Origin: Campylobacterales bacterium
GTDB lineage: Bacteria > Campylobacterota > Campylobacteria > Campylobacterales > Sulfurospirillaceae
DNA length: 64,000 bases
Assembly: GCA_024280575.1 (NCBI GenBank)
Contig: JAJRPV010000003.1
Coordinates: 1-64,000, forward strand
Direction of reading: 5' to 3'
Shown: positions 1-64,000 of the stretch, piece by piece
Position numbering within the stretch: position 1 is the stretch's first letter
How the letters are laid out: each line of letters starts with the position of its first letter
The notes under the pieces: generated by a model
Database searches by the model: none
What the model was told of the DNA's origin: nothing
What the model saw: the letters and a program-made list of their open reading frames with translations, nothing else
Program-made: the position numbers and the translations under genes

Positions 1-1
1 A

Positions 2-1033
2 TCATCTGTCGAATACATTAGTTTAATTACACAAAGATATCTTTTTACTATAAACATAAAACTCAGAAGTAAGGGTGATACTGATATAAGTGTCGTTAAT
101 GAGATAATCAATATCATAAATGGTGAGATATCTTTTGAAAAAGAGAATGATTTACCATTTATATCAAGAGATGATAATATGAATGAAAAAGTTATATTTA
201 GATATAGTGTCTTTAAAAAATTTTTTTATAGCATACTTTTTTTAAAACAGGATATTGAAGTGGATGCCAGAAAATTGAGGCAATTCTACTATGCTGTTGC
301 TGCTGGGATCTCTATGATATTTGCAACAACGGTTGTATTCATAACACAGCAAAAATTTGGAAACTTTACCACTCCTTTTTTTGTAGCTTTGGTTTTAAGT
401 TATATGTTTAAAGATAGGATAAAAGATGTGGCAAAGGGATATTTTGAAAAAAAGCTAAATATCAAAGCATATGATTTTAAAGATAAAATTTATGATATGG
501 ATAGACATAAACTCTTTGGATATTTTAAAAAGAAAGTGAAATTCATCAAAAAAGATGAATTGGATAAAAGAATTGTAAATGCAAGACTTTTAAAAACAAA
601 CAGCAGGCTCTCAACATGGTATATAAATGAAAAGATACTCAAGTATGAAAACAGTATCACTCTATACAATAAAAATATTAAAGATGCCTATAATAATGCT
701 ATTGAGGGGATTACTGACATTATGAGATTTGATATTAGCAGATTTAAAACAAAAATGAATGATACAAAAGTTCCACTATATAGAATAAATCACAATAATT
801 TATATGGCGAGAGAGTTTATCATATTAACTTGGTTTTTGTATTTAGTTCAGGGAAGCAAGATGAGATTCAAAAAATTAGATTAGTGCTCATAAAAGAGGG
901 CATAAAGAGGATAGAAATACCTAAATATAACATAGAAATATTTCCTGGTATTGTAAATAAAAGAGATAAAAATTGGTTTTATTTACAAAAAGATGGTTTG
1001 CTCAAAAAAATAGAAAATTTTGATGATCAATGA
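2..1033 (+). CDS. Membrane protein of unknown function, 5' end outside the window
   Basis: The reading frame is open from base 2, with no stop up to the first internal ATG at 179, so the gene starts upstream of the window. About 343 codons are visible. Counted from the ATG at 179, two hydrophobic segments lie near residues 37-56 and 63-77, joined by a short loop (QQKFGNF). A long, basic, mostly helical and probably cytoplasmic part follows, ending in a beta-like segment. I recognise no catalytic motif and no family. The stop overlaps the 3' end of the convergent yggS by 7 bases. The ATG at 179 could be a start, but no good ribosome site precedes it and the upstream codons look coding. Confidence 0.7.
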   Translation, partial: SSVEYISLITQRYLFTINIKLRSKGDTDISVVNEIINIINGEISFEKENDLPFISRDDNMNEKVIFRYSVFKKFFYSILFLKQDIEVDARKLRQFYYAVAAGISMIFATTVVFITQQKFGNFTTPFFVALVLSYMFKDRIKDVAKGYFEKKLNIKAYDFKDKIYDMDRHKLFGYFKKKVKFIKKDELDKRIVNARLLKTNSRLSTWYINEKILKYENSITLYNKNIKDAYNNAIEGITDIMRFDISRFKTKMNDTKVPLYRINHNNLYGERVYHINLVFVFSSGKQDEIQKIRLVLIKEGIKRIEIPKYNIEIFPGIVNKRDKNWFYLQKDGLLKKIENFDDQ

Positions 1034-1704
1034 AATAAGCTTGAGCCGATTCTGAGCATATTTGAACCGCATTCAACTGCTAATTCGTAGTCACTGCTCA
1101 TTCCCATTGAACAATATTTTGCACCTCTGCTTTGTAGCTTTTCATATATAGCATAAGTTGTTCCAAAACTCTTTTTTATTAGATTTTTATCATCACTGTG
1201 TGCGCCAATGCTCATCACTCCTTTTAAATTTATATTCTTACATGTAGAGATAATTTCTTCATAAATGTCTTGCGATGATTCTGGCAGAACTCCTGCTTTT
1301 TGTTCTTCATATGCACTGTTGATTTGTAAAAGGGCATTTAATTTTTTATTTTTTACTTCTAGTCTTTTGTCTATCTCTTTTGCCATCTTTAATGAGCTAA
1401 TAGAGTGCATAAGCGAAGGATTTAAGTCTATTAGGGCATTTATTTTGTTTGTTTGCAACCTACCTATAAAATGCCATTCTATTGGTAGGTTTGCTAGGTT
1501 TTTTTCCTTCTCTTTCAAATCTTGAACCCTGTTTTCTCCAAATGCTCTTTGTCCAATCTCATACATTTGTGAAATTGCATCAGAATCAACGCTTTTGCTG
1601 ACAGCTATGATTTTAACTATTTGATGTTGATTTACTTTTACTCTTACATTTTCAATATTGGTAAGAATTTCATCATACTTTTTTTCATAATTAGATATTG
1701 ACAT
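1027..1704 (-). CDS. yggS: YggS/PLPBP family PLP-binding protein
   Basis: Cytosolic pyridoxal-phosphate carrier of the YggS/PROSC family, known to buffer vitamin B6 and affect amino-acid homeostasis; no enzymatic reaction is established for the family. At 225 aa it has the usual length. The PLP lysine is K37 in AVSKSV, followed by the family motifs FGENRVQ and WHFIGRLQTNK, and by the phosphate-binding region SMGMSSDYELAVECGSNMLRIG near the C-terminus. Its ATG overlaps the rseP stop by one base (TAATG), so it is the last gene of the pyrD-to-yggS operon. The product fits a window that also encodes pdxJ and pdxA. Confidence 0.93.
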   Translation of the reverse strand: MSISNYEKKYDEILTNIENVRVKVNQHQIVKIIAVSKSVDSDAISQMYEIGQRAFGENRVQDLKEKEKNLANLPIEWHFIGRLQTNKINALIDLNPSLMHSISSLKMAKEIDKRLEVKNKKLNALLQINSAYEEQKAGVLPESSQDIYEEIISTCKNINLKGVMSIGAHSDDKNLIKKSFGTTYAIYEKLQSRGAKYCSMGMSSDYELAVECGSNMLRIGSSLFH

Positions 1705-2762
1705 TAATTTTCTCCTATTATTCTATATATATCGTTAAATATCGTAAATGCCATCAAAGAGAGCAAAAACGCCCAACCCGCAAGGGTTAAGTAGTACAAT
1801 ACCCGCTCACTAGGAGCTTTTTTTGTGATCATTTCATATAAATTAAACATGATATGTCCACCATCAAGTGCAGGAATCGGCAATAAATTTAAAACTCCGA
1901 GATTTACTGATATGAGAGCGGTAAGTCCAAAAAGGGCAACTATGCCTATTTTGCTCGCTTGTGCCGTGACCTGTACGATTGAGACAATTCCTCCCAAATC
2001 TTTTGCTGGGACTACGCCCTCTATCAGCTTTTGAAGACTTTTAACGATCAAAGTTGTTGCATTTTTTGTTTCTTGCCATGCGAAAGGTATACTTTGCAAA
2101 AGATTATATTTTACTATTACGGTTTTGCCGATAGGCGCAATCCCAACCATTTTCTTTTTTAGAGTTTCTCCAAACATATTTTTGTATGTATGTACTTTTG
2201 GCATGATATTTATGTATTTAATTTTATTTGCTCTTTCTATTTTAAATCGTAGTAAATTATCACTTTTTCTTATATTTTGGCTTAACTCATCCCATGTTTT
2301 TATTGGTATTTTGTTTATAGATATGATTTTATCATTTTTTTTCAGCCCACTTATGAGAGCCGGTGAGTCTTTTGAGATATTGCCGATAATCGGAGAATAC
2401 TTAGATACGCCAATACTTCCAATAGCGATATATAAGAAAAAAGCTAAAAGAAAATTTGCAAATGGTCCGGCAAACAAGATGATAATTCTTTGCCATGGTT
2501 TTTTAACATTGTAGCTATCATTATCGTCACTTGTTTTAAGTGGATTAGTATCATCTTGACCTTTCATTTGCACATAACCACCAAGAGGAATCATGCTTAA
2601 TGCATACTCTGTGCCTTTATATACTTTCTTATATACTTTCTTGCCAAAGCCAATACTAAAAACCTCTACATGTACACCAAAAAATCTTGCTGCTAAAAAA
2701 TGTCCTAATTCATGAAAAAAAATTAAAAAAGATAAAACCAGAAGTGAAATTAAAGTACCCAT
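1704..2762 (-). CDS. rseP: RseP/site-2 family zinc metalloprotease
   Basis: Inner-membrane intramembrane protease (M50). The family cleaves anti-sigma factors or remnant signal peptides inside the membrane. The first helix carries the zinc motif HELGH at residues 17-21. A PDZ-like domain occupies roughly residues 110-185, and the third zinc ligand lies in NLLPIPALDGGH near residue 295, followed by a last helix. At 352 aa it is complete. It overlaps pgsA and yggS by one base each. This pgsA-rseP-yggS order recurs in Campylobacterota as far as I recall. The substrate cannot be read from the sequence. Confidence 0.93.
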   Translation of the reverse strand: MGTLISLLVLSFLIFFHELGHFLAARFFGVHVEVFSIGFGKKVYKKVYKGTEYALSMIPLGGYVQMKGQDDTNPLKTSDDNDSYNVKKPWQRIIILFAGPFANFLLAFFLYIAIGSIGVSKYSPIIGNISKDSPALISGLKKNDKIISINKIPIKTWDELSQNIRKSDNLLRFKIERANKIKYINIMPKVHTYKNMFGETLKKKMVGIAPIGKTVIVKYNLLQSIPFAWQETKNATTLIVKSLQKLIEGVVPAKDLGGIVSIVQVTAQASKIGIVALFGLTALISVNLGVLNLLPIPALDGGHIMFNLYEMITKKAPSERVLYYLTLAGWAFLLSLMAFTIFNDIYRIIGEN

Positions 2763-3307
2763 TAGTTAGAAGCCTTTTTTGCATATCCATACACATATTC
2801 AAATCCGGAATACAGAGTTAAAAATACTGCCAACCAAAGAAGAGCATTGGCATAAGGCCAGTTCATCATCAAAAAACCGATAGCAAACATCTGTACCACA
2901 GTTTTTACTTTACCAGCCATTGATGCAGCAACGCTATACCCTTTGCTTGCACTTGCAACTCTTATACCGGTTATAAAAAACTCTCTAGTTAATATCAACA
3001 ATATAGCCCAAGGGTTTGCACGGTCTATTACCATGAGTCATAAAAAAGCAGCAAGAACAAGCATCTTGTCTGCCAACGGGTCAAGTATAGCTCCGAGTTC
3101 TGTTTTTTGTTTCCATGCCCTTGCTATAAAACCATCAAAAAAATCAGTGGTACTTGCCAAGACAAACAAAAGTGCAGCAAAATAATCAAGCCAGGAAGGA
3201 TCTATTCCGCTAAAAATAGAACTGTTTCTATCTACTAAAAACCAGTACATGAGTGGTGCCATAGCAATTCTAAGAAGTGCTAGAAAATTAGGAAGGTTTA
3301 AAATCAT
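2762..3307 (-). pseudogene. pgsA: pgsA, phosphatidylglycerophosphate synthase with an in-frame TGA
   Basis: CDP-alcohol phosphatidyltransferase that makes phosphatidylglycerol phosphate from CDP-diacylglycerol and glycerol-3-phosphate in the inner membrane. The signature is complete: D58-G59, A62-R63, G72, D76 and D80. Codon 90 is TGA (plus-strand tca at 3038-3040). The frame then continues without shift as LMVIDRANPWA, with the remaining helices, giving 181 residues in total. Glycine (GGA) is a likely original codon, one substitution away. The gene overlaps the SDR gene by 4 bases and rseP by 1. The enzyme is normally essential, so a sequence error or a very recent mutation is more likely than old decay. 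TGA also serves as an ordinary stop nearby, so recoding is unlikely. Confidence 0.85.
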
Positions 3308-4086
3308 TTAAATGTAGTACCGCCGTCAATCAAAAGTGTATGTCCTGTTATCCACGAAGCTTTATCTGAACAAAGAAAAAGAGCAGCTCCCGCCATATCT
3401 TCAGGCTTACCCATACGATTTAGCGGAGATAACTCGGCTGTTTTTTCCTTTATTTCTTCATAATTGGTAAATGCTCTAAGTGCGTCAGTCTCAATTGGAC
3501 CGCCACTTATGGCATTTACCCTGATGCCTAATTCTCCAAGTTCCGTTGCCGCATATTTTACCATGGTTTCAACTGCTGCCTTTGCAGTTCCATGACCTGC
3601 ATAATTATCAATAAATACGCGATTTCCGGTAGAAGAGAGAGATATAATACTTCCCCCGCCAACTTTTTCCATTCTTTTTGCTGCTTCTTGGGCGCCCACA
3701 ACAAAGGCATCTACGGTGGCTGTGAAAATATTATTTAAACCTCGTGGTTTTAGTCTCATAAATTTTGCATATCCACCGACAACTGCGCGCCCTGAGATAA
3801 TAGCATTTGAGATAAAAAAATCAACCCTGTCAAAATCTTCATCAATCTCTTTAAACAAATCTTTATAAGTTAAAGGCTCGAGTATATTTAAAGCATAAGC
3901 TCTGGCCTTTATGCCAAACTCTTTTTCTAATTCTTTTGCTTGAGTATTGGCCAATTCTTTATTTGAATTATATGTAAAAGCTATATTTGCACCGTTTTTT
4001 GCAAACTCTCGAACAATCGCTTTGCCAATGCCTCTAGTTCCGCCACTTATAACAAGTGTTCTTCCTTTTATGTCAGATAATATCAC
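3304..4086 (-). CDS. Short-chain dehydrogenase/reductase, probably enoyl-ACP reductase-like
   Basis: NAD(P)-dependent SDR enzyme of 260 aa. The N-terminal Rossmann motif GGTRGIG is at residues 15-21, the serine cluster SLSST at 149-153, and the catalytic Y162-x6-K169 pair in NYAGHGTAK. The spacing is Y-x6-K rather than the common Y-x3-K. Y-x6-K is typical of enoyl-ACP reductases of the FabI/FabL type, which reduce enoyl-ACP in fatty-acid elongation. The position between dapA and pgsA, overlapping pgsA by 4 bases, fits a lipid role. That function is inferred; a second FabI may exist elsewhere in the genome. Confidence 0.8.
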   Translation of the reverse strand: MILSDIKGRTLVISGGTRGIGKAIVREFAKNGANIAFTYNSNKELANTQAKELEKEFGIKARAYALNILEPLTYKDLFKEIDEDFDRVDFFISNAIISGRAVVGGYAKFMRLKPRGLNNIFTATVDAFVVGAQEAAKRMEKVGGGSIISLSSTGNRVFIDNYAGHGTAKAAVETMVKYAATELGELGIRVNAISGGPIETDALRAFTNYEEIKEKTAELSPLNRMGKPEDMAGAALFLCSDKASWITGHTLLIDGGTTFK

Positions 4087-4115
4087 TTAATTTTACCTTT
4101 TTTGTGTAAAGAATT

Positions 4116-5009
4116 TTATAATCCCTTGATTTCATATTTTTTTATAACTTCTTCAATCTTTTTCATGTGCTCATCGCTTGGCTTGGTCAGTGGAAGTCTA
4201 TATTCTAGTGTGTCTAACAGTCCGGAAAGATACATAGCTGCTTTTATTGGTATCGGATTGCTTTCACAAAAAAGAACTTTATTGATCTCATAAAGTGCAT
4301 CATTGATGGCTTTTGCTCCGTGATAATCACCCTTTAGGGCTAGGTGAGTAAGTTTTGCAGTTTGATCTGGAAGTAGATTTGAAGTAACTGATATAACACC
4401 ACTTCCTCCGTTTGAAAGAATAGGGTAGTTTATAGCATCGTCCCCGCTCACAACACTCAGATTTGGCTCATGAGCTAACAAATCAACACACCTATCGATA
4501 GATCCGGTTGCTTCTTTGATACCATAAATGTTTTCACAATCATTAAAAAGTCTATAAACAGTTTCAGGCAATAAATCACAAGCTGTACGACTTGGAACAT
4601 TGTACAATAAAACAGGAATTTCAATACTGTTTGCTAATGCTGTGTAATGCTGATATAGTCCTTCTTGCATAGGTTTGTTGTAATATGGCGTAACAGAAAG
4701 TATGCCATCGGCTCCATGTTTTTGAGCAAACTTGGCTATATCTACTGCTTCATGTGTTGCATTGCTTCCTGCTCCCGCGATTACTTTTGTATTTGTATCT
4801 TTACATGTATCAACTGCAATCTCAATACATCTTCTATGTTCTTCATGATTTAATGTTGCGCTTTCTCCCGTAGTACCAACAGGAACCACCACATCTATGC
4901 CATTTTTTATCTGTCTTTTTATGAGTTTTGCATATTGTTCTTCGTCTAGTTTTCCTTTTTTAAAAGGTGTAATAAGAGCTGTCATAGCCCCTTTTAAATT
5001 TCTTGTCAT
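4116..5009 (-). CDS. dapA: 4-hydroxy-tetrahydrodipicolinate synthase
   Basis: Condenses pyruvate and aspartate semialdehyde in the diaminopimelate/lysine pathway, feeding peptidoglycan. It is a TIM barrel of 297 aa. Visible residues are the substrate-binding VGTTGES near 44-50, the catalytic Tyr136 in LLYNVPSRT, and the Schiff-base Lys165 in YGIKEATG. It is 3 bases downstream of the M16 peptidase gene and 29 bases upstream of the SDR gene. The meso-DAP it supports is what MurE adds upstream of the MurF step encoded about 13 kb away. Confidence 0.96.
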
Positions 5010-5012
5010 TTT

Positions 5013-6314
5013 TTAGTCCTTTTTTAAAATTACAGTAGTTGAGTTTTTCTCTACCAAGTATTTTTTTGCAACTTTTATTATATCTTCTTTTGTCAATTTG
5101 TTTATAGAATCTTCATAGTTTATCAAAGGTTTTATATCTCCTCTGGCAAAATAACCTCCAAAAAGATTTGCTACACTTGAAGAGCTTTCCATAGAAAAAA
5201 TAAAATCAGCCTTGGTGTTGGTTTTAACCTTTTTCACTTCTTCATCACTTATATCACCACCTTTTATCTTTTTTATAAGTCCCAATATCTCTTTCTCAAT
5301 ATCTTCTGCTTTTACTCCGGGGTTACCGACAGCCAAAAATAGAAAAATTGATGGATCTTTTAATTCCATGTTGTACGCATATACCTGGTTTACCATTTTC
5401 TTTTTATCAACCAGTAATTCTTGAAGTTTGGAGCTTTTTCCACTACTTAGCAGTTCGCTTAGGGCTGAAAGTGCAACTTGGTCAGGATTATTGAAAGCTG
5501 GTATCTTGTAAGCTATTGCAATCATTTCAACTTCACTCTCTTTTTTGATATTTACTCTCTTTGCACCATCTTGAACGGGCTCTATTTGATGATTTACTCT
5601 GATTTTCTCTTTTGGATTTTTTATATGTCCAAACTCTTCTTTTGTTTTTTGAAATACATCTTCAGGATTAATATCACCGGCAACTATAACTATGGCATTA
5701 TCGGGTCTGTAAAATATTTTATGAAAATTTCTTATATCTTTTATATCCCAATTTTTTATATCATTTTTAAATCCTATCGGAGTCCAATGATATGGATGAT
5801 ATATAAAGGCATTGTTAAATAGCCTAAAATAAAGATATCCAGTAGGTGAATTGTCAGTTCTCCATCTTCTTTCTTCCATCACGACATTTCTTTCAGGTTG
5901 AAACTCCTTGTCACTTAGTGTTAGATTTGCCATTAAATCTGCAAAGAGTTTAAGAGAATTTTTAAGATTTTTGCTGGAGCTTTTTATAAAATAATGCGTG
6001 AAATCAAATCCGGTAGAAGCATTGTTTACACCACCAAACCCTTTTACTATTCTATCAAATTCACCGGCTTTTAAGTCTTTGGTTGATTTGAAATTCATGT
6101 GTTCTAGCATATGAGCTATACCGCTTTTACCCATAATTTCGTTTCTGCTTCCTACTTTATAAATTATATCCGTTGTGATAACACCACTTCCATTTTTCAT
6201 GGGGATTACAACAACTTGCAATCCATTTTCTAATGTTTTTGTATAATATTTTGGCAATGAATTAGCCATCAGAACTCCTGTTAGTATTAAAATTATAAAT
6301 ATAAATTTTTTCAT
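5013..6314 (-). CDS. M16 family zinc peptidase (secreted)
   Basis: Insulinase-type metallopeptidase of 433 aa. An N-terminal signal peptide (MKKFIFIILILTGVLMANS) predicts periplasmic location. The inverted zinc motif HMLEH is at residues 68-72, with the downstream glutamate in the VVMEERRW region near 150. N- and C-terminal M16 domains are both present (about 25-200 and 200-380). It overlaps the pyrD stop by 4 bases. C. jejuni has a similar protease at the same place beside dapA. The substrate is unknown. Confidence 0.9.
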   Translation of the reverse strand: MKKFIFIILILTGVLMANSLPKYYTKTLENGLQVVVIPMKNGSGVITTDIIYKVGSRNEIMGKSGIAHMLEHMNFKSTKDLKAGEFDRIVKGFGGVNNASTGFDFTHYFIKSSSKNLKNSLKLFADLMANLTLSDKEFQPERNVVMEERRWRTDNSPTGYLYFRLFNNAFIYHPYHWTPIGFKNDIKNWDIKDIRNFHKIFYRPDNAIVIVAGDINPEDVFQKTKEEFGHIKNPKEKIRVNHQIEPVQDGAKRVNIKKESEVEMIAIAYKIPAFNNPDQVALSALSELLSSGKSSKLQELLVDKKKMVNQVYAYNMELKDPSIFLFLAVGNPGVKAEDIEKEILGLIKKIKGGDISDEEVKKVKTNTKADFIFSMESSSSVANLFGGYFARGDIKPLINYEDSINKLTKEDIIKVAKKYLVEKNSTTVILKKD

Positions 6315-7372
6315 CTGTAATCATTTCCTATTGCTTCGCTTATATGACTAAAGCCATCTTGTTTTAAAAGTTTTATAACCCCTTCATTTATATCTTTTAT
6401 CAATTTTGGACCTTGAAATATAAATGAGCTATAAATTTGAACCAAACTAGCCCCGGCTTTTATCCGCTTATATGCTTCTTCTGCATTATCGATTCCGCCA
6501 ACTGATATTAGCGTGGTTTTGCCATAAAACTCTTTTCCTAATTCTTTGAAAAGATTATAGCTTTTTTCTTTTAACACTTTTCCACTAATACCACCAAAAT
6601 CTTTTGCATTTGGTAAAAGCGAATAATCAATGGTTGTATTTGTAGCTATTATTCCATCTGCTCCATGCTCAAGTGCCACGGTACATAATTTTATAGCATC
6701 TTTGCTTTCTAAATCCGGTGCAATTTTCAATAAAACAGGTTTGTCTGTTATGCTTTTTGCTAATAAAAACAATTTTTTTACAAACTCTTCGTTTTGTAAA
6801 TCTCTAAGACCAGGTGTGTTTGGAGAAGATATGTTTATTACTAGATAATCACTTAAATCTTTAAAAGTTTTTAAAAGTTTTTCATAATCTCCCAATGCAT
6901 TTTCGGCAGATGTGATTTTGTTTTTGCCTATATTTGCACCAAGAGGAGCTGCAAAAGGATAAATCTTTCTTAATCTTTTTGCTATTTTATCCATACCGTC
7001 ATTATTGAAACCCATAGCGTTTTGAATGCTTTCTTCTTTAACATAGCGAAACATTCTAGGCTTTTGGTTGCCCTTTTGGGGAAGTGGTGTCATAGTACCA
7101 TACTCAATACACCCAAATCCAAGGGATGTGAGCATCCTAATCATCGTTGCGTTTTTATCAAATCCGGCAGCAATTCCTACGGGATTTAAAAAAGTAACAC
7201 CAAAAAGTTGTTGCTCGATACTTTTATCTGCTATAAAATATCTGTTAACAAGAAGAGATGGTATAAATTGACAATAATTGGAGAAAAATTTAAAAAAAAA
7301 TTCGGCTATGTTGTGTGCAGTTTCCGGACTAAAGAGAAACAATATTTTTTTTAACAAATCATATGCATACAT
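6311..7372 (-). CDS. pyrD: Dihydroorotate dehydrogenase (quinone), class 2
   Basis: Oxidises dihydroorotate to orotate in pyrimidine synthesis, passing electrons to the quinone pool at the inner membrane. The start is placed at ATG 7372 (MYAYDLLKK) because an AAGG ribosome site sits just upstream; a longer frame reaches 7411 but lacks one. An N-terminal amphipathic part (SPETAHNIAEFF) typical of class 2 is followed by the FMN barrel with GFDKNATMI, the FNNDGMD region, ISSPNTPGLR (catalytic serine loop) and GGI near the phosphate site. It is the first gene of the operon running to yggS and is divergent from the gene at 7480. Confidence 0.94.
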   Translation of the reverse strand: MYAYDLLKKILFLFSPETAHNIAEFFFKFFSNYCQFIPSLLVNRYFIADKSIEQQLFGVTFLNPVGIAAGFDKNATMIRMLTSLGFGCIEYGTMTPLPQKGNQKPRMFRYVKEESIQNAMGFNNDGMDKIAKRLRKIYPFAAPLGANIGKNKITSAENALGDYEKLLKTFKDLSDYLVINISSPNTPGLRDLQNEEFVKKLFLLAKSITDKPVLLKIAPDLESKDAIKLCTVALEHGADGIIATNTTIDYSLLPNAKDFGGISGKVLKEKSYNLFKELGKEFYGKTTLISVGGIDNAEEAYKRIKAGASLVQIYSSFIFQGPKLIKDINEGVIKLLKQDGFSHISEAIGNDYR

Positions 7373-7479
7373 ATAAAAACCTTTTTTAGATATAAAGATA
7401 TTATTATACAAAAATTATTATAAAAAACTGTTTATTAAAGCAATATGTGCTAAACTATTGGTTATGCAAGGAGTTGAAT

Positions 7480-8472
7480 ATGAGAATTATTTTATTTTTA
7501 TTCTTCATGAGTACTTTTCTTTTTTCTGAAAACTACATAGACAAACTGCATCAAAATATATCTAATACAATAGTAAAAATATCTACAAATACTGATAATT
7601 ATATAGCACAAAAAATTGGCTCATTTTCAACAAACAAGCAAAATAGTTTAAGTGATAAATTAAATAAAAATGATAATTTTTTTAAAAGTACAAAATATTT
7701 GGGAGAAACAATCAGATCCTATATCAGGGTATCTACTGATTATGAGTATAACTCCCTTCAAAGCAATGATTTTAATGTAAATATACATGCTAGTATTGAT
7801 CTTGCAAAAAGTAGTAAAAACCTAAAACTTTTCATTAGTGATTTAAATAGTGACAATGCAAATGATTTGCTAGATAAAAGGCGATATAAAGAGAATAATG
7901 CAGCTATAGGTATAAGTTTAATGGAAAGTATCGGTCGGTATATTGATGTCAAGTATTCACTTGGAATAAGAAGTTTGTATCCATACGCAAAAGCTAGATT
8001 TTCACTAAAAAAACAATTTAGGAGTTTTCAATTTGAACCTGTTCAAAACTTTCAATATTCCACAAAAGATCATTTTAGAGAAGATACAAGGCTTTATATA
8101 GACAAGTATATAGAAAAAAATTTACTTTTCCGAACAGAGTTTGGACGGGGAAGCAGATCTGCATATGACGGTATGGATTATGACACAACTTTTCATCTTT
8201 TTTGGACATTAAATGCAAAAGCTGGTTTTGTACTTACTTAAGCATTTTATGGAAATACAAAATATAAATACACTATAAACCAAACTACGGGAGAACAGAA
8301 AAAATTTAGTGGAATCAATAACTATTTAAGCCAAATCTCATACAGACAAGATATTTATAAAAAATGGATATTTTACGAGATTAGTCCCGGAGTAAATTTT
8401 TCCAAAAGTGAAGGTTATAAAGCAAATTACAGACTGTATTTAAAGTTTGACTTCTTTTTTGGTAATTTGTAG
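7480..8472 (+). pseudogene. Outer-membrane-type protein of unknown function, interrupted by TAA
   Basis: The start at ATG 7480 has a strong AAGGAG ribosome site and gives a signal peptide (MRIILFLFFMSTFLFSENY). The rest is polar with alternating short hydrophobic strands and ends in FDFFFGNL, resembling an outer-membrane beta protein. No family is recognised. Codon 254 is TAA (8239-8241). The same frame continues for 76 sense codons (AFYGNTKY onward) to a TAG at 8470-8472 with unchanged character, so one substitution in an NAA codon broke a 330-residue gene. The true 3' end overlaps the convergent msbA-type gene by 33 bases. Confidence 0.7.
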
Positions 8473-10179
8473 CCCTTTTAGTTTTCTATATTCGCTACAT
8501 GTAGCTTCTAAATCTTTGTCTGTGCCTATAGCTTCTATCTTGCCGTGTTTTAAAACAATAATTTTATCTGCTTTTTGAATTGTGGTTAATCTGTGGGCTA
8601 TTACAAAAGTTATCTTATCTTTTATGGCATTTTCTATAGCTTCACTTATTTTTTGTTCACTTTTGCTGTCTAGTGAACTTGTAGCTTCGTCCAGGATTAG
8701 GATTTTAGGATTTTTATATATGGCTCTTGCCATTGCTATTCTCTGTCTTTGTCCGCCTGAGAGATTTGTTCCAAATTCGTCTAAAGGTGTATAAATACCA
8801 TCTTTCAAGTCTTTTATAAAATCATAGGCATTTGCTTTTTTTAGAGCTTCTATTACTCTTGCTTCATCTATCTTTTTGCCGTAAGCTATATTTGCTGCAA
8901 CCGTATCGTTAAATACATAAACTCTTTGGGTGACTATAGCTATGCTGTCTCTTAAATCACCGAGCGAAAAAGATTTTATATCTGTACCATTTATAAGTAT
9001 TTTCCCGGAAGTTGGATCAAAAAATCTTACCAGCATATTTGCAAGCGAAGTTTTTCCTCCTCCACTATCCCCTACAAAAGCTATAAATTCACCTTTTTTG
9101 GCTTCAAAATTTATATCATTTAATGCCATTTTATCGCCATATTTTAAGATTACATTTTCGTATCTTATATCTTGTATGTCAGAAGGTATTTTTTTATTAC
9201 CGTCCTTAATCTCAGCCTTTAAATCAAGCAAAAAGAAAATTCTTTGACTTGCAGCCACGGCATCTTGCATTCGATTGTATAATGATGATATTCTTTTTAT
9301 CGGAGTATATAGCATAAAAAGAGCTGTTAAAAAAGAGAAGAAACTACCGACACTCATAACTCCCTCTATAACCTCTTTACCGCCGACTATGATAACTGTG
9401 GCAACACCAATGGATCCCAATGTTTCCATCAATGGGCTGACCAATTGGGTAACTTTTACACTTTTCATATTTAGATTAAAATACTTTTTATTGTCTTCTT
9501 CAAAAAGATTAAGTTCGTATTTTTCTGCATTATTGGCTTTTATAATCTCTATATTATTAAATATCTCACTGAGTCTTGCTGTGAGATCTGAAATTTTCTC
9601 TTGAGAGAGTCTTGAAATTTTTTTCATTTTTTTAGCAAGCAAAGATAACGGATACACAGCTAGAGGCATAATCACAAGGGCATAAACGGCCAATTCACTG
9701 CTTTGATAAATAACAACTGCTACCAAACCTATTATCGTAAAAATTTCTCTGAAAAATTCAGGAATTATGTTTGAAACTACCAGTCTGATTCTTTCAACAT
9801 CATTTGTATTTCTGCTGATTAACTCACCTGAGCGGTATTTATGAAAAAAAGATATGTCAAGCGAGAGTATATTGTCTAAGAGTTTGTTTCTAAATCTTCT
9901 GATTATATCTTGACCGATATATTCTGTGAAATAAGCCTGCATGTAGCGACCTGATTCTTTGGCAAAATATACGGCAATAATCGCATAAGGAAGAAGATAA
10001 AGCATATTTTCATCTTTTGCAATAAAGATTTTGTCCAAAAGTGGTTTTACCAAATAAGCAGACGCAGCAGTACCACCGGAGGCTAAAATCATACCAATCA
10101 CAGCAAAGATAAAGTAGGGTATATAATCTTTATAATAAGGTGTAAATCTAGCTAAGATTTTCCAGAGATTACTGTTCAT
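8440..10179 (-). CDS. msbA: ABC transporter, permease-ATPase fusion (MsbA type)
   Basis: Half-transporter of 579 aa: an N-terminal exporter domain with six membrane helices (about 1-310), then an ATPase domain. Walker A is VGDSGGGKTS, the signature LSGGQRQR, Walker B ILILDEAT, followed by the switch histidine in AHRLTT. Length and layout match lipid A flippases. The neighbourhood (murJ, cysS) matches the C. jejuni locus annotated as msbA. It overlaps cysS by 11 bases. The lipid A substrate is inferred from similarity and context; other lipid or peptide substrates cannot be excluded. Confidence 0.87.
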   Translation of the reverse strand: MNSNLWKILARFTPYYKDYIPYFIFAVIGMILASGGTAASAYLVKPLLDKIFIAKDENMLYLLPYAIIAVYFAKESGRYMQAYFTEYIGQDIIRRFRNKLLDNILSLDISFFHKYRSGELISRNTNDVERIRLVVSNIIPEFFREIFTIIGLVAVVIYQSSELAVYALVIMPLAVYPLSLLAKKMKKISRLSQEKISDLTARLSEIFNNIEIIKANNAEKYELNLFEEDNKKYFNLNMKSVKVTQLVSPLMETLGSIGVATVIIVGGKEVIEGVMSVGSFFSFLTALFMLYTPIKRISSLYNRMQDAVAASQRIFFLLDLKAEIKDGNKKIPSDIQDIRYENVILKYGDKMALNDINFEAKKGEFIAFVGDSGGGKTSLANMLVRFFDPTSGKILINGTDIKSFSLGDLRDSIAIVTQRVYVFNDTVAANIAYGKKIDEARVIEALKKANAYDFIKDLKDGIYTPLDEFGTNLSGGQRQRIAMARAIYKNPKILILDEATSSLDSKSEQKISEAIENAIKDKITFVIAHRLTTIQKADKIIVLKHGKIEAIGTDKDLEATCSEYRKLKGLQITKKEVKL

Positions 10180-11578
10180 CTATCTTTTCCCATTGTGTCC
10201 CGTTTGCACTGTCCATCAGTTGAATTTTCATGCTTGAAAGCTCATCTCTTATCGAGTCGGCCTTTTCGTAATTTTTTTGTTTTTTTGCTTCATCTCTTTT
10301 TTCTATTAAGTTTTTAATTTTCTCTTTTTGCTCATCTGTTATGCCTAATTGAAAGTATTCATAAGGGTTTTTATATCCGATTCCCAATATGCTGTCCAAA
10401 AACTCGATATTTGCATTTATCTCATATTTTTGGCTTTTATTTTTTGGCTCTAAATCCAGTTTTTCATTTGAAGCAGAAACCATATCTTCGACGACTGCCA
10501 AAGCCTTGGATATATTTAAATCATCACTTAATGCAGACATAAATTCTGTTTTGAAATTTTTATTGACAGCAGAAGTTTTGGAGCCATATATTCTCTTTTT
10601 TAATCTGTAGATTTTATCAAGTCTTTTTTTGGAAATGAGCAAATCTTCTTCGGAAAAATTAAAATTGGCTCTATAATGTGTAGATAATAAGTAAAATCTC
10701 AAAATTTCACCATCATATTTTTTCAGTGCATCTTTTAAGAAAAAACTATTTCCCAAAGACTTGCTCATTTTTTCGCCGTTGATTGTAACAAAGCCGTTAT
10801 GCATCCAGTATTTTGCCAACTCCTGTCCGCTTTGGCATCTTGTTTGTGCTGCTTCGTTTTCATGATGAGGAAACAACAAGTCCATCCCGCCGCCGTGTAT
10901 ATCAATCTGAAAAGGAGTATCACTGTTTGCTATATGTTTTTTTATCATACAAGAGCACTCTATGTGCCATCCCGGTCTGCCATCTCCGAAATCTGCACTA
11001 TAAGTAGGTTCTCCCTCTTTTGAAAATTTCCAAAGAGCAAAATCTTTTAAATTTTTCTTTTGATTCATGGGGCAAACTCTTGATTGTAAGCTATCCGTAT
11101 CTATTTGCATATGAGAAAGACTAAGGTATTTTTCATCTTTTGTGGTGTCAAAATATATGCCATCACTAAGTCTGTAAGCGATATTTTTATCCAACAAATC
11201 TTGTGTAAATTTAATAATTTCATCTATGGTCTGTGTCGCTTTTGGTTCAATATCTGCGTCCTTTATACCGAGTTTGTGCATCTCGTCTTTGTATCTATCT
11301 ATATAAAAATTGGTGATTTCTTCGAGACTTTTTCCACTTTCTCTCATCTTTTTTATGATTTTATCATCAATATCAGTAAAATTCTTTACAAATGTAACCT
11401 TATATCCAAGACCTACAAGCACTCTTCTGAGTAAATCAAACGCGATAGAGCTTCTTGCATGTCCCAAGTGTGCATCATCATATACGGTTGGACCGCAGAC
11501 ATACATCTTAACTTGATTTTTAACAATTGGCTCAAATAATACTTTTTTCTTTTGCACAGAATCATAAATATACATCAA
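10169..11578 (-). CDS. cysS: Cysteinyl-tRNA synthetase
   Basis: Class I aminoacyl-tRNA synthetase of 469 aa charging tRNA-Cys. The HIGH motif reads HLGH at residues 37-40, with the zinc cysteine in CGPTVYDDA just before it. The other zinc ligands lie in GWHIECSC and HHENE, and the KMSKS loop is in GEKMSKSLGN near residue 270. The C-terminal helical anticodon-binding part ends with the usual KADSIRDEL-type helix. It overlaps murJ by 17 bases and the msbA-type gene by 11. Confidence 0.97.
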   Translation of the reverse strand: MMYIYDSVQKKKVLFEPIVKNQVKMYVCGPTVYDDAHLGHARSSIAFDLLRRVLVGLGYKVTFVKNFTDIDDKIIKKMRESGKSLEEITNFYIDRYKDEMHKLGIKDADIEPKATQTIDEIIKFTQDLLDKNIAYRLSDGIYFDTTKDEKYLSLSHMQIDTDSLQSRVCPMNQKKNLKDFALWKFSKEGEPTYSADFGDGRPGWHIECSCMIKKHIANSDTPFQIDIHGGGMDLLFPHHENEAAQTRCQSGQELAKYWMHNGFVTINGEKMSKSLGNSFFLKDALKKYDGEILRFYLLSTHYRANFNFSEEDLLISKKRLDKIYRLKKRIYGSKTSAVNKNFKTEFMSALSDDLNISKALAVVEDMVSASNEKLDLEPKNKSQKYEINANIEFLDSILGIGYKNPYEYFQLGITDEQKEKIKNLIEKRDEAKKQKNYEKADSIRDELSSMKIQLMDSANGTQWEKIDEQ

Positions 11579-12965
11579 TTATTTCCTTAAACCATAACAA
11601 TATGGCTGTTTCTATTGATAAAACCATTATAAGTAGTATAGTTTTTTTAAGTGAGATTATATCTAAAAATTGTTTTATACCAAATGTTCTAATTGTAAAA
11701 ACAAACAAAACAAAACCGGAAATTGAGCTAGCAAGGGCTAACCCCATCACTCCTAGTGGCTTTATAAACAATAATGACAAGACTACATTTGAAACAAGAG
11801 AGTAAATTGAAATTTTTGCTGCCATTTTTTGCAGATTTTTAGAATATAACCACAAAGAGAAGATTTTAGATAAGCCAAAAGGCAAAAGTCCTATCATATA
11901 CATAGATAATACTTGTGATGTGTGATATGCATTGTCAGGGCTAAATGAGCCTCTTTGAAAAAGAAGTTTTACAATTTCATCGCTTAAAATTATCCCGCCA
12001 ATCATAGATAAACCAAGTATAAAAGTTAAAAACCAAAAAGAGTGCCCCATGAGATTTAAGGCCTCTTTTTCATCTCCTTTTTTTAACATTCTTGCGATTT
12101 TGGGAAAAATTCCGACGCTTAGCGCTATGGCAAAAAGAGCTAACGGAAGTTGAAATACTCTGTTTCCATAATATAGATAACTAATACTCCCACTTGCTAG
12201 AAAACTGGCCAACCAAGTATCTAGGAAAGCGGATATTTGTGCGGTTGAATTTCCAAGTATCGCGTGATAAAATGATTTATAAAATATCTTTGATTGTTTT
12301 TGTTTTTTGTTTTTTTTTGAGAGTCTGTATCCGACTATAAAAATTCTTAATAATCTTTTTTGCCTGAGGGCTATTATGTGTGCGACTACCTGAAGTACTC
12401 CTCCGATTAAAACGGCGTAACTCATGGCATAAACTATGTCAATTTTGTTTAAATCTTTACTTAGCAAAAGTGCGGTGATTAGCGATATATTTAAAAGTGC
12501 AGTTGAAAAAGCCGTAGTTGCAAAGTGATTTTTGTATTGGAGGAGGGCGGCAAAAAATGACACACAAAATATAAGAGGCAAATAATAAAAATTGATAGCT
12601 ACAAAAGTTGAGGCTAATTTGACATTTTTTTCATCAAATCCAATAGCTATAAGTCTGGTAAAAAATTCGCTAAAGAGTGTAACCACTAAAGAAAAAATCA
12701 GCAAAAAAAGAAAAAATCTGATGAAAATTCTATAAGTGAAGAGAGATTTTTTCTTTGCTTTTACAAAATTCGGTATAAAACTCTGAGTAAAAGCACCTTC
12801 GGCAAAAATTCTTCTAAAAAGATTTGGAAGCTTAAATGCAACAAAGAAAATATCACTATATATATTTGCCCCCAAGATTGAAGCGGTTAGTAAATCTCTG
12901 ATAAAGCCAAATATACGAGAGACCAATATGCCCACGCTATTTGTAAAAAATGATTTTATAAACAT
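11562..12965 (-). CDS. murJ: Lipid II flippase
   Basis: MviN/MurJ family integral membrane protein of 467 aa with about 13-14 predicted helices, flipping lipid II to the periplasmic side. The start MFIKSFFTNSVGILVSR and the segment FRRIFAEGAFTQSFIPNF are characteristic of the family. It is the first gene of the murJ-cysS-msbA operon, divergent from the FapA-like gene across an 84-base spacer. It complements murF and ddl on the other side of that spacer. Confidence 0.94.
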   Translation of the reverse strand: MFIKSFFTNSVGILVSRIFGFIRDLLTASILGANIYSDIFFVAFKLPNLFRRIFAEGAFTQSFIPNFVKAKKKSLFTYRIFIRFFLFLLIFSLVVTLFSEFFTRLIAIGFDEKNVKLASTFVAINFYYLPLIFCVSFFAALLQYKNHFATTAFSTALLNISLITALLLSKDLNKIDIVYAMSYAVLIGGVLQVVAHIIALRQKRLLRIFIVGYRLSKKNKKQKQSKIFYKSFYHAILGNSTAQISAFLDTWLASFLASGSISYLYYGNRVFQLPLALFAIALSVGIFPKIARMLKKGDEKEALNLMGHSFWFLTFILGLSMIGGIILSDEIVKLLFQRGSFSPDNAYHTSQVLSMYMIGLLPFGLSKIFSLWLYSKNLQKMAAKISIYSLVSNVVLSLLFIKPLGVMGLALASSISGFVLFVFTIRTFGIKQFLDIISLKKTILLIMVLSIETAILLWFKEIIDVYL

Positions 12966-13016
12966 TTTATTATTTTATCCAAATGAGCGTTAAATGGAAC
13001 TTTATTTATTTTATTG

Positions 13017-13022
13017 TATAAT
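13017..13022 (+). promoter_or_regulatory. Candidate -10 box of the FapA-like/ruvA/ddl operon
   Basis: TATAAT, preceded by TTG, sits 27 bases upstream of the TTG start at 13050. It also argues against the upstream ATG at 13014, which would overlap the promoter. No clear -35 is visible, which is common in Campylobacterota. Confidence 0.45.
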
Positions 13023-13049
13023 CATAAAATTTTAAAAAAGGGATACATT

Positions 13050-14972
13050 TTGGGATTATTTGATAAAAGTTCTGCTAGTAAAGATACCAAACAAAATAAT
13101 CAATCAAATAGTGATTTTGTGTCTATAATTATAGATACAAATAATATCAATGACGAATTAAAAAACATAGCATCCGCCAAAAAGATAGATGTAAAAGCAT
13201 TGTCATTTAGGATTATTAAGGTAACGACTTCGTTTAAGACTCACAAGGGCGATGATTTTAAAGATTTGGTTGAAGACAATAAAGATATCTTTAATGATAA
13301 TGATTTTTTACTAAATCCTGAACTTAAAATTTTGCAACATTACAAAATTGAAATATTTAAAAAATCTGACGAAAAACAAGATAATATTATCCCTGAAGTA
13401 ATTTTGAGCGGAAACAAATCTCTCACAAAAATAGTAGCAACCATCAAGAAAAATCTAGATGTAAAATATTTTTCCAAACTTGAAGAAAAAATAATAGAAG
13501 ATATAAATACTAAAAAAGTTCGTGCAAATATTCTAGTTGGAATTCGAGATGAAAATATGTACAAAGAGGTCAAGAAGGTTGTAGCAGGCATTAGAGTTAG
13601 AAACTTTTTAGAAGCAGATTGTATGTTTGTAGTTTGCCAAGGATTAGATAAAATTTCTGCTGTTGATGATAAGTTTATATTTCATTATAAAAACAAAGTT
13701 GAAACTAAAGACAAACAAGGAAGGGTGGATTATTCTAAGCGGGGTTTTGTTTTAGCTGTTTCTAAAGGTGAAACCATCATGGAGTATGTAAAACCACAGT
13801 CTGGGATACCCGGAAAAAATTGTCAAGGCAGATTTTTAAGTGTAAAAGAACCATCGTCTAGTAATATTGCTGAAATAAATCATACAGAAAATATAATAAA
13901 AAAAGAAGATGATGGTAAAATTTTATACATTGCAAATAAAAATGGATATGTAAATTTAGAAGGCAATACTTATGACATACAAGATGAGATGGAGATAAAT
14001 TCAGTGGGTTTTAAATCTACCGGTTCTATAGAAACTGATCTTGAATCCAATGTTAAAATAAACATAAAAGAGAGTGATATTTTTAAAGATGCCATTGGCC
14101 CTGGCATGAGTGTTGAAACTTCAGAGTTACATGTAGAGGGAAATGTTGCTAGTGGAGCAACTATAAAAGCAAAAGAGGTTGATATAAAAGGTCAAACCCA
14201 TAAAACAGCAACAATAGATGCAAATAATATTAAAATTTCAGCCCACAGAGGCAAAGCTAATGGCAAAAATATTGAAATAGATAGACTTGAAGGCGGGAGT
14301 GTTGTCGGAGAAATTATTAGAATAAAAAATGTTATTGGCGGTGAGATTACAGGAAAAGAGATATACATAGAAGAGTTAACTTCAAATGCATCTATAAAAG
14401 CAGGCAAGCTGATTGATATTAAAAAAGTAAAAGGAAATAACAATAAGTTAGTTATTGATCCATCAGGAACAAAGCAATATGGCGAAAAGATTGATATAAT
14501 TAATGACCAAATAAAAAAACTTATCATTTCTGTAAAACCATTGCCAAAAATCTTAGAAGCAAAGAAAAGAGTTATAGACAATAATAAAAATACAATTGAA
14601 ATGATAAAAAAGAAAATTTTAGAACTAAAAAATGATAAAAAAGTACCTCCAGCTTCTTTAATTATGAAGATAAAAGAATTTCAAAAAATGGTAAATGAAT
14701 ATAACATTGCCTTAGAAAACTTTAAAAGCAAGAAACAAAAAATTTCGGCACTAAAAGAAGAATTAAAATCTTTCCAAAATCAAATATTTTCAGCAAAAAT
14801 TATAAATCGTGGAGTTTGGAAAGAATTTAATGAGATAAAGTTTAAGTTAATATCTCCTCCGGTGGAAATTACATACAATACTAAAGAAAATGAGATTATA
14901 AGAGAAATGACACTCAAAAATATTGATGATGAAAAATTTGAAATAAACAGATCTAGCGAGTACAGTAAATGA
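13050..14972 (+). CDS. FapA (DUF342) family polymerisation-like protein
   Basis: Cytosolic protein of about 640 aa. The start is placed at TTG 13050 (MGLFDKSSA) because AAAAAAGGG precedes it and a -10 box covers the upstream ATG. The middle part (about 220-450) shows the FapA-type region with repeated glycine-rich short strands (VEGNVASGATIKAKEVDIKG, then similar units), predicting a right-handed beta-helix like bactofilin or MinC. A lysine-rich coiled coil follows (about 480-600). The role is unknown; in other bacteria DUF342 proteins link to flagella or stress. The gene overlaps ruvA by 4 bases, the same neighbour as C. jejuni Cj0800c, as I recall. Confidence 0.8.
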   Translation: MGLFDKSSASKDTKQNNQSNSDFVSIIIDTNNINDELKNIASAKKIDVKALSFRIIKVTTSFKTHKGDDFKDLVEDNKDIFNDNDFLLNPELKILQHYKIEIFKKSDEKQDNIIPEVILSGNKSLTKIVATIKKNLDVKYFSKLEEKIIEDINTKKVRANILVGIRDENMYKEVKKVVAGIRVRNFLEADCMFVVCQGLDKISAVDDKFIFHYKNKVETKDKQGRVDYSKRGFVLAVSKGETIMEYVKPQSGIPGKNCQGRFLSVKEPSSSNIAEINHTENIIKKEDDGKILYIANKNGYVNLEGNTYDIQDEMEINSVGFKSTGSIETDLESNVKINIKESDIFKDAIGPGMSVETSELHVEGNVASGATIKAKEVDIKGQTHKTATIDANNIKISAHRGKANGKNIEIDRLEGGSVVGEIIRIKNVIGGEITGKEIYIEELTSNASIKAGKLIDIKKVKGNNNKLVIDPSGTKQYGEKIDIINDQIKKLIISVKPLPKILEAKKRVIDNNKNTIEMIKKKILELKNDKKVPPASLIMKIKEFQKMVNEYNIALENFKSKKQKISALKEELKSFQNQIFSAKIINRGVWKEFNEIKFKLISPPVEITYNTKENEIIREMTLKNIDDEKFEINRSSEYSK

Positions 14973-15526
14973 TAGTGGGCATAGAGGGTAAAATTGTAAA
15001 AAAAGAGCCAACATTTTTGCATATAAAGACACTTTCGGGCTTAACTTACAAGGTAAATATCTCTCTTTTTACTTCTCCAAAAATTAACACTGATGCAATA
15101 TCGCTACATGTAACGCAAATTATCAGAGAAGATCATCATTCAATGTACGGTTTGCTAGATATGGATGAGAAAAATATATTTGATACAGTTATAAAACTAA
15201 ACGGCATAGGTCCTTCTACCGCACTTGCAATTTGCTCGACTTTGAGTCCAAATGAATTTTCTGCGGCACTTGTAAATCAAAGTATAGAGGCATTTAAAAG
15301 AGTTCCGGGCATTGGGCCAAAGAGTGCAAAGAGAATTTTGGTGGAATTGAGTGATTTTTCTCTTGAATCTTTACATAACACTAGTGAAAATTCAGCACTA
15401 AATGAAGCAACACAGGCACTAGAAAGTTTAGGATTTAAAAAAGATAAAATCAAGAAAATACTAACAACTTGCAAGAGTGACAATACTACAGCTTTGATAA
15501 AAGAAGCACTTAAAAAATTAGGATAA
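14969..15526 (+). CDS. ruvA: Holliday junction helicase subunit RuvA
   Basis: DNA-binding subunit of the RuvAB branch-migration motor. It has 185 aa, with an N-terminal OB fold (MIVGIEGKIVKKEP), two helix-hairpin-helix motifs (LNGIGPSTALAI and VPGIGPKSAKRI), the acidic region in between, and a C-terminal domain III that contacts RuvB (EATQALESLGFKKDKI). Translation is coupled to the upstream gene through an ATGA overlap, and ddl follows after 2 bases. Confidence 0.96.
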   Translation: MIVGIEGKIVKKEPTFLHIKTLSGLTYKVNISLFTSPKINTDAISLHVTQIIREDHHSMYGLLDMDEKNIFDTVIKLNGIGPSTALAICSTLSPNEFSAALVNQSIEAFKRVPGIGPKSAKRILVELSDFSLESLHNTSENSALNEATQALESLGFKKDKIKKILTTCKSDNTTALIKEALKKLG

Positions 15527-15528
15527 AT

Positions 15529-16563
15529 ATGAAAATAGCGATACTGTTTGGAGCAAATAGCTTTGAGCACGAGATAAGCATAGTTAGTGCAATTGCACTG
15601 AAAAAAGTATTAAAAGAAGAGTTGATATATATATTTTGTGATTACAATAGAGATTTTTACCTGATTTCAACAGATAAAATCACATCAAAAAGATTTAGTT
15701 CGGGAGAGTATAAAAAAGATAAAAAACTTGAACTTAAAAAAGGTGGTTTTTTTCAAAAAAACTTGATGGGTGAAAAAAAGATTGCTTTTGATACAGTTTT
15801 AAATGTCATACATGGAAAAGACGGGGAAGACGGTACTATATCGGCGCTACTGGATTTTTTTGATATAAATTATATCGGACCAAGGGTAGAAGCAAGTGTC
15901 GTTAGTTTCAATAAGCTTTTGACAAAACTTTATGCAAGAGAGTTTGGAGTCAAAACACTTGAATATAAAACACTTCAAAAAGACTCAAAAAGAGACTTGA
16001 TTCTTAATTATCCAGTAATCATCAAGCCCACAAGACTCGGAAGTTCTATCGGTATATCCATCGTTAAGGATGAAAATGAGCTTGATTATGCACTTGATGT
16101 TGCTTTTGAATTTGATTCACAAGTCGTGATAGAACCTTTCATAGATGGCATAAAAGAGTACAATCTTGCGGGCTGTAAAACTGATAAATACAATTTTTCC
16201 ATCATAGAAGAGCCTCAAAAAGAAGAGTTTTTGGACTTCGATAAAAAATATCTTGATTTGTCCAGAACAAAGAGAGGAAATGAAGCAAATTTAAGCGAAG
16301 AATTAACACAAAAGATACAAGATTCATTTAAAAAACTATATGAGCCATTTTTTGCAGGCTCAATCATAAGATGTGATTTCTTTGTATTGGACAATGAAGT
16401 TTATATAAATGAAATTAATCCGGTTCCTGGGAGTATGGCAAATTATCTATTTGATGATTTTAGTAAAACAGTAAAAGAATTGGTAAATTATTTACCAAAT
16501 AGAACAAAAGTTCCTCCTCTATACAGATATATAAACAAAATTCAAGCAGCAAAAGGTAAATAA
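15529..16563 (+). CDS. ddl: D-alanine--D-alanine ligase
   Basis: Makes the D-Ala-D-Ala dipeptide that MurF adds to the peptidoglycan precursor. It is an ATP-grasp enzyme of 344 aa. The N-terminal LFGANSFEHEISIVSA is the family motif, HGKDGEDGTISALLD is the substrate loop, KPTRLGSSIGISIV the ATP-grasp region, and EINPVPGSMANY the metal and substrate site. It shares an operon with ruvA. murF, which uses its product, lies about 1 kb downstream. Confidence 0.96.
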   Translation: MKIAILFGANSFEHEISIVSAIALKKVLKEELIYIFCDYNRDFYLISTDKITSKRFSSGEYKKDKKLELKKGGFFQKNLMGEKKIAFDTVLNVIHGKDGEDGTISALLDFFDINYIGPRVEASVVSFNKLLTKLYAREFGVKTLEYKTLQKDSKRDLILNYPVIIKPTRLGSSIGISIVKDENELDYALDVAFEFDSQVVIEPFIDGIKEYNLAGCKTDKYNFSIIEEPQKEEFLDFDKKYLDLSRTKRGNEANLSEELTQKIQDSFKKLYEPFFAGSIIRCDFFVLDNEVYINEINPVPGSMANYLFDDFSKTVKELVNYLPNRTKVPPLYRYINKIQAAKGK

Positions 16564-16569
16564 TTTGAT

Positions 16570-16595
16570 ATAATACATATAATTATATGTATTAT
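16570..16595. promoter_or_regulatory. 26-bp perfect palindrome, candidate operator of the Phd/YefM-like gene
   Basis: Bases 16570-16595 read identically on both strands, centred on AATT with TACAT and ATGTA arms. The sequence overlaps a TATAAT box (16569-16574) and ends 11 bases before the ATG at 16607. Phd/YefM antitoxins repress their own genes by binding such inverted repeats over the promoter. That makes this a good candidate autoregulatory operator, also controlling the hydrolase and murF downstream. Confidence 0.65.
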
Positions 16596-16606
16596 GGAGT
16601 AATTTT

Positions 16607-16822
16607 ATGATTTCTTATACAAAAGATGAGATTATGACTTCTACTGATGTTGTTAGGAATTTTAGCTCAGTTCTTAAAAGTATCTCTAGAAAAGAGAAGG
16701 AGAAGGTGGTGATTGTCAAAAACCATCATTTTGATGCCGTGATGATTAGTGTAGATAAATATGAAAAACTTGTCAGTGCTATGGAAATACTAGAAAATAT
16801 TTATAAAAAGACAAAAAAATAA
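16607..16822 (+). CDS. Phd/YefM family antitoxin-like regulator without a toxin
   Basis: Protein of 71 aa with the Phd/YefM fold pattern: N-terminal strand and helix (TSTDVVRNFSSVLKSI), central strand pair (EKVVIVKNHHFDAVMISVDKYE) and C-terminal helix (LVSAMEILENIYKKTKK). No RelE, Doc or PIN toxin gene follows. The next gene, overlapping by one base, is an alpha/beta hydrolase, then murF. A 26-bp palindrome covers its promoter. I infer a stand-alone DNA-binding repressor rather than half of a toxin-antitoxin pair. Confidence 0.8.
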   Translation: MISYTKDEIMTSTDVVRNFSSVLKSISRKEKEKVVIVKNHHFDAVMISVDKYEKLVSAMEILENIYKKTKK

Positions 16823-17538
16823 TGGCTTCAAAAGAGATAATTCAAAATAATTCAAAATATGATATTAGTTACGAGATACAAAATAACAACCAAAAAGAGT
16901 GTATCATTTTTTTGCACGGTTGGGGTAGTAATAAAGAGATAATGCGTGATAGTTTTGCCAAATACTTGGCTGATTTTAAACTTCTTTTTATAGATTTGCC
17001 AGGTTTTGGAAATTCCAGTATAGTTTCTGCTCTTAGCACAAAAGAGTATGCGCAAATTATAGATCTTTTTTTAGAAGCTCTACATGTAGAGAAAAATATT
17101 ATATTTGGTCATTCATTTGGCGGTAAAGTGGCACTTTTGCTCAATCCTGATGTATTGGTACTTCTTAGTAGTGCCGGAATATTAAATAAAAAGAGTTTTA
17201 AAACAAGATTTAAAATCAGATTTTTCAAAATGCTCAAACCACTGTTTGGAGAGAGTTTATATAAGTTTTTTGCTACAAAAGATGTAGATGGCTTAGATAA
17301 AACAATGTATGAAACTCTAAAAAATGTTGTAAATGAAGACTTTAGTCAATACTTTAAAGATTTTAAAAAAAGAGCATTTATTTATTGGGGAAAAGATGAT
17401 AAAGCGGTTCCTTTAAACAATGCTGTAGCAATCGATTCTCTTATAAAGAACAGTAAACTTCGCGTCTATGAAGGAGACCACTTTTTCTTCTTAAATAATG
17501 CTCAAAAAATTTGTAAAGATTTCAAGGAGAATTTATAG
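16822..17538 (+). CDS. Alpha/beta hydrolase
   Basis: Cytosolic alpha/beta-hydrolase fold protein of 238 aa. The oxyanion-hole motif HGWGSN is near residue 30, the nucleophile elbow GHSFGG near 95, an acid probably in YWGKDDKAVP near 193, and the histidine in GDHFFF near 218. The substrate is unknown. It is coupled to the regulator upstream (TAATG) and to murF downstream (TAGTG) by one-base overlaps. A hydrolase at this place beside murF also occurs in C. jejuni, as I recall. Confidence 0.86.
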   Translation: MASKEIIQNNSKYDISYEIQNNNQKECIIFLHGWGSNKEIMRDSFAKYLADFKLLFIDLPGFGNSSIVSALSTKEYAQIIDLFLEALHVEKNIIFGHSFGGKVALLLNPDVLVLLSSAGILNKKSFKTRFKIRFFKMLKPLFGESLYKFFATKDVDGLDKTMYETLKNVVNEDFSQYFKDFKKRAFIYWGKDDKAVPLNNAVAIDSLIKNSKLRVYEGDHFFFLNNAQKICKDFKENL

Positions 17539-18970
17539 TGTCATATTTTTATCTATTTACCCATGTCGCTTTTACTTTTGCTCTTGGTTATTATTTTATG
17601 AGTGCTATGCAGTGGTACAGTTATAAAATTGAGCGAGTTGTTTTTCATTTCAATAGATATGACTGGCATCTTTATTTTTTTATTGTTCCTATTTTTGTAT
17701 ATTATCTAAGTGGACTTTATTTTGTATTTTATTTTTATATATTGCTTATTCCTACTCTTGTTTTATGGTATAGAAAACTAGACAAAAAGCTTGTTTTTAC
17801 AGCTCGAATAAAAAGATTTTTCGGCTTTCTGGCTTTAGCAGTTGTTTTTCAGGACATACTCTGTTTTATGAGTTCAAAATGTACAATTTACGGGGTTATT
17901 ATGCCTCTTTTATTTTCATATTTAGCTAGCTCACTGTATGAAAAAATTCTTTTTTATGATTATAAAAAAAGGCTCTCAAAAAACTCTCTTCAAATGGAAA
18001 TCTAAAAATTATCGCTATTACTGCAAGCTATGGAAAAACAAGTATAAAAAACTTTTTATATGAGGTTTTGGCAACTAAATACAGGGTTTATAAAACACCC
18101 AGGAGCATAAATACATTAGCCGGCATAATAAAAGATATAAATGACAATCTAAGTGATGATTTGGATTTTTATATAGTAGAAGCCGGGGCAAGACAAAAAG
18201 GTGATATAGATGAAATTGCAAGATTTATAAACCCTCATATAGCAATAGTTGGGCAAATTGGAGAGCAGCATATAGAATACTTCAAAAGTTTGGAAAACAT
18301 AAGAAACACAAAGATGGAACTACTTAAATCAGATAGATTGGAGCAAGCCTTCGTACATGTAAGTGCAAATGTAAAAAAAGATAAAAATATAGTCATTTAC
18401 GGAAATGATTTGAAAAATATAAATTCGACACTCGATGGGATAAGTTTTGAAATGCAACTAGATGATATTACTGAACAGTTTCATACTAAACTTTTAGGCT
18501 CATTTAACGCAAATAATTTAGAAGTTGTCATCCTGACTGCCTTGTATCTTGAAATCAAAATAGAAGATATAAAAAAATCTATAGAAAACATATCCACAGT
18601 TGAGCACAGATTGCAAAAAATAGAAGCAAATGGTAAAATTATCATAGATGATAGTTACAATGGAAATTTGCAAGGTATGCTGAGCTCATATGACTTGATT
18701 AATACTTATGTCGGAAGAAAAGTTATAGTAACACCCGGTATCGTTGAAAGTAGTGAAGAGGCAAATATAAAATTGGCAAAAAAGATAGATGATATTTTTG
18801 ATTTAGTTATCATCACTGGCAAAGTAAACCTTAAAATTCTTAGCCAATACATCGTAAGAGCAGAAAAACTGATACTAAAAGACAAAGATGAACTCCAAAA
18901 TATTCTGGCAAGTCATACACAAACAGGTGATATAATACTGTTTTCAAATGATGCTCCTACCTTTATGTAA
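17538..18970 (+). pseudogene. murF: murF-type Mur ligase with membrane domain, 1-base frameshift
   Basis: Adds D-Ala-D-Ala to UDP-MurNAc-tripeptide. The GTG start overlaps the hydrolase stop. The first about 145 residues form four or five membrane helices instead of the usual UDP-binding domain. Then come the P-loop TASYGKTS, the EAGARQKGDIDEIA segment, the Mur ligase middle domain, and a C-terminal domain with VEHRLQ and IDDSYNGN. The frame breaks near 17998-18007: GGAAATCTA stops at 18003. One extra A (GGAAAATCTA) joins the halves as MENLKIIAITASYGKTS and gives 477 residues. The enzyme is normally essential, so a sequence error is a serious possibility. Confidence 0.83.
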
Positions 18971-19062
18971 TTTTTTAATTTTTTAATTTTGTGTATTTTT
19001 TATTATAACTTTGTTATATTGTCGTAATATAATTACAAAAATATTTAAAGAGAGGCACTAAA

Positions 19063-21156
19063 ATGAAATCTGACAGTATTTACATATCGTCACTAGAACC
19101 GGCTACTGGTAGCCTAATAATAACCATGGGAATAATGGAGCTTTTAAAAGGTAAATTAAGCAGAGTTGCTTTTTTTAGACCTGTTATTGATGTATCAACT
19201 GAGAGAGATCATGATATTGCTTTTGTTCTTGAAAAATACGCATTAGATATGAGATATGAGGATTGTTATGGTTTTACTACGCACGAAATAGAAAATTTTA
19301 TAGCAGAAAACAAATTTAACTATTTTGTTGAGTCATTATTGGAAAAATTTAAGAAATTAGAAAAAGACTATGATTTTGTTGTGGTAGAGGGTTTGCATAA
19401 TTCTTCCTTTTCAAGTAGTTTTGATTTTGATATCAACTTGGCAATAGCACAAAACCTCGGTACTCCTTATATAACAGTATTGAAAGGAAAAAATAAAACT
19501 GCTATGGAAATTTTTGATGAAATATCCATAGAGACAGATTCAGTTAAAAATGCAGGATGTGCTCATATAGCAACTTTTGTGAATAGAATTGATCCGAAAA
19601 TCATAAACGAATTAAGAGGCAATTTACTTTCAATAGATACAAAAAAAACTCCAATTTATCTCCTTGAAGAAGTAACTGAATTAGATACTCCAACGGTTTC
19701 TGAAATCAAGAAAAGTCTAGGATGCATCCAAATACTCGGTGAAGAAAAAGATTTAAGAAGAGTTGTCAGGCAAAGCAAGATAGCAGCTATGAAATTAGAG
19801 AATTTTTTAGAATATCTTGAAGATGGAGATTTGATAATAGTTCCAGGAGACAGGTCGGATATCATCATAGGGTCTCTTAGCTCAGTATTTTCAAAAAATT
19901 ATCCAACTATCTCAGGAATACTGTTAACAGGAGGTATTTTGCCTCATAAATCCATAAAAAAACTCTTTAGTGGTTTTGACAGTTGCACTATGCCTATTTT
20001 AAGCGTTGAAGACGATACATATACCACTGCCATGAAAGTCAAAGATGTGCCAGCTGTAATTTCACCACAAAGTGATAGAAAAATTGCATTAGCTATGGGG
20101 CTTTTTTCATCCAATGTTGATACTAATTATCTAGGAAATAAAATAGTATCCGAAATTACAAGTGATACGATAACACCTATAATGTTTGAATTTGGACTTT
20201 TTGAAAGAGCTAGATCAAATAGAAAAAGAATTGTTCTGCCTGAAAGTAATGATGAGCGGATATTAAGAGCTACGGAAATACTACTAAGAAGAGATGTTGC
20301 ACAGATTATACTATTGGGTGATGAAAAGATAATCACAGAAAGAAGCAGGACTTTGGGTTTAGATATATCAAAAGCTGTTTTTATAAATCCAAAAAAATCT
20401 CAATTGATGGATAAATATGTGAATGTTTTTTATGAATTAAGAAAGAAAAAAGGATTAACACTTGAAGTTGCCAGACAATCCCTTGAGCTTGATAGCTATT
20501 TTGCTACGATGATGGTTCACTGTGGAGATGCCGACGGTATGGTTTCGGGTGCCGTTCATACTACCCAAGATACTATAAGGCCGGCACTTCAAATCATAAA
20601 AACAAAACCAGAAGTTTCGATTGTGTCTAGTGTATTTTTTATGTGTTTAGATACAAAAGTGCTGGTATATGGAGATTGCGCTGTAAATCAAGACCCAAAT
20701 GCCGAACAACTTGCACAAATAGCGATGACTTCATCACAAACAGCAAAAATATTCGGTATTGAACCTAGGGTTGCTATGCTTTCATACTCAACCGGAGATT
20801 CAGGCAAGGGAGATGATGTAGAAAAAGTGAGAGTTGCCGCAAACATAGTAAAAGAAAAGATGCCTGATTTGTTGGTTGAAGGACCTATTCAATATGATGC
20901 TGCGATAGATGCAAAAGTAGCAAAAACAAAGCTTCCAAATAGTAAAGTAGCAGGAAAAGCCACGGTCTTTATTTTTCCAGATTTAAATACTGGTAACAAT
21001 ACTTATAAAGCGGTTCAGAGAAGTTCCGGTGCTATAGCTATTGGACCGGTATTGCAAGGTTTAAATAAACCGGTAAATGATTTAAGTCGTGGTTGTTTGG
21101 TGGCGGATATCGTAAATACGGTTGCCATTACAGCAATACAAGCACAAGGAGAATAA
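19063..21156 (+). CDS. pta: Phosphate acetyltransferase, long form
   Basis: Interconverts acetyl-CoA and acetyl phosphate. It has 697 aa in the long enterobacterial-type layout: an N-terminal P-loop-like regulatory domain (about 1-200, with a degenerate loop EPATGSLIITMG), a DRTGG domain (about 220-330) and the catalytic PTA domain (about 375-690) with LPESNDERIL, GDADGMVSG and FPDLNTGNN. ackA follows after 3 bases. The 92-base upstream gap is AT-rich with tandem TTTTTTAA units and a TATAAT-like box near 19027. Confidence 0.96.
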   Translation: MKSDSIYISSLEPATGSLIITMGIMELLKGKLSRVAFFRPVIDVSTERDHDIAFVLEKYALDMRYEDCYGFTTHEIENFIAENKFNYFVESLLEKFKKLEKDYDFVVVEGLHNSSFSSSFDFDINLAIAQNLGTPYITVLKGKNKTAMEIFDEISIETDSVKNAGCAHIATFVNRIDPKIINELRGNLLSIDTKKTPIYLLEEVTELDTPTVSEIKKSLGCIQILGEEKDLRRVVRQSKIAAMKLENFLEYLEDGDLIIVPGDRSDIIIGSLSSVFSKNYPTISGILLTGGILPHKSIKKLFSGFDSCTMPILSVEDDTYTTAMKVKDVPAVISPQSDRKIALAMGLFSSNVDTNYLGNKIVSEITSDTITPIMFEFGLFERARSNRKRIVLPESNDERILRATEILLRRDVAQIILLGDEKIITERSRTLGLDISKAVFINPKKSQLMDKYVNVFYELRKKKGLTLEVARQSLELDSYFATMMVHCGDADGMVSGAVHTTQDTIRPALQIIKTKPEVSIVSSVFFMCLDTKVLVYGDCAVNQDPNAEQLAQIAMTSSQTAKIFGIEPRVAMLSYSTGDSGKGDDVEKVRVAANIVKEKMPDLLVEGPIQYDAAIDAKVAKTKLPNSKVAGKATVFIFPDLNTGNNTYKAVQRSSGAIAIGPVLQGLNKPVNDLSRGCLVADIVNTVAITAIQAQGE

Positions 21157-21159
21157 AAT

Positions 21160-22356
21160 ATGAAGATTTTAGTGCTTAACAGCGGTAGTTCGTCCATAAA
21201 ATTTCAACTTTTTGATGCTAATACAAACAAATCTTTGGTAAGCGGAATCATAGAGCAAATCGGAGAGAGGAAATCTCATGCAAAAATACAATTTAAAGAT
21301 GAAAATGGTCAAAATATCATATTAGAAAAAAATATCGCTATAAAAGATCATAAAGCCGGACTTGAGATTATGAATGCCCTTTTAATAGAATCTAAAATTA
21401 TCAAAGACTTGTGTGAATTGGACGGTATCGGGCACAGAGTTGTGCATGGCGGTGAAAAATTTTCAAAACCTACAATCATAAGCAATGAAGTGATAAAAGA
21501 GATTGAGAAGTTGATACCTTTGGCGCCTTTACACAATCCTGCAAATCTTGATGGAATTAAAAGTTCGATTGAGCACTGTCCAAATGTGCCTCAAGTAGCT
21601 GTTTTTGATACTGCGTTTCATTCGAGTATTCCAAAATATGCCTATATGTATGCACTTCCTTATGAAACTTATGAAAAAGATGGTGTAAGAAGATATGGAT
21701 TTCATGGAACTTCTCATCATTTCATAACAAAAGAAGCAGCTAAATTTTTGGATATGGATGTAAATAAATTAAATGCCATAACTCTTCACCTGGGCAATGG
21801 CGCTAGCATGAGCGCTGTAAAAAATGGCAAAAGTATAGATACTTCGATGGGTTTAACTCCGCTTGAAGGACTTATTATGGGAACAAGATGTGGGGACATA
21901 GACCCGGCTATCATTTTTTACCTTTCAAGAACAGAAGGCCTAAGTATAGATGAACTTGATAATATGCTAAATAAAAAAAGTGGGTTAAAAGGAGTCTGCG
22001 GTAACAACGACATGAGAGAAATCGGAGAATTAGCAAAAGAGGGCAACAAGAAAGCCAAACTCGCTTTGGAAATGTTCAGTTATAGAATTAAGAAATACAT
22101 AGGCTCATACTCGGCAGTTTTAGGAAGAGTTGATTGTTTGATTTTTACAGGAGGAATTGGCGAAAATGATATAGAAGTGAGAAAAAACAGTTGTTCAAAT
22201 CTTGAAAATTTTGGAATTTCACTTGATTTGGACAAAAATAACCAAAGAGCAAAAGAGACAATAGATATTAGCTCAAACGAGAGTAAAGTAAAAGTTCTGG
22301 TAATTCCTACAAATGAAGAACTTGAAATCGCTTTACAGGTAAAATCTTTGATTTAA
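21160..22356 (+). CDS. ackA: Acetate kinase
   Basis: Transfers phosphate between acetyl phosphate and ADP. It is an ASKHA-fold enzyme of 398 aa. Visible motifs are NSGSSSIKFQLFD at the N-terminus, GHRVVHGGEKF, AFDTAFH, RRYGFHGTSH, LHLGNGASMSAV, DTSMGLTPLEGL and FTGGIGEND. With pta it forms the acetate overflow and assimilation pair in one operon, closed by the hairpin at 22373-22401. Confidence 0.97.
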   Translation: MKILVLNSGSSSIKFQLFDANTNKSLVSGIIEQIGERKSHAKIQFKDENGQNIILEKNIAIKDHKAGLEIMNALLIESKIIKDLCELDGIGHRVVHGGEKFSKPTIISNEVIKEIEKLIPLAPLHNPANLDGIKSSIEHCPNVPQVAVFDTAFHSSIPKYAYMYALPYETYEKDGVRRYGFHGTSHHFITKEAAKFLDMDVNKLNAITLHLGNGASMSAVKNGKSIDTSMGLTPLEGLIMGTRCGDIDPAIIFYLSRTEGLSIDELDNMLNKKSGLKGVCGNNDMREIGELAKEGNKKAKLALEMFSYRIKKYIGSYSAVLGRVDCLIFTGGIGENDIEVRKNSCSNLENFGISLDLDKNNQRAKETIDISSNESKVKVLVIPTNEELEIALQVKSLI

Positions 22357-22372
22357 CAAGCATTTCTTAAGT

Positions 22373-22401
22373 GTATCCTCATATCCTCTCTATGAGGATA
22401 C
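22373..22401 (+). terminator. Intrinsic terminator after pta-ackA
   Basis: A perfect 11-bp stem (GTATCCTCATA with its complement) closes a 7-base loop, 16 bases after the ackA stop. A T-rich stretch follows about 14 bases later rather than directly, so efficiency is uncertain. Confidence 0.65.
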
Positions 22402-22478
22402 ATATTCAAAAAAGTGATTTTTTAAGTTTTTTTTAAAATTTTTTTGTTTTACTTGTTATAAAAACAAAGGATAATAAT

Positions 22479-23243
22479 ATGTTGAAAAAAAGCTTTTTAA
22501 TTTTTGTAGTTGCCTTATTTGGCACATTGGCTTTACATGCGGGAGGTTTTGATGGTTTTTATAAAAAATTTGGAGAACTTAAGGTAAATCAAGGTTACGA
22601 AAAAACAAATAAAAAAATAAAAAAAATGGCTAAAAAATTTAGCTATTATGCATCTGTGCAGGAAGTAAAAGATGCCCTTGCCGGAAAAAAAATAGACGGA
22701 AAACCTGTTGTTGTAATTGATTCAAGAACAAAAAAAGAACAGGCAGGATTAGAGCTCAAGGGTGTTACCCATGCCAATTTAAGAGGATGGAATAAATCTT
22801 TTGAATCTAAAAATATGCACAGTAACAATATAGGTGCAATTTATAATTATTGCCGAACCGGTACTGATGTTGCAGGAAGTATCGTAAATCTTGAGTGGTT
22901 ATTCCAAGGAAAAGGTAAGATTTTTGGTTTGAAAGATATGGTCCAAGCTTGTTATCCAACAACATCAAAAAGCGGGAATGTGCTTGATGCCAAACTCAAT
23001 GTAAAACATGTTTTCGTACAAAAAGCAAAAAACGGTTCATACTACGAAGTTAATTGCCAGGAAGTTAAAGATTCTTGCTCTCCGGTAGATGTTTTTACAA
23101 AAGGGGATATTGATTTTATGAAAGGTGATAATGAAAAGTTACCGATGACTTTCACAGCAAAAAGCAAAAAACTAAATAAAAAAGTAACTCTATACAAAGG
23201 TGCAGACGATAGATATTATAGAAAAGGTTGCTTGGAAAAGTAA
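22479..23243 (+). CDS. Periplasmic rhodanese-domain protein
   Basis: Protein of 254 aa with a signal peptide (MLKKSFLIFVVALFGTLALHAGG). The rhodanese domain spans about residues 55-150, with VVVIDSRTKKE and the active-site loop YCRTGTD carrying Cys125. A lysine-rich C-terminal region of about 100 residues with four more cysteines (ACYP, VNCQE, DSCSP, GCLEK) has no recognised domain. A sulfur-transfer or disulfide role in the periplasm is plausible in a sulfur-metabolising lineage, but this is inferred. It stands alone between pta-ackA and a convergent gene. Confidence 0.82.
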   Translation: MLKKSFLIFVVALFGTLALHAGGFDGFYKKFGELKVNQGYEKTNKKIKKMAKKFSYYASVQEVKDALAGKKIDGKPVVVIDSRTKKEQAGLELKGVTHANLRGWNKSFESKNMHSNNIGAIYNYCRTGTDVAGSIVNLEWLFQGKGKIFGLKDMVQACYPTTSKSGNVLDAKLNVKHVFVQKAKNGSYYEVNCQEVKDSCSPVDVFTKGDIDFMKGDNEKLPMTFTAKSKKLNKKVTLYKGADDRYYRKGCLEK

Positions 23244-23256
23244 TTTTTTTCGATGG

Positions 23257-23281
23257 CCTTGTAGTATTTTAAACTACAAGG
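23257..23281. terminator. Hairpin between convergent genes
   Basis: A perfect 9-bp stem (CCTTGTAGT with its complement) closes a 7-base loop, between the rhodanese stop and the restored end of the threonine aldolase gene, which it overlaps. There is no adjacent T-run on either strand, so terminator function is tentative. Confidence 0.4.
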
Positions 23282-24307
23282 TATTCTCTTCGATAAAATC
23301 TATAAACTCATCGATTATGCTCTCTTTCGCATTCCAAGATATCACAAGTCTTATGGCTGAATTATCCCTGTCTATTTTTGCCAAACATAAAAACCATATA
23401 ATTTTTCTATTTTTTTAATCATATCATTTGGTAAAATAGGAAAAATTTGGTTTGTGAAAGAATTTGTTAAAAAAGGGATATTTTGTTTTTTGAAAGACAA
23501 AGTGATTTTTTCAGCCATCTTATTTGCATGAGTTGCCAGTTTATAAAAAAGCTTATCTTGAAATAAAACCATAAACTGCAATCCCAAAACTCTTCCTTTT
23601 GACATCAACGCACCTTTTTGCTTTAGATTATAAGTAAAATCTTCCTTCAAGTTATCATTGTTTATGACTATTGCCTCACCAAGAAGTGCTCCGTTTTTTG
23701 TACCTCCTATATAAAAAATATCAACCAATTTGGATATATTATGCAGGGTTAAATCATTTTTTGAAGAACAAAGAGCCGAGCCGAGTCTAGCGCCATCCAT
23801 AAAGAGAAATAATTTATTTTCTTTACAGAACCTTGATAGCTTTTCTAGTTCATCTTTTTTATAAATTGTACCGAGTTCTGTAGAGTTGGAGATATACACC
23901 ATCTTTGGTTTAACAATATGAGGGGCTTCGGTATGAACATCTAACACTTGTTTGATATCATCAATTCTTAGCTTTCCATTTTTGCTTTTTACAGTATTTA
24001 TTTTATGACCGACTGCTTCAATTGCTCCTGCTTCGTGTATATTGATATGTCCACTATCAGCTGATATTACAGATTCATACGGTCTTAAAACAGAAGATAT
24101 AATAATCAAATTTGCTTGAGTACCACCGGAAACAAAATAGATATCTGATTTTTCATTTTTAATCTCTTTTTGGATTAGCTCTTTTGCTTTTTTGGAATAC
24201 TCATCATCTCCGTAACCTTCTTGCTGGTCAAAATTGACCTTTTCTAATGCTTTTAAGATATTGGGATGGCAGCCTTCACTGTAATCATTTTTAAAACTGT
24301 ATTTCAT
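23274..24307 (-). pseudogene. ltaE: Low-specificity L-threonine aldolase, 1-base frameshift near the C-terminus
   Basis: PLP enzyme cleaving L-threonine or L-allo-threonine to glycine and acetaldehyde. The start is ATG 24307 (MKYSFKNDYSEGCHP); codons before it are not family-like. Motifs are FVSGGTQANL, FMDGARLGSAL and the PLP lysine in YIGGTKNGAL. The uninterrupted frame ends at a TAG (23372-23374) right after FYVWQK. Adding one A to the A5 run (plus-strand T5 at 23375-23379) restores IDRDNSAIRLVISWN, which is the expected C-terminus, up to a stop at 23274, for 344 residues. The stop removes about 33 C-terminal residues that are part of the fold. Confidence 0.83.
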
Positions 24308-24350
24308 ATTGAAATTATAGTATAATTCACTAAAAAAACATAGGATATTA

Positions 24351-25870
24351 ATGCTTTTTAGTGAAAAAAATATACCTAAACTCATCATCTTAACTCCCAT
24401 ATTTACTATTATTATTTTAACAATATTTGTAACCATTTTTCTTGTGAGCTCCCAAAATAAATATTTTGAGAATCAAAGCAAGCTACTTGAAAAGAAATAC
24501 ATATTAAAGCAAAAGTCTCTGCTTGTTTCGGAAGTAAACAAGGTTGTAAAATACATAGAATACAATAGAGTAAATTTGAAAAATATCAAAGAAAAAATCT
24601 TAAAAAATTTATAACAAATTACATAGACACTATTCGATATGGAGATAATGGTTATATCTGGATACATAATACTGACTATTATCTTATATCACACCCTTTT
24701 AGAAAAAAAAGCGTTGGCAAGTATGATATAAATCTAAAGGATGAATCTGGAAAATTCATAACAAGAGCCTTTGTAAGTATTGCCGTTAGTAATCCTGATG
24801 GTGGATTTTTGGAGTATTACTGGAGAAAACCAAATGCTAAAACTGCGACTAAAAAAATTGGATTTGTAAAATTATATGCTCCGTGGAAATGGGTTATAGG
24901 TTCTGGTTTATACATAGATGATATCTCAAAATCCATAAAGAAAGAGAAAAGCTTATTGCAAAAAAGGATCAATAAGCAGATACAAACTATTGTATTAATA
25001 GCTCTTTCATTTATGTTCCTAGTAGGCATACTCTCTTTTGTAATTTCTAAAAATATCATAAATGCTTTAAACTTCCACAAGCAAAAAGTATATGAAAACG
25101 AAGCCGCCTTAAAGACAAAAATTGCAAATGCCATTGTTGAATCTCAAAAAAAAGACAGGGCTCTATTTTACCAATCAAGACTTGCTCAAATGGGGGAGAT
25201 GATCAGTATGATTGCCCATCAGTGGAAGCAACCCTTAAGCGAGATAAGTTGTATTTTTATGGAATTAGAGACGGCATATAAGTTTAAAAAATTAAATGAC
25301 GACTATATTCTTGAGTGTGCAAAGGATGGAGATAAAATTACGGATTTCATGAGTAAAACAATAGAAAATTTTAGAAATTTTTTCAAACCAGATAAAACAA
25401 AAGAAATTTTTGATATAAATTTAGCTATAGATGAAGCTTTGAGCATAATAGGAGCAACCATTGAAAATTCAAATGTAAAAATATCTAAGGAGTTGGGCAA
25501 AAATCTATTGATACTCGGCTATCCAAATGAATTTGCACAGGTAATTCTAAATATACTTTTAAATGCAAGAGATGTTCTTGTTTCTAGAAAGGTTATAGAG
25601 CCAAAAATTCATATCGAAACATACGAAAAAAATAACATTGTTTTTATTGAAATTTTAGATAATGCCGGCGGTATAAAATATGAGATAATGGATAAAGTTT
25701 TTAATCCGTATTTTAGTACCAAAGACAAAACAAATGGGACTGGATTGGGACTTTATATGTCAAAAATGATAATAGAAAAGAGTATGGGGGGTACACTTAT
25801 CGTGAAAAATGAAAATTTAGGGGCAAAATTTATCATAAAGGTAACAAATGAATCTGATAGACAGGCTTAA
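24351..25870 (+). pseudogene. Cache-domain sensor histidine kinase, 1-base frameshift
   Basis: Membrane sensor kinase. An N-terminal helix (about 13-33) is followed by a periplasmic single-Cache domain (motifs YGDNGYIWI, HPFR, GFVKLYAPWKWVIGSGLY), a second helix (about 205-230), HisKA with the phosphoacceptor in IAHQWKQPL, and HATPase with NILLNARD, DNAGGI and GTGLGL. The frame breaks at 24602-24610: the first part stops at 24612 and the second continues as FITNYIDTIRYGDNG. One extra base in the A6/T3 run joins them into 506 residues. The next gene is its response regulator. The TRAP/pxp operon downstream suggests an organic or amino acid ligand. Confidence 0.83.
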
Positions 25871-26525
25871 AAATTTAACTCTTCTGTGCGTTGAAGACAA
25901 TATTGGAGTGAGAAAAAGATTGGTTAAAACACTAAATTTCTATTTTAAGACAGTTATTGAGGCAAGTGACGGCAAAGAAGCTTTTGAAATATATGAAAAT
26001 TCTAAAATTGATGGAATCATAACTGATATTGATATGCCTAAAATTGATGGTATAACTTTAGCAAAAAATATTAGAAAAAAAGATAAAAATATGCCATTAA
26101 TAATATTAACCGCATACAGTAATGAAGAATATTTACTAGAGCTTATAAATTTAAATATAAATCATTTTATATTGAAACCGATTAACAATGAGAAGCTTCA
26201 AATCGCTCTAAATAAAGTTTATAACAAAAATATTAGTGAAGTTATAGAAATAAATAATAACCTAAAGATAAATCTAAACTCAATGGAGATAAAAAACGGT
26301 GAAACTTTAACAAGAATAACAAATAGAGAAAAACTTTTTTTAAAACTTCTATATAAGAATAGAGGTAGTATAACCACATACCAAAACATACAAGACAATG
26401 TTTGGCAAAATGATATCATGAGCCAAACCGCACTTAAAACATTTATTAAAGTCTTGAGAAAAAAATTCCCTATTGAAGTGATAGAAAATATTTCAGGAGT
26501 TGGATATAGATTTTGTAACTTTTAG
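25848..26525 (+). CDS. OmpR/PhoB family response regulator
   Basis: Transcription factor of 225 aa. The receiver domain (1-120) has the acidic pair in CVEDN, phosphoacceptor D60 in TDIDMP, and the Thr/Lys switch in LTAYS and LKP. The C-terminal winged-helix effector domain (about 135-225) ends in GVGYRF. It overlaps the kinase gene by 23 bases, with its own AAAGG ribosome site. Tandem 11-bp repeats about 50 bases past its stop (26571-26592), upstream of dctP, are the likely target. Confidence 0.9.
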   Translation: MNLIDRLKNLTLLCVEDNIGVRKRLVKTLNFYFKTVIEASDGKEAFEIYENSKIDGIITDIDMPKIDGITLAKNIRKKDKNMPLIILTAYSNEEYLLELINLNINHFILKPINNEKLQIALNKVYNKNISEVIEINNNLKINLNSMEIKNGETLTRITNREKLFLKLLYKNRGSITTYQNIQDNVWQNDIMSQTALKTFIKVLRKKFPIEVIENISGVGYRFCNF

Positions 26526-26570
26526 TTACATGTAGAGAAAATTTTTATCTTTTTATCTTATTTGGCATCA

Positions 26571-26592
26571 ATCCTCACTTTTTTCTCACTTC
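26571..26592 (+). promoter_or_regulatory. Tandem 11-bp direct repeat before a -10 box, candidate response-regulator site
   Basis: CTCACTT occurs at 26574-26580 and 26585-26591, exactly one helical turn apart; 8 of 11 positions match between the two units. A TATAGT box follows at 26600-26605. OmpR/PhoB-type regulators are known to bind such 11-bp tandem repeats at the -35 region of activated promoters. The regulator gene lies immediately upstream. Confidence 0.55.
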
Positions 26593-26633
26593 TAATTAGT
26601 ATAGTGTAATAACATAAATTCAAAGGAGAACAC

Positions 26634-27589
26634 ATGTTAAAAAAAGTAATAGTGGCGGTAAGCGCTGCATCACTTATGTTTGCAGGAACTGTAAATATGG
26701 ATTTGAACGCAAAGTATGGAGCTACAAATTTCCATACGATTGGTGCTGTTAATTATGCAAAACTTGTTAAAAAATATACAAATGGAAGTGTAAATATAAC
26801 TGTACATCCGGGAAGCTCGCTTGTTAAAGGAAATGCTCTTAAAGCTGTAAAAGACGGTGTTGTGCCCATGACAGACATGTTTATACCTTTTACTGCCGGT
26901 GGCGGTAAAGTATTTGGTATCTCAGCTCTGCCTTTTGTAGCTTCTTCGTATGATGATGCTTACAAATTATATCAAATCTCAAAACCTGCTTATGAAAAAA
27001 CTGCTAAAAAATGGAATCAAAAACTTTTATATGCAGTTACTTGGCCACCAAGTGGAATTTATACAAAAAAGCTTTAAATTCAACAGCTGATTTTGCTGGT
27101 GTAAAAGCAAGAACTTATGATAAAAACTCGGCAAATTTTGTTAAGATGGCTGGTGGTAGTGCGGTAGCTCTTCCTTGGGGAGAAGTTTATTCGGCTCTTA
27201 GTACAGGATTAGTAAATGCAGTAGTTACATCATCAGAAAGTGGAAAAAACGGTAAATTATGGGAAGTTTTAAGTCACTTTACTAAAATTGGCTATGCTTA
27301 TCCTTTGCAAGCTGTTACAATCAATCTTGATTATTGGAATTCTCTTGATAAAGCTCAGCAAAAAGCTATGTTGAAAGCTGCCAAAGAGACTGAAAAAGCA
27401 CAGTGGGATATAAGCAGAAATATAGACAAGGAAGATCTTGCGATATTGGCAAAACATGGTATGAAAGTAAGCGATCCTACTCCAACATTGAAAAAACAAT
27501 TGGCTGATGTTGGTGCAAAAATGTTAAAAGCTTATCTCAAAGATGCAAATAGTGATATAAAGAAAATCTTCAAAGAGTATAGAAAATAG
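26634..27589 (+). pseudogene. dctP: TRAP transporter substrate-binding protein DctP, 1-base frameshift
   Basis: Periplasmic ligand-binding subunit with a signal peptide (MLKKVIVAVSAASLMFAGTV), the family segment VNITVHPGSSL and the C-terminal EVYSALSTGLVNAV region. The frame breaks at the A6 run 27065-27070: the first part ends in YTKKL and stops at 27075, the second resumes as KKALNSTADFAGVKARTY. One added A gives 318 residues, normal for DctP. AAAGGAG precedes the start. It leads the dctPQM-pxpABC operon, so the ligand may be 5-oxoproline or a related acid. That ligand is inferred from context only. Confidence 0.85.
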
Positions 27590-27591
27590 AA

Positions 27592-28083
27592 ATGTTAATA
27601 AATTTTCTTATAAAATTTGAAAAAAAGCTCTCAGGATTGGGGGCTTTTTTATCATCTTTATTCATTATTTCCCTGATACTTCTTATACTAACTGAGATTT
27701 TTTTAAGATCATTTTTGAACAAATCCACAATGTTGGCAGATGAATACAGTGGTTATTTTTATCTAGCTTCTGTATTTTTAGGATTAGGCTATACTTTTAG
27801 TCAAAAAGGACACATTAGAATCAATATTTTAACAGCTAGAGTTTCTAAAAAAATACAAAACTATTTTGATATTTTTGCTGGAACTATCACGCTTGCAGTT
27901 ATATCTTTTATATTTTATAGAGTAATTCTTATGACTTTGGATGCTTATAATTTTAATATACTCTCGGAAGGAGTTTCTGAAACACCTATCTATCTTACAC
28001 AAATACCCATGATTGTAGGCTCATTTATATTTGTTATCTCTCTTTTTGTTTTTGTGATAAAAAGGATAAAAAGTGATAGCTGA
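27592..28083 (+). CDS. dctQ: TRAP transporter small permease DctQ
   Basis: Small inner-membrane subunit of 163 aa with four predicted helices (about 18-38, 50-68, 88-110, 132-156) and the family segment ADEYSGYFYLASVFLGLGYTF. It starts 2 bases after dctP and overlaps dctM by 11 bases. It pairs with DctM to form the sodium-coupled secondary transporter served by DctP. Confidence 0.9.
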   Translation: MLINFLIKFEKKLSGLGAFLSSLFIISLILLILTEIFLRSFLNKSTMLADEYSGYFYLASVFLGLGYTFSQKGHIRINILTARVSKKIQNYFDIFAGTITLAVISFIFYRVILMTLDAYNFNILSEGVSETPIYLTQIPMIVGSFIFVISLFVFVIKRIKSDS

Positions 28084-29410
28084 TCCATTAACTCTTACTA
28101 TTGTTTTATTGGTTGTTATGTTTGCTTTTTTACTCTCATCTGTTTGGATTGGAGTATCTTTGATGCTTACTGGTATCTTTGGTATGCTTATTTTTAAAGT
28201 AAACCTTCCACCTAGTATTCATATTTGGGATAAGATTGGTGATTTGCTCTCTTCATCCTTGTATGATTCATTGAACTCTTGGTCGCTAGCGGCTCTGCCT
28301 ATGTTTATTTTTATGGGTGAATTATTATATAAATCTTCCATATCTACAAAATTATTAAATGGACTAATACCTTGGCTCACCAAAGTTCCGGGAAGACTTC
28401 TACATGTAAATGTAGCAGCTTGCTCATTGTTCGCTGCAGTTTCGGGCTCATCAGCAGCGACAACTGCTACAGTTGGCAAGATAACATTAAGTGAGCTCAA
28501 AAAAAGAGGATATAGTAAATCTTTAGCTATAGGTTCACTTGCCGGAAGCGGAACTCTGGGATTTTTGATACCTCCTAGTTTGATTATGATTATATATGGT
28601 GTTTTATCAAATGTGTCTATCGGTCAACTTTTCATAGGCGGTATTCTGCCCGGAATTTTACTTGCCAGCTCTTACGCTTTATATATAATGATTGCGGCAA
28701 CCATAGATAAGGGCGTAGTTCCCGCACAAGAAGAAGAAGTTACCTGGAAAATGAGACTGCATTCTTTAAAAGATTTAGCTCCTATTTTTTCTTTGATTAT
28801 TTTGGTTTTAGGAAGTATTTATGCTGGCTTTGCTACTCCAACCGAAGCAGCAGCTCTAGGGGTTTTGGGTTCCATTATTTTGGGGTTCTACTTTAAAAGC
28901 TTAGATTTTGAAGTTTTTAAAACAGCTATGTTAAATTCCATAAAAACAACTGTCATGATTAGTTTTATCATAGCAGGTGCAGGATTTTTATCTCAAGTTG
29001 TTGGATTTCTAGGAATCGCAAGAGCTCTTAGTGAATACATAGCATCTTTGGGATTATCACCTTACATGTTGATATTCGTTGTCGGGATTATGTATATGAT
29101 TTTAGGCATGATGTTAGATGGTATTTCTATGGTTGTTATGACCTTGCCAATTGTTTTGCCAATTATCACGCTAGCTGGTTATGATCCGCTTTGGTTTGGT
29201 ATCTTTTTAGTGCTTATGGTTGAGCTTTCCCAGATACCTCCTCCTGTTGGTTTTTCTTTGTTTGTTATACAAAGTATTTCAGGAGAAAAAATAGATTATA
29301 TTTTAAAAGCTACTTTTCCATTTTTTATCATAATGATTTTAATAGTTGTGGTTTTAACGGCGTTCCCTGAGATAACACTTTATTTACCAGCCAAAATGGT
29401 GCATGGTTAA
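28073..29410 (+). CDS. dctM: TRAP transporter large permease DctM
   Basis: Large permease of 445 aa with about 12 helices. The GTG start at 28073 follows AAAAAGGA. Typical motifs are AAVSGSSAATTATVGK, GSLAGSGTLGFLIPPS, FATPTEAAALGV and the late PPPVGFSLFV. It overlaps dctQ, and the pxpA start lies 10 bases past its stop. This last link ties the transporter to 5-oxoproline breakdown. Confidence 0.94.
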   Translation: MIADPLTLTIVLLVVMFAFLLSSVWIGVSLMLTGIFGMLIFKVNLPPSIHIWDKIGDLLSSSLYDSLNSWSLAALPMFIFMGELLYKSSISTKLLNGLIPWLTKVPGRLLHVNVAACSLFAAVSGSSAATTATVGKITLSELKKRGYSKSLAIGSLAGSGTLGFLIPPSLIMIIYGVLSNVSIGQLFIGGILPGILLASSYALYIMIAATIDKGVVPAQEEEVTWKMRLHSLKDLAPIFSLIILVLGSIYAGFATPTEAAALGVLGSIILGFYFKSLDFEVFKTAMLNSIKTTVMISFIIAGAGFLSQVVGFLGIARALSEYIASLGLSPYMLIFVVGIMYMILGMMLDGISMVVMTLPIVLPIITLAGYDPLWFGIFLVLMVELSQIPPPVGFSLFVIQSISGEKIDYILKATFPFFIIMILIVVVLTAFPEITLYLPAKMVHG

Positions 29411-29420
29411 AGGATTTTTT

Positions 29421-30158
29421 ATGATTAAATTAAATTGTGATATGGGTGAGAGTTTCGGAGTTTGGAAGATTGGTTTGGATGTCGATATTATGCCCTTGGT
29501 GGATATGTCGAATATTGCTTGTGGATTTCATGCAAGTGATCCAGTGACTATGGATAAAACAGTTAAATTAGCTTTGAAAAATGATGTCGTCATAGGAGCT
29601 CATCCCGGATATCCTGATTTGGTCGGATTTGGCAGAAGAAACCTTAAATGTTCAAGCGATGAAATAGAAAAAATGATAATTTATCAGATAGGAGCACTAG
29701 AAGCAATTTGCAAAACAAATAAGGCAAAAATTCGATATGTAAAACCTCATGGTGCACTTTATAACACAATGATGAGTGAGAGTGAAGTATTTAAAGCTAT
29801 AGCAAAAGCGATATCGAAATATGATAAAAAACTAAATTTGATGATTTTAAGTTCATCTAAAAATGAGCAATACTCTAAAATTGCTGAGGATTTAGGTATA
29901 AAATTATTGTTTGAAGTATTTGCGGATAGATCTTACATGGATGATGGCTCTTTGATGCCAAGAAGTATGTCAAATGCAGTTTTAGGCTCTAGTGATGAAG
30001 TGATACAGAGATTAGACTATTTGATTAAAGAAGGCGCTATAAAATCGCATACTGGAAAAAAACTAGAGTTAAAAGTTGATTGCATCTGTGTGCACGGTGA
30101 CAATACTCATGCACTAAGTATAGTAAAAGCTATGAGAAAATATCTTGATAAAATATAA
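29421..30158 (+). CDS. pxpA: 5-oxoprolinase subunit A (LamB/YcsF family)
   Basis: One of three subunits of the bacterial ATP-dependent 5-oxoprolinase, which turns pyroglutamate into glutamate. ATG 29421 is chosen because AAAGGA precedes it and the protein then begins MIKLNCDMGESFG, the family start; 245 aa. Conserved segments are ACGFHASDP, GAHPGYPDLVGFGRR, VKPHGALYN and CVHGDN. pxpB overlaps its end by 14 bases. Confidence 0.94.
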   Translation: MIKLNCDMGESFGVWKIGLDVDIMPLVDMSNIACGFHASDPVTMDKTVKLALKNDVVIGAHPGYPDLVGFGRRNLKCSSDEIEKMIIYQIGALEAICKTNKAKIRYVKPHGALYNTMMSESEVFKAIAKAISKYDKKLNLMILSSSKNEQYSKIAEDLGIKLLFEVFADRSYMDDGSLMPRSMSNAVLGSSDEVIQRLDYLIKEGAIKSHTGKKLELKVDCICVHGDNTHALSIVKAMRKYLDKI

Positions 30159-30825
30159 GATAGCTTCAGTCGATAGTATTATTATATACTTTGCAGATTT
30201 GATTTCAAAAGATAATGTCGAAATTGTAAAGTATAACTATGACTTGTTAAAGAGTTTAGGTAACATTGGGTTTATAGACATAATTCCATCTTACACATCT
30301 ATTTTGATTCATTATGATTTAAATTGTTTTGCAAGTAAAACTATCATCGAATTTTTAAAACAAAATTTATCTCTCAAAATTGATACAAAAAAAGAAGAAG
30401 GAAGATTGGTTGAAATTCCAATTTATTATGGCGCAGAAGTTGGATTTGATTTGGATAGAATTTCAAAACTATCAAAGCTAGGCATAAACGAAGTTATAAA
30501 TCTTCACTCATCTACAATTTATAGTGTATATACAATAGGATTTTTACCCGGTTTTGCATATTTAGGCGAAGTAAATAAGAAAATTGCAACATCAAGACTT
30601 GAAAGCCCTAGGGTTAAAATTCCCAAAGGAAGCTTGGGAATTGCAGACAACCAAAGTGCTGTATATCCAGTAGAGAGCCCTGGTGGATGGAATATAATAG
30701 GAAGAACTTATCTTGATATGTTTGACAAAAATCTAGATGGCTTTTCATATTTATCTGTTGGAGATAGAGTAAAATTCAAGCCTATTGAAAAAAGTGAATT
30801 TTTAAAAAATGGCGGTGTGCTTTGA
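30145..30825 (+). CDS. pxpB: 5-oxoprolinase subunit B (KipI family)
   Basis: Second 5-oxoprolinase subunit, 226 aa, beginning at a TTG codon inside the pxpA end. The family core is visible: EIPIYYGAEVGFDL, TIGFLPGFAYLGEV, SPRVKIPKGSLGIAD and ESPGGWNIIGRT. KipI homologues were first known as kinase inhibitors in Bacillus, but next to pxpA and pxpC the enzyme role is the better reading. pxpC overlaps by 4 bases. Confidence 0.93.
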   Translation: MIKYKIASVDSIIIYFADLISKDNVEIVKYNYDLLKSLGNIGFIDIIPSYTSILIHYDLNCFASKTIIEFLKQNLSLKIDTKKEEGRLVEIPIYYGAEVGFDLDRISKLSKLGINEVINLHSSTIYSVYTIGFLPGFAYLGEVNKKIATSRLESPRVKIPKGSLGIADNQSAVYPVESPGGWNIIGRTYLDMFDKNLDGFSYLSVGDRVKFKPIEKSEFLKNGGVL

Positions 30826-31733
30826 ACTCTTTTACAGTTTTAAATGGGGGAATATTTTCTCTAATTGAAGATTTTGGAAGATTTGGGTTATGTGATAAAG
30901 GCATAACAAATTCAGGAGTCATGGATGAATATGCCTACATAATAGCAAATAACCTTTTGCAAAACAAAGCTGGTACAAATTGCATAGAAATTACACTTGG
31001 TGGACTGAAATTAAGAGCAAACAGTGATTGCATCATCAGCATAACTGGTGCGGATTGTGGATGCACAATAAATTCAAAAAAGATAAACAACTGGAAAACT
31101 TATAATCTACATGTAGGCGATATTTTGGAGTTTGGTTATAGCAAAGAAGGCATGAGAGCATATTTGGCAGTAAAAGGTGGATTTGATATACCAAAAGAGC
31201 TGAGAAGTAACTCTACTACCGTTAAAGAGCAAATAGGAGGTATAAACGGAGATAAACTAAAAGAAGGGGATATGTTAAGTCTTAAAAACAATCAGTTTGA
31301 AGACTACAATATTTCACTGAAAAAAGATTATATACCAAAATATGAAAAGCATCTCGTTTTGAGAGTTGTTTTGGGTTACCAGGATGATTTTTTTGATACA
31401 AAAGAGATTGAAAAGTTTTTTTTACAAAAATATACTATATCTACACAAAACAACAGAATGGGATACAGATTGGAAGGTGAGCAAATCAAGTGCCAAATTG
31501 ATGGAATTATCTCTGAGGGTATCAGTTTTGGAGCAATTCAAATTCCGAAAGACGGACAGCCAATCATTTTGCTAAAAGAGAGCCAAACTATAGGCGGATA
31601 TCCAAAAATTGGCTCAGTTTTGCCGATAGATTGTTTTAAGTTATTACAATTAAGAGCAGGGGACAGCATAAACTTTGAACAAATAAACATAGAAGAAGCT
31701 CAAGAGAAAATGAGGCTTTTTAACTCCTTATAA
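30822..31733 (+). CDS. pxpC: 5-oxoprolinase subunit C (KipA family)
   Basis: Third 5-oxoprolinase subunit, 303 aa, with a TTG start overlapping the pxpB stop. It has the AHS2-type (allophanate hydrolase-like) domain over nearly the full length: LIEDFGRFGLCDKGITNSG, CIEITLGG, ISITGADCG, LAVKGGFD, and the C-terminal RMGYRLEG and PILLLKESQTIGGYPKIG-type block. It is the last gene of the TRAP-pxp operon. The 47 bases before the convergent PIN gene show no clear terminator. Confidence 0.93.
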   Translation: MNSFTVLNGGIFSLIEDFGRFGLCDKGITNSGVMDEYAYIIANNLLQNKAGTNCIEITLGGLKLRANSDCIISITGADCGCTINSKKINNWKTYNLHVGDILEFGYSKEGMRAYLAVKGGFDIPKELRSNSTTVKEQIGGINGDKLKEGDMLSLKNNQFEDYNISLKKDYIPKYEKHLVLRVVLGYQDDFFDTKEIEKFFLQKYTISTQNNRMGYRLEGEQIKCQIDGIISEGISFGAIQIPKDGQPIILLKESQTIGGYPKIGSVLPIDCFKLLQLRAGDSINFEQINIEEAQEKMRLFNSL

Positions 31734-31780
31734 AACCTGTTGATATTGTGGGGGCTGATACTATGCAGCGGTCTCTTTAA

Positions 31781-32158
31781 TTAGCAACTTTTGACATCAT
31801 TATCAAAACTTAATTTTCCATAGCCTTGCAGTTTGCTTTTTGCACATATTAAAGCATCTACAAAGTCAATATTTTTGGTTTCTACTAAAGTTAATGTTTC
31901 ATATAGTATCGTCTTGTTCACATTTATAACTCCATCGAAGGATATGATTGTTTTTAAATCTAGTATCACATCTTTTTTGGGTAGTTTATAAAATTTAGTT
32001 AACACAAAAAAAGATTCCATTAAAACGCCTTCCAAGATTTCCACTTGCAATTTGGCTGTCTCTATATCTTTAAAATAAGCAGTGCTTTTTTCTAAAAAAT
32101 TTTCATCATCCCCTACTAAAAATCTTATGATAATATTTGTGTCAAGCAGGTAAATCAT
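31781..32158 (-). CDS. vapC: PIN-domain toxin (VapC-like ribonuclease)
   Basis: PIN nuclease of 125 aa. The acidic metal-binding set is present: D6 in LLDTN, E48 in LMESFF, D101 in DFVDALI and D119 in SFDND. VapC toxins cut tRNA or rRNA to stop growth. It overlaps the upstream antitoxin gene by 17 bases, the usual toxin-antitoxin layout, and looks intact. It sits between pxpC and the aap region, as an inserted accessory unit would. Confidence 0.85.
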   Translation of the reverse strand: MIYLLDTNIIIRFLVGDDENFLEKSTAYFKDIETAKLQVEILEGVLMESFFVLTKFYKLPKKDVILDLKTIISFDGVINVNKTILYETLTLVETKNIDFVDALICAKSKLQGYGKLSFDNDVKSC

Positions 32159-32396
32159 ATTGATCTTCCATAGCTTTCATCATCGATTCTTCTCGTATTT
32201 GCTCAAATGTTTTGTTTGTTGAGCTTATCTTGCCTTTGTATTTGCCTGCTAATTTATCTACCATGCTTTGTTTTTGAACAGGATATACCATAGCTAGAAC
32301 TCGCTTTTTTCTCTTGTCAACTATCTGTAGTACCCCAGTTAAATTTGTAAAAATAGAGATATTTTTTTGAAGCTCTCCTATACCTATGCTTATCAT
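32142..32396 (-). CDS. Antitoxin, Phd/YefM-like, partner of the PIN toxin
   Basis: Protein of 84 aa. The N-terminal part (IGIGELQKNISIFTNLTG, then a strand VLQIVDKRKKRVLAMVYP) follows the Phd/YefM pattern, and a charged C-terminal tail (FEQIREESMMKAMED) likely wraps the toxin. Upstream, 32408-32435 holds a TTATATATA inverted pair with a TATAAT box on the minus strand, a plausible autoregulatory operator. The family call rests on pattern only and is less sure than the toxin-antitoxin pairing. Confidence 0.75.
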   Translation of the reverse strand: MISIGIGELQKNISIFTNLTGVLQIVDKRKKRVLAMVYPVQKQSMVDKLAGKYKGKISSTNKTFEQIREESMMKAMEDQYDLPA

Positions 32397-32465
32397 CTTT
32401 TATCCTTTTATATATATTGATTTTATTATATATAAATAAAAATAAAATGTCAATTGAAATACAAA

Positions 32466-32915
32466 TTAACTCCTTAACTCTTCAAATCTAGATTGTAAAT
32501 CTTCTCTCATTTTATCTGCTATTAATTCTCCATTTTGGATATTTTCTCTAACAAAGCTATCTAAATCAAAAAGAGTTTGAGCCAAATCATTTTCTATCTG
32601 CTCTTTTGTTTTATTTTGTGCCATTGTTGTTTCAAAAAACACAAGTTTTCTGATGAAATCTGACAATTTTTCTTGTGATTTCTCTAAATCTTTGTCTTCT
32701 TTTAAAACAAAAACTGCTTCATTATTATTTTCTTTTTTATTCAAATCTTTTTTCATATCTCTTATGTATTCCTGAATATGAGAAGAAAATGATGCATAAG
32801 AAGTGTGTGGATTTAATGCATCTATGTCCATTTTCTCAGTAATTTTTTTTATATTTTTTATTAATATAAACGCGACTACAATTGAGATAAAAATAGCCGG
32901 AAAAAATTGATCCAT
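32466..32915 (-). CDS. Small membrane-anchored protein of unknown function
   Basis: Protein of 149 aa with one N-terminal helix (about 5-21: FPAIFISIVVAFILIKN) and a charged, helical, probably coiled-coil remainder (about 50-149) rich in Lys, Glu and Asp. I recognise no family. It lies on its own between the antitoxin and the aap operon. The 68-base gap upstream contains the aap-end hairpin. Confidence 0.7.
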   Translation of the reverse strand: MDQFFPAIFISIVVAFILIKNIKKITEKMDIDALNPHTSYASFSSHIQEYIRDMKKDLNKKENNNEAVFVLKEDKDLEKSQEKLSDFIRKLVFFETTMAQNKTKEQIENDLAQTLFDLDSFVRENIQNGELIADKMREDLQSRFEELRS

Positions 32916-32956
32916 ACAGAAATCCTTTAATTTTTTATAATTATAGCAAGATATTG

Positions 32957-32986
32957 TAAATTATAGGGCAGGTGCCCTATAATTTA
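32957..32986 (-). terminator. Hairpin at the end of the aap operon
   Basis: A perfect 13-bp stem around TATAGGGC/GCCCTATA with a 4-base loop covers the aapP stop codon. No U-run follows on the minus strand, so it may be a 3' RNA stabiliser as much as a terminator. Confidence 0.55.
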
Positions 32987-33730
32987 ATGTGAAAGTATTT
33001 GAGATAAAAATAGTTTCAATCTATCTGATTTAGGATTTTCAAAAAATTCTTCAGGAGTATTTTCTTCTATAATTTGACCTGCTTCCATAAATATAACCCT
33101 GTCTGCCACTTTTTTAGCAAAACCCATTTCATGCGTTACACAAACCATTGTTCTGTGTTCCCCGGCAAGCTCAATCATAACATCAAGAACCTCTGAAATC
33201 ATCTCCGGATCCAAAGCACTTGTCGGCTCATCAAAAAGCATGATAGAAGGATTTTTACAAAGGCTTCTAGCGATCGCGACTCTTTGTTGCTGTCCACCAC
33301 TAAGTTGATTTGGATATTTTTTAGCTTGATCGGCAATTCCAACTCTCTCTAAAAACTCCATAGCAGTTTGTATTGCTTCTTTTTTAGGTGTTTTTTTAAC
33401 CCAGATAGGAGCCAGAGTTAAATTATCAAGTATTGTTAAGTGAGGAAAAAGATTGAAGCTTTGGAACACCATTGCCACATCTTCTCTAATTGCTTTTATT
33501 TTTTTAACATCATCACTTAGTTCTACATCATTGACAATTATCTGACCTTCTTGAAATTGTTCTAAATAGTTAATACATCTGACTAATGTTGATTTTCCAC
33601 TTCCTGAAGGTACAGCCACAACAATGATTTCACCTTTTTTTACATTTAGATTTATATCTTTTAGAACTTGAAAGTCTCCATACCATTTATTTAAATTTCT
33701 TATTTCTATTACATCATTTTTATTTTCCAT
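32984..33730 (-). CDS. aapP: Amino-acid ABC transporter ATPase
   Basis: ATPase of 248 aa: Walker [10 protein letters not shown] (where most relatives have GPSGSGKST), signature LSGGQQQR, Walker [16 protein letters not shown], switch His in VTHEMGF. It belongs to the GlnQ/HisP polar amino-acid class. It is the last gene of the aapJQMP operon, 8 bases after aapM. It powers uptake of general L-amino acids. Confidence 0.93.
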
Positions 33731-33738
33731 TTTTTCCC

Positions 33739-34824
33739 CTATTTTAAATCTGTATTAAATCTATTTTCTAATGACTTGCTGTATTTTGACATCAAATAAC
33801 AAAATACCCAAAATACCAGCGTTACAAACACATATCCTTCGGTTTCAAAGCCAAGCCAGTGAGCATCACTAGTTGTAAGTTGTACCATAGCCAGTAAGTC
33901 AAACAATCCTATAATTAGTACCAAAGTTGTGTTTTGGAATAGCGATATAAATACACCTACTAGATTTGGAATTGCAACTTTTAAAGCTTGAGGAAGAATT
34001 ATTAATAACATTTTTTGCCAATAGGAGAGCCCTATGGCATCTGCTGCTTCATGTTGTCCACTAGGAATAGCTTGTAGTCCACCACGAATTGTTTCTGAAA
34101 CATAAGCTGCTTCAAATAAGACTAAACCTATCATTGCTCGAAGCAACTTATTAAAAGATATGCCTTCAGGAAAGAATAGAGGTAAAATAACGGCTGACAG
34201 AAATAAAATAGTAATTAAGGGGACAGCCCTAATAAATTCTATGTATGTAACAGATATACTTTTGATGATAGGAAGTTTAGAATCTCTCCCAAATGCAAAT
34301 AAAATTCCAAGTGGAAACGAGAAAATAATACCAACAGCAGAGATAACTATAGTAAGCATCAATCCACCCCATTTGTTTGTATCAACTTCTGCTAACCCAA
34401 AATAGCCGCCATGTATTAGAAAAAATGCTATTATAAAATATACTGTAGCAATTGCTATTTTTGTCATAGAATGCTTAAGATATTTAAATGCAACAATGAC
34501 AACAAGAAATAATCCATAAGTGAGATTTACTCTCCATCTTTCAACTTCAGGATAAAAACCATACATAAACATTTGTAATTTAACTTTGATAAAAACCCAA
34601 CATGCGCCATCTCCTGTACAGTCTGCTTTGGTGGTTCCTTTAAAATTTGCATCTGTTATTGCCCATTTTATAAAGGGAGGGATAACCCAAAACAAAAAAG
34701 CAATAGCCAAAAGAGTCATAGCTGTATTTAAAGGCGAAGAAAAAAGGTTTTTTCTCATCCAGATAATTGCACCTACTGAACTTGAAGGTGCTTTTTTTGC
34801 TTCAATTTTTTTATAAACTTCCAT
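33739..34824 (-). CDS. aapM: Amino-acid ABC transporter permease AapM
   Basis: Inner-membrane permease of 361 aa. A first helix near 38-55 is followed by a periplasmic loop with a cysteine pair ([12 protein letters not shown]), as in AapM/YhdY proteins. The C-terminal HisM-type domain has the EAA loop ([23 protein letters not shown]). It starts 1 base after the aapQ stop. Confidence 0.91.
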
Positions 34825-34825
34825 C

Positions 34826-35980
34826 CTATCTTTCCTTAATTTTCATTTTAAAGTTTATCCAATTTAGAAAAGCTGATACACTCAAACTTATAACTAGATA
34901 TACTAGCATTGTCATGGATATAATCTCAATAGCTTGCCCAACTTGATTAAGCGTTGTTCCTGCGAAAACTGTAACTATCTCTGGATAACCTATAGCTGTT
35001 GCCAAAGATGAGTTTTTCAGAAGATTTAAATATTGATTGATAATCGGAGGAATTGATATTCTTAATGCTTGAGGTAGAATTACAAGCTTGAGTGCCTGAT
35101 AGTGAGATAGTCCAATAGAAGCGGCTGCCTCTTTTTGACCTTTACTCACTGCCTCAATACCACTTCTTACAGCTTCAGCGATAAATGTTGCCGTAAATAC
35201 TGTAAGCGCCATTGTGAGTGATATAAATTCTGGATAATACTGTTTTCCACCTACAAAGCCAAAGCCTTGCAAATGTGGATATGAGAAATCAAAATTTGCA
35301 CCACCTATAAAGTAACCTAAGATTGGAGCTACAACTAGCAGTCCGATTCCTATTGGAAGAACAGCAAAATCTTCGCCTGTTCTCTCTTTCCTTTTGTTTG
35401 CCCAATTATTTAAAAAATATATAAATATAAAGACAGCAAAAACTGATACGATTATTGAAATAGTAGTAGAATTAAGTGCCGGCTTTGGTATATAAACACC
35501 ACGGTTATTAATAAATATTTTTCCAAAAAAATCAAGACTGCCTCTTGGACTTGGAAGTGATCTTAAGACCACATTGTACCAAAAAAGTATTTGTAACAGT
35601 ACAGGTATGTTTATAAAAATTTCAACATATGAATTCATAAGTTTTTTGATAAGCCAGTTTTTTGATAAGCTTAACACCCCAACAATCAATCCTAATATCG
35701 TTGCTAAAATAATCGCAACAAAAGACACTATAAGAGTATTTAATATACCAATTAAAAAAACTCTCGCATAAGTATCTGAAGAAGTATATGATATAGGAGA
35801 ATCATCTATACCAAAACCCGCGGTTGAATTAAGAAAGTCAAAACCCGTCCTTATGCCTCTTTGTTCTATATTGTGCGATGTATTTACCCCAATATACCAC
35901 AAAAAAGCAACAACAAATGTAATTGTTATTAGTTGAAATATATAACCTCTAACTTTTCTATCTCGTAAAAATGCTAACAT
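34826..35980 (-). CDS. aapQ: Amino-acid ABC transporter permease AapQ
   Basis: Permease of 384 aa. The N-terminus (about 12-30 helix, then NIEQRGIRTGFDFL) is typical of AapQ/YhdX. The permease domain is split by a long insert, and the EAA loop is QKEAAASIGLSHYQALKLVI. It pairs with AapM. The 65-base gap to aapJ holds a hairpin (36010-36028), so the permease genes are likely expressed below the binding protein. Confidence 0.91.
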   Translation of the reverse strand: MLAFLRDRKVRGYIFQLITITFVVAFLWYIGVNTSHNIEQRGIRTGFDFLNSTAGFGIDDSPISYTSSDTYARVFLIGILNTLIVSFVAIILATILGLIVGVLSLSKNWLIKKLMNSYVEIFINIPVLLQILFWYNVVLRSLPSPRGSLDFFGKIFINNRGVYIPKPALNSTTISIIVSVFAVFIFIYFLNNWANKRKERTGEDFAVLPIGIGLLVVAPILGYFIGGANFDFSYPHLQGFGFVGGKQYYPEFISLTMALTVFTATFIAEAVRSGIEAVSKGQKEAAASIGLSHYQALKLVILPQALRISIPPIINQYLNLLKNSSLATAIGYPEIVTVFAGTTLNQVGQAIEIISMTMLVYLVISLSVSAFLNWINFKMKIKER

Positions 35981-36009
35981 TATACCCCTTTCCCCTTTTT
36001 TTGTATGGT

Positions 36010-36028
36010 GGGCAGGAATTTCCTGCCC
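36010..36028 (-). promoter_or_regulatory. Intercistronic hairpin between aapJ and aapQ
   Basis: A perfect 8-bp GC-rich stem GGGCAGGA/TCCTGCCC with a 3-base loop lies 17 bases after the aapJ stop. A run of seven A on the RNA follows later, not U, so it is more likely a partial stop or RNA-stability element giving more binding protein than permease. Confidence 0.5.
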
Positions 36029-36045
36029 TAGAATTTTAAATAGAT

Positions 36046-37080
36046 TTATTTAAATGGAGGAGAGTATTGTAAACCGCCATCTTTCCATTGTGCATTTAAG
36101 CCTCTTTTGATTTTAAGAGGTGATCCCATACCAACATTTCTATAATAAGACTCGCCATAGTTTCCTACTTGTTTGATTATATTGTATGCCCAGTCTTTTT
36201 TCAAGTGTAGATTCTCTCCAAGTCTTCCCTCGAGTCCTAATATTCTTTTTATAGCAGGATCTTTGGTAGTAGCTTTTAGTTTATCTACATTTTTACTAGT
36301 AATGCCTCTCTCTTCCGCTGCAACCATTGCATTGTAAGACCATTTAACTATATTAAACCATACATCATCACCTTGTCTAACAACAGGTCCCAAAGGCTCT
36401 TTAGAGATGATTTGTGGAAGTATAACTGAGCCAGCTGGGTTTTTTAATGTACTTTGCAAAGCGTGTAGTTGAGAAGAATCAGAAGTCATAACACCACATC
36501 TTCCGCTTTCATAACCATTTCTTACTTGATCAGTTGTATCATAAGAGACTGATTTATATTTCATACCATGTGATGCAAAATAACTAGCAAGATTAAGCTC
36601 AGTTGTTGTTCCTGATTGGACACAAACCGCAGCACCGTTTAGTTCATTGGCATTTTTAACACCTAGTGATTTGTGAACCATAAAAGCTTGACCGTCATAA
36701 AAGTTAACACCAGCAAAGTTAAGACCAAGTGATGCATCTCTAGTTTCAGTCCATGTAGTATTTCTTGAGAGAATATCGATCTCACCGCTTTGAAGCGCTG
36801 TAAATCTCTCTTTTGCAGTTAATGGTGTATATTTAACTTTTGAAGCATCTCCTAAAACGGCAGCTGCTACAGCTCTACATACATCCACATCAATTCCACT
36901 CCATTTTCCTGTCTGATCTGCCACTGAAAAACCAGGAAGACCAGTATTTACACCACACTTGACATAACCCTGACTCATCGTATCACTTAATGTATCTGCC
37001 GAAGCAACTGATGCAGTAAGTCCTGCTATTGTAAGTACAGCAACAGAAAGTTTGGTAATTCTTGAACTAAATTTACTCAT
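36046..37080 (-). CDS. aapJ: Amino-acid ABC transporter substrate-binding protein AapJ
   Basis: Periplasmic binding protein (SBP_bac_3) of 344 aa. ATG 37080 (MSKFSSRITKLS) is chosen since AAAAGGA precedes it; the longer frame to 37146 would run over the leader. The signal peptide ends near VASA-DT. Core segments are YVKCGVNTGLPGFS, GIDVDVCRAVAAAVLGD, LQSGEIDILSRNTTWT and VQSGTTTELNL. It is the first gene of aapJQMP, behind a well-formed sigma-70-type promoter. Confidence 0.94.
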   Translation of the reverse strand: MSKFSSRITKLSVAVLTIAGLTASVASADTLSDTMSQGYVKCGVNTGLPGFSVADQTGKWSGIDVDVCRAVAAAVLGDASKVKYTPLTAKERFTALQSGEIDILSRNTTWTETRDASLGLNFAGVNFYDGQAFMVHKSLGVKNANELNGAAVCVQSGTTTELNLASYFASHGMKYKSVSYDTTDQVRNGYESGRCGVMTSDSSQLHALQSTLKNPAGSVILPQIISKEPLGPVVRQGDDVWFNIVKWSYNAMVAAEERGITSKNVDKLKATTKDPAIKRILGLEGRLGENLHLKKDWAYNIIKQVGNYGESYYRNVGMGSPLKIKRGLNAQWKDGGLQYSPPFK

Positions 37081-37171
37081 GTTAATCCTTTTGGAAAAAT
37101 TTATACTTAATTGTAAATAATTTGAGTAACTTATTAAGATGCCCAAACTATATTACAACTCGTATTTGACG

Positions 37172-37200
37172 ATTATACTCGTATTTTATTTGATAGTCAA
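37172..37200 (-). promoter_or_regulatory. Sigma-70-type promoter of the aap operon
   Basis: On the minus strand TTGACT (37200-37195) and TATAAT (37177-37172) are separated by 17 bases, close to consensus, about 90 bases before the aapJ ATG. Two direct copies of ACTCGTATTT (plus strand, 37158-37167 and 37177-37186, 19 bases apart) lie on either side of the -10 box and could bind a repressor. Confidence 0.7.
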
Positions 37201-37263
37201 TTAAAAATGATGAAAAAAGTATTCATTGAGCTATTTATTATATTTAGTGTTACGATATTGCTC

Positions 37264-37980
37264 TTATATCCTTTTAGAATATTTGGAATCAAGCGAAAAA
37301 ATGACAAGCCCAAGCCATAGTGAAATTCTTGTGACAGTTGCATTAAACCACAGTAAGGGTATAACAGTTATCAATCCGGCACCCATTAATACCCACGATA
37401 TATAGTTTAGCGGTAAAATGAAAGCATTTTGCGATGTGCTAACTAAATAAGCAAAATAAATTAGTGCAAAGGGAGAAATTATAAGTGTTTCTATATATAA
37501 GCCGGAAACTGAAGGAAGAGATATTTTTTTTCTAAGCATGCCATAAAAATCAAATGACAAAGCTAAAGATATAGATACAAGAGGAATCGAGCCAAACGAG
37601 ATGAGTTCATTAATGATGGCAAAAATAGCGAAAAGTATAGCTATTTTTTGAAGTTTTGTCGGTTTTTCCGAAAAAAATACTACTCCTAGAATAACATTCA
37701 CTATGGGATTTATAAAGTAACCCAGACTTGCTTCTGTGATTTTATTATTTGGTATAGCCCATATAAAAATCAGCAAATTTGTTGATACTAATAAAGAAGT
37801 TAAAAAAAGAATTTTTAACTTCTGTGTGTCTCTTAATATACTTTTCAATATTGAGATTTGTTTGGTAGCTATAATCAAAACAGATAAAAATACATTTGCA
37901 AAATACTCCATATATCTATCAAAATCTAGGCATTTTACAACTATTTTCTTAAAATTAAAGAAAAAAAATTGTATAATCAC
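37264..37980 (-). pseudogene. rarD: rarD-type EamA transporter, N-terminus lost and internal deletion
   Basis: Related to RarD drug/metabolite permeases, normally about 295 aa with ten helices. The well-conserved middle is present (NNKITEASLGYFINPIVNVI, then SFGSIPLVSISLALSF and FYGMLRKKIS). The first about 40 residues, including the HR motif region, are replaced by low-complexity sequence carrying the promoter of the next gene. Near the end, TRISL joins directly to WLGLVIFSLDSKYSKRI, which matches the very C-terminus of RarD; about 37 residues (the STLGFFQYIGPT region) are missing in frame. Both losses predict a non-functional protein. Confidence 0.75.
37972..37977 (+). promoter_or_regulatory. 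Candidate -10 box of the DAHP synthase gene
   Basis: TATAAT in TTGTATAATCAC, 32 bases upstream of the ATG at 38010, with AAGG at about 37995 as ribosome site. It lies inside the decayed 5' part of the divergent rarD remnant. Confidence 0.45.
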
Positions 37981-38009
37981 AAAATTTTATAAACAAGGTA
38001 TATACTACA

Positions 38010-39392
38010 ATGAAACAAATATCTAATTGGAATAAATCTTCATGGAGAAATTGTAAAATAAAACAACAACCAAGCTATCCTGATTTAGTTGAATTAAAAA
38101 ATATAGAAAATGAAATTAGTAAATTTCCACCACTTGTATTCGCAGGGGAGGTAAGAAAACTCAAGACAGAACTTGCAAAAGTATGTGAAGGAAAAGCATT
38201 TTTGCTTCAAGGTGGGGATTGTGCTGAAAGTTTTGAAGAGTTTAATGCTGACAATATAAGAGATATGTTTAAAGTTATGATGCAAATGGCAGTCGTTTTA
38301 ACATTTGCAGGAGGATGTCCTGTCGTAAAAATCGGTAGGCTTGCCGGGCAATTCGCAAAACCTAGGTCTAGTGATTTCGAAGAGAAAAACGGCGTAAAAC
38401 TTCCAAGTTATAGAGATGATATCGTAAATGAAAATAAATTTGATGAAAAATCAAGAACCCCTGATCCTAAAAGACTGATAAAAGCCTATAATCAGTCTTC
38501 TGCTACGATGAATCTTCTTCGAGCATTTGCTAGGGGTGGTCTCGCAGATCTTCATAAGGTGCACAAGTGGAACTTGGGATTTATAAAAGACAATTCTCTT
38601 GGAGAAAAGTATCAAGAACTTGCAAATAAAATCACTGAAACACTAGAATTTATGGAGGCTTGCGGTATCACTTCACAAAATACTCCTATGATAAATTAAA
38701 CTGTATTATACACTTCACACGAAGCTCTTTTGCTGAATTATGAAGAAGCACTTACGAGAGAAGATAGTATAGATGGGAATATCCTTGATTGTTCCGCTCA
38801 TATGCTTTGGATTGGCGATAGGACAAGAGGTGTTGATGAGGCACATGTAGAGTTTTTAAGAGGAGTTATCAACCCTGTGGGAATAAAAGCAGGTCCTACT
38901 ATGAGTGAAGATGATTTGCTTGAATTAATAGAAAAATTAAACCCCCAAAATGAAGTCGGAAAAATAAACATAATCGTTAGAATGGGTGCGGATAAAATAG
39001 AAAAAGAGTTTCCAAAGCTTTTAAGAGCAGTAAAAAATGCTGGAAAAAATGTAATTTGGAGCATAGATCCAATGCATGGAAATACAGTAAAAGCATCTAA
39101 TGATTACAAAACCAGAGCTTTTGATGAAATTCTAAGAGAGGTAAAAGGTTTTTTCAGAGCTCATGAGCAAGAAGGAACATTTCCAGGAGGTGTACATCTA
39201 GAAATGACAGGACAAGATGTAACTGAATGTATAGGTGGAACCAAGGAAGTTACGGAAGAGAATTTATGCTCAAGATACAATACTCATTGTGATCCTAGGC
39301 TAAATGCAAATCAGGCACTAGAACTCGCATTTTTAATAGCCCAGTCATTAAAAACTGCTAGAGATCGTATGAAAAACAATAAAAACAACTAA
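38010..39392 (+). pseudogene. Class II DAHP synthase with an in-frame TAA
   Basis: 3-deoxy-7-phosphoheptulonate synthase, plant-type class II, condensing PEP and erythrose-4-phosphate at the entry of the shikimate pathway. It begins [20 protein letters not shown], as the family does. The segments [53 protein letters not shown] and [18 protein letters not shown] are intact. Codon 230 is TAA (38697-38699), and the same frame continues [12 protein letters not shown] to the end, 460 residues in total. One substitution in an NAA codon (Glu, Gln or Lys) explains it. An error is likely if this is the only DAHP synthase in the genome. Confidence 0.85.
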
Positions 39393-39408
39393 TCAGCGGA
39401 GTATATTT

Positions 39409-40050
39409 ATGGAAAAAATATTACCTAAGAGCATATTAATTGCAAAATCTATTTTTATCGTATGCCTAATATTGTCTGCTGTTTTAGTGTTCAATACTTA
39501 TATAAAAATATTTCCTTTTTCACAATCTTGGACTTATATCATTTTGTTGCCATTGTTTGCAATTTGTATCAACCTTGGACTTGGCTTGCTTCGTTATTAC
39601 ACAGATTTTTTAAAAAAAGGTTTAATTTTTTATCTTTTTCAATGGATTATGACTATTATCCTTCCTATTTTATTTATATCACTAATGGAACTAGCGGTGC
39701 AAAAAATACTAATGAGAAATGTTATTTCAAAAATGTCTCCTATTGTAAATTACATAGATAATTATAAAGTTAAAAATAATACTTTGCCCGTAAAAATCAA
39801 GAAAAATATATCAAATATAGATAATTTTACTTATTATCACAATAATAAAGACTATATGATAAAAACTCTTGTATCTGCGATTGACAAAAAGGGAGAGACT
39901 ATATTTTTTAATTCAAAAGATAAAACATGGTACAGATTTAACAAAAATCAATATGATTATTTTAAAGATAAAAAAATTGCCCCACCAAATATAAAAACTT
40001 ATTTATGGTTTGAAAAAAATACCAAAATCACAGATAGATACAAAAAATAA
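39409..40050 (+). CDS. Membrane protein of unknown function
   Basis: Protein of 213 aa with three predicted helices (about 9-29, 38-60, 68-92) and a soluble C-terminal half rich in Lys, Asn, Tyr and Phe. The soluble part ends in repeated WYRF/WFEK aromatic patches. I recognise no family. It lies 16 bases after the DAHP synthase gene and ends 4 bases from the convergent TRAP permease. Confidence 0.7.
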   Translation: MEKILPKSILIAKSIFIVCLILSAVLVFNTYIKIFPFSQSWTYIILLPLFAICINLGLGLLRYYTDFLKKGLIFYLFQWIMTIILPILFISLMELAVQKILMRNVISKMSPIVNYIDNYKVKNNTLPVKIKKNISNIDNFTYYHNNKDYMIKTLVSAIDKKGETIFFNSKDKTWYRFNKNQYDYFKDKKIAPPNIKTYLWFEKNTKITDRYKK

Positions 40051-40054
40051 AACT

Positions 40055-41860
40055 TTAAACACTATAAAATGGAAACAATATTATTAAGAGTCCAAATAAA
40101 ACAATAAGGGCTCTTAGCAATAAAGATTTCGAATTATTTACCAAACCATAAGATAAGAATATCAAACCTAGAGAAATTTTGATAAATGAAGCCAATGAAA
40201 AAAAGAAATTTTGATTTGGCAAAATAAGATACCTATTCATTATAAATGCAATGGGAATTATATATAATCCTATACCCAAGCGCATGGCTTTTGAAGCAAC
40301 ATGCAGCCAATTTGTTTGAGCAATTCCCGAAGCTATAAATACTGTGCCACAAACTGGCGGCGTGATAGTGGACAGAAGTGCAAACCAAAATATAAAAAGG
40401 TGAGTTTGCAAAGGAGAAAGACCAAAATTTTCAAGTATAGGACCGGCAACTGATACACAAATGATATATGCTGCCGTAGTTGGTACTTCCATACCAAGTA
40501 CAAGACAAGCAAGTGCTGTCAATATCAATGCAAGCCAAAGTTGTCCGCCTGATAGAAAGAGTATTTCTGATGTAATTTTTACACCGACCCCCGTGATATT
40601 TAAGACTCCAATAATGATGCTTGCGCAAATAATAACTGATGCTATAATAGAAATTTGCCTTGATGCTTCGATGCAAGATTCCACAAATTTAACAGACCAT
40701 TTTTTAATAGAAAATTTCCAATTTCTATCTATTGCCAATAAAAACATACTGGTAAAAATGGCAATTGCGGCAGAATATTGAGGAGTTTTTCCCATGATTA
40801 AAAGTGCAACCAAAAGTGCAGTAAAAGGTATGAGAAAAAATGGTGCTAATTTTATTACAATTTTTAGTCTTGGTATTTCGTCATCACTCATCGCCTCAAG
40901 ATTATATTTCTTAGCAAAAATATCTACACCAATCCAAACAGTAAAGAAAAACAAAATAGCTGGGAATATTGCCGCACCCATGATAACGGAGTATTTAACA
41001 CCTAAAAGCTCAGCCATTATAAATGCACCTGCACCCATGAGAGTAGGCATAATCTGTCCACCCGTACTTGCTACTGCTTCTACGGCTGCGGCTAAGCTAG
41101 CAGGATATCCCAATCGTTTCATAGTGGGTATAGTAAAGGCACCGGTTGAGGCAACATTTGCAGAAGCAGAACCTGAGATCGAGCCAAAAAATGCAGAAGC
41201 TAAAATTGAAACTTTTGCAGCTCCACCTCTTAGCTTGCCAGCAATTTTTGTAGATATTGCCATAAATGCATTGCCACCTTCTCCCGTGCCTACAAAAGCA
41301 CCTAATATAACAAATACAGCTATAACAGAAACGGAAATACCCGTTAAGCTCCCATAGATGCCACCTTCTGCTATAACAAGTGTTCCTAAAAAACTATCCA
41401 ATGGAATCTCTTGATGCCCAAAAGTTACAGGTATATAATGCCCGAACAAACCATAAGCCAATGCTATCAAAGCTGTTAAGGGCAAAGCTAATTTTATGGC
41501 TCTTCGTGCCATTTCCAAAACAGTAAGTAAGAGGGTAACTGCTATAAAATATTGCAAATATCCCTCCAAAGAACCGTATTGATCTTCCAAATCAAAGTGG
41601 TTAGATACGATATAATAAGAGGAAAATAGAGCCAAAACCAATAGTATGTAACCAAAATATTTCGAAAGTTTTGAAATATTTTTATTTTTAGAAAATAGAA
41701 AAATCCAAGGTAAAGCCAATGCTAAATGAATAGGCCTACTTACCAAATTTGGTACTAACCCTGTAAATATCAAATATATATGGAATCCCACAGTTACAAA
41801 AGCCAAACAAGCTACAATCAAACTGGTTTTTGATTGTAGCTTGTTTTTTATATTAGTCAT
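40055..41860 (-). CDS. TRAP transporter permease, fused small and large subunits (TAXI type)
   Basis: Integral membrane protein of 601 aa with about 17-18 helices. The N-terminal about 170 residues form the DctQ-like part and the rest the DctM-like part, with GSISGSASANVASTGAFTIP, AVASTGGQIMPTLMGAGAF, LGMEVPTTAAYII and STITPPVCGTVFI. It belongs with the TAXI binding protein encoded just upstream (9-base gap). The substrate is unknown; glutamate, glutamine or other organic acids are known for relatives. Confidence 0.9.
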   Translation of the reverse strand: MTNIKNKLQSKTSLIVACLAFVTVGFHIYLIFTGLVPNLVSRPIHLALALPWIFLFSKNKNISKLSKYFGYILLVLALFSSYYIVSNHFDLEDQYGSLEGYLQYFIAVTLLLTVLEMARRAIKLALPLTALIALAYGLFGHYIPVTFGHQEIPLDSFLGTLVIAEGGIYGSLTGISVSVIAVFVILGAFVGTGEGGNAFMAISTKIAGKLRGGAAKVSILASAFFGSISGSASANVASTGAFTIPTMKRLGYPASLAAAVEAVASTGGQIMPTLMGAGAFIMAELLGVKYSVIMGAAIFPAILFFFTVWIGVDIFAKKYNLEAMSDDEIPRLKIVIKLAPFFLIPFTALLVALLIMGKTPQYSAAIAIFTSMFLLAIDRNWKFSIKKWSVKFVESCIEASRQISIIASVIICASIIIGVLNITGVGVKITSEILFLSGGQLWLALILTALACLVLGMEVPTTAAYIICVSVAGPILENFGLSPLQTHLFIFWFALLSTITPPVCGTVFIASGIAQTNWLHVASKAMRLGIGLYIIPIAFIMNRYLILPNQNFFFSLASFIKISLGLIFLSYGLVNNSKSLLLRALIVLFGLLIILFPFYSV

Positions 41861-41868
41861 TGAGGATT

Positions 41869-42822
41869 TTATTTTATCTTGGCTGGAATATTTGCTTTTA
41901 TTTCATTGTAGTATTTTAAAGCACCTTTATGAAGTTTTACATTAAACATATTTAAGTTTTTTATGGTAACTGCTTTCCACCATACACTTTGTTTTTCCAG
42001 ATTTTTCTTTGATTCCCAAAATGCTTTTGTTATTTCGTATGCAGTTTGATTACTCATGTTGGTTGTAGTATATACGCCGACAGGAAGGGTTGTAGTAACT
42101 ATATTTTTATTGATTCCCGGATAAGTGCCTGCTGGTATAATCAACTTGTTTCTTTTTGTTTTTTTAACTTCTTCATCGCTCATACTTAGGAGCTTTATTT
42201 TTGTGCTAGCTGCCGCTTCTATTACATTTGGTGCCGGATATGAACCGGCTGTGGCAAAACCATCTATTTGGCCATTTTTTAGAGCCGCTACTGCACCTGA
42301 GAGTTCAGCATTGATCAGTTTTACTTTGCCCTTTAAACCAAAAAGTTTCATATATTTAGCAGCTTCTTTTGCACCAAAACTTCCTTTTCCTATGAGTAAA
42401 GTTTTCCCTGCCAAATCGGCATAAGAATTTATATCGGAATCTGCTCGAACAACTATATGCATAGTTAAAAACGGAATAGGAAAAAGAGATCGGATTTTTT
42501 TATAAACATCCGGATTATCTTTTTTAAACATCGCTTTTTTAGCAAGAGCAAGTTTTATTAAAACAGGAGGAGTAGTGAAAATATAATTTCCTTTTCTCTT
42601 TTTTACCTCTTTTACATTTTGCACAGAGCCTTGTGATTCTTCTATGGTTACGCTTATTTTACCATTTGTTTTTTTATTGATATTTTCACCAATTTGTACA
42701 GCCATTTGATAGTACGATGAAGTGGATTTTGCTGCTTTTAGCGTAACTCTTGTACTGCTAGCTTGCAAGTTGTATCCAAAAACCACAACTATAAATATCA
42801 ACAAAATTTTAGATATTTTCAT
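41869..42822 (-). CDS. TAXI family TRAP transporter substrate-binding protein
   Basis: Periplasmic binding protein of 317 aa with a signal peptide (MKISKILLIFIVVVFGYNLQA). TAXI-type core: SSYYQMAVQIGENINKKT, QGSVQNVKEVKK, KTLLIGKGSFGAKEAAKYM, LKNGQIDGFATAGSYPAP. It is the first gene of a two-gene operon with the fused permease. This is the second TRAP system in the window, unrelated in type to dctPQM. Confidence 0.91.
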   Translation of the reverse strand: MKISKILLIFIVVVFGYNLQASSTRVTLKAAKSTSSYYQMAVQIGENINKKTNGKISVTIEESQGSVQNVKEVKKRKGNYIFTTPPVLIKLALAKKAMFKKDNPDVYKKIRSLFPIPFLTMHIVVRADSDINSYADLAGKTLLIGKGSFGAKEAAKYMKLFGLKGKVKLINAELSGAVAALKNGQIDGFATAGSYPAPNVIEAAASTKIKLLSMSDEEVKKTKRNKLIIPAGTYPGINKNIVTTTLPVGVYTTTNMSNQTAYEITKAFWESKKNLEKQSVWWKAVTIKNLNMFNVKLHKGALKYYNEIKANIPAKIK

Positions 42823-42876
42823 ATTTTTCTCCTGTATTTTATATTGTTACAGTAGATTATATCAGCTTAAAATTAA

Positions 42877-43452
42877 TTATTTCTTATATAAAGATATGGT
42901 CTTATTGGCACACCAAGATGCCAAAGACTCATCATGTGTGATAAGTAAAATTGCAGTTCTATCTAAAAATTTTAATAATAACTTCATCACTTCCAATTGA
43001 GTTATATTATCTAGCGCACTAGTGGGTTCGTCTGCAAGTATAATGTCTGGTTTCATCAGAATTGAACGCAGGATTGAGCATCTCTGTAGTTGTCCACCGC
43101 TTAGCAAGTGAGGTTTTTGTTTTAGTAATTGAATATCTAGGTTTAACTCTTCACATAATACTTCGTATCCATTTAGTGGCACAACATCTTTTATCTGATC
43201 TATTATGCTGTAAGTTGGATGAAAAGAGGTGTATGGGTCTTGAAATATTTGAGAAATTTTGCCTACTTTTATATTTCCTTTATTTGGTTTTAGATTCTTG
43301 CTGATTAATTCAAATAATGTACTTTTTCCAGAACCACTAGGACCCACTATGCAGACAACTTCTCCAAGCTCTACATGTAGAGAAAAATTATCATATATTT
43401 TACTCTTGTCATCATAAGAAAATGAGAGGTTTTTTATGTCTAATACATTCAC
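42877..43452 (-). CDS. Stand-alone ABC ATPase
   Basis: Compact ATPase of 191 aa: Walker [11 protein letters not shown]-loop in IFQDPYTSFHP, signature LSGGQLQR, Walker [13 protein letters not shown], switch His in ITHDES. The QDPYTSFHP Q-loop resembles the OppF/DppF/NikE class. No permease or binding protein is adjacent. It overlaps the proA stop by 4 bases, so both are in one transcript. The partner permease must be encoded elsewhere, or the protein acts without one. Confidence 0.83.
   Translation of the reverse strand: MNVLDIKNLSFSYDDKSKIYDNFSLHVELGEVVCIVGPSGSGKSTLFELISKNLKPNKGNIKVGKISQIFQDPYTSFHPTYSIIDQIKDVVPLNGYEVLCEELNLDIQLLKQKPHLLSGGQLQRCSILRSILMKPDIILADEPTSALDNITQLEVMKLLLKFLDRTAILLITHDESLASWCANKTISLYKK
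43371..43380. repeat. Dispersed palindrome CTACATGTAG, representative copy
   Basis: One of 16 copies of TACATGTA counted by eye, beginning at 1239, 2667, 4802, 8496, 14128, 15105, 17081, 18354, 26527, 28401, 31108, 43372, 55831, 57306, 57732 and 59429. Nearly all lie inside genes, in different reading frames and on both strands, often within CTACATGTAG. Confidence 0.7.
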
Positions 43453-44690
43453 TCTCGTATATTTCCGTTGCCGTAAATTTTAAATTTATAAGTTGTTAAA
43501 TCATTTATGCCCATAGGACCTCTAGAGTGAAGTCTATTTGTACTAATTCCCACTTCTGCACCAAAGCCAAACTCTGCTCCGTCTGTAAATCTTGTGCTGG
43601 CATTTACATACACACAAGCTGAATCTACTTCATCTAAAAATTTTTGAGTATTTGAGTAGTTTTCACTCAGTATCGAATCAGAATGTCCCGAGCCATGTAT
43701 ATTTATATGCTCAATTGCTTCATCTAAACTATCTATGATTTTTATAGAGAGTATATTATCTAGGTATTCTGTATAAAAATCCTCTTCACTTGCAATTTCA
43801 ATATTTATAATCTCTCTGGTTTTTTCACAGCCTAATAGTTTTGTTTTGTGCTTATCATATTCTTCTTTTAGTTTTGGCAAAATAGTTTTGGCTATATTTC
43901 TATGTATAAGCAATGTTTCCATGGTATTACAAACACCTGTTCTTTGGCACTTTGCATTGATAGAAATGTTTATGGCACTTTTGATGTCGGCACTCTCATC
44001 TATGAAAATATGACAAAGACCTTTATCATGCTTAACCACGGGAACTGTTGAATTTTGGGAGATATATTTTATAAGATCTTCACCACCTCTTGGTATGATT
44101 AAATCGACATATCTATCCATCTTTATCAGTTTTGCTACGCCCTCTCTGCTGTTGTCGGGTAAAAGAGATATTATTTCACTTGGCAGAGAATTTCTACTTA
44201 ATATTTCTTGAAGTAGTGTTGCTATTATTTTATTGCTATATTGTGCTTCTTTTCCGCCCTTTAGAACACATACATTTCCACTTTTAAAACAGAGTGCTGC
44301 TGTATCACTGGTAACATTTGGACGGCTCTCATATATAATACCAATAACTCCAATAGGAATACTTACTTTCTCAATTTTTAAACCGCTAGGCACTACCCAT
44401 CCATCTAAAATTTTACCTATTGGCTCCCTGAGATTTGCTATTTCTCTTATACTGTTTGTCATGCTTAGTATTCTTTTTTCATCTAGCAGAAGTCGATCCA
44501 AAAGAGCATAGCTAAGGTTATTTTTTCTGCCCAATTCAATATCTTTAGAATTTTCTTTGATAATAATATCCCTATTTTTTTCTATATGGTCGGCCATTTG
44601 CATCATAATATCTATTTTTGTTTGTGGCTCTAAATTGGCAATAATTCTACTCGAAAATTTTGCTTTCGCTAGAAAATTTTCCATTTCCAT
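43449..44690 (-). CDS. proA: Gamma-glutamyl phosphate reductase
   Basis: Reduces gamma-glutamyl phosphate to glutamate semialdehyde with NADPH, the second step of proline synthesis. It is an ALDH-fold enzyme of 413 aa with the catalytic cysteine in CQRTGVCNTMETLL, the cofactor region VIYESRPNVTSD and FKSGNVCVLKGGKEA, and the C-terminal TDGAEFGFGAEVGIST. proB is not in the window. It is the first gene of a two-gene unit with the ABC ATPase. Confidence 0.96.
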   Translation of the reverse strand: MEMENFLAKAKFSSRIIANLEPQTKIDIMMQMADHIEKNRDIIIKENSKDIELGRKNNLSYALLDRLLLDEKRILSMTNSIREIANLREPIGKILDGWVVPSGLKIEKVSIPIGVIGIIYESRPNVTSDTAALCFKSGNVCVLKGGKEAQYSNKIIATLLQEILSRNSLPSEIISLLPDNSREGVAKLIKMDRYVDLIIPRGGEDLIKYISQNSTVPVVKHDKGLCHIFIDESADIKSAINISINAKCQRTGVCNTMETLLIHRNIAKTILPKLKEEYDKHKTKLLGCEKTREIINIEIASEEDFYTEYLDNILSIKIIDSLDEAIEHINIHGSGHSDSILSENYSNTQKFLDEVDSACVYVNASTRFTDGAEFGFGAEVGISTNRLHSRGPMGINDLTTYKFKIYGNGNIRE

Positions 44691-44799
44691 CCTTAAATCA
44701 TACTTTGTTTTACAAATTAAATACTATTTTAAAGTTTTTACACTAATTTAAATATTTTTCAGGTAAAATATTCTCAATTATACAATTAAAGGAGTTAAA

Positions 44800-45753
44800 A
44801 TGCAACAAGTTTATGATGTTATTGTTATAGGAGGAGGACCTGGTGGTGTTGGTGCTGCTATAGAATCTAAAGTTTTAGGCTTAAGTAAAATTTTGGTTAT
44901 AGAAAAAGGAGAAAACCATTCACAAACAATTAGAAAATTTTACAAAGACAATAAAAGAGTCGATAAAGATTATCAAGGGCAAGAAGTTGAGATAAAAGGT
45001 AATGTGCAATTTCTTGATGGTACGAAGGAAAGCACACTTGATTATTTTGATGAATTAATTGATAACGAAGAAATTGATATAGCTTTTAATACTGAAGTTG
45101 AAAAAATTGAAAAAAGAGATGGGTTATTTTTTGTTACTACGGCAAATGCTGGCTATACAACCAAAAATGTGATTATCGCCATTGGTAGAATGGGTAAACC
45201 AAATAAACCTAGTTATAAGATACCTCTTTCAATCAGGCAAAGAGTAAATTACAATCTAGAAAAATGCACACAAGCTGAAAAAATTGTTGTTGTTGGTGGT
45301 GGAGATTCCGCAGTTGAATATGCTGTATATCTGTCAAATAATAATAATGTTACTCTAAACTATAGAAGAACAGAATTTCCAAGAATCAATGATATAAATA
45401 GGCAAGATTTAAAAGATGCAATCGGATATGAAAAATTAAGACCAAGACTTGGATGCAATATCTTGTCTTTAGAAAATGAAGAAGGTCTTGTAAAAGTAAA
45501 TTATGATGATGGATACAGCGTAGTATATGATAGAGCAATATACGCAATAGGTGGTACAACGCCTGTAGAATTTTTAAGAAAATGCGGTGTTGAACTAAAT
45601 GAAAACAAGCAACCGATAATAGACGAAAATTTTGAAACTAAAACCAAAGGATTATACATAGTCGGTGATTTGGCAGTCGATAGTGGTGGAAGTATTGCCA
45701 TAGCATTGAATCATGCATATCATGCCGTAACTCATATGCTTGCAGAAAAATAA
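44800..45753 (+). CDS. FAD/NAD(P)-dependent oxidoreductase, thioredoxin-reductase fold without CxxC
   Basis: Flavoprotein of 317 aa. The FAD motif GGGPGGVGAA is at residues 12-21, the NAD(P) motif VVVGGGDSAVEYA near 165-177, and the late FAD contact IVGDLAVDSGGSIAIALNH. No CxxC redox pair is present; the only cysteines are single. This resembles YpdA-like bacillithiol disulfide reductases or ferredoxin-NADP reductases more than TrxB. The electron acceptor is unknown. It is the first gene of the packed plus-strand operon to 50890. Confidence 0.82.
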   Translation: MQQVYDVIVIGGGPGGVGAAIESKVLGLSKILVIEKGENHSQTIRKFYKDNKRVDKDYQGQEVEIKGNVQFLDGTKESTLDYFDELIDNEEIDIAFNTEVEKIEKRDGLFFVTTANAGYTTKNVIIAIGRMGKPNKPSYKIPLSIRQRVNYNLEKCTQAEKIVVVGGGDSAVEYAVYLSNNNNVTLNYRRTEFPRINDINRQDLKDAIGYEKLRPRLGCNILSLENEEGLVKVNYDDGYSVVYDRAIYAIGGTTPVEFLRKCGVELNENKQPIIDENFETKTKGLYIVGDLAVDSGGSIAIALNHAYHAVTHMLAEK

Positions 45754-45764
45754 AACCTAGAATA

Positions 45765-46304
45765 ATGAGAATTGGCTCCTTTTCTGTTTTATTAAATATT
45801 ATATTAAGTTTCGTAATTATTACAGGTGTCATTTTCTATCTAAAAAAAGATAGTTTAAATGACACCCATTTAAGAGAGTTTCAAAAGAACTATGCTTTAA
45901 AAGCAAATCTCAAATTTGAAGATTTGCCAAAAATTGAACAAAGTAAATATATAAAAAAAGAATCTGTCAATGTCAATATTTTTAAAAAAACAATAAAAAA
46001 GTTAAAATTCAATATGAATATTATTCAAAATGATAATATGCAACTTTCAAATGACAAAGAAGATTTGGAAAAAATTATTCAAAATTTAAAGAAACAATTT
46101 GAGCAACAAAGAAATAGACTTTTAGAGCAAAATATTAAACAAATAAATGAAACTGAACTGCAACACTACAAAAATATCAGTGAACTTCGGGCAAAAATCA
46201 ATGATTTACAAAGAGAGAATATAAAGCTTTTAGAAAAAAACAATATCGAAATCATAGCACTTAAAGCAAAAATAAATATATTAAATGATAAATTAAAAAA
46301 ATAA
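45765..46304 (+). CDS. Membrane-anchored coiled-coil protein of unknown function
   Basis: Protein of 179 aa. One N-terminal helix (about 7-27: LLNIILSFVIITGVIFYLKK) anchors a long lysine- and glutamate-rich coiled coil (about 65-179), shown by heptad-like runs such as EDLEKIIQNLKKQFEQ. There is no known domain. It follows the oxidoreductase after 11 bases and precedes the methyltransferase by 21. Confidence 0.72.
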   Translation: MRIGSFSVLLNIILSFVIITGVIFYLKKDSLNDTHLREFQKNYALKANLKFEDLPKIEQSKYIKKESVNVNIFKKTIKKLKFNMNIIQNDNMQLSNDKEDLEKIIQNLKKQFEQQRNRLLEQNIKQINETELQHYKNISELRAKINDLQRENIKLLEKNNIEIIALKAKINILNDKLKK

Positions 46305-46325
46305 ATAACAAAAGATAATAAGATA

Positions 46326-47015
46326 GTGACAATAAAACAATATACAAATAACTATAGATACAATAGTGATACTCTGTTTTTATATAATTTCATATCTAAA
46401 CAAAATATAAAAGGCTCAATTCTTGATGTAGGTTCTGGATGTGGAGTATTAGGATTACTTATAAAAAGAGACTTTTCAAATATAGATTTAACACAAATTG
46501 AAATACAAGAAAAGTATGCCACACTCTCTAAGCAAAATGCAGAAATAAACAATATGAAATCCGATGTAATTTGCGAAGATTTTTTAAATTATAATTTCAG
46601 TGATAAGTTTGATTTTATCATTTCAAACCCACCTTTTTACCATAAAGGTTCTCTAAAAAGTAAAAATTACTCTTTATATCTAAGCCGGCACAGTGATGCT
46701 CTAGTATTTGACAAATTTGCAAAAAAGGCATACAAAATACTTAATCAAAAAGGTAGTTTTATTTTTTGCTATGATGCTAAACAGACAGATTTATTATTTA
46801 AATCACTTTTTGAGGCAAAATTTAATGTTAATGAGGTACAATTTGTATATGTAAACAGAGAAAAAGATGCTTCTTTGGTCATGATTTGCGCAAAAAGAGA
46901 GTCTAAAAGTTTATGTAGATTTTTGCCTCCGTTGATTCTTTATGAAGGTAATCACTACACCAAAGAAACGGAAGATATATACAAAAAGGCAGATACAAAC
47001 AGTGAAAATTTATAA
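46326..47015 (+). CDS. SAM-dependent methyltransferase, TrmN6-like
   Basis: Protein of 229 aa starting at GTG. SAM-binding motif LDVGSGCGVLGLL near residue 32, acidic contact in QIEIQ, and the N6-adenine type motif NPPFY near 101. Length and NPPF suit TrmN6, which methylates A37 of tRNA1-Val, but rRNA or DNA targets are possible. The next gene begins inside its end. Confidence 0.83.
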   Translation: MTIKQYTNNYRYNSDTLFLYNFISKQNIKGSILDVGSGCGVLGLLIKRDFSNIDLTQIEIQEKYATLSKQNAEINNMKSDVICEDFLNYNFSDKFDFIISNPPFYHKGSLKSKNYSLYLSRHSDALVFDKFAKKAYKILNQKGSFIFCYDAKQTDLLFKSLFEAKFNVNEVQFVYVNREKDASLVMICAKRESKSLCRFLPPLILYEGNHYTKETEDIYKKADTNSENL

Positions 47016-47376
47016 TAAAGGTTATAATTATTGTTTTGAAACTGATGCTTGTAAAAATTGTGCCGGCAATTGTTGCATAGGAGAGAGTGGATATATATGG
47101 GTTGATCCTGGCGAAATATTAAATATTTCAAATTTTCTAGGTATTTCTCTGGATAATTTTTATAAAAAATATTTAAAAAAGGTAAAATACAGGTTTTCAT
47201 TAAAAGAGATTGAGTATAATGATGGCTATAAATGTATATTTTTTGATGAAAAGAAAAGAAGATGTGATATCTACGAGGTGCGACCGACTCAATGCAAAAC
47301 ATTTCCTTTTTGGGAGCATTTTAAAACAAATTTGAAAGAAGTGGAGGATGAATGTCCAGGTATAATGCAACTCTAG
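47002..47376 (+). CDS. YkgJ family cysteine-cluster protein
   Basis: Protein of about 124 aa with the YkgJ set of cysteines: CKNCAGNCC, CIFF, CDIYEVRPTQCKTFPFW and a final CPG. Relatives are thought to bind iron or zinc; no activity is established. GTG 47002 is chosen (VKIYNKGYNYCF) because the family starts about there; the longer frame from 46942 would lie within the methyltransferase gene. It overlaps that gene by 14 bases and the TPR gene by 25. Confidence 0.8.
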   Translation: MKIYNKGYNYCFETDACKNCAGNCCIGESGYIWVDPGEILNISNFLGISLDNFYKKYLKKVKYRFSLKEIEYNDGYKCIFFDEKKRRCDIYEVRPTQCKTFPFWEHFKTNLKEVEDECPGIMQL

Positions 47377-48626
47377 TCATTTTAATAATATTGTTATTTA
47401 CAGGTTGCTCTTATAAGCAGATTCCTGCGGTAGTTCAAATTGGTAAAAAATCTTTTGACAAGGAAGATATACTAATTTTACATGCACTTGAATATCGAAG
47501 AAATAATAAATATAAAAAGGCAGGAAAGGTATTTGAAACATTATACAAGAAGAGTCAGAAAAGCATTTATCTAACGCAAGAAATAAAAATGTATTTTGCT
47601 GCTAAAGATTATAAGAAGATATCTGTTTTGCTTAAAAATGCAATTAATAAATATCCTGATAATTTAGAGTTTAAGAAGCTTCTAGTTGGTCTATATATAC
47701 AGAAAAAAAAATATAAAAATGCCGAAAAAATTTCCTTAGAGCTTTTAAAAAATAGTAGAACTTCACAGACACTCTCCGTACTCGGTGACATATACATGTT
47801 GGAAAAATCTTATAATTTAGCTTTAAAATACTACCAGAGTGCTTTTAAACTCGACAACTCTTCTTCATATCTAATTAATATGGCTAACCTTCTATATAAA
47901 TATTTAGATAGAAAAGAAGAGGCCTTATCGTATCTTTAAACATATATTAGACTTCACAATGCTGATAAAAATGTATATTTTGCACTTATAAAGTTTTATG
48001 GTGAAGAAAAAAATATAAATGGTTTGATATCGATATATAAAAAATTATATTTTAAGTATAAAATAGATATTTATGCAAAAAAGACAATAGAACTTATGAT
48101 GTATAAAAGGGATACTAGTGGAGCTATTGAATTTTTAGAAAAAAGCGGTTATGACCAAAAAATGCTTATGAATATATATACTTCCATTAAAAAATTTAAA
48201 AGTGCTTATAAAATTGCGCAAAAACTATATAAACAAACAAATAATAGTGATTATCTCGGCAAAATGACTATATACGAATATGAAGCGAATAAAAACAACT
48301 TAAACCACAAAATTTTAATTTCCATATCCGATAAATTTGAAAAAGTATTGAAAGATATTCAAAATCCTTTATATCTAAATTATTATGGTTACCTATTGAT
48401 TGATCATAATTTGAATATTAAAAAAGGTATAAAACTTGTTAAGCTAGCACTTAAAAATGAACCTGAGTCTATCTTTTATCTTGATTCTCTCGCTTGGGGA
48501 TATTATAAGCTTGATAAATGCAAACGAGCCTTAGCAATCATGAAAAAATTTATAAAAGATAATGATGAACCAGAAGTATCAATGCATTATAAGATGATAT
48601 TAAAATGTATAAAAGAGAAAAAATGA
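47352..48626 (+). pseudogene. TPR-repeat lipoprotein with an in-frame TAA
   Basis: A lipoprotein signal (LLFTGCS, lipid cysteine near 19) leads to a series of tetratricopeptide-like helical repeats, for example YKKAGKVFETLYKKS, YKNAEKISLELLKNS and YNLALKYYQSAFKLD, with a last TPR region LDSLAWGYYKLDKCKRAL. Codon 196 is TAA (47937-47939). The frame goes on as TYIRLHNADKNVYFALIKF with the same repeat character to 48626, 424 residues in all. The intact form would be a periplasm-facing scaffold. Its ATGA end couples to trpC. Confidence 0.78.
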
Positions 48627-49408
48627 TTTTAGATGATATAATTAAAAAAACAAAAGAAGATCTTAAAAAAAGAAAAAAAGAATTTTCACTTGATTGGCTA
48701 GGTAGAAGTTTAGCCTACAATCCCTACCCACCAAGAGATGTAAAGCCTTATCTCACTACTACTAAAGAAGATCCTTATAAGATTATAGCTGAAGTAAAAA
48801 AAGCAAGCCCTAGCAAGGGAGTTATTAGGGAAGACTTTGATCCTCTAATGATTGCAAAAGAGTATGAAAAAGGTGGTGCAAATGCGATTTCAGTTTTAAC
48901 TGAACCGCACTTTTTTCAAGGAAATATAGAATATCTAACGATGCTCAGAAGATATGTTTCCACTCCTCTCCTTAGAAAAGATTTCATAATAGACGAATAC
49001 CAGATACTTGAAGCTGTTGTTTACGGAGCAGATTTTATTCTGCTTATAGCAAAAGCTCTTTCAAAAAAAGATTTAAAAAAGCTTTTAGAGTATGCTTGGC
49101 ATTTAGGATTAGATGCTTTGGTTGAGATTCATGATAAAGAGGATTTGACAAAAGCTATATTTGCAGGAGCTGATATTATAGGCATAAACCATAGAAATCT
49201 TGAAACATTTGAGATGGATATGAAATTGAGTGAAAAACTTATACCATTGATTCCTAATGGAAAAATAATCGTGGCCGAAAGTGGCTTAAATAATAAAAAA
49301 ACTTTGATAGAGCTAAACAAAGTTGGAGTCGATGCTTTCTTGATTGGAGAGCATTTTATGCGTCAAAATGATATATCACAAAGCTTAAAAGAGTTCAAAA
49401 CAAAATGA
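48623..49408 (+). CDS. trpC: Indole-3-glycerol phosphate synthase
   Basis: TIM-barrel enzyme of the tryptophan pathway, closing CdRP to indole-3-glycerol phosphate. ATG 48623 ([14 protein letters not shown]) is chosen, since it overlaps the upstream stop as ATGA and matches the family start; 261 aa. Motifs are [48 protein letters not shown] and VAESGL. No other trp gene lies nearby, so the trp genes are dispersed here. Confidence 0.95.
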
Positions 49409-49902
49409 ATTATCTGTATGCTCCATGGCGAAGAGAATATGTGATAAGAGATAAGAAAAGTGGCTGTGTATTTTGTGATATTGTTAATAATCCAAGCTGT
49501 GATGATGAAAATTTTGTTTTGTACAGAGATGAAAATTGCTTTGTCGTGATGAATAGATACCCTTATGCTGCAGGTCACATTATGGTGATACCACTGCAAC
49601 ATATAGATAATATAGAAAATTTAGATGAAAAAATTTGGTTACGAATGAGCAAAATAGTAAAAAAATGCGTAAAAATGCTTAAAGTTGAATTTAATGCCGA
49701 TGGTATAAACTTAGGTATGAACCTAGGGCGTGGAGCAGGAGCTGGAATAGCAGAACATATTCATTATCACATCATGCCTAGATGGATTGGGGACACAAAT
49801 TTTATAACTACTATCGCTGATACTAGAGTGTTTTCAAGTGATTTTGAAAAAATATACAAAAGATTAAAAAAAGATATAGGCAGATATGTTACAAACGATT
49901 AG
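49405..49902 (+). CDS. HIT-family hydrolase or phosphorylase-like protein
   Basis: Histidine-triad protein of 165 aa. The triad [11 protein letters not shown] has H118, H120 and H122. A C21-x2-C24 pair near the N-terminus suggests zinc binding. The longer layout with N-terminal APWR resembles Ap4A phosphorylase-like HIT proteins. The physiological nucleotide substrate is unknown. It overlaps trpC as ATGA and selU by 17 bases. Confidence 0.88.
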
Positions 49903-50890
49903 CACTGATAATTTCTTGGAGCAGTATAATAGCTTTGATTTGATTATTGATGCAAGAAGTCCTGACGAATATGCTCATTCGAAAATCCCAAATTCTATCA
50001 ATTTATATGCACTAAGCGATGATGAACACAGAGAAAGAGGATTTATTTACAAACAAAAATCAAAAAATGACGCAAAAGTAAAGGGCGCGAGCTATGTTTG
50101 CATAAATGCATCAAAACATATTTTTGAATTAAATAAATTATGCAAAATAGGTTCCAAAATCGCTATTTATTGTGCAAGAGGAGGGCTAAGATCAGGCTCG
50201 CTTGCTACGATTTTTTCCAATATCGGATATAGAGTGTATAAATTAGAGCTTGGATACAAAGGATTTAGAAGCAAAGTAGTTAACTATTTAGAAAGTTTTC
50301 CTCACTCTGATTTTATAGTTTTAGGAGGAAACACAGGCTGCGGTAAAAGTGAACTCATACAAGCTCTGCCAAACTCCATAGATTTGGAAGCTTTAGCAAA
50401 TCATTTGGGCTCAACCTTTGGAGCCGTGAAGGGAAAACAACCTTCCGAAAAAGAGTTTCAAAACAGGCTTTTTTTTGAACTTTTAAGATTAAATATAAAT
50501 AATCCAATCTTCATAGAGGGGGAAAGTAAAAGAATAGGCAAGATAATACTTCCGGATTTATTGTATAAAAGAATGGGCCAAGGTAAAAGAGTAGAAATTA
50601 CCGCGCCTATTGGGCAAAGAGTGCAAAGAATCATGAAAGATTACATAAATGTTGATGATGATTTTTTTTATTACTGTATGGATAGGATTACACCTTATAT
50701 TCAAAAAAAAATAAAAGAAGAAACGATAGAATATTACAAGAAGCGAGACCTAGCAAAAGTATCTCAAATTTTGCTTTTAGATTATTATGATAATGTTTAC
50801 AAGAAACCAATTCAGATTGATTTTATAGTGTCAAATGAAAATGAAAATACAGCTCTCGATGCTTTAAAAAATATAGCCAGTTCTATCTAA
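49886..50890 (+). CDS. mnmH: tRNA 2-selenouridine synthase
   Basis: SelU/MnmH, which exchanges sulfur for selenium in 2-thiouridine at tRNA position 34 via a geranylated intermediate, using selenophosphate. It has 334 aa: an N-terminal rhodanese domain with the active loop CARGGLRS (C96), then a P-loop GGNTGCGKS at 147-155 and the KGKQPSEKEFQNRLFFELL segment. It implies a selenophosphate synthetase (selD) elsewhere in the genome. The last gene of the operon, it overlaps the convergent cyclase gene by 4 bases. Confidence 0.95.
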   Translation: MLQTISTDNFLEQYNSFDLIIDARSPDEYAHSKIPNSINLYALSDDEHRERGFIYKQKSKNDAKVKGASYVCINASKHIFELNKLCKIGSKIAIYCARGGLRSGSLATIFSNIGYRVYKLELGYKGFRSKVVNYLESFPHSDFIVLGGNTGCGKSELIQALPNSIDLEALANHLGSTFGAVKGKQPSEKEFQNRLFFELLRLNINNPIFIEGESKRIGKIILPDLLYKRMGQGKRVEITAPIGQRVQRIMKDYINVDDDFFYYCMDRITPYIQKKIKEETIEYYKKRDLAKVSQILLLDYYDNVYKKPIQIDFIVSNENENTALDALKNIASSI

Positions 50891-53114
50891 AATTCAATTC
50901 TATTTCTTCCGTTCCGCTTGGCTTTATATAACTTTTTATCTGCTTTTAGCATCATACTTTCTGTACTATCATTTTCTATATAAGCTACAATACCAAAACT
51001 ACAAGTTAGTTTTGGTATTACTTTAAATTTAAATGTTTCTATTTTTATTCTTAATTTTTCCGCCAACTGTATGGCTTCATTTTGCGTTGTTTCCGGAAGT
51101 ATAATAAGAAATTCTTCTCCTCCCCACCTACCGAATATATCACTTTTTCTCAATGATTTTGCAACCAAACTGCTTAATTTTATCAACACTAAATCTCCCA
51201 CTTTATGACCATAGGTATCATTTACTTGCTTAAAGCGGTCGATATCAAAATAAATTATACTCAGTGGCCTCTTGTATCTCTTGGATATTTCTATTTGTTC
51301 ATCAAGTGCCAAGTCCATCTTGTATCTATTATTTATAGATGTCAGCATATCCATTGTTGCCAATCTTTCAAGTTCCAGTTCAAGCTTTTTCTTTTTTTTA
51401 TCTCTTTTTTCAAATGCAAAGCCCAGCCCAAAATAAGAAGCATAACAACCAGTGCAATGATTGCTAGATTTATTATCTCTTTAAGACTATATCCGTTTTG
51501 ATAAGCAACAGAAATCCATTTATTATTTATTATCATTTTTTCATCATCGCTGATGCTATCAATTGCATTGTTTATCGCCGGAATTAGTATTTGATAATCT
51601 TTTCTAAGCATAAATTTTACATCAAAATTAAATGGTGTTTTTCCTGATATCTTTAAATTTGAAAAGTTATATTTATTTATTTTGTATGCAATAACAGGTA
51701 AGATATCTAGTGCAGCAAAAGCTTGATTGTTACTCACCATATTAAGTGCTTCATTCGTATTTTTAGCTTCTATAATTTTAAGATAGGAAAAATATTTTTT
51801 TAGTAGCTTTTCTACAGTATAATTTTTGCCTACTGCTATTTTTTTATTTTTCAAATAATTCATATCCGATATAAAACCTACATTGTTTCTGGTTGCAATT
51901 ACTATAGGGAAACTCATATAAGGTTTTGAAAAAACTGCGTATTTTTCTCTTTCTGGTGTATTTGTTGTTGAGAGTGTTATATCTGCTTTTTTATTTTTTA
52001 TATTCCATAAAACATCACTCCAATTATTGTCAATTTCACATTTCGAATTTATATTTAGTCGTTTTTTAACATTATCCCAATAGTCTATCGCAATACCTAC
52101 TAATTTTCCATTTTTTAAAGTATTAAAAGGCTCCCATGCAGAAGTTGAGATACATCTTAAAACATGTGATTTGATAAACCTTTTTTCCATTTTTGTTAAT
52201 CTGCAAGGGTTATATATATAATTATGAATATCTACTTTAGAACCTGCCATGCCTAGCAATGTATAAATACTTTTGATGTTATCAATTTTATTATTCTCAA
52301 ATTTAAATTTCTTACTTATAAATTTTTTCATTTTATTTGCTTCATATTTTAATTTATCATATGTATAATCTTGGGTATTGTATTTTTTAAGTATTACCTT
52401 TATTGTCTCATCTACATGACCAGAAGCGTACTTCCAGCCTTCTTTAGAGGCTTCTATAAATTTTTTTACTTTTTCAGGGTCGTTTTCAACTTCACTTTGA
52501 GATGTAAATAAAATGTCTCCATAAAAATCAAATCCATAATCTCTTGGTTTAAAAATTTGATATTTGATATTTTTTTTATCCAAATAGTACATCTCATCCG
52601 TTTCATATATGCCATATATTCCTTTTTTAGTCAATAAATTTTTTATGCTGTACATGGTTGTATTTGTACTTAATTTATTGAGATTAATATATTGAGATTT
52701 TAACATTGCAACAATAGGTACACTTTTCAAGCTGTATTCGTCTATGGCTATATGTTTTTTTTCTATATCTTTTAGCGTCTTTACAGACTCATCCGTAGAT
52801 ACAAGAGATAATGGAGAATGGGCAAATATAGGCATCAGCAGTTCAATTTTTTTATTTTTTAATGCCCAATAAAAAAGACTACTGTCTAAAATTCCATAAT
52901 AATTTTTTTTCTTTAAAACCTCATCTATGACATCTATGTTTTTGTTATATTCAAATAAGTTTACATGCAGACCGGCTTTTTTATAAAAGTTTTTTTCTTT
53001 TGCCATATAAAATCCGGCAAATTGGAAAGAGTTTTTCCATTTTAATTGCAAGTTGATAGTATTTGTAGAAAATGACAAGATGGGCAACAATAAGAAAAGA
53101 ATTATTTTTTTCAT
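50887..53114 (-). pseudogene. Diguanylate cyclase with two periplasmic binding-protein domains, 1-base frameshift
   Basis: Makes cyclic di-GMP. Layout: signal peptide, an NMT1/THI5-like domain (about 20-250, KWKNSFQFAGFYMAKEKNFY), a second SBP_bac_3-like domain (about 295-520), one membrane helix (about 545-565), a short coiled coil, then GGDEF with GRWGGEEF and an upstream RKSD product-inhibition site. The frame breaks in A runs of the linker (plus-strand T5 51386-51390 and T8 51392-51399). The first part ends LKDWQQWIC and stops; the second resumes KLELELERLATMDMLT. One base restores 742 residues. Without it the cyclase domain is not made as a fusion. Confidence 0.82.
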
Positions 53115-53186
53115 TTTCTTGCCTTTTTTAGTCTTTATTTATTATAGTCTCACTTAATTTAAAGGTATATTAATTATATATATTTT

Positions 53187-54092
53187 CTACTCCACGGCCT
53201 TTTTAACTGCATTAATGTAACTTAACAAAGACAGTTCGCTGTCATTATAGGCCTTGTCAAATGCTGTTCCGTGATCTACTGATGTTCTTATTATGCTTTT
53301 ATTGAGAGTCACATTTATACTATCAAAAAAATGTAAAGCTTTTAGGGGAATCAAACCTTGATCATGATACATACAAACAAAATATTTAAAATTTTTTCTA
53401 TTTTGTTCACTAAATGCAGTATCTGGCACAAGAGGTCCTTTAAATATATCTTTTTTTAGTTTTTTATTTGCTTTTTTTATAGCTTTTTCAATCTCTATGT
53501 CTTCATTGCCGATAACTCCATCATCTCCTGCATGTGGATTTAGTGCGAGTACAGCGATATTGTCTGATTCAATATAGTCATAAATATTTATTAGAAATTT
53601 ATATATTTTTTTAGCCTCTACATGTGAGCTTATTTCTCGAATTGAAATATGATGAGTATAAAGAATAATGTACATATCTTCACACCCTAGCATCATCACA
53701 GTTTCACACCCTAGAAGATCTGCTAGCGCATCTGTGTGGCCTTTGTATTTTATGCCTGCAAGTGCCCAGGAAGCCTTATTTATAGGTAGAGTTACAATAC
53801 CACAGACTTGCTTACTTTTAGCTAGAGCAATTGCTGTGATAAACGAATCATAAGAGAATTCTCCTGCTTCTTTAGTGTTTACTCCTGGTTTTATCTCAAA
53901 TACTTCGCCACACTCTTTTGTCTTAAAATTTTTGGGTATGTCGATACTTAACATCGCACTTCCCCACTCAAGCATAGTTTTATTGATACAATAAACAGGT
54001 TTGCAAATTTTGGAAATCTTTTCATGCGCTCTTAATGCAATTTCAAGTCCTACACCATTTATATCACCGATGCTTATGGCTAACTTTTTCAT
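53187..54092 (-). CDS. pdxA: 4-hydroxythreonine-4-phosphate dehydrogenase
   Basis: Oxidises 4-phosphohydroxy-L-threonine in the DXP-dependent pyridoxal phosphate pathway; its product joins DXP on PdxJ. At 301 aa, with ISIGDINGVGLEIALRA at the N-terminus, metal histidines in YKGHTDALAD, ALNPHAGDDG and CMYHDQGLIPLK, and RTSVDHGTAFD near the C-terminus. The ribosome site GGGG lies 8 bases before the ATG and belongs to the repeat unit inserted upstream. The ATG overlaps the stop of the preceding mini-ORF. Confidence 0.96.
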   Translation of the reverse strand: MKKLAISIGDINGVGLEIALRAHEKISKICKPVYCINKTMLEWGSAMLSIDIPKNFKTKECGEVFEIKPGVNTKEAGEFSYDSFITAIALAKSKQVCGIVTLPINKASWALAGIKYKGHTDALADLLGCETVMMLGCEDMYIILYTHHISIREISSHVEAKKIYKFLINIYDYIESDNIAVLALNPHAGDDGVIGNEDIEIEKAIKKANKKLKKDIFKGPLVPDTAFSEQNRKNFKYFVCMYHDQGLIPLKALHFFDSINVTLNKSIIRTSVDHGTAFDKAYNDSELSLLSYINAVKKAVE

Positions 54093-54172
54093 TTTACTGT
54101 CCCCTTTGTCAGGAAGTAAATTCCTGTCAAATTCCTCGCGACTAAAGCTTTGGCTTTACCAAGAAATTTCAT
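54089..54172 (-). CDS. Mini-ORF A in the pdxJ-pdxA junction
   Basis: A 27-codon frame (MKFLGKAKALVARNL, ending GTVK) whose ATG overlaps the stop of mini-ORF B and whose TGA overlaps the pdxA ATG. A strong GGGGGG site lies 8 bases before its start. It shares KAK/KAR, VARNL and GTVK with ORF B. Its DNA contains an imperfect inverted repeat, CAGGAA/TTCCTG (54110-54126). It may be translated simply as a linker; no function is known and it may be repeat DNA. Confidence 0.45.
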   Translation of the reverse strand: MKFLGKAKALVARNLTGIYFLTKGTVK

Positions 54173-54285
54173 TTTACTGTCCCCCCTGCCCATAAATGAC
54201 ATTTTGAAGATTTAACCCATAAAAAAATTAAATTTATGGGCAGATTCCTCGCCACTGTTACACGAGCTTTGCTCTGTAATTTCAT
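54169..54285 (-). CDS. Mini-ORF B in the pdxJ-pdxA junction
   Basis: A 38-codon frame (MKLQSKARVTVARNLPINL, ending WAGGTVK). Its ATG overlaps the pdxJ stop as ATGA, and its TGA overlaps the start of mini-ORF A. No ribosome site precedes it, so it would depend on coupling to pdxJ. The middle is encoded by a large inverted repeat, so the peptide is probably a by-product of the repeat. Confidence 0.4.
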   Translation of the reverse strand: MKLQSKARVTVARNLPINLIFLWVKSSKCHLWAGGTVK

Positions 54286-55061
54286 TTTATTATTTCCAGC
54301 ATCTCTTTTACCGCATTTTCAAAACCGCTGAAAACTGCTCTTGCTATTATACACTGACCTATATTTAACTCAACTATTCCGTCTATCTTGCATATCTCTT
54401 TTACATTCTGATAATTAAGTCCATGACCTGCTGCTACTTTTAATCCTAATTTATTTGCATACGCTGTATTATCCACTATCTCCTTGGTTGCATCTTTAAG
54501 CAACTCTTTTAACTTTTTTCTAGGAAGTTCCAAATTTTTTACAGTATGTTTAGTATATGGTAAATTTGAATAAAGCATAGCATATATATTTGAGTAAAAA
54601 CCGGTATGTAGCTCAATCCAATCAGCCTTTAACTCTTTTGATAGCATTATTATTTGTGGGTCAGGATCTATAAACAAAGAGACATTTATGCCGTGTGAAT
54701 GCAAATCTTCAGTCACATTTTTAAGTTTTTCAAAATTTTTAACAACATTTAAACCACCTTCGGTTGTTACTTCTTCTCTTTTTTCCGGTACTATTGTTGC
54801 ACGATGCGGATTTAGTCTGATAACTCTTCTTATAATTTGTTCATCAACAGCACATTCAAGATTTACAGGAAGTTGTGAATTTTCGATAATTCTTCTGGCA
54901 TCATCATCATTTATATGCCTTCTATCTTCCCTTAGATGTATAGTTATCTGATCAGCTCCGGCTCTTCTTGCTAACGGTACGGCATCTAGCGGATCTGGAT
55001 CATTTATCTTTCTTGCTTCTCTTAAAACCGCAATATGGTCAATATTTACTCCTAGTAACAT
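54282..55061 (-). CDS. pdxJ: Pyridoxine 5'-phosphate synthase
   Basis: Condenses the PdxA product with deoxyxylulose phosphate to pyridoxine phosphate. It is a TIM barrel of 259 aa. Motifs: GVNIDHIAVLREARK, DQITIHLREDRRHI, VNLECAV, SLFIDPD, ELHTGFYSN, AAGHGLNY and LNIGQCIIARAVF. It is the first gene of the pdxJ-pdxA unit, divergent from ppx/gppA across 99 bases. Its stop overlaps the first mini-ORF rather than pdxA. Confidence 0.97.
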   Translation of the reverse strand: MLLGVNIDHIAVLREARKINDPDPLDAVPLARRAGADQITIHLREDRRHINDDDARRIIENSQLPVNLECAVDEQIIRRVIRLNPHRATIVPEKREEVTTEGGLNVVKNFEKLKNVTEDLHSHGINVSLFIDPDPQIIMLSKELKADWIELHTGFYSNIYAMLYSNLPYTKHTVKNLELPRKKLKELLKDATKEIVDNTAYANKLGLKVAAGHGLNYQNVKEICKIDGIVELNIGQCIIARAVFSGFENAVKEMLEIIK

Positions 55062-55127
55062 TTTGCTACTCCTTTAAATCAATAATTTTAATTTTATCAG
55101 TATAACGCTTAATTTCCATTAATTTGA

Positions 55128-55133
55128 TATAAT
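55128..55133 (+). promoter_or_regulatory. Candidate -10 box of the ppx/sirtuin genes
   Basis: TATAAT in TTTGATATAATAATT, 28 bases before the ATG at 55161, which is preceded by AGGAAGGA. No clear -35 is visible. Confidence 0.4.
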
Positions 55134-55160
55134 AATTACCTCAAACAGGAAGGAAAAAAG

Positions 55161-56060
55161 ATGATAGGATGTGATTTAGGCTCAAATACTATAAGAATAG
55201 TACAAATTGATTGTAAAACAAAAGATAGAGTCAAAGAGTTTGAAAGAATTGTCAAAACGGGTCATAATTTGCATAAAACCAAAGTTATAAGCGAAATATC
55301 TATGCAAAATATCTTAAATGCCTTAAAAGATGCATCAAATATTTTTGATTTTAAAAATCACAATACAAAATGCGTAACAACAGAAGCTCTAAGAGTAGCA
55401 AAAAATTCAAAAGAGGTATTAGAAAAAATCTACAACAATTTTGGACTTGATTTTAATATAATAAACGGCGAACAAGAAGCAAAATATACAATTCTGGGAG
55501 TCAAAAATGCCTTACTTAGAAAAAATATAATCAACAGTAGTTTTGCTATATTTGATTTAGGTGGCGGCTCTACGGAACTTAGTTATATAGAGGGTGAAAA
55601 TATTTCCACAAAAAGCTTTCCTTTCGGAATCCTCAATATCTATGAAAAATACAACAATAATCTCAAGAAAGGGATAAAAAAAGAGCTAAAACCCCTGTCA
55701 TTCTTCGCAAATAAAAATAAAAAGCCGAAGTTTTTAGTAGCAACTGCCGGAACTCCCACAACGGTTTGTGCCTTTTTACAAGGCATGGATTATAATTCAT
55801 ATGACTATAAAAAGATAAATGGGAAAACCCTACATGTAGAGGATTTTTTAAAGGCATACAAGATGATAATATCACTTGATAAAAAAGAGCAGGAAAGATT
55901 TTGCGGCACAAACAGAAGCGGGCTCATAAAAACGGGAATTTTAATAGTAGTAAATTTAATGCAAACCATAGGTTTTAAAAAATGTATAGTTATAGATGAC
56001 GGATTAAGAGAAGGAGTTGCCTTGTCTTTATGCAAAAACAAAGGAGAAAAATATGGCTAA
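55161..56060 (+). CDS. Ppx/GppA family phosphatase
   Basis: Exopolyphosphatase or pppGpp phosphohydrolase-type ASKHA protein of 299 aa. The phosphate loops are GCDLGSNTIRIVQID at the N-terminus and FDLGGGSTELSY near 135-146, with the catalytic glutamate in NGEQEAKY. ATAGTPTT and DDGLREGVAL complete the fold. Only the two core domains are present, without the C-terminal HD domain of longer Ppx. Polyphosphate or pppGpp substrate cannot be told apart here. It overlaps the sirtuin gene by 8 bases. Confidence 0.87.
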   Translation: MIGCDLGSNTIRIVQIDCKTKDRVKEFERIVKTGHNLHKTKVISEISMQNILNALKDASNIFDFKNHNTKCVTTEALRVAKNSKEVLEKIYNNFGLDFNIINGEQEAKYTILGVKNALLRKNIINSSFAIFDLGGGSTELSYIEGENISTKSFPFGILNIYEKYNNNLKKGIKKELKPLSFFANKNKKPKFLVATAGTPTTVCAFLQGMDYNSYDYKKINGKTLHVEDFLKAYKMIISLDKKEQERFCGTNRSGLIKTGILIVVNLMQTIGFKKCIVIDDGLREGVALSLCKNKGEKYG

Positions 56061-56778
56061 AGTTGTTATTTTTAGTGGTGCCGGCATAAGTGCTCCAAGC
56101 GGGATTTCTACTTTTAGAGACAGTGGTGGGCTTTGGGAAAAATATAAAATTGAAGACATATGTACATCTGGTTGCCTGGAAACAAACAGGGATGAAACCA
56201 TAGAATTTTATGATAAAAGAAGAGAGGACATCAAAAACAAATATCCAAATCATGCTCATAAAATGATAGCAAAACTTCAGGAAAAATACTTTGATGATAT
56301 AAAAATAATAACGCAAAATGTTGATGATATGTTTGAGAAGGCCGGATGTAGAGATGTTTTGCATCTTCATGGATTTTTAAGAGAAGTATGCTGCGAAAAA
56401 TGTGGATTTAATATTGATATTGGATATGATGCGCAAAAAAACAAATGGAATACTTGCCCAAAATGCAAAAGTAATTTAAGACCAAATATAGTTTTTTTTG
56501 GAGAGCCTGCACCTAAATATACTGATTTATACTTTCAACTACAAGATTGCAAAATGTTTATAGTTATTGGCACAAGCGGAAATGTGATAAATACAGATAT
56601 GTTTTTAAATCACAAGATAGAAAAATCTATATTAAATAACCTCGAACCAAGCTCGGCTATTAACGATAAGTTATATTCTAAAGTCTTATATAAATCAGCA
56701 ACAGAAGCGATTGACGAAATAGTTTTGGATATAGAAAAATTTTTATCACCGGATAATCATAAGTACCAACTATATTAA
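56053..56778 (+). CDS. cobB: NAD-dependent protein deacylase, sirtuin
   Basis: Sir2-family enzyme of 241 aa removing acyl groups from lysines with NAD. ATG 56053 is used because AAAGGAG precedes it and the protein then starts MAKVVIFSGAGIS. NAD motif GAGIS 9-13, QNVD 88-91, catalytic H106, and zinc cysteines C114, C117, C135 and C138. Y53-x2-R56 matches the pair that gives CobB/SIRT5 activity on succinyl-lysine, so desuccinylase activity is plausible. Given pta-ackA in the same window, acetyl-phosphate-driven acetylation is a possible target, as inference. Confidence 0.93.
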   Translation: MAKVVIFSGAGISAPSGISTFRDSGGLWEKYKIEDICTSGCLETNRDETIEFYDKRREDIKNKYPNHAHKMIAKLQEKYFDDIKIITQNVDDMFEKAGCRDVLHLHGFLREVCCEKCGFNIDIGYDAQKNKWNTCPKCKSNLRPNIVFFGEPAPKYTDLYFQLQDCKMFIVIGTSGNVINTDMFLNHKIEKSILNNLEPSSAINDKLYSKVLYKSATEAIDEIVLDIEKFLSPDNHKYQLY

Positions 56779-56791
56779 AGCTTTTGTTGGA

Positions 56792-56797
56792 TATAAT
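56792..56797 (+). promoter_or_regulatory. Candidate -10 box of ilvB within a small hairpin
   Basis: TATAAT lies in GGATATAATAATATCC (56789-56804), which can also fold as a 6-bp stem followed by CTTTTAT, a weak terminator for the sirtuin gene. Either reading is possible. No leader peptide rich in branched-chain codons fits in the 61-base gap. Confidence 0.4.
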
Positions 56798-56839
56798 AAT
56801 ATCCTTTTATAAAATAAACTAATTACGAAAGGAGAAGTC

Positions 56840-58534
56840 ATGGATTTAAACGGTTCCCAGATGGTTATCGAAGCACTGCGAAGGGAGGATGTTAAAACTG
56901 TCTTTGGCTATCCTGGTGGTGCCATAATGAATGTTTATGATGAAATTTACAAACAAAATGATTTTGAGCACATATTGACAAGACACGAACAAGCTGCTAT
57001 CCATGCAGCAGATGGATACGCAAGAGCAAGTGGAGATGTCGGTGTCGCCTTTGTTACTAGTGGCCCCGGTTTTACAAATGCCGTTACCGGCTTGGCAAAT
57101 GCTTATATTGACTCTATTCCTATGGTTGTTATCAGTGGTCAGGTACCAATTACAATGATTGGAACGGATGCTTTTCAAGAGATTGATGCTGTTGGAATCA
57201 GCAGACCTTGCGTAAAGCATAACTATCTGGTTAAAGATGTAAAAGATTTACCTCGTATTCTAAAAGAAGCTTTTTACATAGCAAGAAGTGGGAGACCAGG
57301 TCCTGTACATGTAGATATACCAAAGGATGTTACTGCGCAAAGTGCCAAGTTTGTTTATACAGAATCAATAACTATGAAGACTTATAAGCCTACATATAAA
57401 GGCAATAAACGACAAATTAAAAAAGTTGTTGATGCCATAGCAGATGCTGATAAACCAATCTTGTATATCGGTGGAGGTGCCGTAAATTCTAATGCAAGCG
57501 AACTTGTTCGAGAATTTGCTAAGGTTACCGGAATACCTGCAGTTGAAACACTCATGGCAAGAGGAGTACTAGGCGATGACAATCCTCTGCTTCTTGGTAT
57601 GGTGGGTATGCATGGTTGCTATAGCGCAAATATGGGTATGAGCGAAGCAGATCTCATGATAGCTTTCGGACCTAGATTTGACGATAGAGTTACTGGAAAA
57701 CTAAGTGAATTTGCAAAACATGCAAAAGTGATACATGTAGATATTGACCCAAGTAGTATTGGAAAAATTGTAGATATTGATTACCCGATAGTAGGGGATT
57801 TAAAAAATGTTTTGACAGATATGCTCCCTTTGGTAAAAGAAAAAATTGACTCAAAAAAATATCAATCCTGGAGAGATTTGCTTAAGAGATATGACGAAAT
57901 TCATCCTCTTGGATACAGTGATGACAAAGGCAATATAAAACCTCAGTGGGTCATAGCAAGAGTCGGTGAACTTTTGGGTGATAAAGCTATTATTTCAACA
58001 GATGTCGGACAGCACCAAATGTGGACAGCCCAATTTTATCCCTTCAGCAGGCCAAGGCAGTTTGTGACAAGTGGAGGACTAGGTACTATGGGATTTGGTT
58101 TCCCAGCTGCCATTGGCGTTAAAAAAGCAAAACCTGAAAAAATCTCTATAAACATATCGGGAGACGGCTCAATTTTGATGAATATACAAGAGTTAATGAC
58201 TGCTTATGAATCAAAAATTCCTGTTATAAATATTATTTTAAACAATGGATACCTTGGTATGGTAAGACAATGGCAAACATTTTTTTATGACAAAAGATAT
58301 GCATCAACAGATTTAAGTGGAGCTCAACCTGACTTTGTAAAATTGGCTGAGAGTTTTGGAGGATTGGGATTTAGAGTCGAAACCAAAGAAGAATTTGACG
58401 AGGCACTTGAAAAAGCGGTTAAGAGCAATGTTGTATGCATGATTGATGTAAATGTAGATAGGCTAGAGGATGTTTTACCGATGGTTCCAGCTGGCGGCAC
58501 ACTTTATAATATGATTTTAGAGCACAAGGGGTAA
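56840..58534 (+). CDS. ilvB: Acetolactate synthase, large subunit
   Basis: Thiamine-diphosphate enzyme making acetolactate or acetohydroxybutyrate in branched-chain amino-acid synthesis. It has 564 aa in three domains: the PYR domain with the catalytic glutamate in TRHEQAAIHAADGYARA, the central FAD-binding domain (MLARGVLGDD-type, here LMARGVLGDDNPLLLGMVGM), and the PP domain with the metal motif SGDGSILMNIQEL to NIILNNGYLGMV. AAAGGAG precedes the start. ilvN follows after 3 bases. Confidence 0.97.
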   Translation: MDLNGSQMVIEALRREDVKTVFGYPGGAIMNVYDEIYKQNDFEHILTRHEQAAIHAADGYARASGDVGVAFVTSGPGFTNAVTGLANAYIDSIPMVVISGQVPITMIGTDAFQEIDAVGISRPCVKHNYLVKDVKDLPRILKEAFYIARSGRPGPVHVDIPKDVTAQSAKFVYTESITMKTYKPTYKGNKRQIKKVVDAIADADKPILYIGGGAVNSNASELVREFAKVTGIPAVETLMARGVLGDDNPLLLGMVGMHGCYSANMGMSEADLMIAFGPRFDDRVTGKLSEFAKHAKVIHVDIDPSSIGKIVDIDYPIVGDLKNVLTDMLPLVKEKIDSKKYQSWRDLLKRYDEIHPLGYSDDKGNIKPQWVIARVGELLGDKAIISTDVGQHQMWTAQFYPFSRPRQFVTSGGLGTMGFGFPAAIGVKKAKPEKISINISGDGSILMNIQELMTAYESKIPVINIILNNGYLGMVRQWQTFFYDKRYASTDLSGAQPDFVKLAESFGGLGFRVETKEEFDEALEKAVKSNVVCMIDVNVDRLEDVLPMVPAGGTLYNMILEHKG

Positions 58535-58537
58535 ATT

Positions 58538-59026
58538 ATGGCAACTACTACACAAAACAATGACATAAGAAGAGTGTTATCCGTAATTGTTACAAATGAA
58601 GATGGTGTACTTTCGAGAATTTCCGGTCTTTTTGCAGGGCGTGGATACAATATAGATTCACTCACGGTTGCCCCTGTTCCCAAAACTGATTTTTCAAGAC
58701 TCACTATTGTTACTTGCGGAAATGAAAAAGTACTAGAACAGATAGTTAAACAATTGCATAAACTTATACCTACATATAAAGTCATAGAATCAGGTGAGTT
58801 TGTTGAAAAAGAGATGGCACTTGTCAAAATACCGCTAGATGAAGATTTTAACGGACTTGATGCAATGCTTAAAGCCTACAATGGAACAATAGCAAACAGT
58901 GGTGCGGATTTTATAGTCGTTATGGTTGCTGACAATGCAAAAAGAATAGACAATTTTTTGCAAGCTATAAACAAATATAACCCCGTAGATATAGTTCGAA
59001 GCGGTTCAGTTGCTATGGATGTTTAA
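58538..59026 (+). CDS. ilvN: Acetolactate synthase, small regulatory subunit
   Basis: Regulatory partner of IlvB, 162 aa. The N-terminal ACT domain binds valine for feedback inhibition ([26 protein letters not shown] compressed here as [20 protein letters not shown]); the second ACT-like half has ALVKIPL and ends [13 protein letters not shown]. It overlaps lpxD by one base (TAATG). This is the IlvH-type length rather than the short IlvN of E. coli. Confidence 0.96.
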
Positions 59027-59973
59027 TGAAATTAAAAAAATTAGCTCAGATTTTAAATATCCCATATGATGGAGATGATTTTGATATAAATTCTTTTGCT
59101 ACTTTAGAAGAAGCATATGACGACAATATAGTATTTTTTGATGATGTTAAATTAATAGAAAAGTTAAAAAGCACCAAAGCAAAAGCGATATTAACAACGG
59201 ATAAATTTAAGATTTTTGCTCCAAAAAACAGCATTGTACTTATTTGTGATAATCCGCATCTTTCTTTTGCAATTGCTAGTAAATATTTTGCGCAAGAGGT
59301 GTTTAATTTTAACAAAAAAGCAAATATACACAAGGAAACTCATATAGGTGCAAATGTGCAAATAGGAAGTAATTCTACGATAGAAGAGGGTGTTGTAATA
59401 TACCCAAATGTAACTATTGGACAAAATGTACATGTAGGGAAAAACAGCATAATTTATCCAAGTGCTGTTGTTTATGGAAATAGCAAAATCGGTTCTAACT
59501 GCATCCTTCAGGCCGGTTGCATCATAGGCAGTGACGGTTTTGGTTATGCTCACAATAAGCTAGGTGAGCATGTAAAAATATATCATAACGGAAATGTGAT
59601 ATTAGAAGATAATGTTGAAATTGGTGCAAACAGCACAATAGACAGGGCAGTATTTGGCTCAACCATTATAAAAAAAGGTACAAAGATAGATAATCTTGTC
59701 CAAATTGGACATAATTGCGAGATAGGAGAAAATTCTATTCTTGTATCACAATCTGGACTTTCTGGCTCGACAAAGTTAGGAAGAAATGTTATAATGGGAG
59801 GACAAAGTGCGACTGCCGGACACCTAAGTATTGGTGATTTTGCAGTCATTGCAGCAAGAGGTGGTGTCACTAAAACATTAGAGGGTGGAAAGACTTATGG
59901 AGGTTTCCCCTTGATGTTACAAAGAGACTGGTTAAGGAAACAAGCAAAAATAACAAAAATAACAAAAAATTAG
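59026..59973 (+). CDS. lpxD: UDP-3-O-(3-hydroxyacyl)glucosamine N-acyltransferase
   Basis: Third committed enzyme of lipid A synthesis, transferring a hydroxyacyl chain from ACP. It has 315 aa: an N-terminal uridine-binding domain (1-100), a left-handed beta-helix of hexapeptide repeats (105-290, e.g. [13 protein letters not shown]), the catalytic His in [11 protein letters not shown], and a C-terminal helix. It works upstream of the MsbA-type flippase encoded at 8.4 kb. Confidence 0.96.
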
Positions 59974-59984
59974 GAGACAATAAA

Positions 59985-60227
59985 ATGAGTGGAAAAAACA
60001 ATATAGTCATAAAACAATTTCATTTAGCAGATACAAAAAATGGTGTGATTTCGGTTTCGCACATAGAGGAACCTTACGGTGATGGTTCATTTTCGGTTGT
60101 AAGCATAGGAATATCTTTAAAAAAAGATTCAAATGAGCCTGATTGGAAAGCACATATTCCATATGATAATCTTGATGAATTAATAGAAGCTTTAAACGAA
60201 GCTAAAACAAAATTTGGAAACAAATAG
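59985..60227 (+). CDS. Small conserved-looking protein of unknown function
   Basis: Protein of 80 aa, acidic and basic mixed, with predicted strands (IVIKQFHLAD, VISVSHIEE, FSVVSIGISLKK) and a C-terminal helix (LDELIEALNEAKTKF). AGGAG precedes the ATG. It lies 11 bases after lpxD and is closed by a strong hairpin. No family recognised; the strand-strand-strand-helix pattern and SxWKA block recall small nucleic-acid-binding folds only vaguely. Confidence 0.75.
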   Translation: MSGKNNIVIKQFHLADTKNGVISVSHIEEPYGDGSFSVVSIGISLKKDSNEPDWKAHIPYDNLDELIEALNEAKTKFGNK

Positions 60228-60235
60228 ATAAAAAG

Positions 60236-60263
60236 TTTAAGGCTTACTGGTGTAAGCCTTAAA
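60236..60263. terminator. Bidirectional terminator hairpin
   Basis: A perfect 12-bp stem TTTAAGGCTTAC with its complement and a 4-base loop, between the convergent small gene (stop 60227) and the aminotransferase gene (stop 60268). The stem ends in A/T pairs with a T5 run close by on the minus strand, so it serves mainly the aminotransferase transcript. Confidence 0.78.
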
Positions 60264-60267
60264 AAAT

Positions 60268-61437
60268 CTACTCATAAACTTCAACGAAGTCTTTTATTCT
60301 TTGTATTCCTTTTTTGATACTTTCATCATCCGTAGCAAATGAAAATCTAAAGTAACCTTCGCTTCCAAAACCAATACCAGGAACAGTAGCAACACCTTTT
60401 TCTTCCAATAATCTTTTACAAAAATCTAGCGAATTATCGGTAAAATTTTTAATATTTACAAAAAGATAAAAAGCTCCACTGGGGTTTATAACACTCAAAC
60501 CTTTTATATCTCCGAAAAGTTTCACGGCTAAATTTCGTCTTTTTTCAAATTGAATTCTCATGGCTTCTATATCAGTATCAGCTTCACCCAAAAGTGCAGG
60601 AATTGCGGCTTTTTGTGTTATAGAATTAATATTTGATGTACTTTGGCTTTGTAACTTTTTCATACTGGCAGTTAACTCTCTGATTGGACATGCCAAATAC
60701 CCAAATCTCCATCCTGTCATCGCAACTGACTTGCTTAAACCATTGATTGTTATAGGTCTATTATACATGTCTTCGCTAATACTGGCAGTTGATGTAAATT
60801 TTAAACCATCATATACAAGTTTTTCATACATTTCATCAGATGCAACCAATACTTTAGTGCCTTTTAAAACTTCTGCTAAACCTTCAAGTTCCTTTTTAGT
60901 ATAAACCGAACCTGTTGGATTTGATGGAGAATTTAAAATCAATAATTTTGTTTTATTTGTTATTGCATCACTTAATTGCTCAGGAGTAATCTTAAAACCG
61001 GCACTATCATCTGTTGATATCTCGATAATCTTACCGCCTGCATATTTAATAATCTCAGGGTAAGTAACCCAATAAGGTGCAGGAACTATTACTTCATCTC
61101 CTTCATTAATTAAAGCTTGAGTTAAATTAAAAAGAGACTGCTTAGCTCCAACACTAGCTATTATATCGCCCATATCATACACTAAATTATTTTCTTTTCT
61201 CAACTTCACCTTAATAGCTTTTATTAACTCAGGGTTTCCGGCAACTGCAGTGTATTTGGTAAATCCATCCATGACAGCCCTGATAGCTGCATTTTTGATA
61301 ATTTGCGGTGTATCAAAGTCCGGTTCACCTGCTGAAAAACTAAGTACATCTCGACCGTCAGCTTTCATCTGTTTTGCCAAAGCTGTGATAGCTAAAGTCA
61401 TCGATTCTGATAATGATTATATTCTTGTTGATAACAT
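60268..61437 (-). pseudogene. aspC: Class I/II aminotransferase (aspartate type), TAA at codon 7
   Basis: PLP aminotransferase of the AspB/AAT-I gamma type. The real start is ATG 61437: AAAGGA precedes it, cysE ends only 3 bases away, and MLSTRI-x-SLSESMTLAIT matches the family N-terminus. Codon 7 is TAA (plus-strand tta 61417-61419), probably from an NAA codon. Motifs downstream are SFSAGEPDFDTP, NSPSNPTGSVY, SDEMYEKLVYDG and the PLP lysine in GLSKSVAMTGWRFGY. Translation could restart at ATG 61401, giving 377 residues, so the enzyme may still be made in slightly shorter form. Confidence 0.87.
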
Positions 61438-61440
61438 TTT

Positions 61441-62163
61441 TTATTCCTTTACTGATTTTAAAAATTGTTTATAAATTGCCTCTAACTCTATATCTTTTTC
61501 TATTAATTCTTTATCTTTATGTTGAGTATTAATTGCCGTTTCGATAGCCTTAATTCTCTTAAACAGGTATATAAAAAGCTCTTTATTGATATCTGGTATT
61601 TTATTGTGTGCCATAGGGTTTTTATCTCTTCCTTTTTTGATGACACGAGCAGGAATTCCAACCGCTGTCGAGTTGTCTTCAACAGAGTTTACAACTACTG
61701 AATTTGAGCCGATACGACAATTTTTACCTATAACAATATCTCCTAAAACTTTCGCACCCGCTCCGATAACACTTCCACTTTGTACTGTTGGGTGCCTTTT
61801 TTGACCACGATTAAGGTTGACGCCTCCAAGAGTTACCCCTTGATAAATCAAAATATCATTTTCTATAATCGTTGTTTCTCCGACAACAACACCAAAAGCA
61901 TGATCTAGAAAAACTCTTCTTCCTATCGTAGCTGCCGGGTGTATATCTATATTGGTTATAAATTGATTTAATCCCATGATGGCTCTAGCTACTCTTTTAA
62001 AACCTTTTCTATATAAAATATTTGCAAATCTATATGTTACAATAGCCCAAACTCCGGGATAATTAAAAAAAAGTTCAACTCTCGAATTTATAGCAGGGTC
62101 ATTTTTAAGAGGCTGTGAAAAATCCTCTTTTATCTGTTGCCATAAACCAATCTTGCCTGTCAT
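61441..62163 (-). CDS. cysE: Serine O-acetyltransferase
   Basis: Makes O-acetylserine for cysteine synthesis. It has 240 aa: an N-terminal helical part (1-65) and a left-handed beta-helix (70-180) with NIDIHPAATIGRRVFLDHAF (catalytic His-Asp region), GVVVGETT, QGVTLGG and RHPTVQSGSVIGAGA. The C-terminal about 50 residues are helical and longer than in E. coli. AAAGGA precedes the ATG. It sits between speA (11-base gap) and the aminotransferase. Confidence 0.95.
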   Translation of the reverse strand: MTGKIGLWQQIKEDFSQPLKNDPAINSRVELFFNYPGVWAIVTYRFANILYRKGFKRVARAIMGLNQFITNIDIHPAATIGRRVFLDHAFGVVVGETTIIENDILIYQGVTLGGVNLNRGQKRHPTVQSGSVIGAGAKVLGDIVIGKNCRIGSNSVVVNSVEDNSTAVGIPARVIKKGRDKNPMAHNKIPDINKELFIYLFKRIKAIETAINTQHKDKELIEKDIELEAIYKQFLKSVKE

Positions 62164-62174
62164 ATACTTGTCCT

Positions 62175-64000
62175 TTAATTTATAGTCTTTAGGTATCCAT
62201 TATCGTTTAAAAAAAGATAAATTTCGCCTAATATTGATTTCTTCGCCTGATCATCAATCAAATCTGAATTTTCGATTTTTTTACTTAATATATCAGTTAT
62301 CTCTTTTGTGTCATAATCCAAATCCTCTATTATATCAATAATACTCTGAGCTTCCAATATATTTTTAATTTCATATCCATCATCACTTAAAATGATTGTG
62401 GCTTCACTCGGATGAGTAAAAAGATTGTGCTTCATACCTAAAACCTCTTGATATGCACCCACTAAAAAGAAGCCTAGAAAATAATCCTCTTTTGTAACAT
62501 CCAAATCATGCAAAAAAAGAGGTTGTTCCCTATTGTAGCTAATCTCTCCGTCGCTATCACATGTGATATCCCAAATCGAAGCAGAGCGGGTCGGTTTTTC
62601 ATCTAATCTATCAAGTGGCATAACAGGAAAATTTTGCTCTATACCCCAAAAATCAGGTAAACTTTGAAACAGAGAAAAATTTATAAGGTATCTCTCTTGT
62701 ATCATATCTTGAATCTGCAATAGCTCCTTAGAATCTTTATCTTTTAAAAGAATTATAGCTTTTTTGATGATTAGATTAACTAGTATTTCCGTATTGCTTC
62801 TGTCTATAAGGTCAATATAGCCCAAATCAAAAAGTGTCAAAAGAGAATTCATATGATCTATACTGTCATGCAAATATTCTTGCGCATAAACACTGTCTAT
62901 TGTGGTATAAAGCTCATAAAGCTCTTGAATTAGGGGAGGATTTTCTTCTTTTAACTTCAGTTTCTCTTCCGTATATTCTTGAGAAAAGAGTTCAAGCACA
63001 GGCGCTATCAAAACTGCATGCGAAGCCGCTATATATCTGCCTGATTCTATGTAAATGTCAGGTTCTTTTACTTTCTTGTGAGTTGATATGTCTTTTAGCA
63101 GATAAACAACATCATTTGCATACTCTCGCAGTGTGTAATTTCGTTTTATCTCATCTTTGTGCTGAGAATATTCAATAGCCAAACCGCCGCCAAGATTGAT
63201 GGATTTCAGTCCATCTGCCCCCATCTTTTTTAGTTGAGCATATATATTCCCGGCTTCTCTGAGAGCTTTTTTAAGTGGTCCGATTTCTGAGATTTGAGAG
63301 CCTATATGAAAATGAATCATCGTAAATTTCTCTATAAGACCGGCGGATTTGAGCATATTTATAGCTTCTATCAACTCAGTTGAAGTTAGACCAAATTTTG
63401 AATTTATACCACCACTTTTTGCCCAGATACCTATACCGGAACTGTGAAGCCTGATGCGAAGCCCAATATTTGGAATATGGGAAAATCTTTTTTTGTTGAT
63501 TTTAATTATATTTTTTAACTCACTTAATCCTTCGATTGTAAGAGTTATATCATGTCCCATCTCTTTTGCTATGAATCCCAAAGATATCATCTCTTCGTCT
63601 TTAAAGCCATTGACTGTTATGGGCGAATTTTCACTGTTATAAGCCATGGCAAGAAGGAGTTCCGCTTTACTTCCGGCTTCTAATCCATAGTTATATTTTT
63701 CACCGATTTGCACTAAATTTTTGACAAAATTTGGATATTGATTGACCTTCAACGGATAAACTGCATTAAATGAGCCTCTGTAATTAAACTCATTTTTAGC
63801 ATTTTTAAAATTTTCATAAATCAAATCTATCTGCTTTTCTATTAGATGAGGAAACCGCAAAAGTATAGGTCCTCTGATACCTTTTTCTCTTATCTCTTTG
63901 GTTATTTTTACTAAAGACGGTTTGCTTTTATGATTTATTTTTACCTTTTTGTTATCTATAAAAAAGTTATCATTTGACCAAATATCTATACCATAGTCCA
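62175..64000 (-). CDS. speA: Biosynthetic arginine decarboxylase, 5' end outside the window
   Basis: Decarboxylates arginine to agmatine for polyamine synthesis. The frame is open to the last base of the window (YGIDIWSNDNFFIDNKKV), so the N-terminus lies beyond it; about 608 residues are visible. The PLP lysine is in AVYPLKVNQYPN, followed by GLEAGSKAELL, HFHIGSQISEIGP, LGGGLAIEYS, YIESGRYIAASHA, the FSLFQSLPDFWGIEQ block, the metal and substrate region ITCDSDGEI and FLVGAYQEVLG. It is the upstream gene of the speA-cysE-aminotransferase set. Confidence 0.95.
   Translation of the reverse strand, partial: DYGIDIWSNDNFFIDNKKVKINHKSKPSLVKITKEIREKGIRGPILLRFPHLIEKQIDLIYENFKNAKNEFNYRGSFNAVYPLKVNQYPNFVKNLVQIGEKYNYGLEAGSKAELLLAMAYNSENSPITVNGFKDEEMISLGFIAKEMGHDITLTIEGLSELKNIIKINKKRFSHIPNIGLRIRLHSSGIGIWAKSGGINSKFGLTSTELIEAINMLKSAGLIEKFTMIHFHIGSQISEIGPLKKALREAGNIYAQLKKMGADGLKSINLGGGLAIEYSQHKDEIKRNYTLREYANDVVYLLKDISTHKKVKEPDIYIESGRYIAASHAVLIAPVLELFSQEYTEEKLKLKEENPPLIQELYELYTTIDSVYAQEYLHDSIDHMNSLLTLFDLGYIDLIDRSNTEILVNLIIKKAIILLKDKDSKELLQIQDMIQERYLINFSLFQSLPDFWGIEQNFPVMPLDRLDEKPTRSASIWDITCDSDGEISYNREQPLFLHDLDVTKEDYFLGFFLVGAYQEVLGMKHNLFTHPSEATIILSDDGYEIKNILEAQSIIDIIEDLDYDTKEITDILSKKIENSDLIDDQAKKSILGEIYLFLNDNGYLKTIN

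Follow-up and report, generated by a model that had tools for sequence, protein, structure and literature searches.

What are the two short units that separate pdxJ from pdxA in this Campylobacterales genome, and how did they come to stand at a gene start? We addressed this question from a window of 64,000 nucleotides (contig JAJRPV010000003.1, positions 1 to 64,000), to which the coordinates of this locus refer. On the minus strand, pdxJ (54282-55061; NCBIfam PdxJ) lies upstream and pdxA (53187-54092; NCBIfam PdxA) downstream of two mini-ORFs of 117 and 84 bases, both within 54089-54285. The upstream, first unit (54169-54285) is exactly a 38-aa mini-ORF and the downstream, second unit (54089-54172) exactly a 27-aa mini-ORF; both run from ATGA to ATGA, starting with ATGAAATT and ending with GGGGACAGTAAAATGA. 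The TGA stop of pdxJ lies inside the first ATGA, and pdxJ, the 38-aa ORF, the 27-aa ORF and pdxA form a chain of ATGA overlaps, confirming the original prediction on this point. The start of the second mini-ORF is taken here, as in that prediction, at the ATG at 54172; the ORF listing opens it at an earlier ATG, at 54202.

In the first unit, hairpin 1 (54261-54276, CA GAGC AAA GCTC G TG, with a one-base 3' bulge) is followed by the linker CAGTGGCGAGGAAT (54244-54257; a linker match with three mismatches spans 54242-54257) and, where hairpin 2 would be, by a 58-bp palindrome, CTGCCCAT...ATGGGCAG (54186-54243, assigned to no strand). In the second unit, hairpin 1 (CTTGGTAAAGCCAAAG, 54148-54163) and the linker TTTAGTCGCGAGGAAT (54131-54146; exact 16-mer match at 54129-54144) precede a 27-base hairpin 2, TTTGACAGGAATTTACTTCCTGACAAA (54105-54131). 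The hairpins and linkers lie on the minus strand, as do the tails; hairpin 1 was assigned from sequence and family covariation, hairpin 2 from sequence and family pairing, and the linkers from sequence. The two units were predicted to hold different inverted repeats, and the 58-bp palindrome and the 27-base hairpin are indeed different. A Shine-Dalgarno sequence (SD) had been placed in each unit next to the following start codon; fittingly, both units end in the SD-like tail GGGGACAGTAAA, at 54173-54184 before the ATG of the second mini-ORF and at 54093-54104 immediately 5' of the pdxA start codon. Covariance model R1 scored 59.9 bits for the first unit (54167-54290; 29.2 bits over 54227-54290 in a second search) and 93.1 bits for the second (54087-54177, the same in both searches).

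Within the window, GGGGACAGTAAA with up to two mismatches gave 8 matches against a shuffle mean of 3.07. Genome-wide, exact GGGGACANNNNNATG occurred 43 times and the reversed pattern once; by eye, 42 of the 43 occurrences lie inside or at the edge of a covariance-model match. The exception (this genome, G000, C66:23071-23085) is a lone exact GGGGACANNNNNATG with no model match nearby, possibly the tail remnant of a lost unit.

The element had been called palindromic. The units do bear hairpins, but the first unit's 58-bp palindrome is similar to a palindrome family of its own, members of which are also found outside units in relatives. The pattern CTGCCCAN{30,60}TGGGCAG has its sole exact match in this genome at 54186-54243. 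Palindromes of the form CTGCCCAT-(about 40-50)-ATGGGCAG replace hairpin 2 in units of loci L165, L168, L176, L202 and L227 as in the window, and palindromes of this family also lie in or near the RNase P RNA of other genomes (L313, L317 with two copies, and L318) and in the RNase P loop of genome G008.

A dispersed family with occupied and empty orthologous sites

A covariance model was built from 21 of 27 collected units, near-duplicates and partial first units being dropped. A search of the 2.06-Mb draft genome, as the original prediction had proposed, returned at least 117 model matches at E<=1 (150 candidates scored). They group by strand into 74 arrays of units of about 76-117 bp, a dispersal that rules out a purely local duplication. 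A linker search independent of the tail (16-base linker, up to two mismatches) found 63 places in the genome, 62 of them inside model matches and the remaining one a partial unit at a contig end. Across 25 genomes of the same genus and family, model copies ranged from 0 to at least 103 (up to 105 candidates scored per genome). In an even, class-wide draw of 298 genomes, at least 25 had a match at E<=1e-5, from four families (14 candidates scored each); the related units in three further Campylobacterota families again lie at gene starts. A pattern scan of named genomes yielded at least 80 stretches, and the titles among the matches listed were Sulfurospirillum, Campylobacteraceae or Campylobacterota only; Sulfurospirillum arcachonense DSM 9755 is one of the records matched. 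Rfam gave no unit match at E<=1 for window positions 53000-55500 and 11 relative loci.

Contigs C10, C21, C33, C45, C64, C72 and C78 end inside or beside tandem arrays, so that the arrays seem to break the assembly. Three array pairs located at contig ends are almost the same in sequence (score 0.97-1.0), and another pair scores 0.93; these four are probably single arrays split by assembly.

A unit consists of a variable head, hairpin 1, linker, hairpin 2 and tail, followed by ATG. The linker is conserved around GCTTYAGT...GAGGAATT, and tails such as GGGGACAGTTAA or GGAGAAATTAA precede the ATG. In hairpin 1, a single bulged base on the 3' side separates four variable pairs from two further pairs. 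All six pairs (at most one of them G-U) form in 112 of 148 distinct hairpin 1 sequences, with 20 different 5' stems, against a mean of 1.3 in shuffles and 14.8 with the halves swapped. Given the choice between no bulge and a one-base bulge, all 112 took the one-base bulge, and in 111 of them the two further pairs are CT/AG or CA/TG. Hairpin 2 (115 distinct sequences) comprises about 11 pairs, the sixth of which is weak and standard in 60 of the 115. Its non-standard pairs are G-U in 67 cases and A-C in 26 (52 vs at most 10 outside the sixth pair), and this excess points to folding of the sense strand. Moreover, linker and tail co-vary: in 174 parsed units, which are not independent of one another, all 151 GAGGAA linkers go with a GGxx tail and all 23 xTGAA linkers with a GATG, GATA or GAAA tail. 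Parsing covered hairpin 1 in 104 of 163 arrays and 194 of 233 units, and linker, tail and hairpin 2 in 174 of the 233 units. The structural claim is carried by covariation, not by energy. Single units fold modestly better than shuffles (z of -2.1, -2.1 and -1.4), and in the minimum-energy fold of the second window unit the head pairs with the linker and hairpin 2 is not formed.

Two variants of this anatomy were seen. At C33:41227-41356 (L077) and C27:9170-9300 (L095) of G000, two units from different sub-families have hairpin 2 loops with similar inserts about 40 nt long, around AAGGAAGCATCGCTGACGCGACCGCATTTGC, perhaps another tiny repeat. Half-units in L206, L180, L211, L210, L183, L077 and L176 have hairpin 1 and CTTTAGT, then A-rich sequence such as AAAAAAATAAAAATAAG, without the linker and hairpin 2; they look as if a deletion had run from the linker AGT to the tail CAGT.

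We then compared orthologous sites. Units are present in 3 of the 20 readable pdxA loci (21 retrieved): in this genome (two units), in G006 (three, one of an SD-less class) and in G003 (one, after TAG). Among the 17 unit-free loci, 10 have a plain pdxJ-pdxA ATGA overlap and 2 have a different gene upstream. Since relatives thus have clean overlaps, the units look inserted. Orthologs could be read for 31 array sites. Of these sites, 19 had a filled ortholog, 18 an empty one and 6 both, a count in which C50_7272 is scored as empty though it may hold part of an SD-less unit, and in which C33_50733 is a weak 29-bit match. The unit before argF spans three genera: besides G000 and MAG record L153, seven further genomes of this family have it, and two MAG records (L186, L202) lack it; argF is named by NCBIfam in G000 only and elsewhere from the protein start.

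Of the RNase P RNA genes of the family, 29 were readable and 10 of these also have unit-like inserts (36 matches, 30 loci retrieved, one of them unreadable), seven flagged by script and three (G284, G319, G229) judged by eye; the others have a short loop. We take the helix carrying the inserts to be P12. The inserts end in GACAGTTTAATGG or 1-3 bases off, and that of G319 is decayed. The loci concerned are L252-L255, L303, L305, L307, L308, L311, L312, L315, L316, L319 and L321, and some short loops resemble remnants.

Position of the units at gene starts

Four of the 74 arrays in this genome are cut at a contig end. In 68 of the 70 resolved arrays, an ORF of at least 60 codons starts in sense no more than 82 nt downstream; sense starts of such ORFs only were scored, and these counts stand without a random-placement control. 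The start codon lies directly at the unit tail in 51 of the 70, and in 17 the first start is elsewhere within the 82 nt, once inside the tail at -11. The remaining 2 arrays, both weak (about 36 bits), have no start within the stretch examined. The covariance model favors start-codon copies, because tail and ATGA are part of it; the linker search is free of this bias.

Abutment depends on the tail: 51 of 52 arrays with an SD-like tail abut a start codon and none of the 16 with a GATG, GAAA or TATG tail does. All of these 16 have, by eye, SD-like sequence before the later start. There are two such sub-families without SD, both placed upstream of genes with their own SD. The proposal that the element replaces the ribosome site of the downstream gene is thus consistent with the SD-tailed units and does not extend to the SD-less ones.

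In stretches from named genomes, which are biased because they were retrieved with an SD-type pattern, 71 of 80 resolved arrays abut a start, and at 9 more the locus ends within the array. The class search supplied 59 loci of other genomes, 19 returned directly and 40 picked by hand from its match list. In these, 41 units abut a start codon, 14 have a sense start 8-37 nt downstream and 4 are inside RNase P RNA. Of these loci, 32 are outside the family of the window; 22 units abut a start and 10 have one downstream. Nine unit-bearing genes are named by NCBIfam, namely pdxA, signal peptidase I, nfo, pyrH, ribosomal L7/L12, EF-Tu, dnaK, argF and C-terminal processing peptidase, and they are unrelated. 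Apart from these and RNase P RNA, we presume gene names from protein starts.

The ATGA junction had been proposed as the insertion site. This was not upheld: in 103 parsed first units the head stands after ATAA or ATAG in 49 and after ATGA in 35, and RNase P RNA also has inserts, so that insertion solely at ATGA junctions is ruled out. General insertion at the stop of the upstream gene was also rejected, as a stop ends within 14 nt of hairpin 1 in just 21 of 77 arrays with an upstream ORF. SD-like sequence with ATGA precedes 25 of the 103 first units, which we read as old gene starts; at C40:9708, AAAGGAAAAAACATGAGTA stands before the unit and ATGAGTAG after it.

An upstream ATG, and with it a mini-ORF, is missing from 62 of 141 distinct SD-class units. 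In the remaining 79, which do have one, 49 frames run through to the TGA within the following ATGA, and a further 10 end 4 nt short of the following ATG; from ATG to ATG the distance modulo 3 is 2 in 51, 1 in 21 and 0 in 7. Because units differ in the frame in which they read the linker, giving ALVARNF in some and SFSREEF in others with the tail in the same frame, the peptides show no conservation. The units are therefore neither confined to one place nor kept at the same place in all relatives with a conserved peptide. Genome-wide dispersal, clean overlaps in relatives and the varying peptide frame leave the original prediction without any of the observations that would have spoken against it.

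Origin and spread of the units

The original prediction knew of no described family with this design, and none was found in the open-access literature, which was the scope of the search. Rickettsia palindromic elements are small palindromic repeats tolerated in genes as in-frame inserts; they lie within reading frames, whereas the units precede the start codon. RPE-4 and RPE-6 are listed among CGTC repeats (PMC3733652). The units share with the REP/REPIN-RAYT system that they are short, form hairpins and occur in many copies between genes. REP/REPIN sequences have dozens to hundreds of copies, with bulged hairpins in some REP types (PMC6006769), and REPs lie predominantly downstream of coding regions (PMC3733652); unlike them, the units precede start codons with an SD. 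The GT[AG]G of REP/RAYT at the 5' hairpin foot was absent, the feet of hairpin 1 being CT/AG or CA/TG in 111 of 112. Hairpin 2 comes after GAGGAA, xTGAA or similar, and GTAG occurs in the linker of SD-less class b, never at a hairpin foot. No units flanked a RAYT gene, as in a REPtron, in the 31 of 55 Y1_Tnp loci examined, and by eye the 117 matches include no inverted (head-to-head) dimers, that is, no opposite-strand matches up to 1 kb apart.

TIRYT elements (TIRtrons) have the terminal motif GGGGWSAS (PMC3733652), and epsilon-, beta- and delta-proteobacteria are the groups in which a TIRYT-related subclass of transposases prevails (PMC6006769). Tails with GGGGACAG fit this motif; tails with GGGGACAA, found in many units, and SD-less tails do not. 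The Y1 genes here that have terminal repeats differ in bearing their own GGGGTCAGG or GGGGACAGGCTAC, not units, and no units stood as inverted repeats around a TIRYT gene in the Y1 loci examined. The subterminal hairpins of IS200/IS605-derived MITEs are present, two per unit, the first covarying with its one-base bulge. TAACTGA direct repeats of Beggiatoaceae are mostly forward and immediately before starts of unrelated genes, but are heptamers with little SD character, most such genes having no SD (PMC4679880); the units usually hold an SD and two hairpins and lack TAACTGA heptamer repeats. Pneumococcal BOX elements are modular with a variable module number, are transcribed and can form ORFs, with terminal inverted repeats and target duplications reported; placement at start codons with an SD does not appear in the available part of the BOX description (PMC3049150).

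Y1 transposases occur in 28 of 41 genomes searched, with Y1_Tnp matches at 55 loci. In the 31 loci examined, up to 1.5 kb on each side, there was one clear unit match, directly before another gene, and one match of 19.8 bits; the unit nearest an IS200-like gene stands immediately 5' of a different gene. No mobilizing enzyme was thus found beside units by the Y1_Tnp search of these 31 of 55 loci, in genomes that are partly drafts, and over 25 genomes the number of Y1 genes did not track that of units (Spearman 0.11, p 0.62). A role of Y1 genes as direct carriers, in this genome or its relatives, is thus not supported: those examined have other terminal repeats or none, lie away from units and do not follow them in number. 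In IS608, guide and cleavage site pair; such a pairing of linker and tail was considered, but by eye the two are not complementary. Y1 genes of relatives (L134, L136, L137, L139, L140, L146, L149) are framed by their own GGGGTCAGG...CCTGACCCC or GGGGACAGGCTAC, which fit the TIRYT motif. An inverted repeat CACTGCGCAGT...ACTGTGCAGTG lies beside a Y1 gene in L031 (1-260, C82); its bases ACTGTGCAGTGGTCTC also occur in L028 (around 160-190), at the upstream edge of the C45 array. In L032 (858-1389), two small overlapping ORFs precede a Y1 gene, presumably resembling a MazE/MazF-type antitoxin-toxin pair.

The best alignment score between units of different arrays was 0.961 with split arrays excluded, which gives no sign of very recent copying, and no identical copies were found at distant loci beyond the assembly-split arrays. 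In contrast to these diverged copies, 7 of 44 pairs within arrays score at least 0.95. Sub-families are mixed within one array at the pdxJ-pdxA junction of G006 and at C26:90849. The predicted mobility is favored by presence and absence at orthologous sites, by units in ATGA overlaps and in RNase P RNA and by such mixed arrays; neither a mobilizing enzyme in the Y1 loci examined nor fresh identical copies were found.

Taken together, we consider it probable that the units belong to a non-autonomous, REP/MITE-like family of small interspersed repeats in Campylobacterota that supplies an SD of its own. To judge from presence and absence at orthologous sites, the units appear to move, and they may do so as single-stranded DNA via an HUH-type enzyme with an ATG-like target. 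A unit would come to lie between the earlier start context of a gene and its start codon, and the downstream gene would now be started from the element, as the tail offers an SD at the right spacing, which ribosomes presumably use. By way of the mini-ORF, ribosomes that enter at the old start would be released either at the new start or beside it. Bringing its own SD, a unit could sit at start codons harmlessly; once in place it would be hard to lose, because the SD of the gene lies in it, and such a lock-in would hold units at gene starts. Tandem arrays would grow via local duplication. Several observations stand against this explanation. No mobilizing enzyme was found in the Y1 loci examined, Y1 gene number does not follow unit number, different arrays give no sign of very recent copying, and 62 of 141 distinct SD-class units lack a mini-ORF. 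An ATG-only target predicts copies at intergenic non-start ATGs on both strands, and there are almost none (2 of 70 arrays). Moreover, the SD-less sub-families have no SD lock-in, yet are also found in sense only.

More tentatively, and with somewhat less than even confidence, we suggest that the insertion site of the family is the translation start itself. The element would enter the exposed coding strand before the ATG, in sense, swapping in its own ribosome-binding site; because it replaces that of the host, insertion into operons, even at overlapping stop and start codons, would be neutral. If this is true, genes gradually hand their start signals to a selfish repeat, which lies directly at starts in 51 arrays here.

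The main rival, which we regard as unlikely, is that the units are a spread cis-regulatory RNA, a translational leader kept for regulating the gene, for instance through a GGA-binding protein touching the linker GAGGAA and the SD. The sense leader position in 68 of 70 arrays, the excess of G-U over A-C in hairpin 2 (67 vs 26), as for a folded sense strand, the joint change of linker and tail types (151/151 and 23/23) and the argF unit shared by G000, one MAG record and seven other genomes from three genera all favor it. However, the nine NCBIfam-named genes are unrelated, sites vary between species, and copy number runs from 0 to at least 103 within one family; tandem arrays, SD-less forms, copies in RNase P RNA and the lack of a unit match in Rfam also speak against a regulator. 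Less likely again, and in our view improbable, is an ancient leader repeat that multiplied without transposition, through tandem duplication, leader gene conversion and rare ectopic recombination at the shared tail/SD-ATG. Some array neighbors are recent duplicates (7 of 44 pairs at 0.95 or above), copies in different arrays are diverged, C47:3277 and C15:48636 look joined at a native SD, and by eye stems are wholly different at some orthologous sites. Inserts in tight ATGA overlaps and in RNase P RNA, however, would need a new start with very little homology. Finally, real small genes for conserved leader peptides are highly improbable: each unit of the window is an open ATGA-to-ATGA frame, and 49 of the 79 frames that begin at an upstream ATG finish exactly at the next ATGA, but the linker frame varies (ALVARNF vs SFSREEF) while that of the tail stays the same, 62 further distinct units have no upstream ATG, and units are missing in 17 of 20 readable pdxA loci.

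Most descriptions of small bacterial repeats place them between genes or behind them, in positions that cause little harm. As a mobile repeat that brings its own SD, the unit appears instead to be harmless by carrying the very signal that it displaces, a distinct lifestyle in gene-dense genomes, and this would explain how tight stop/start overlaps are opened without loss of the downstream gene. Start-site annotation and assembly are affected in these genomes, and the filled and empty sites offer a natural series for studying translational coupling.
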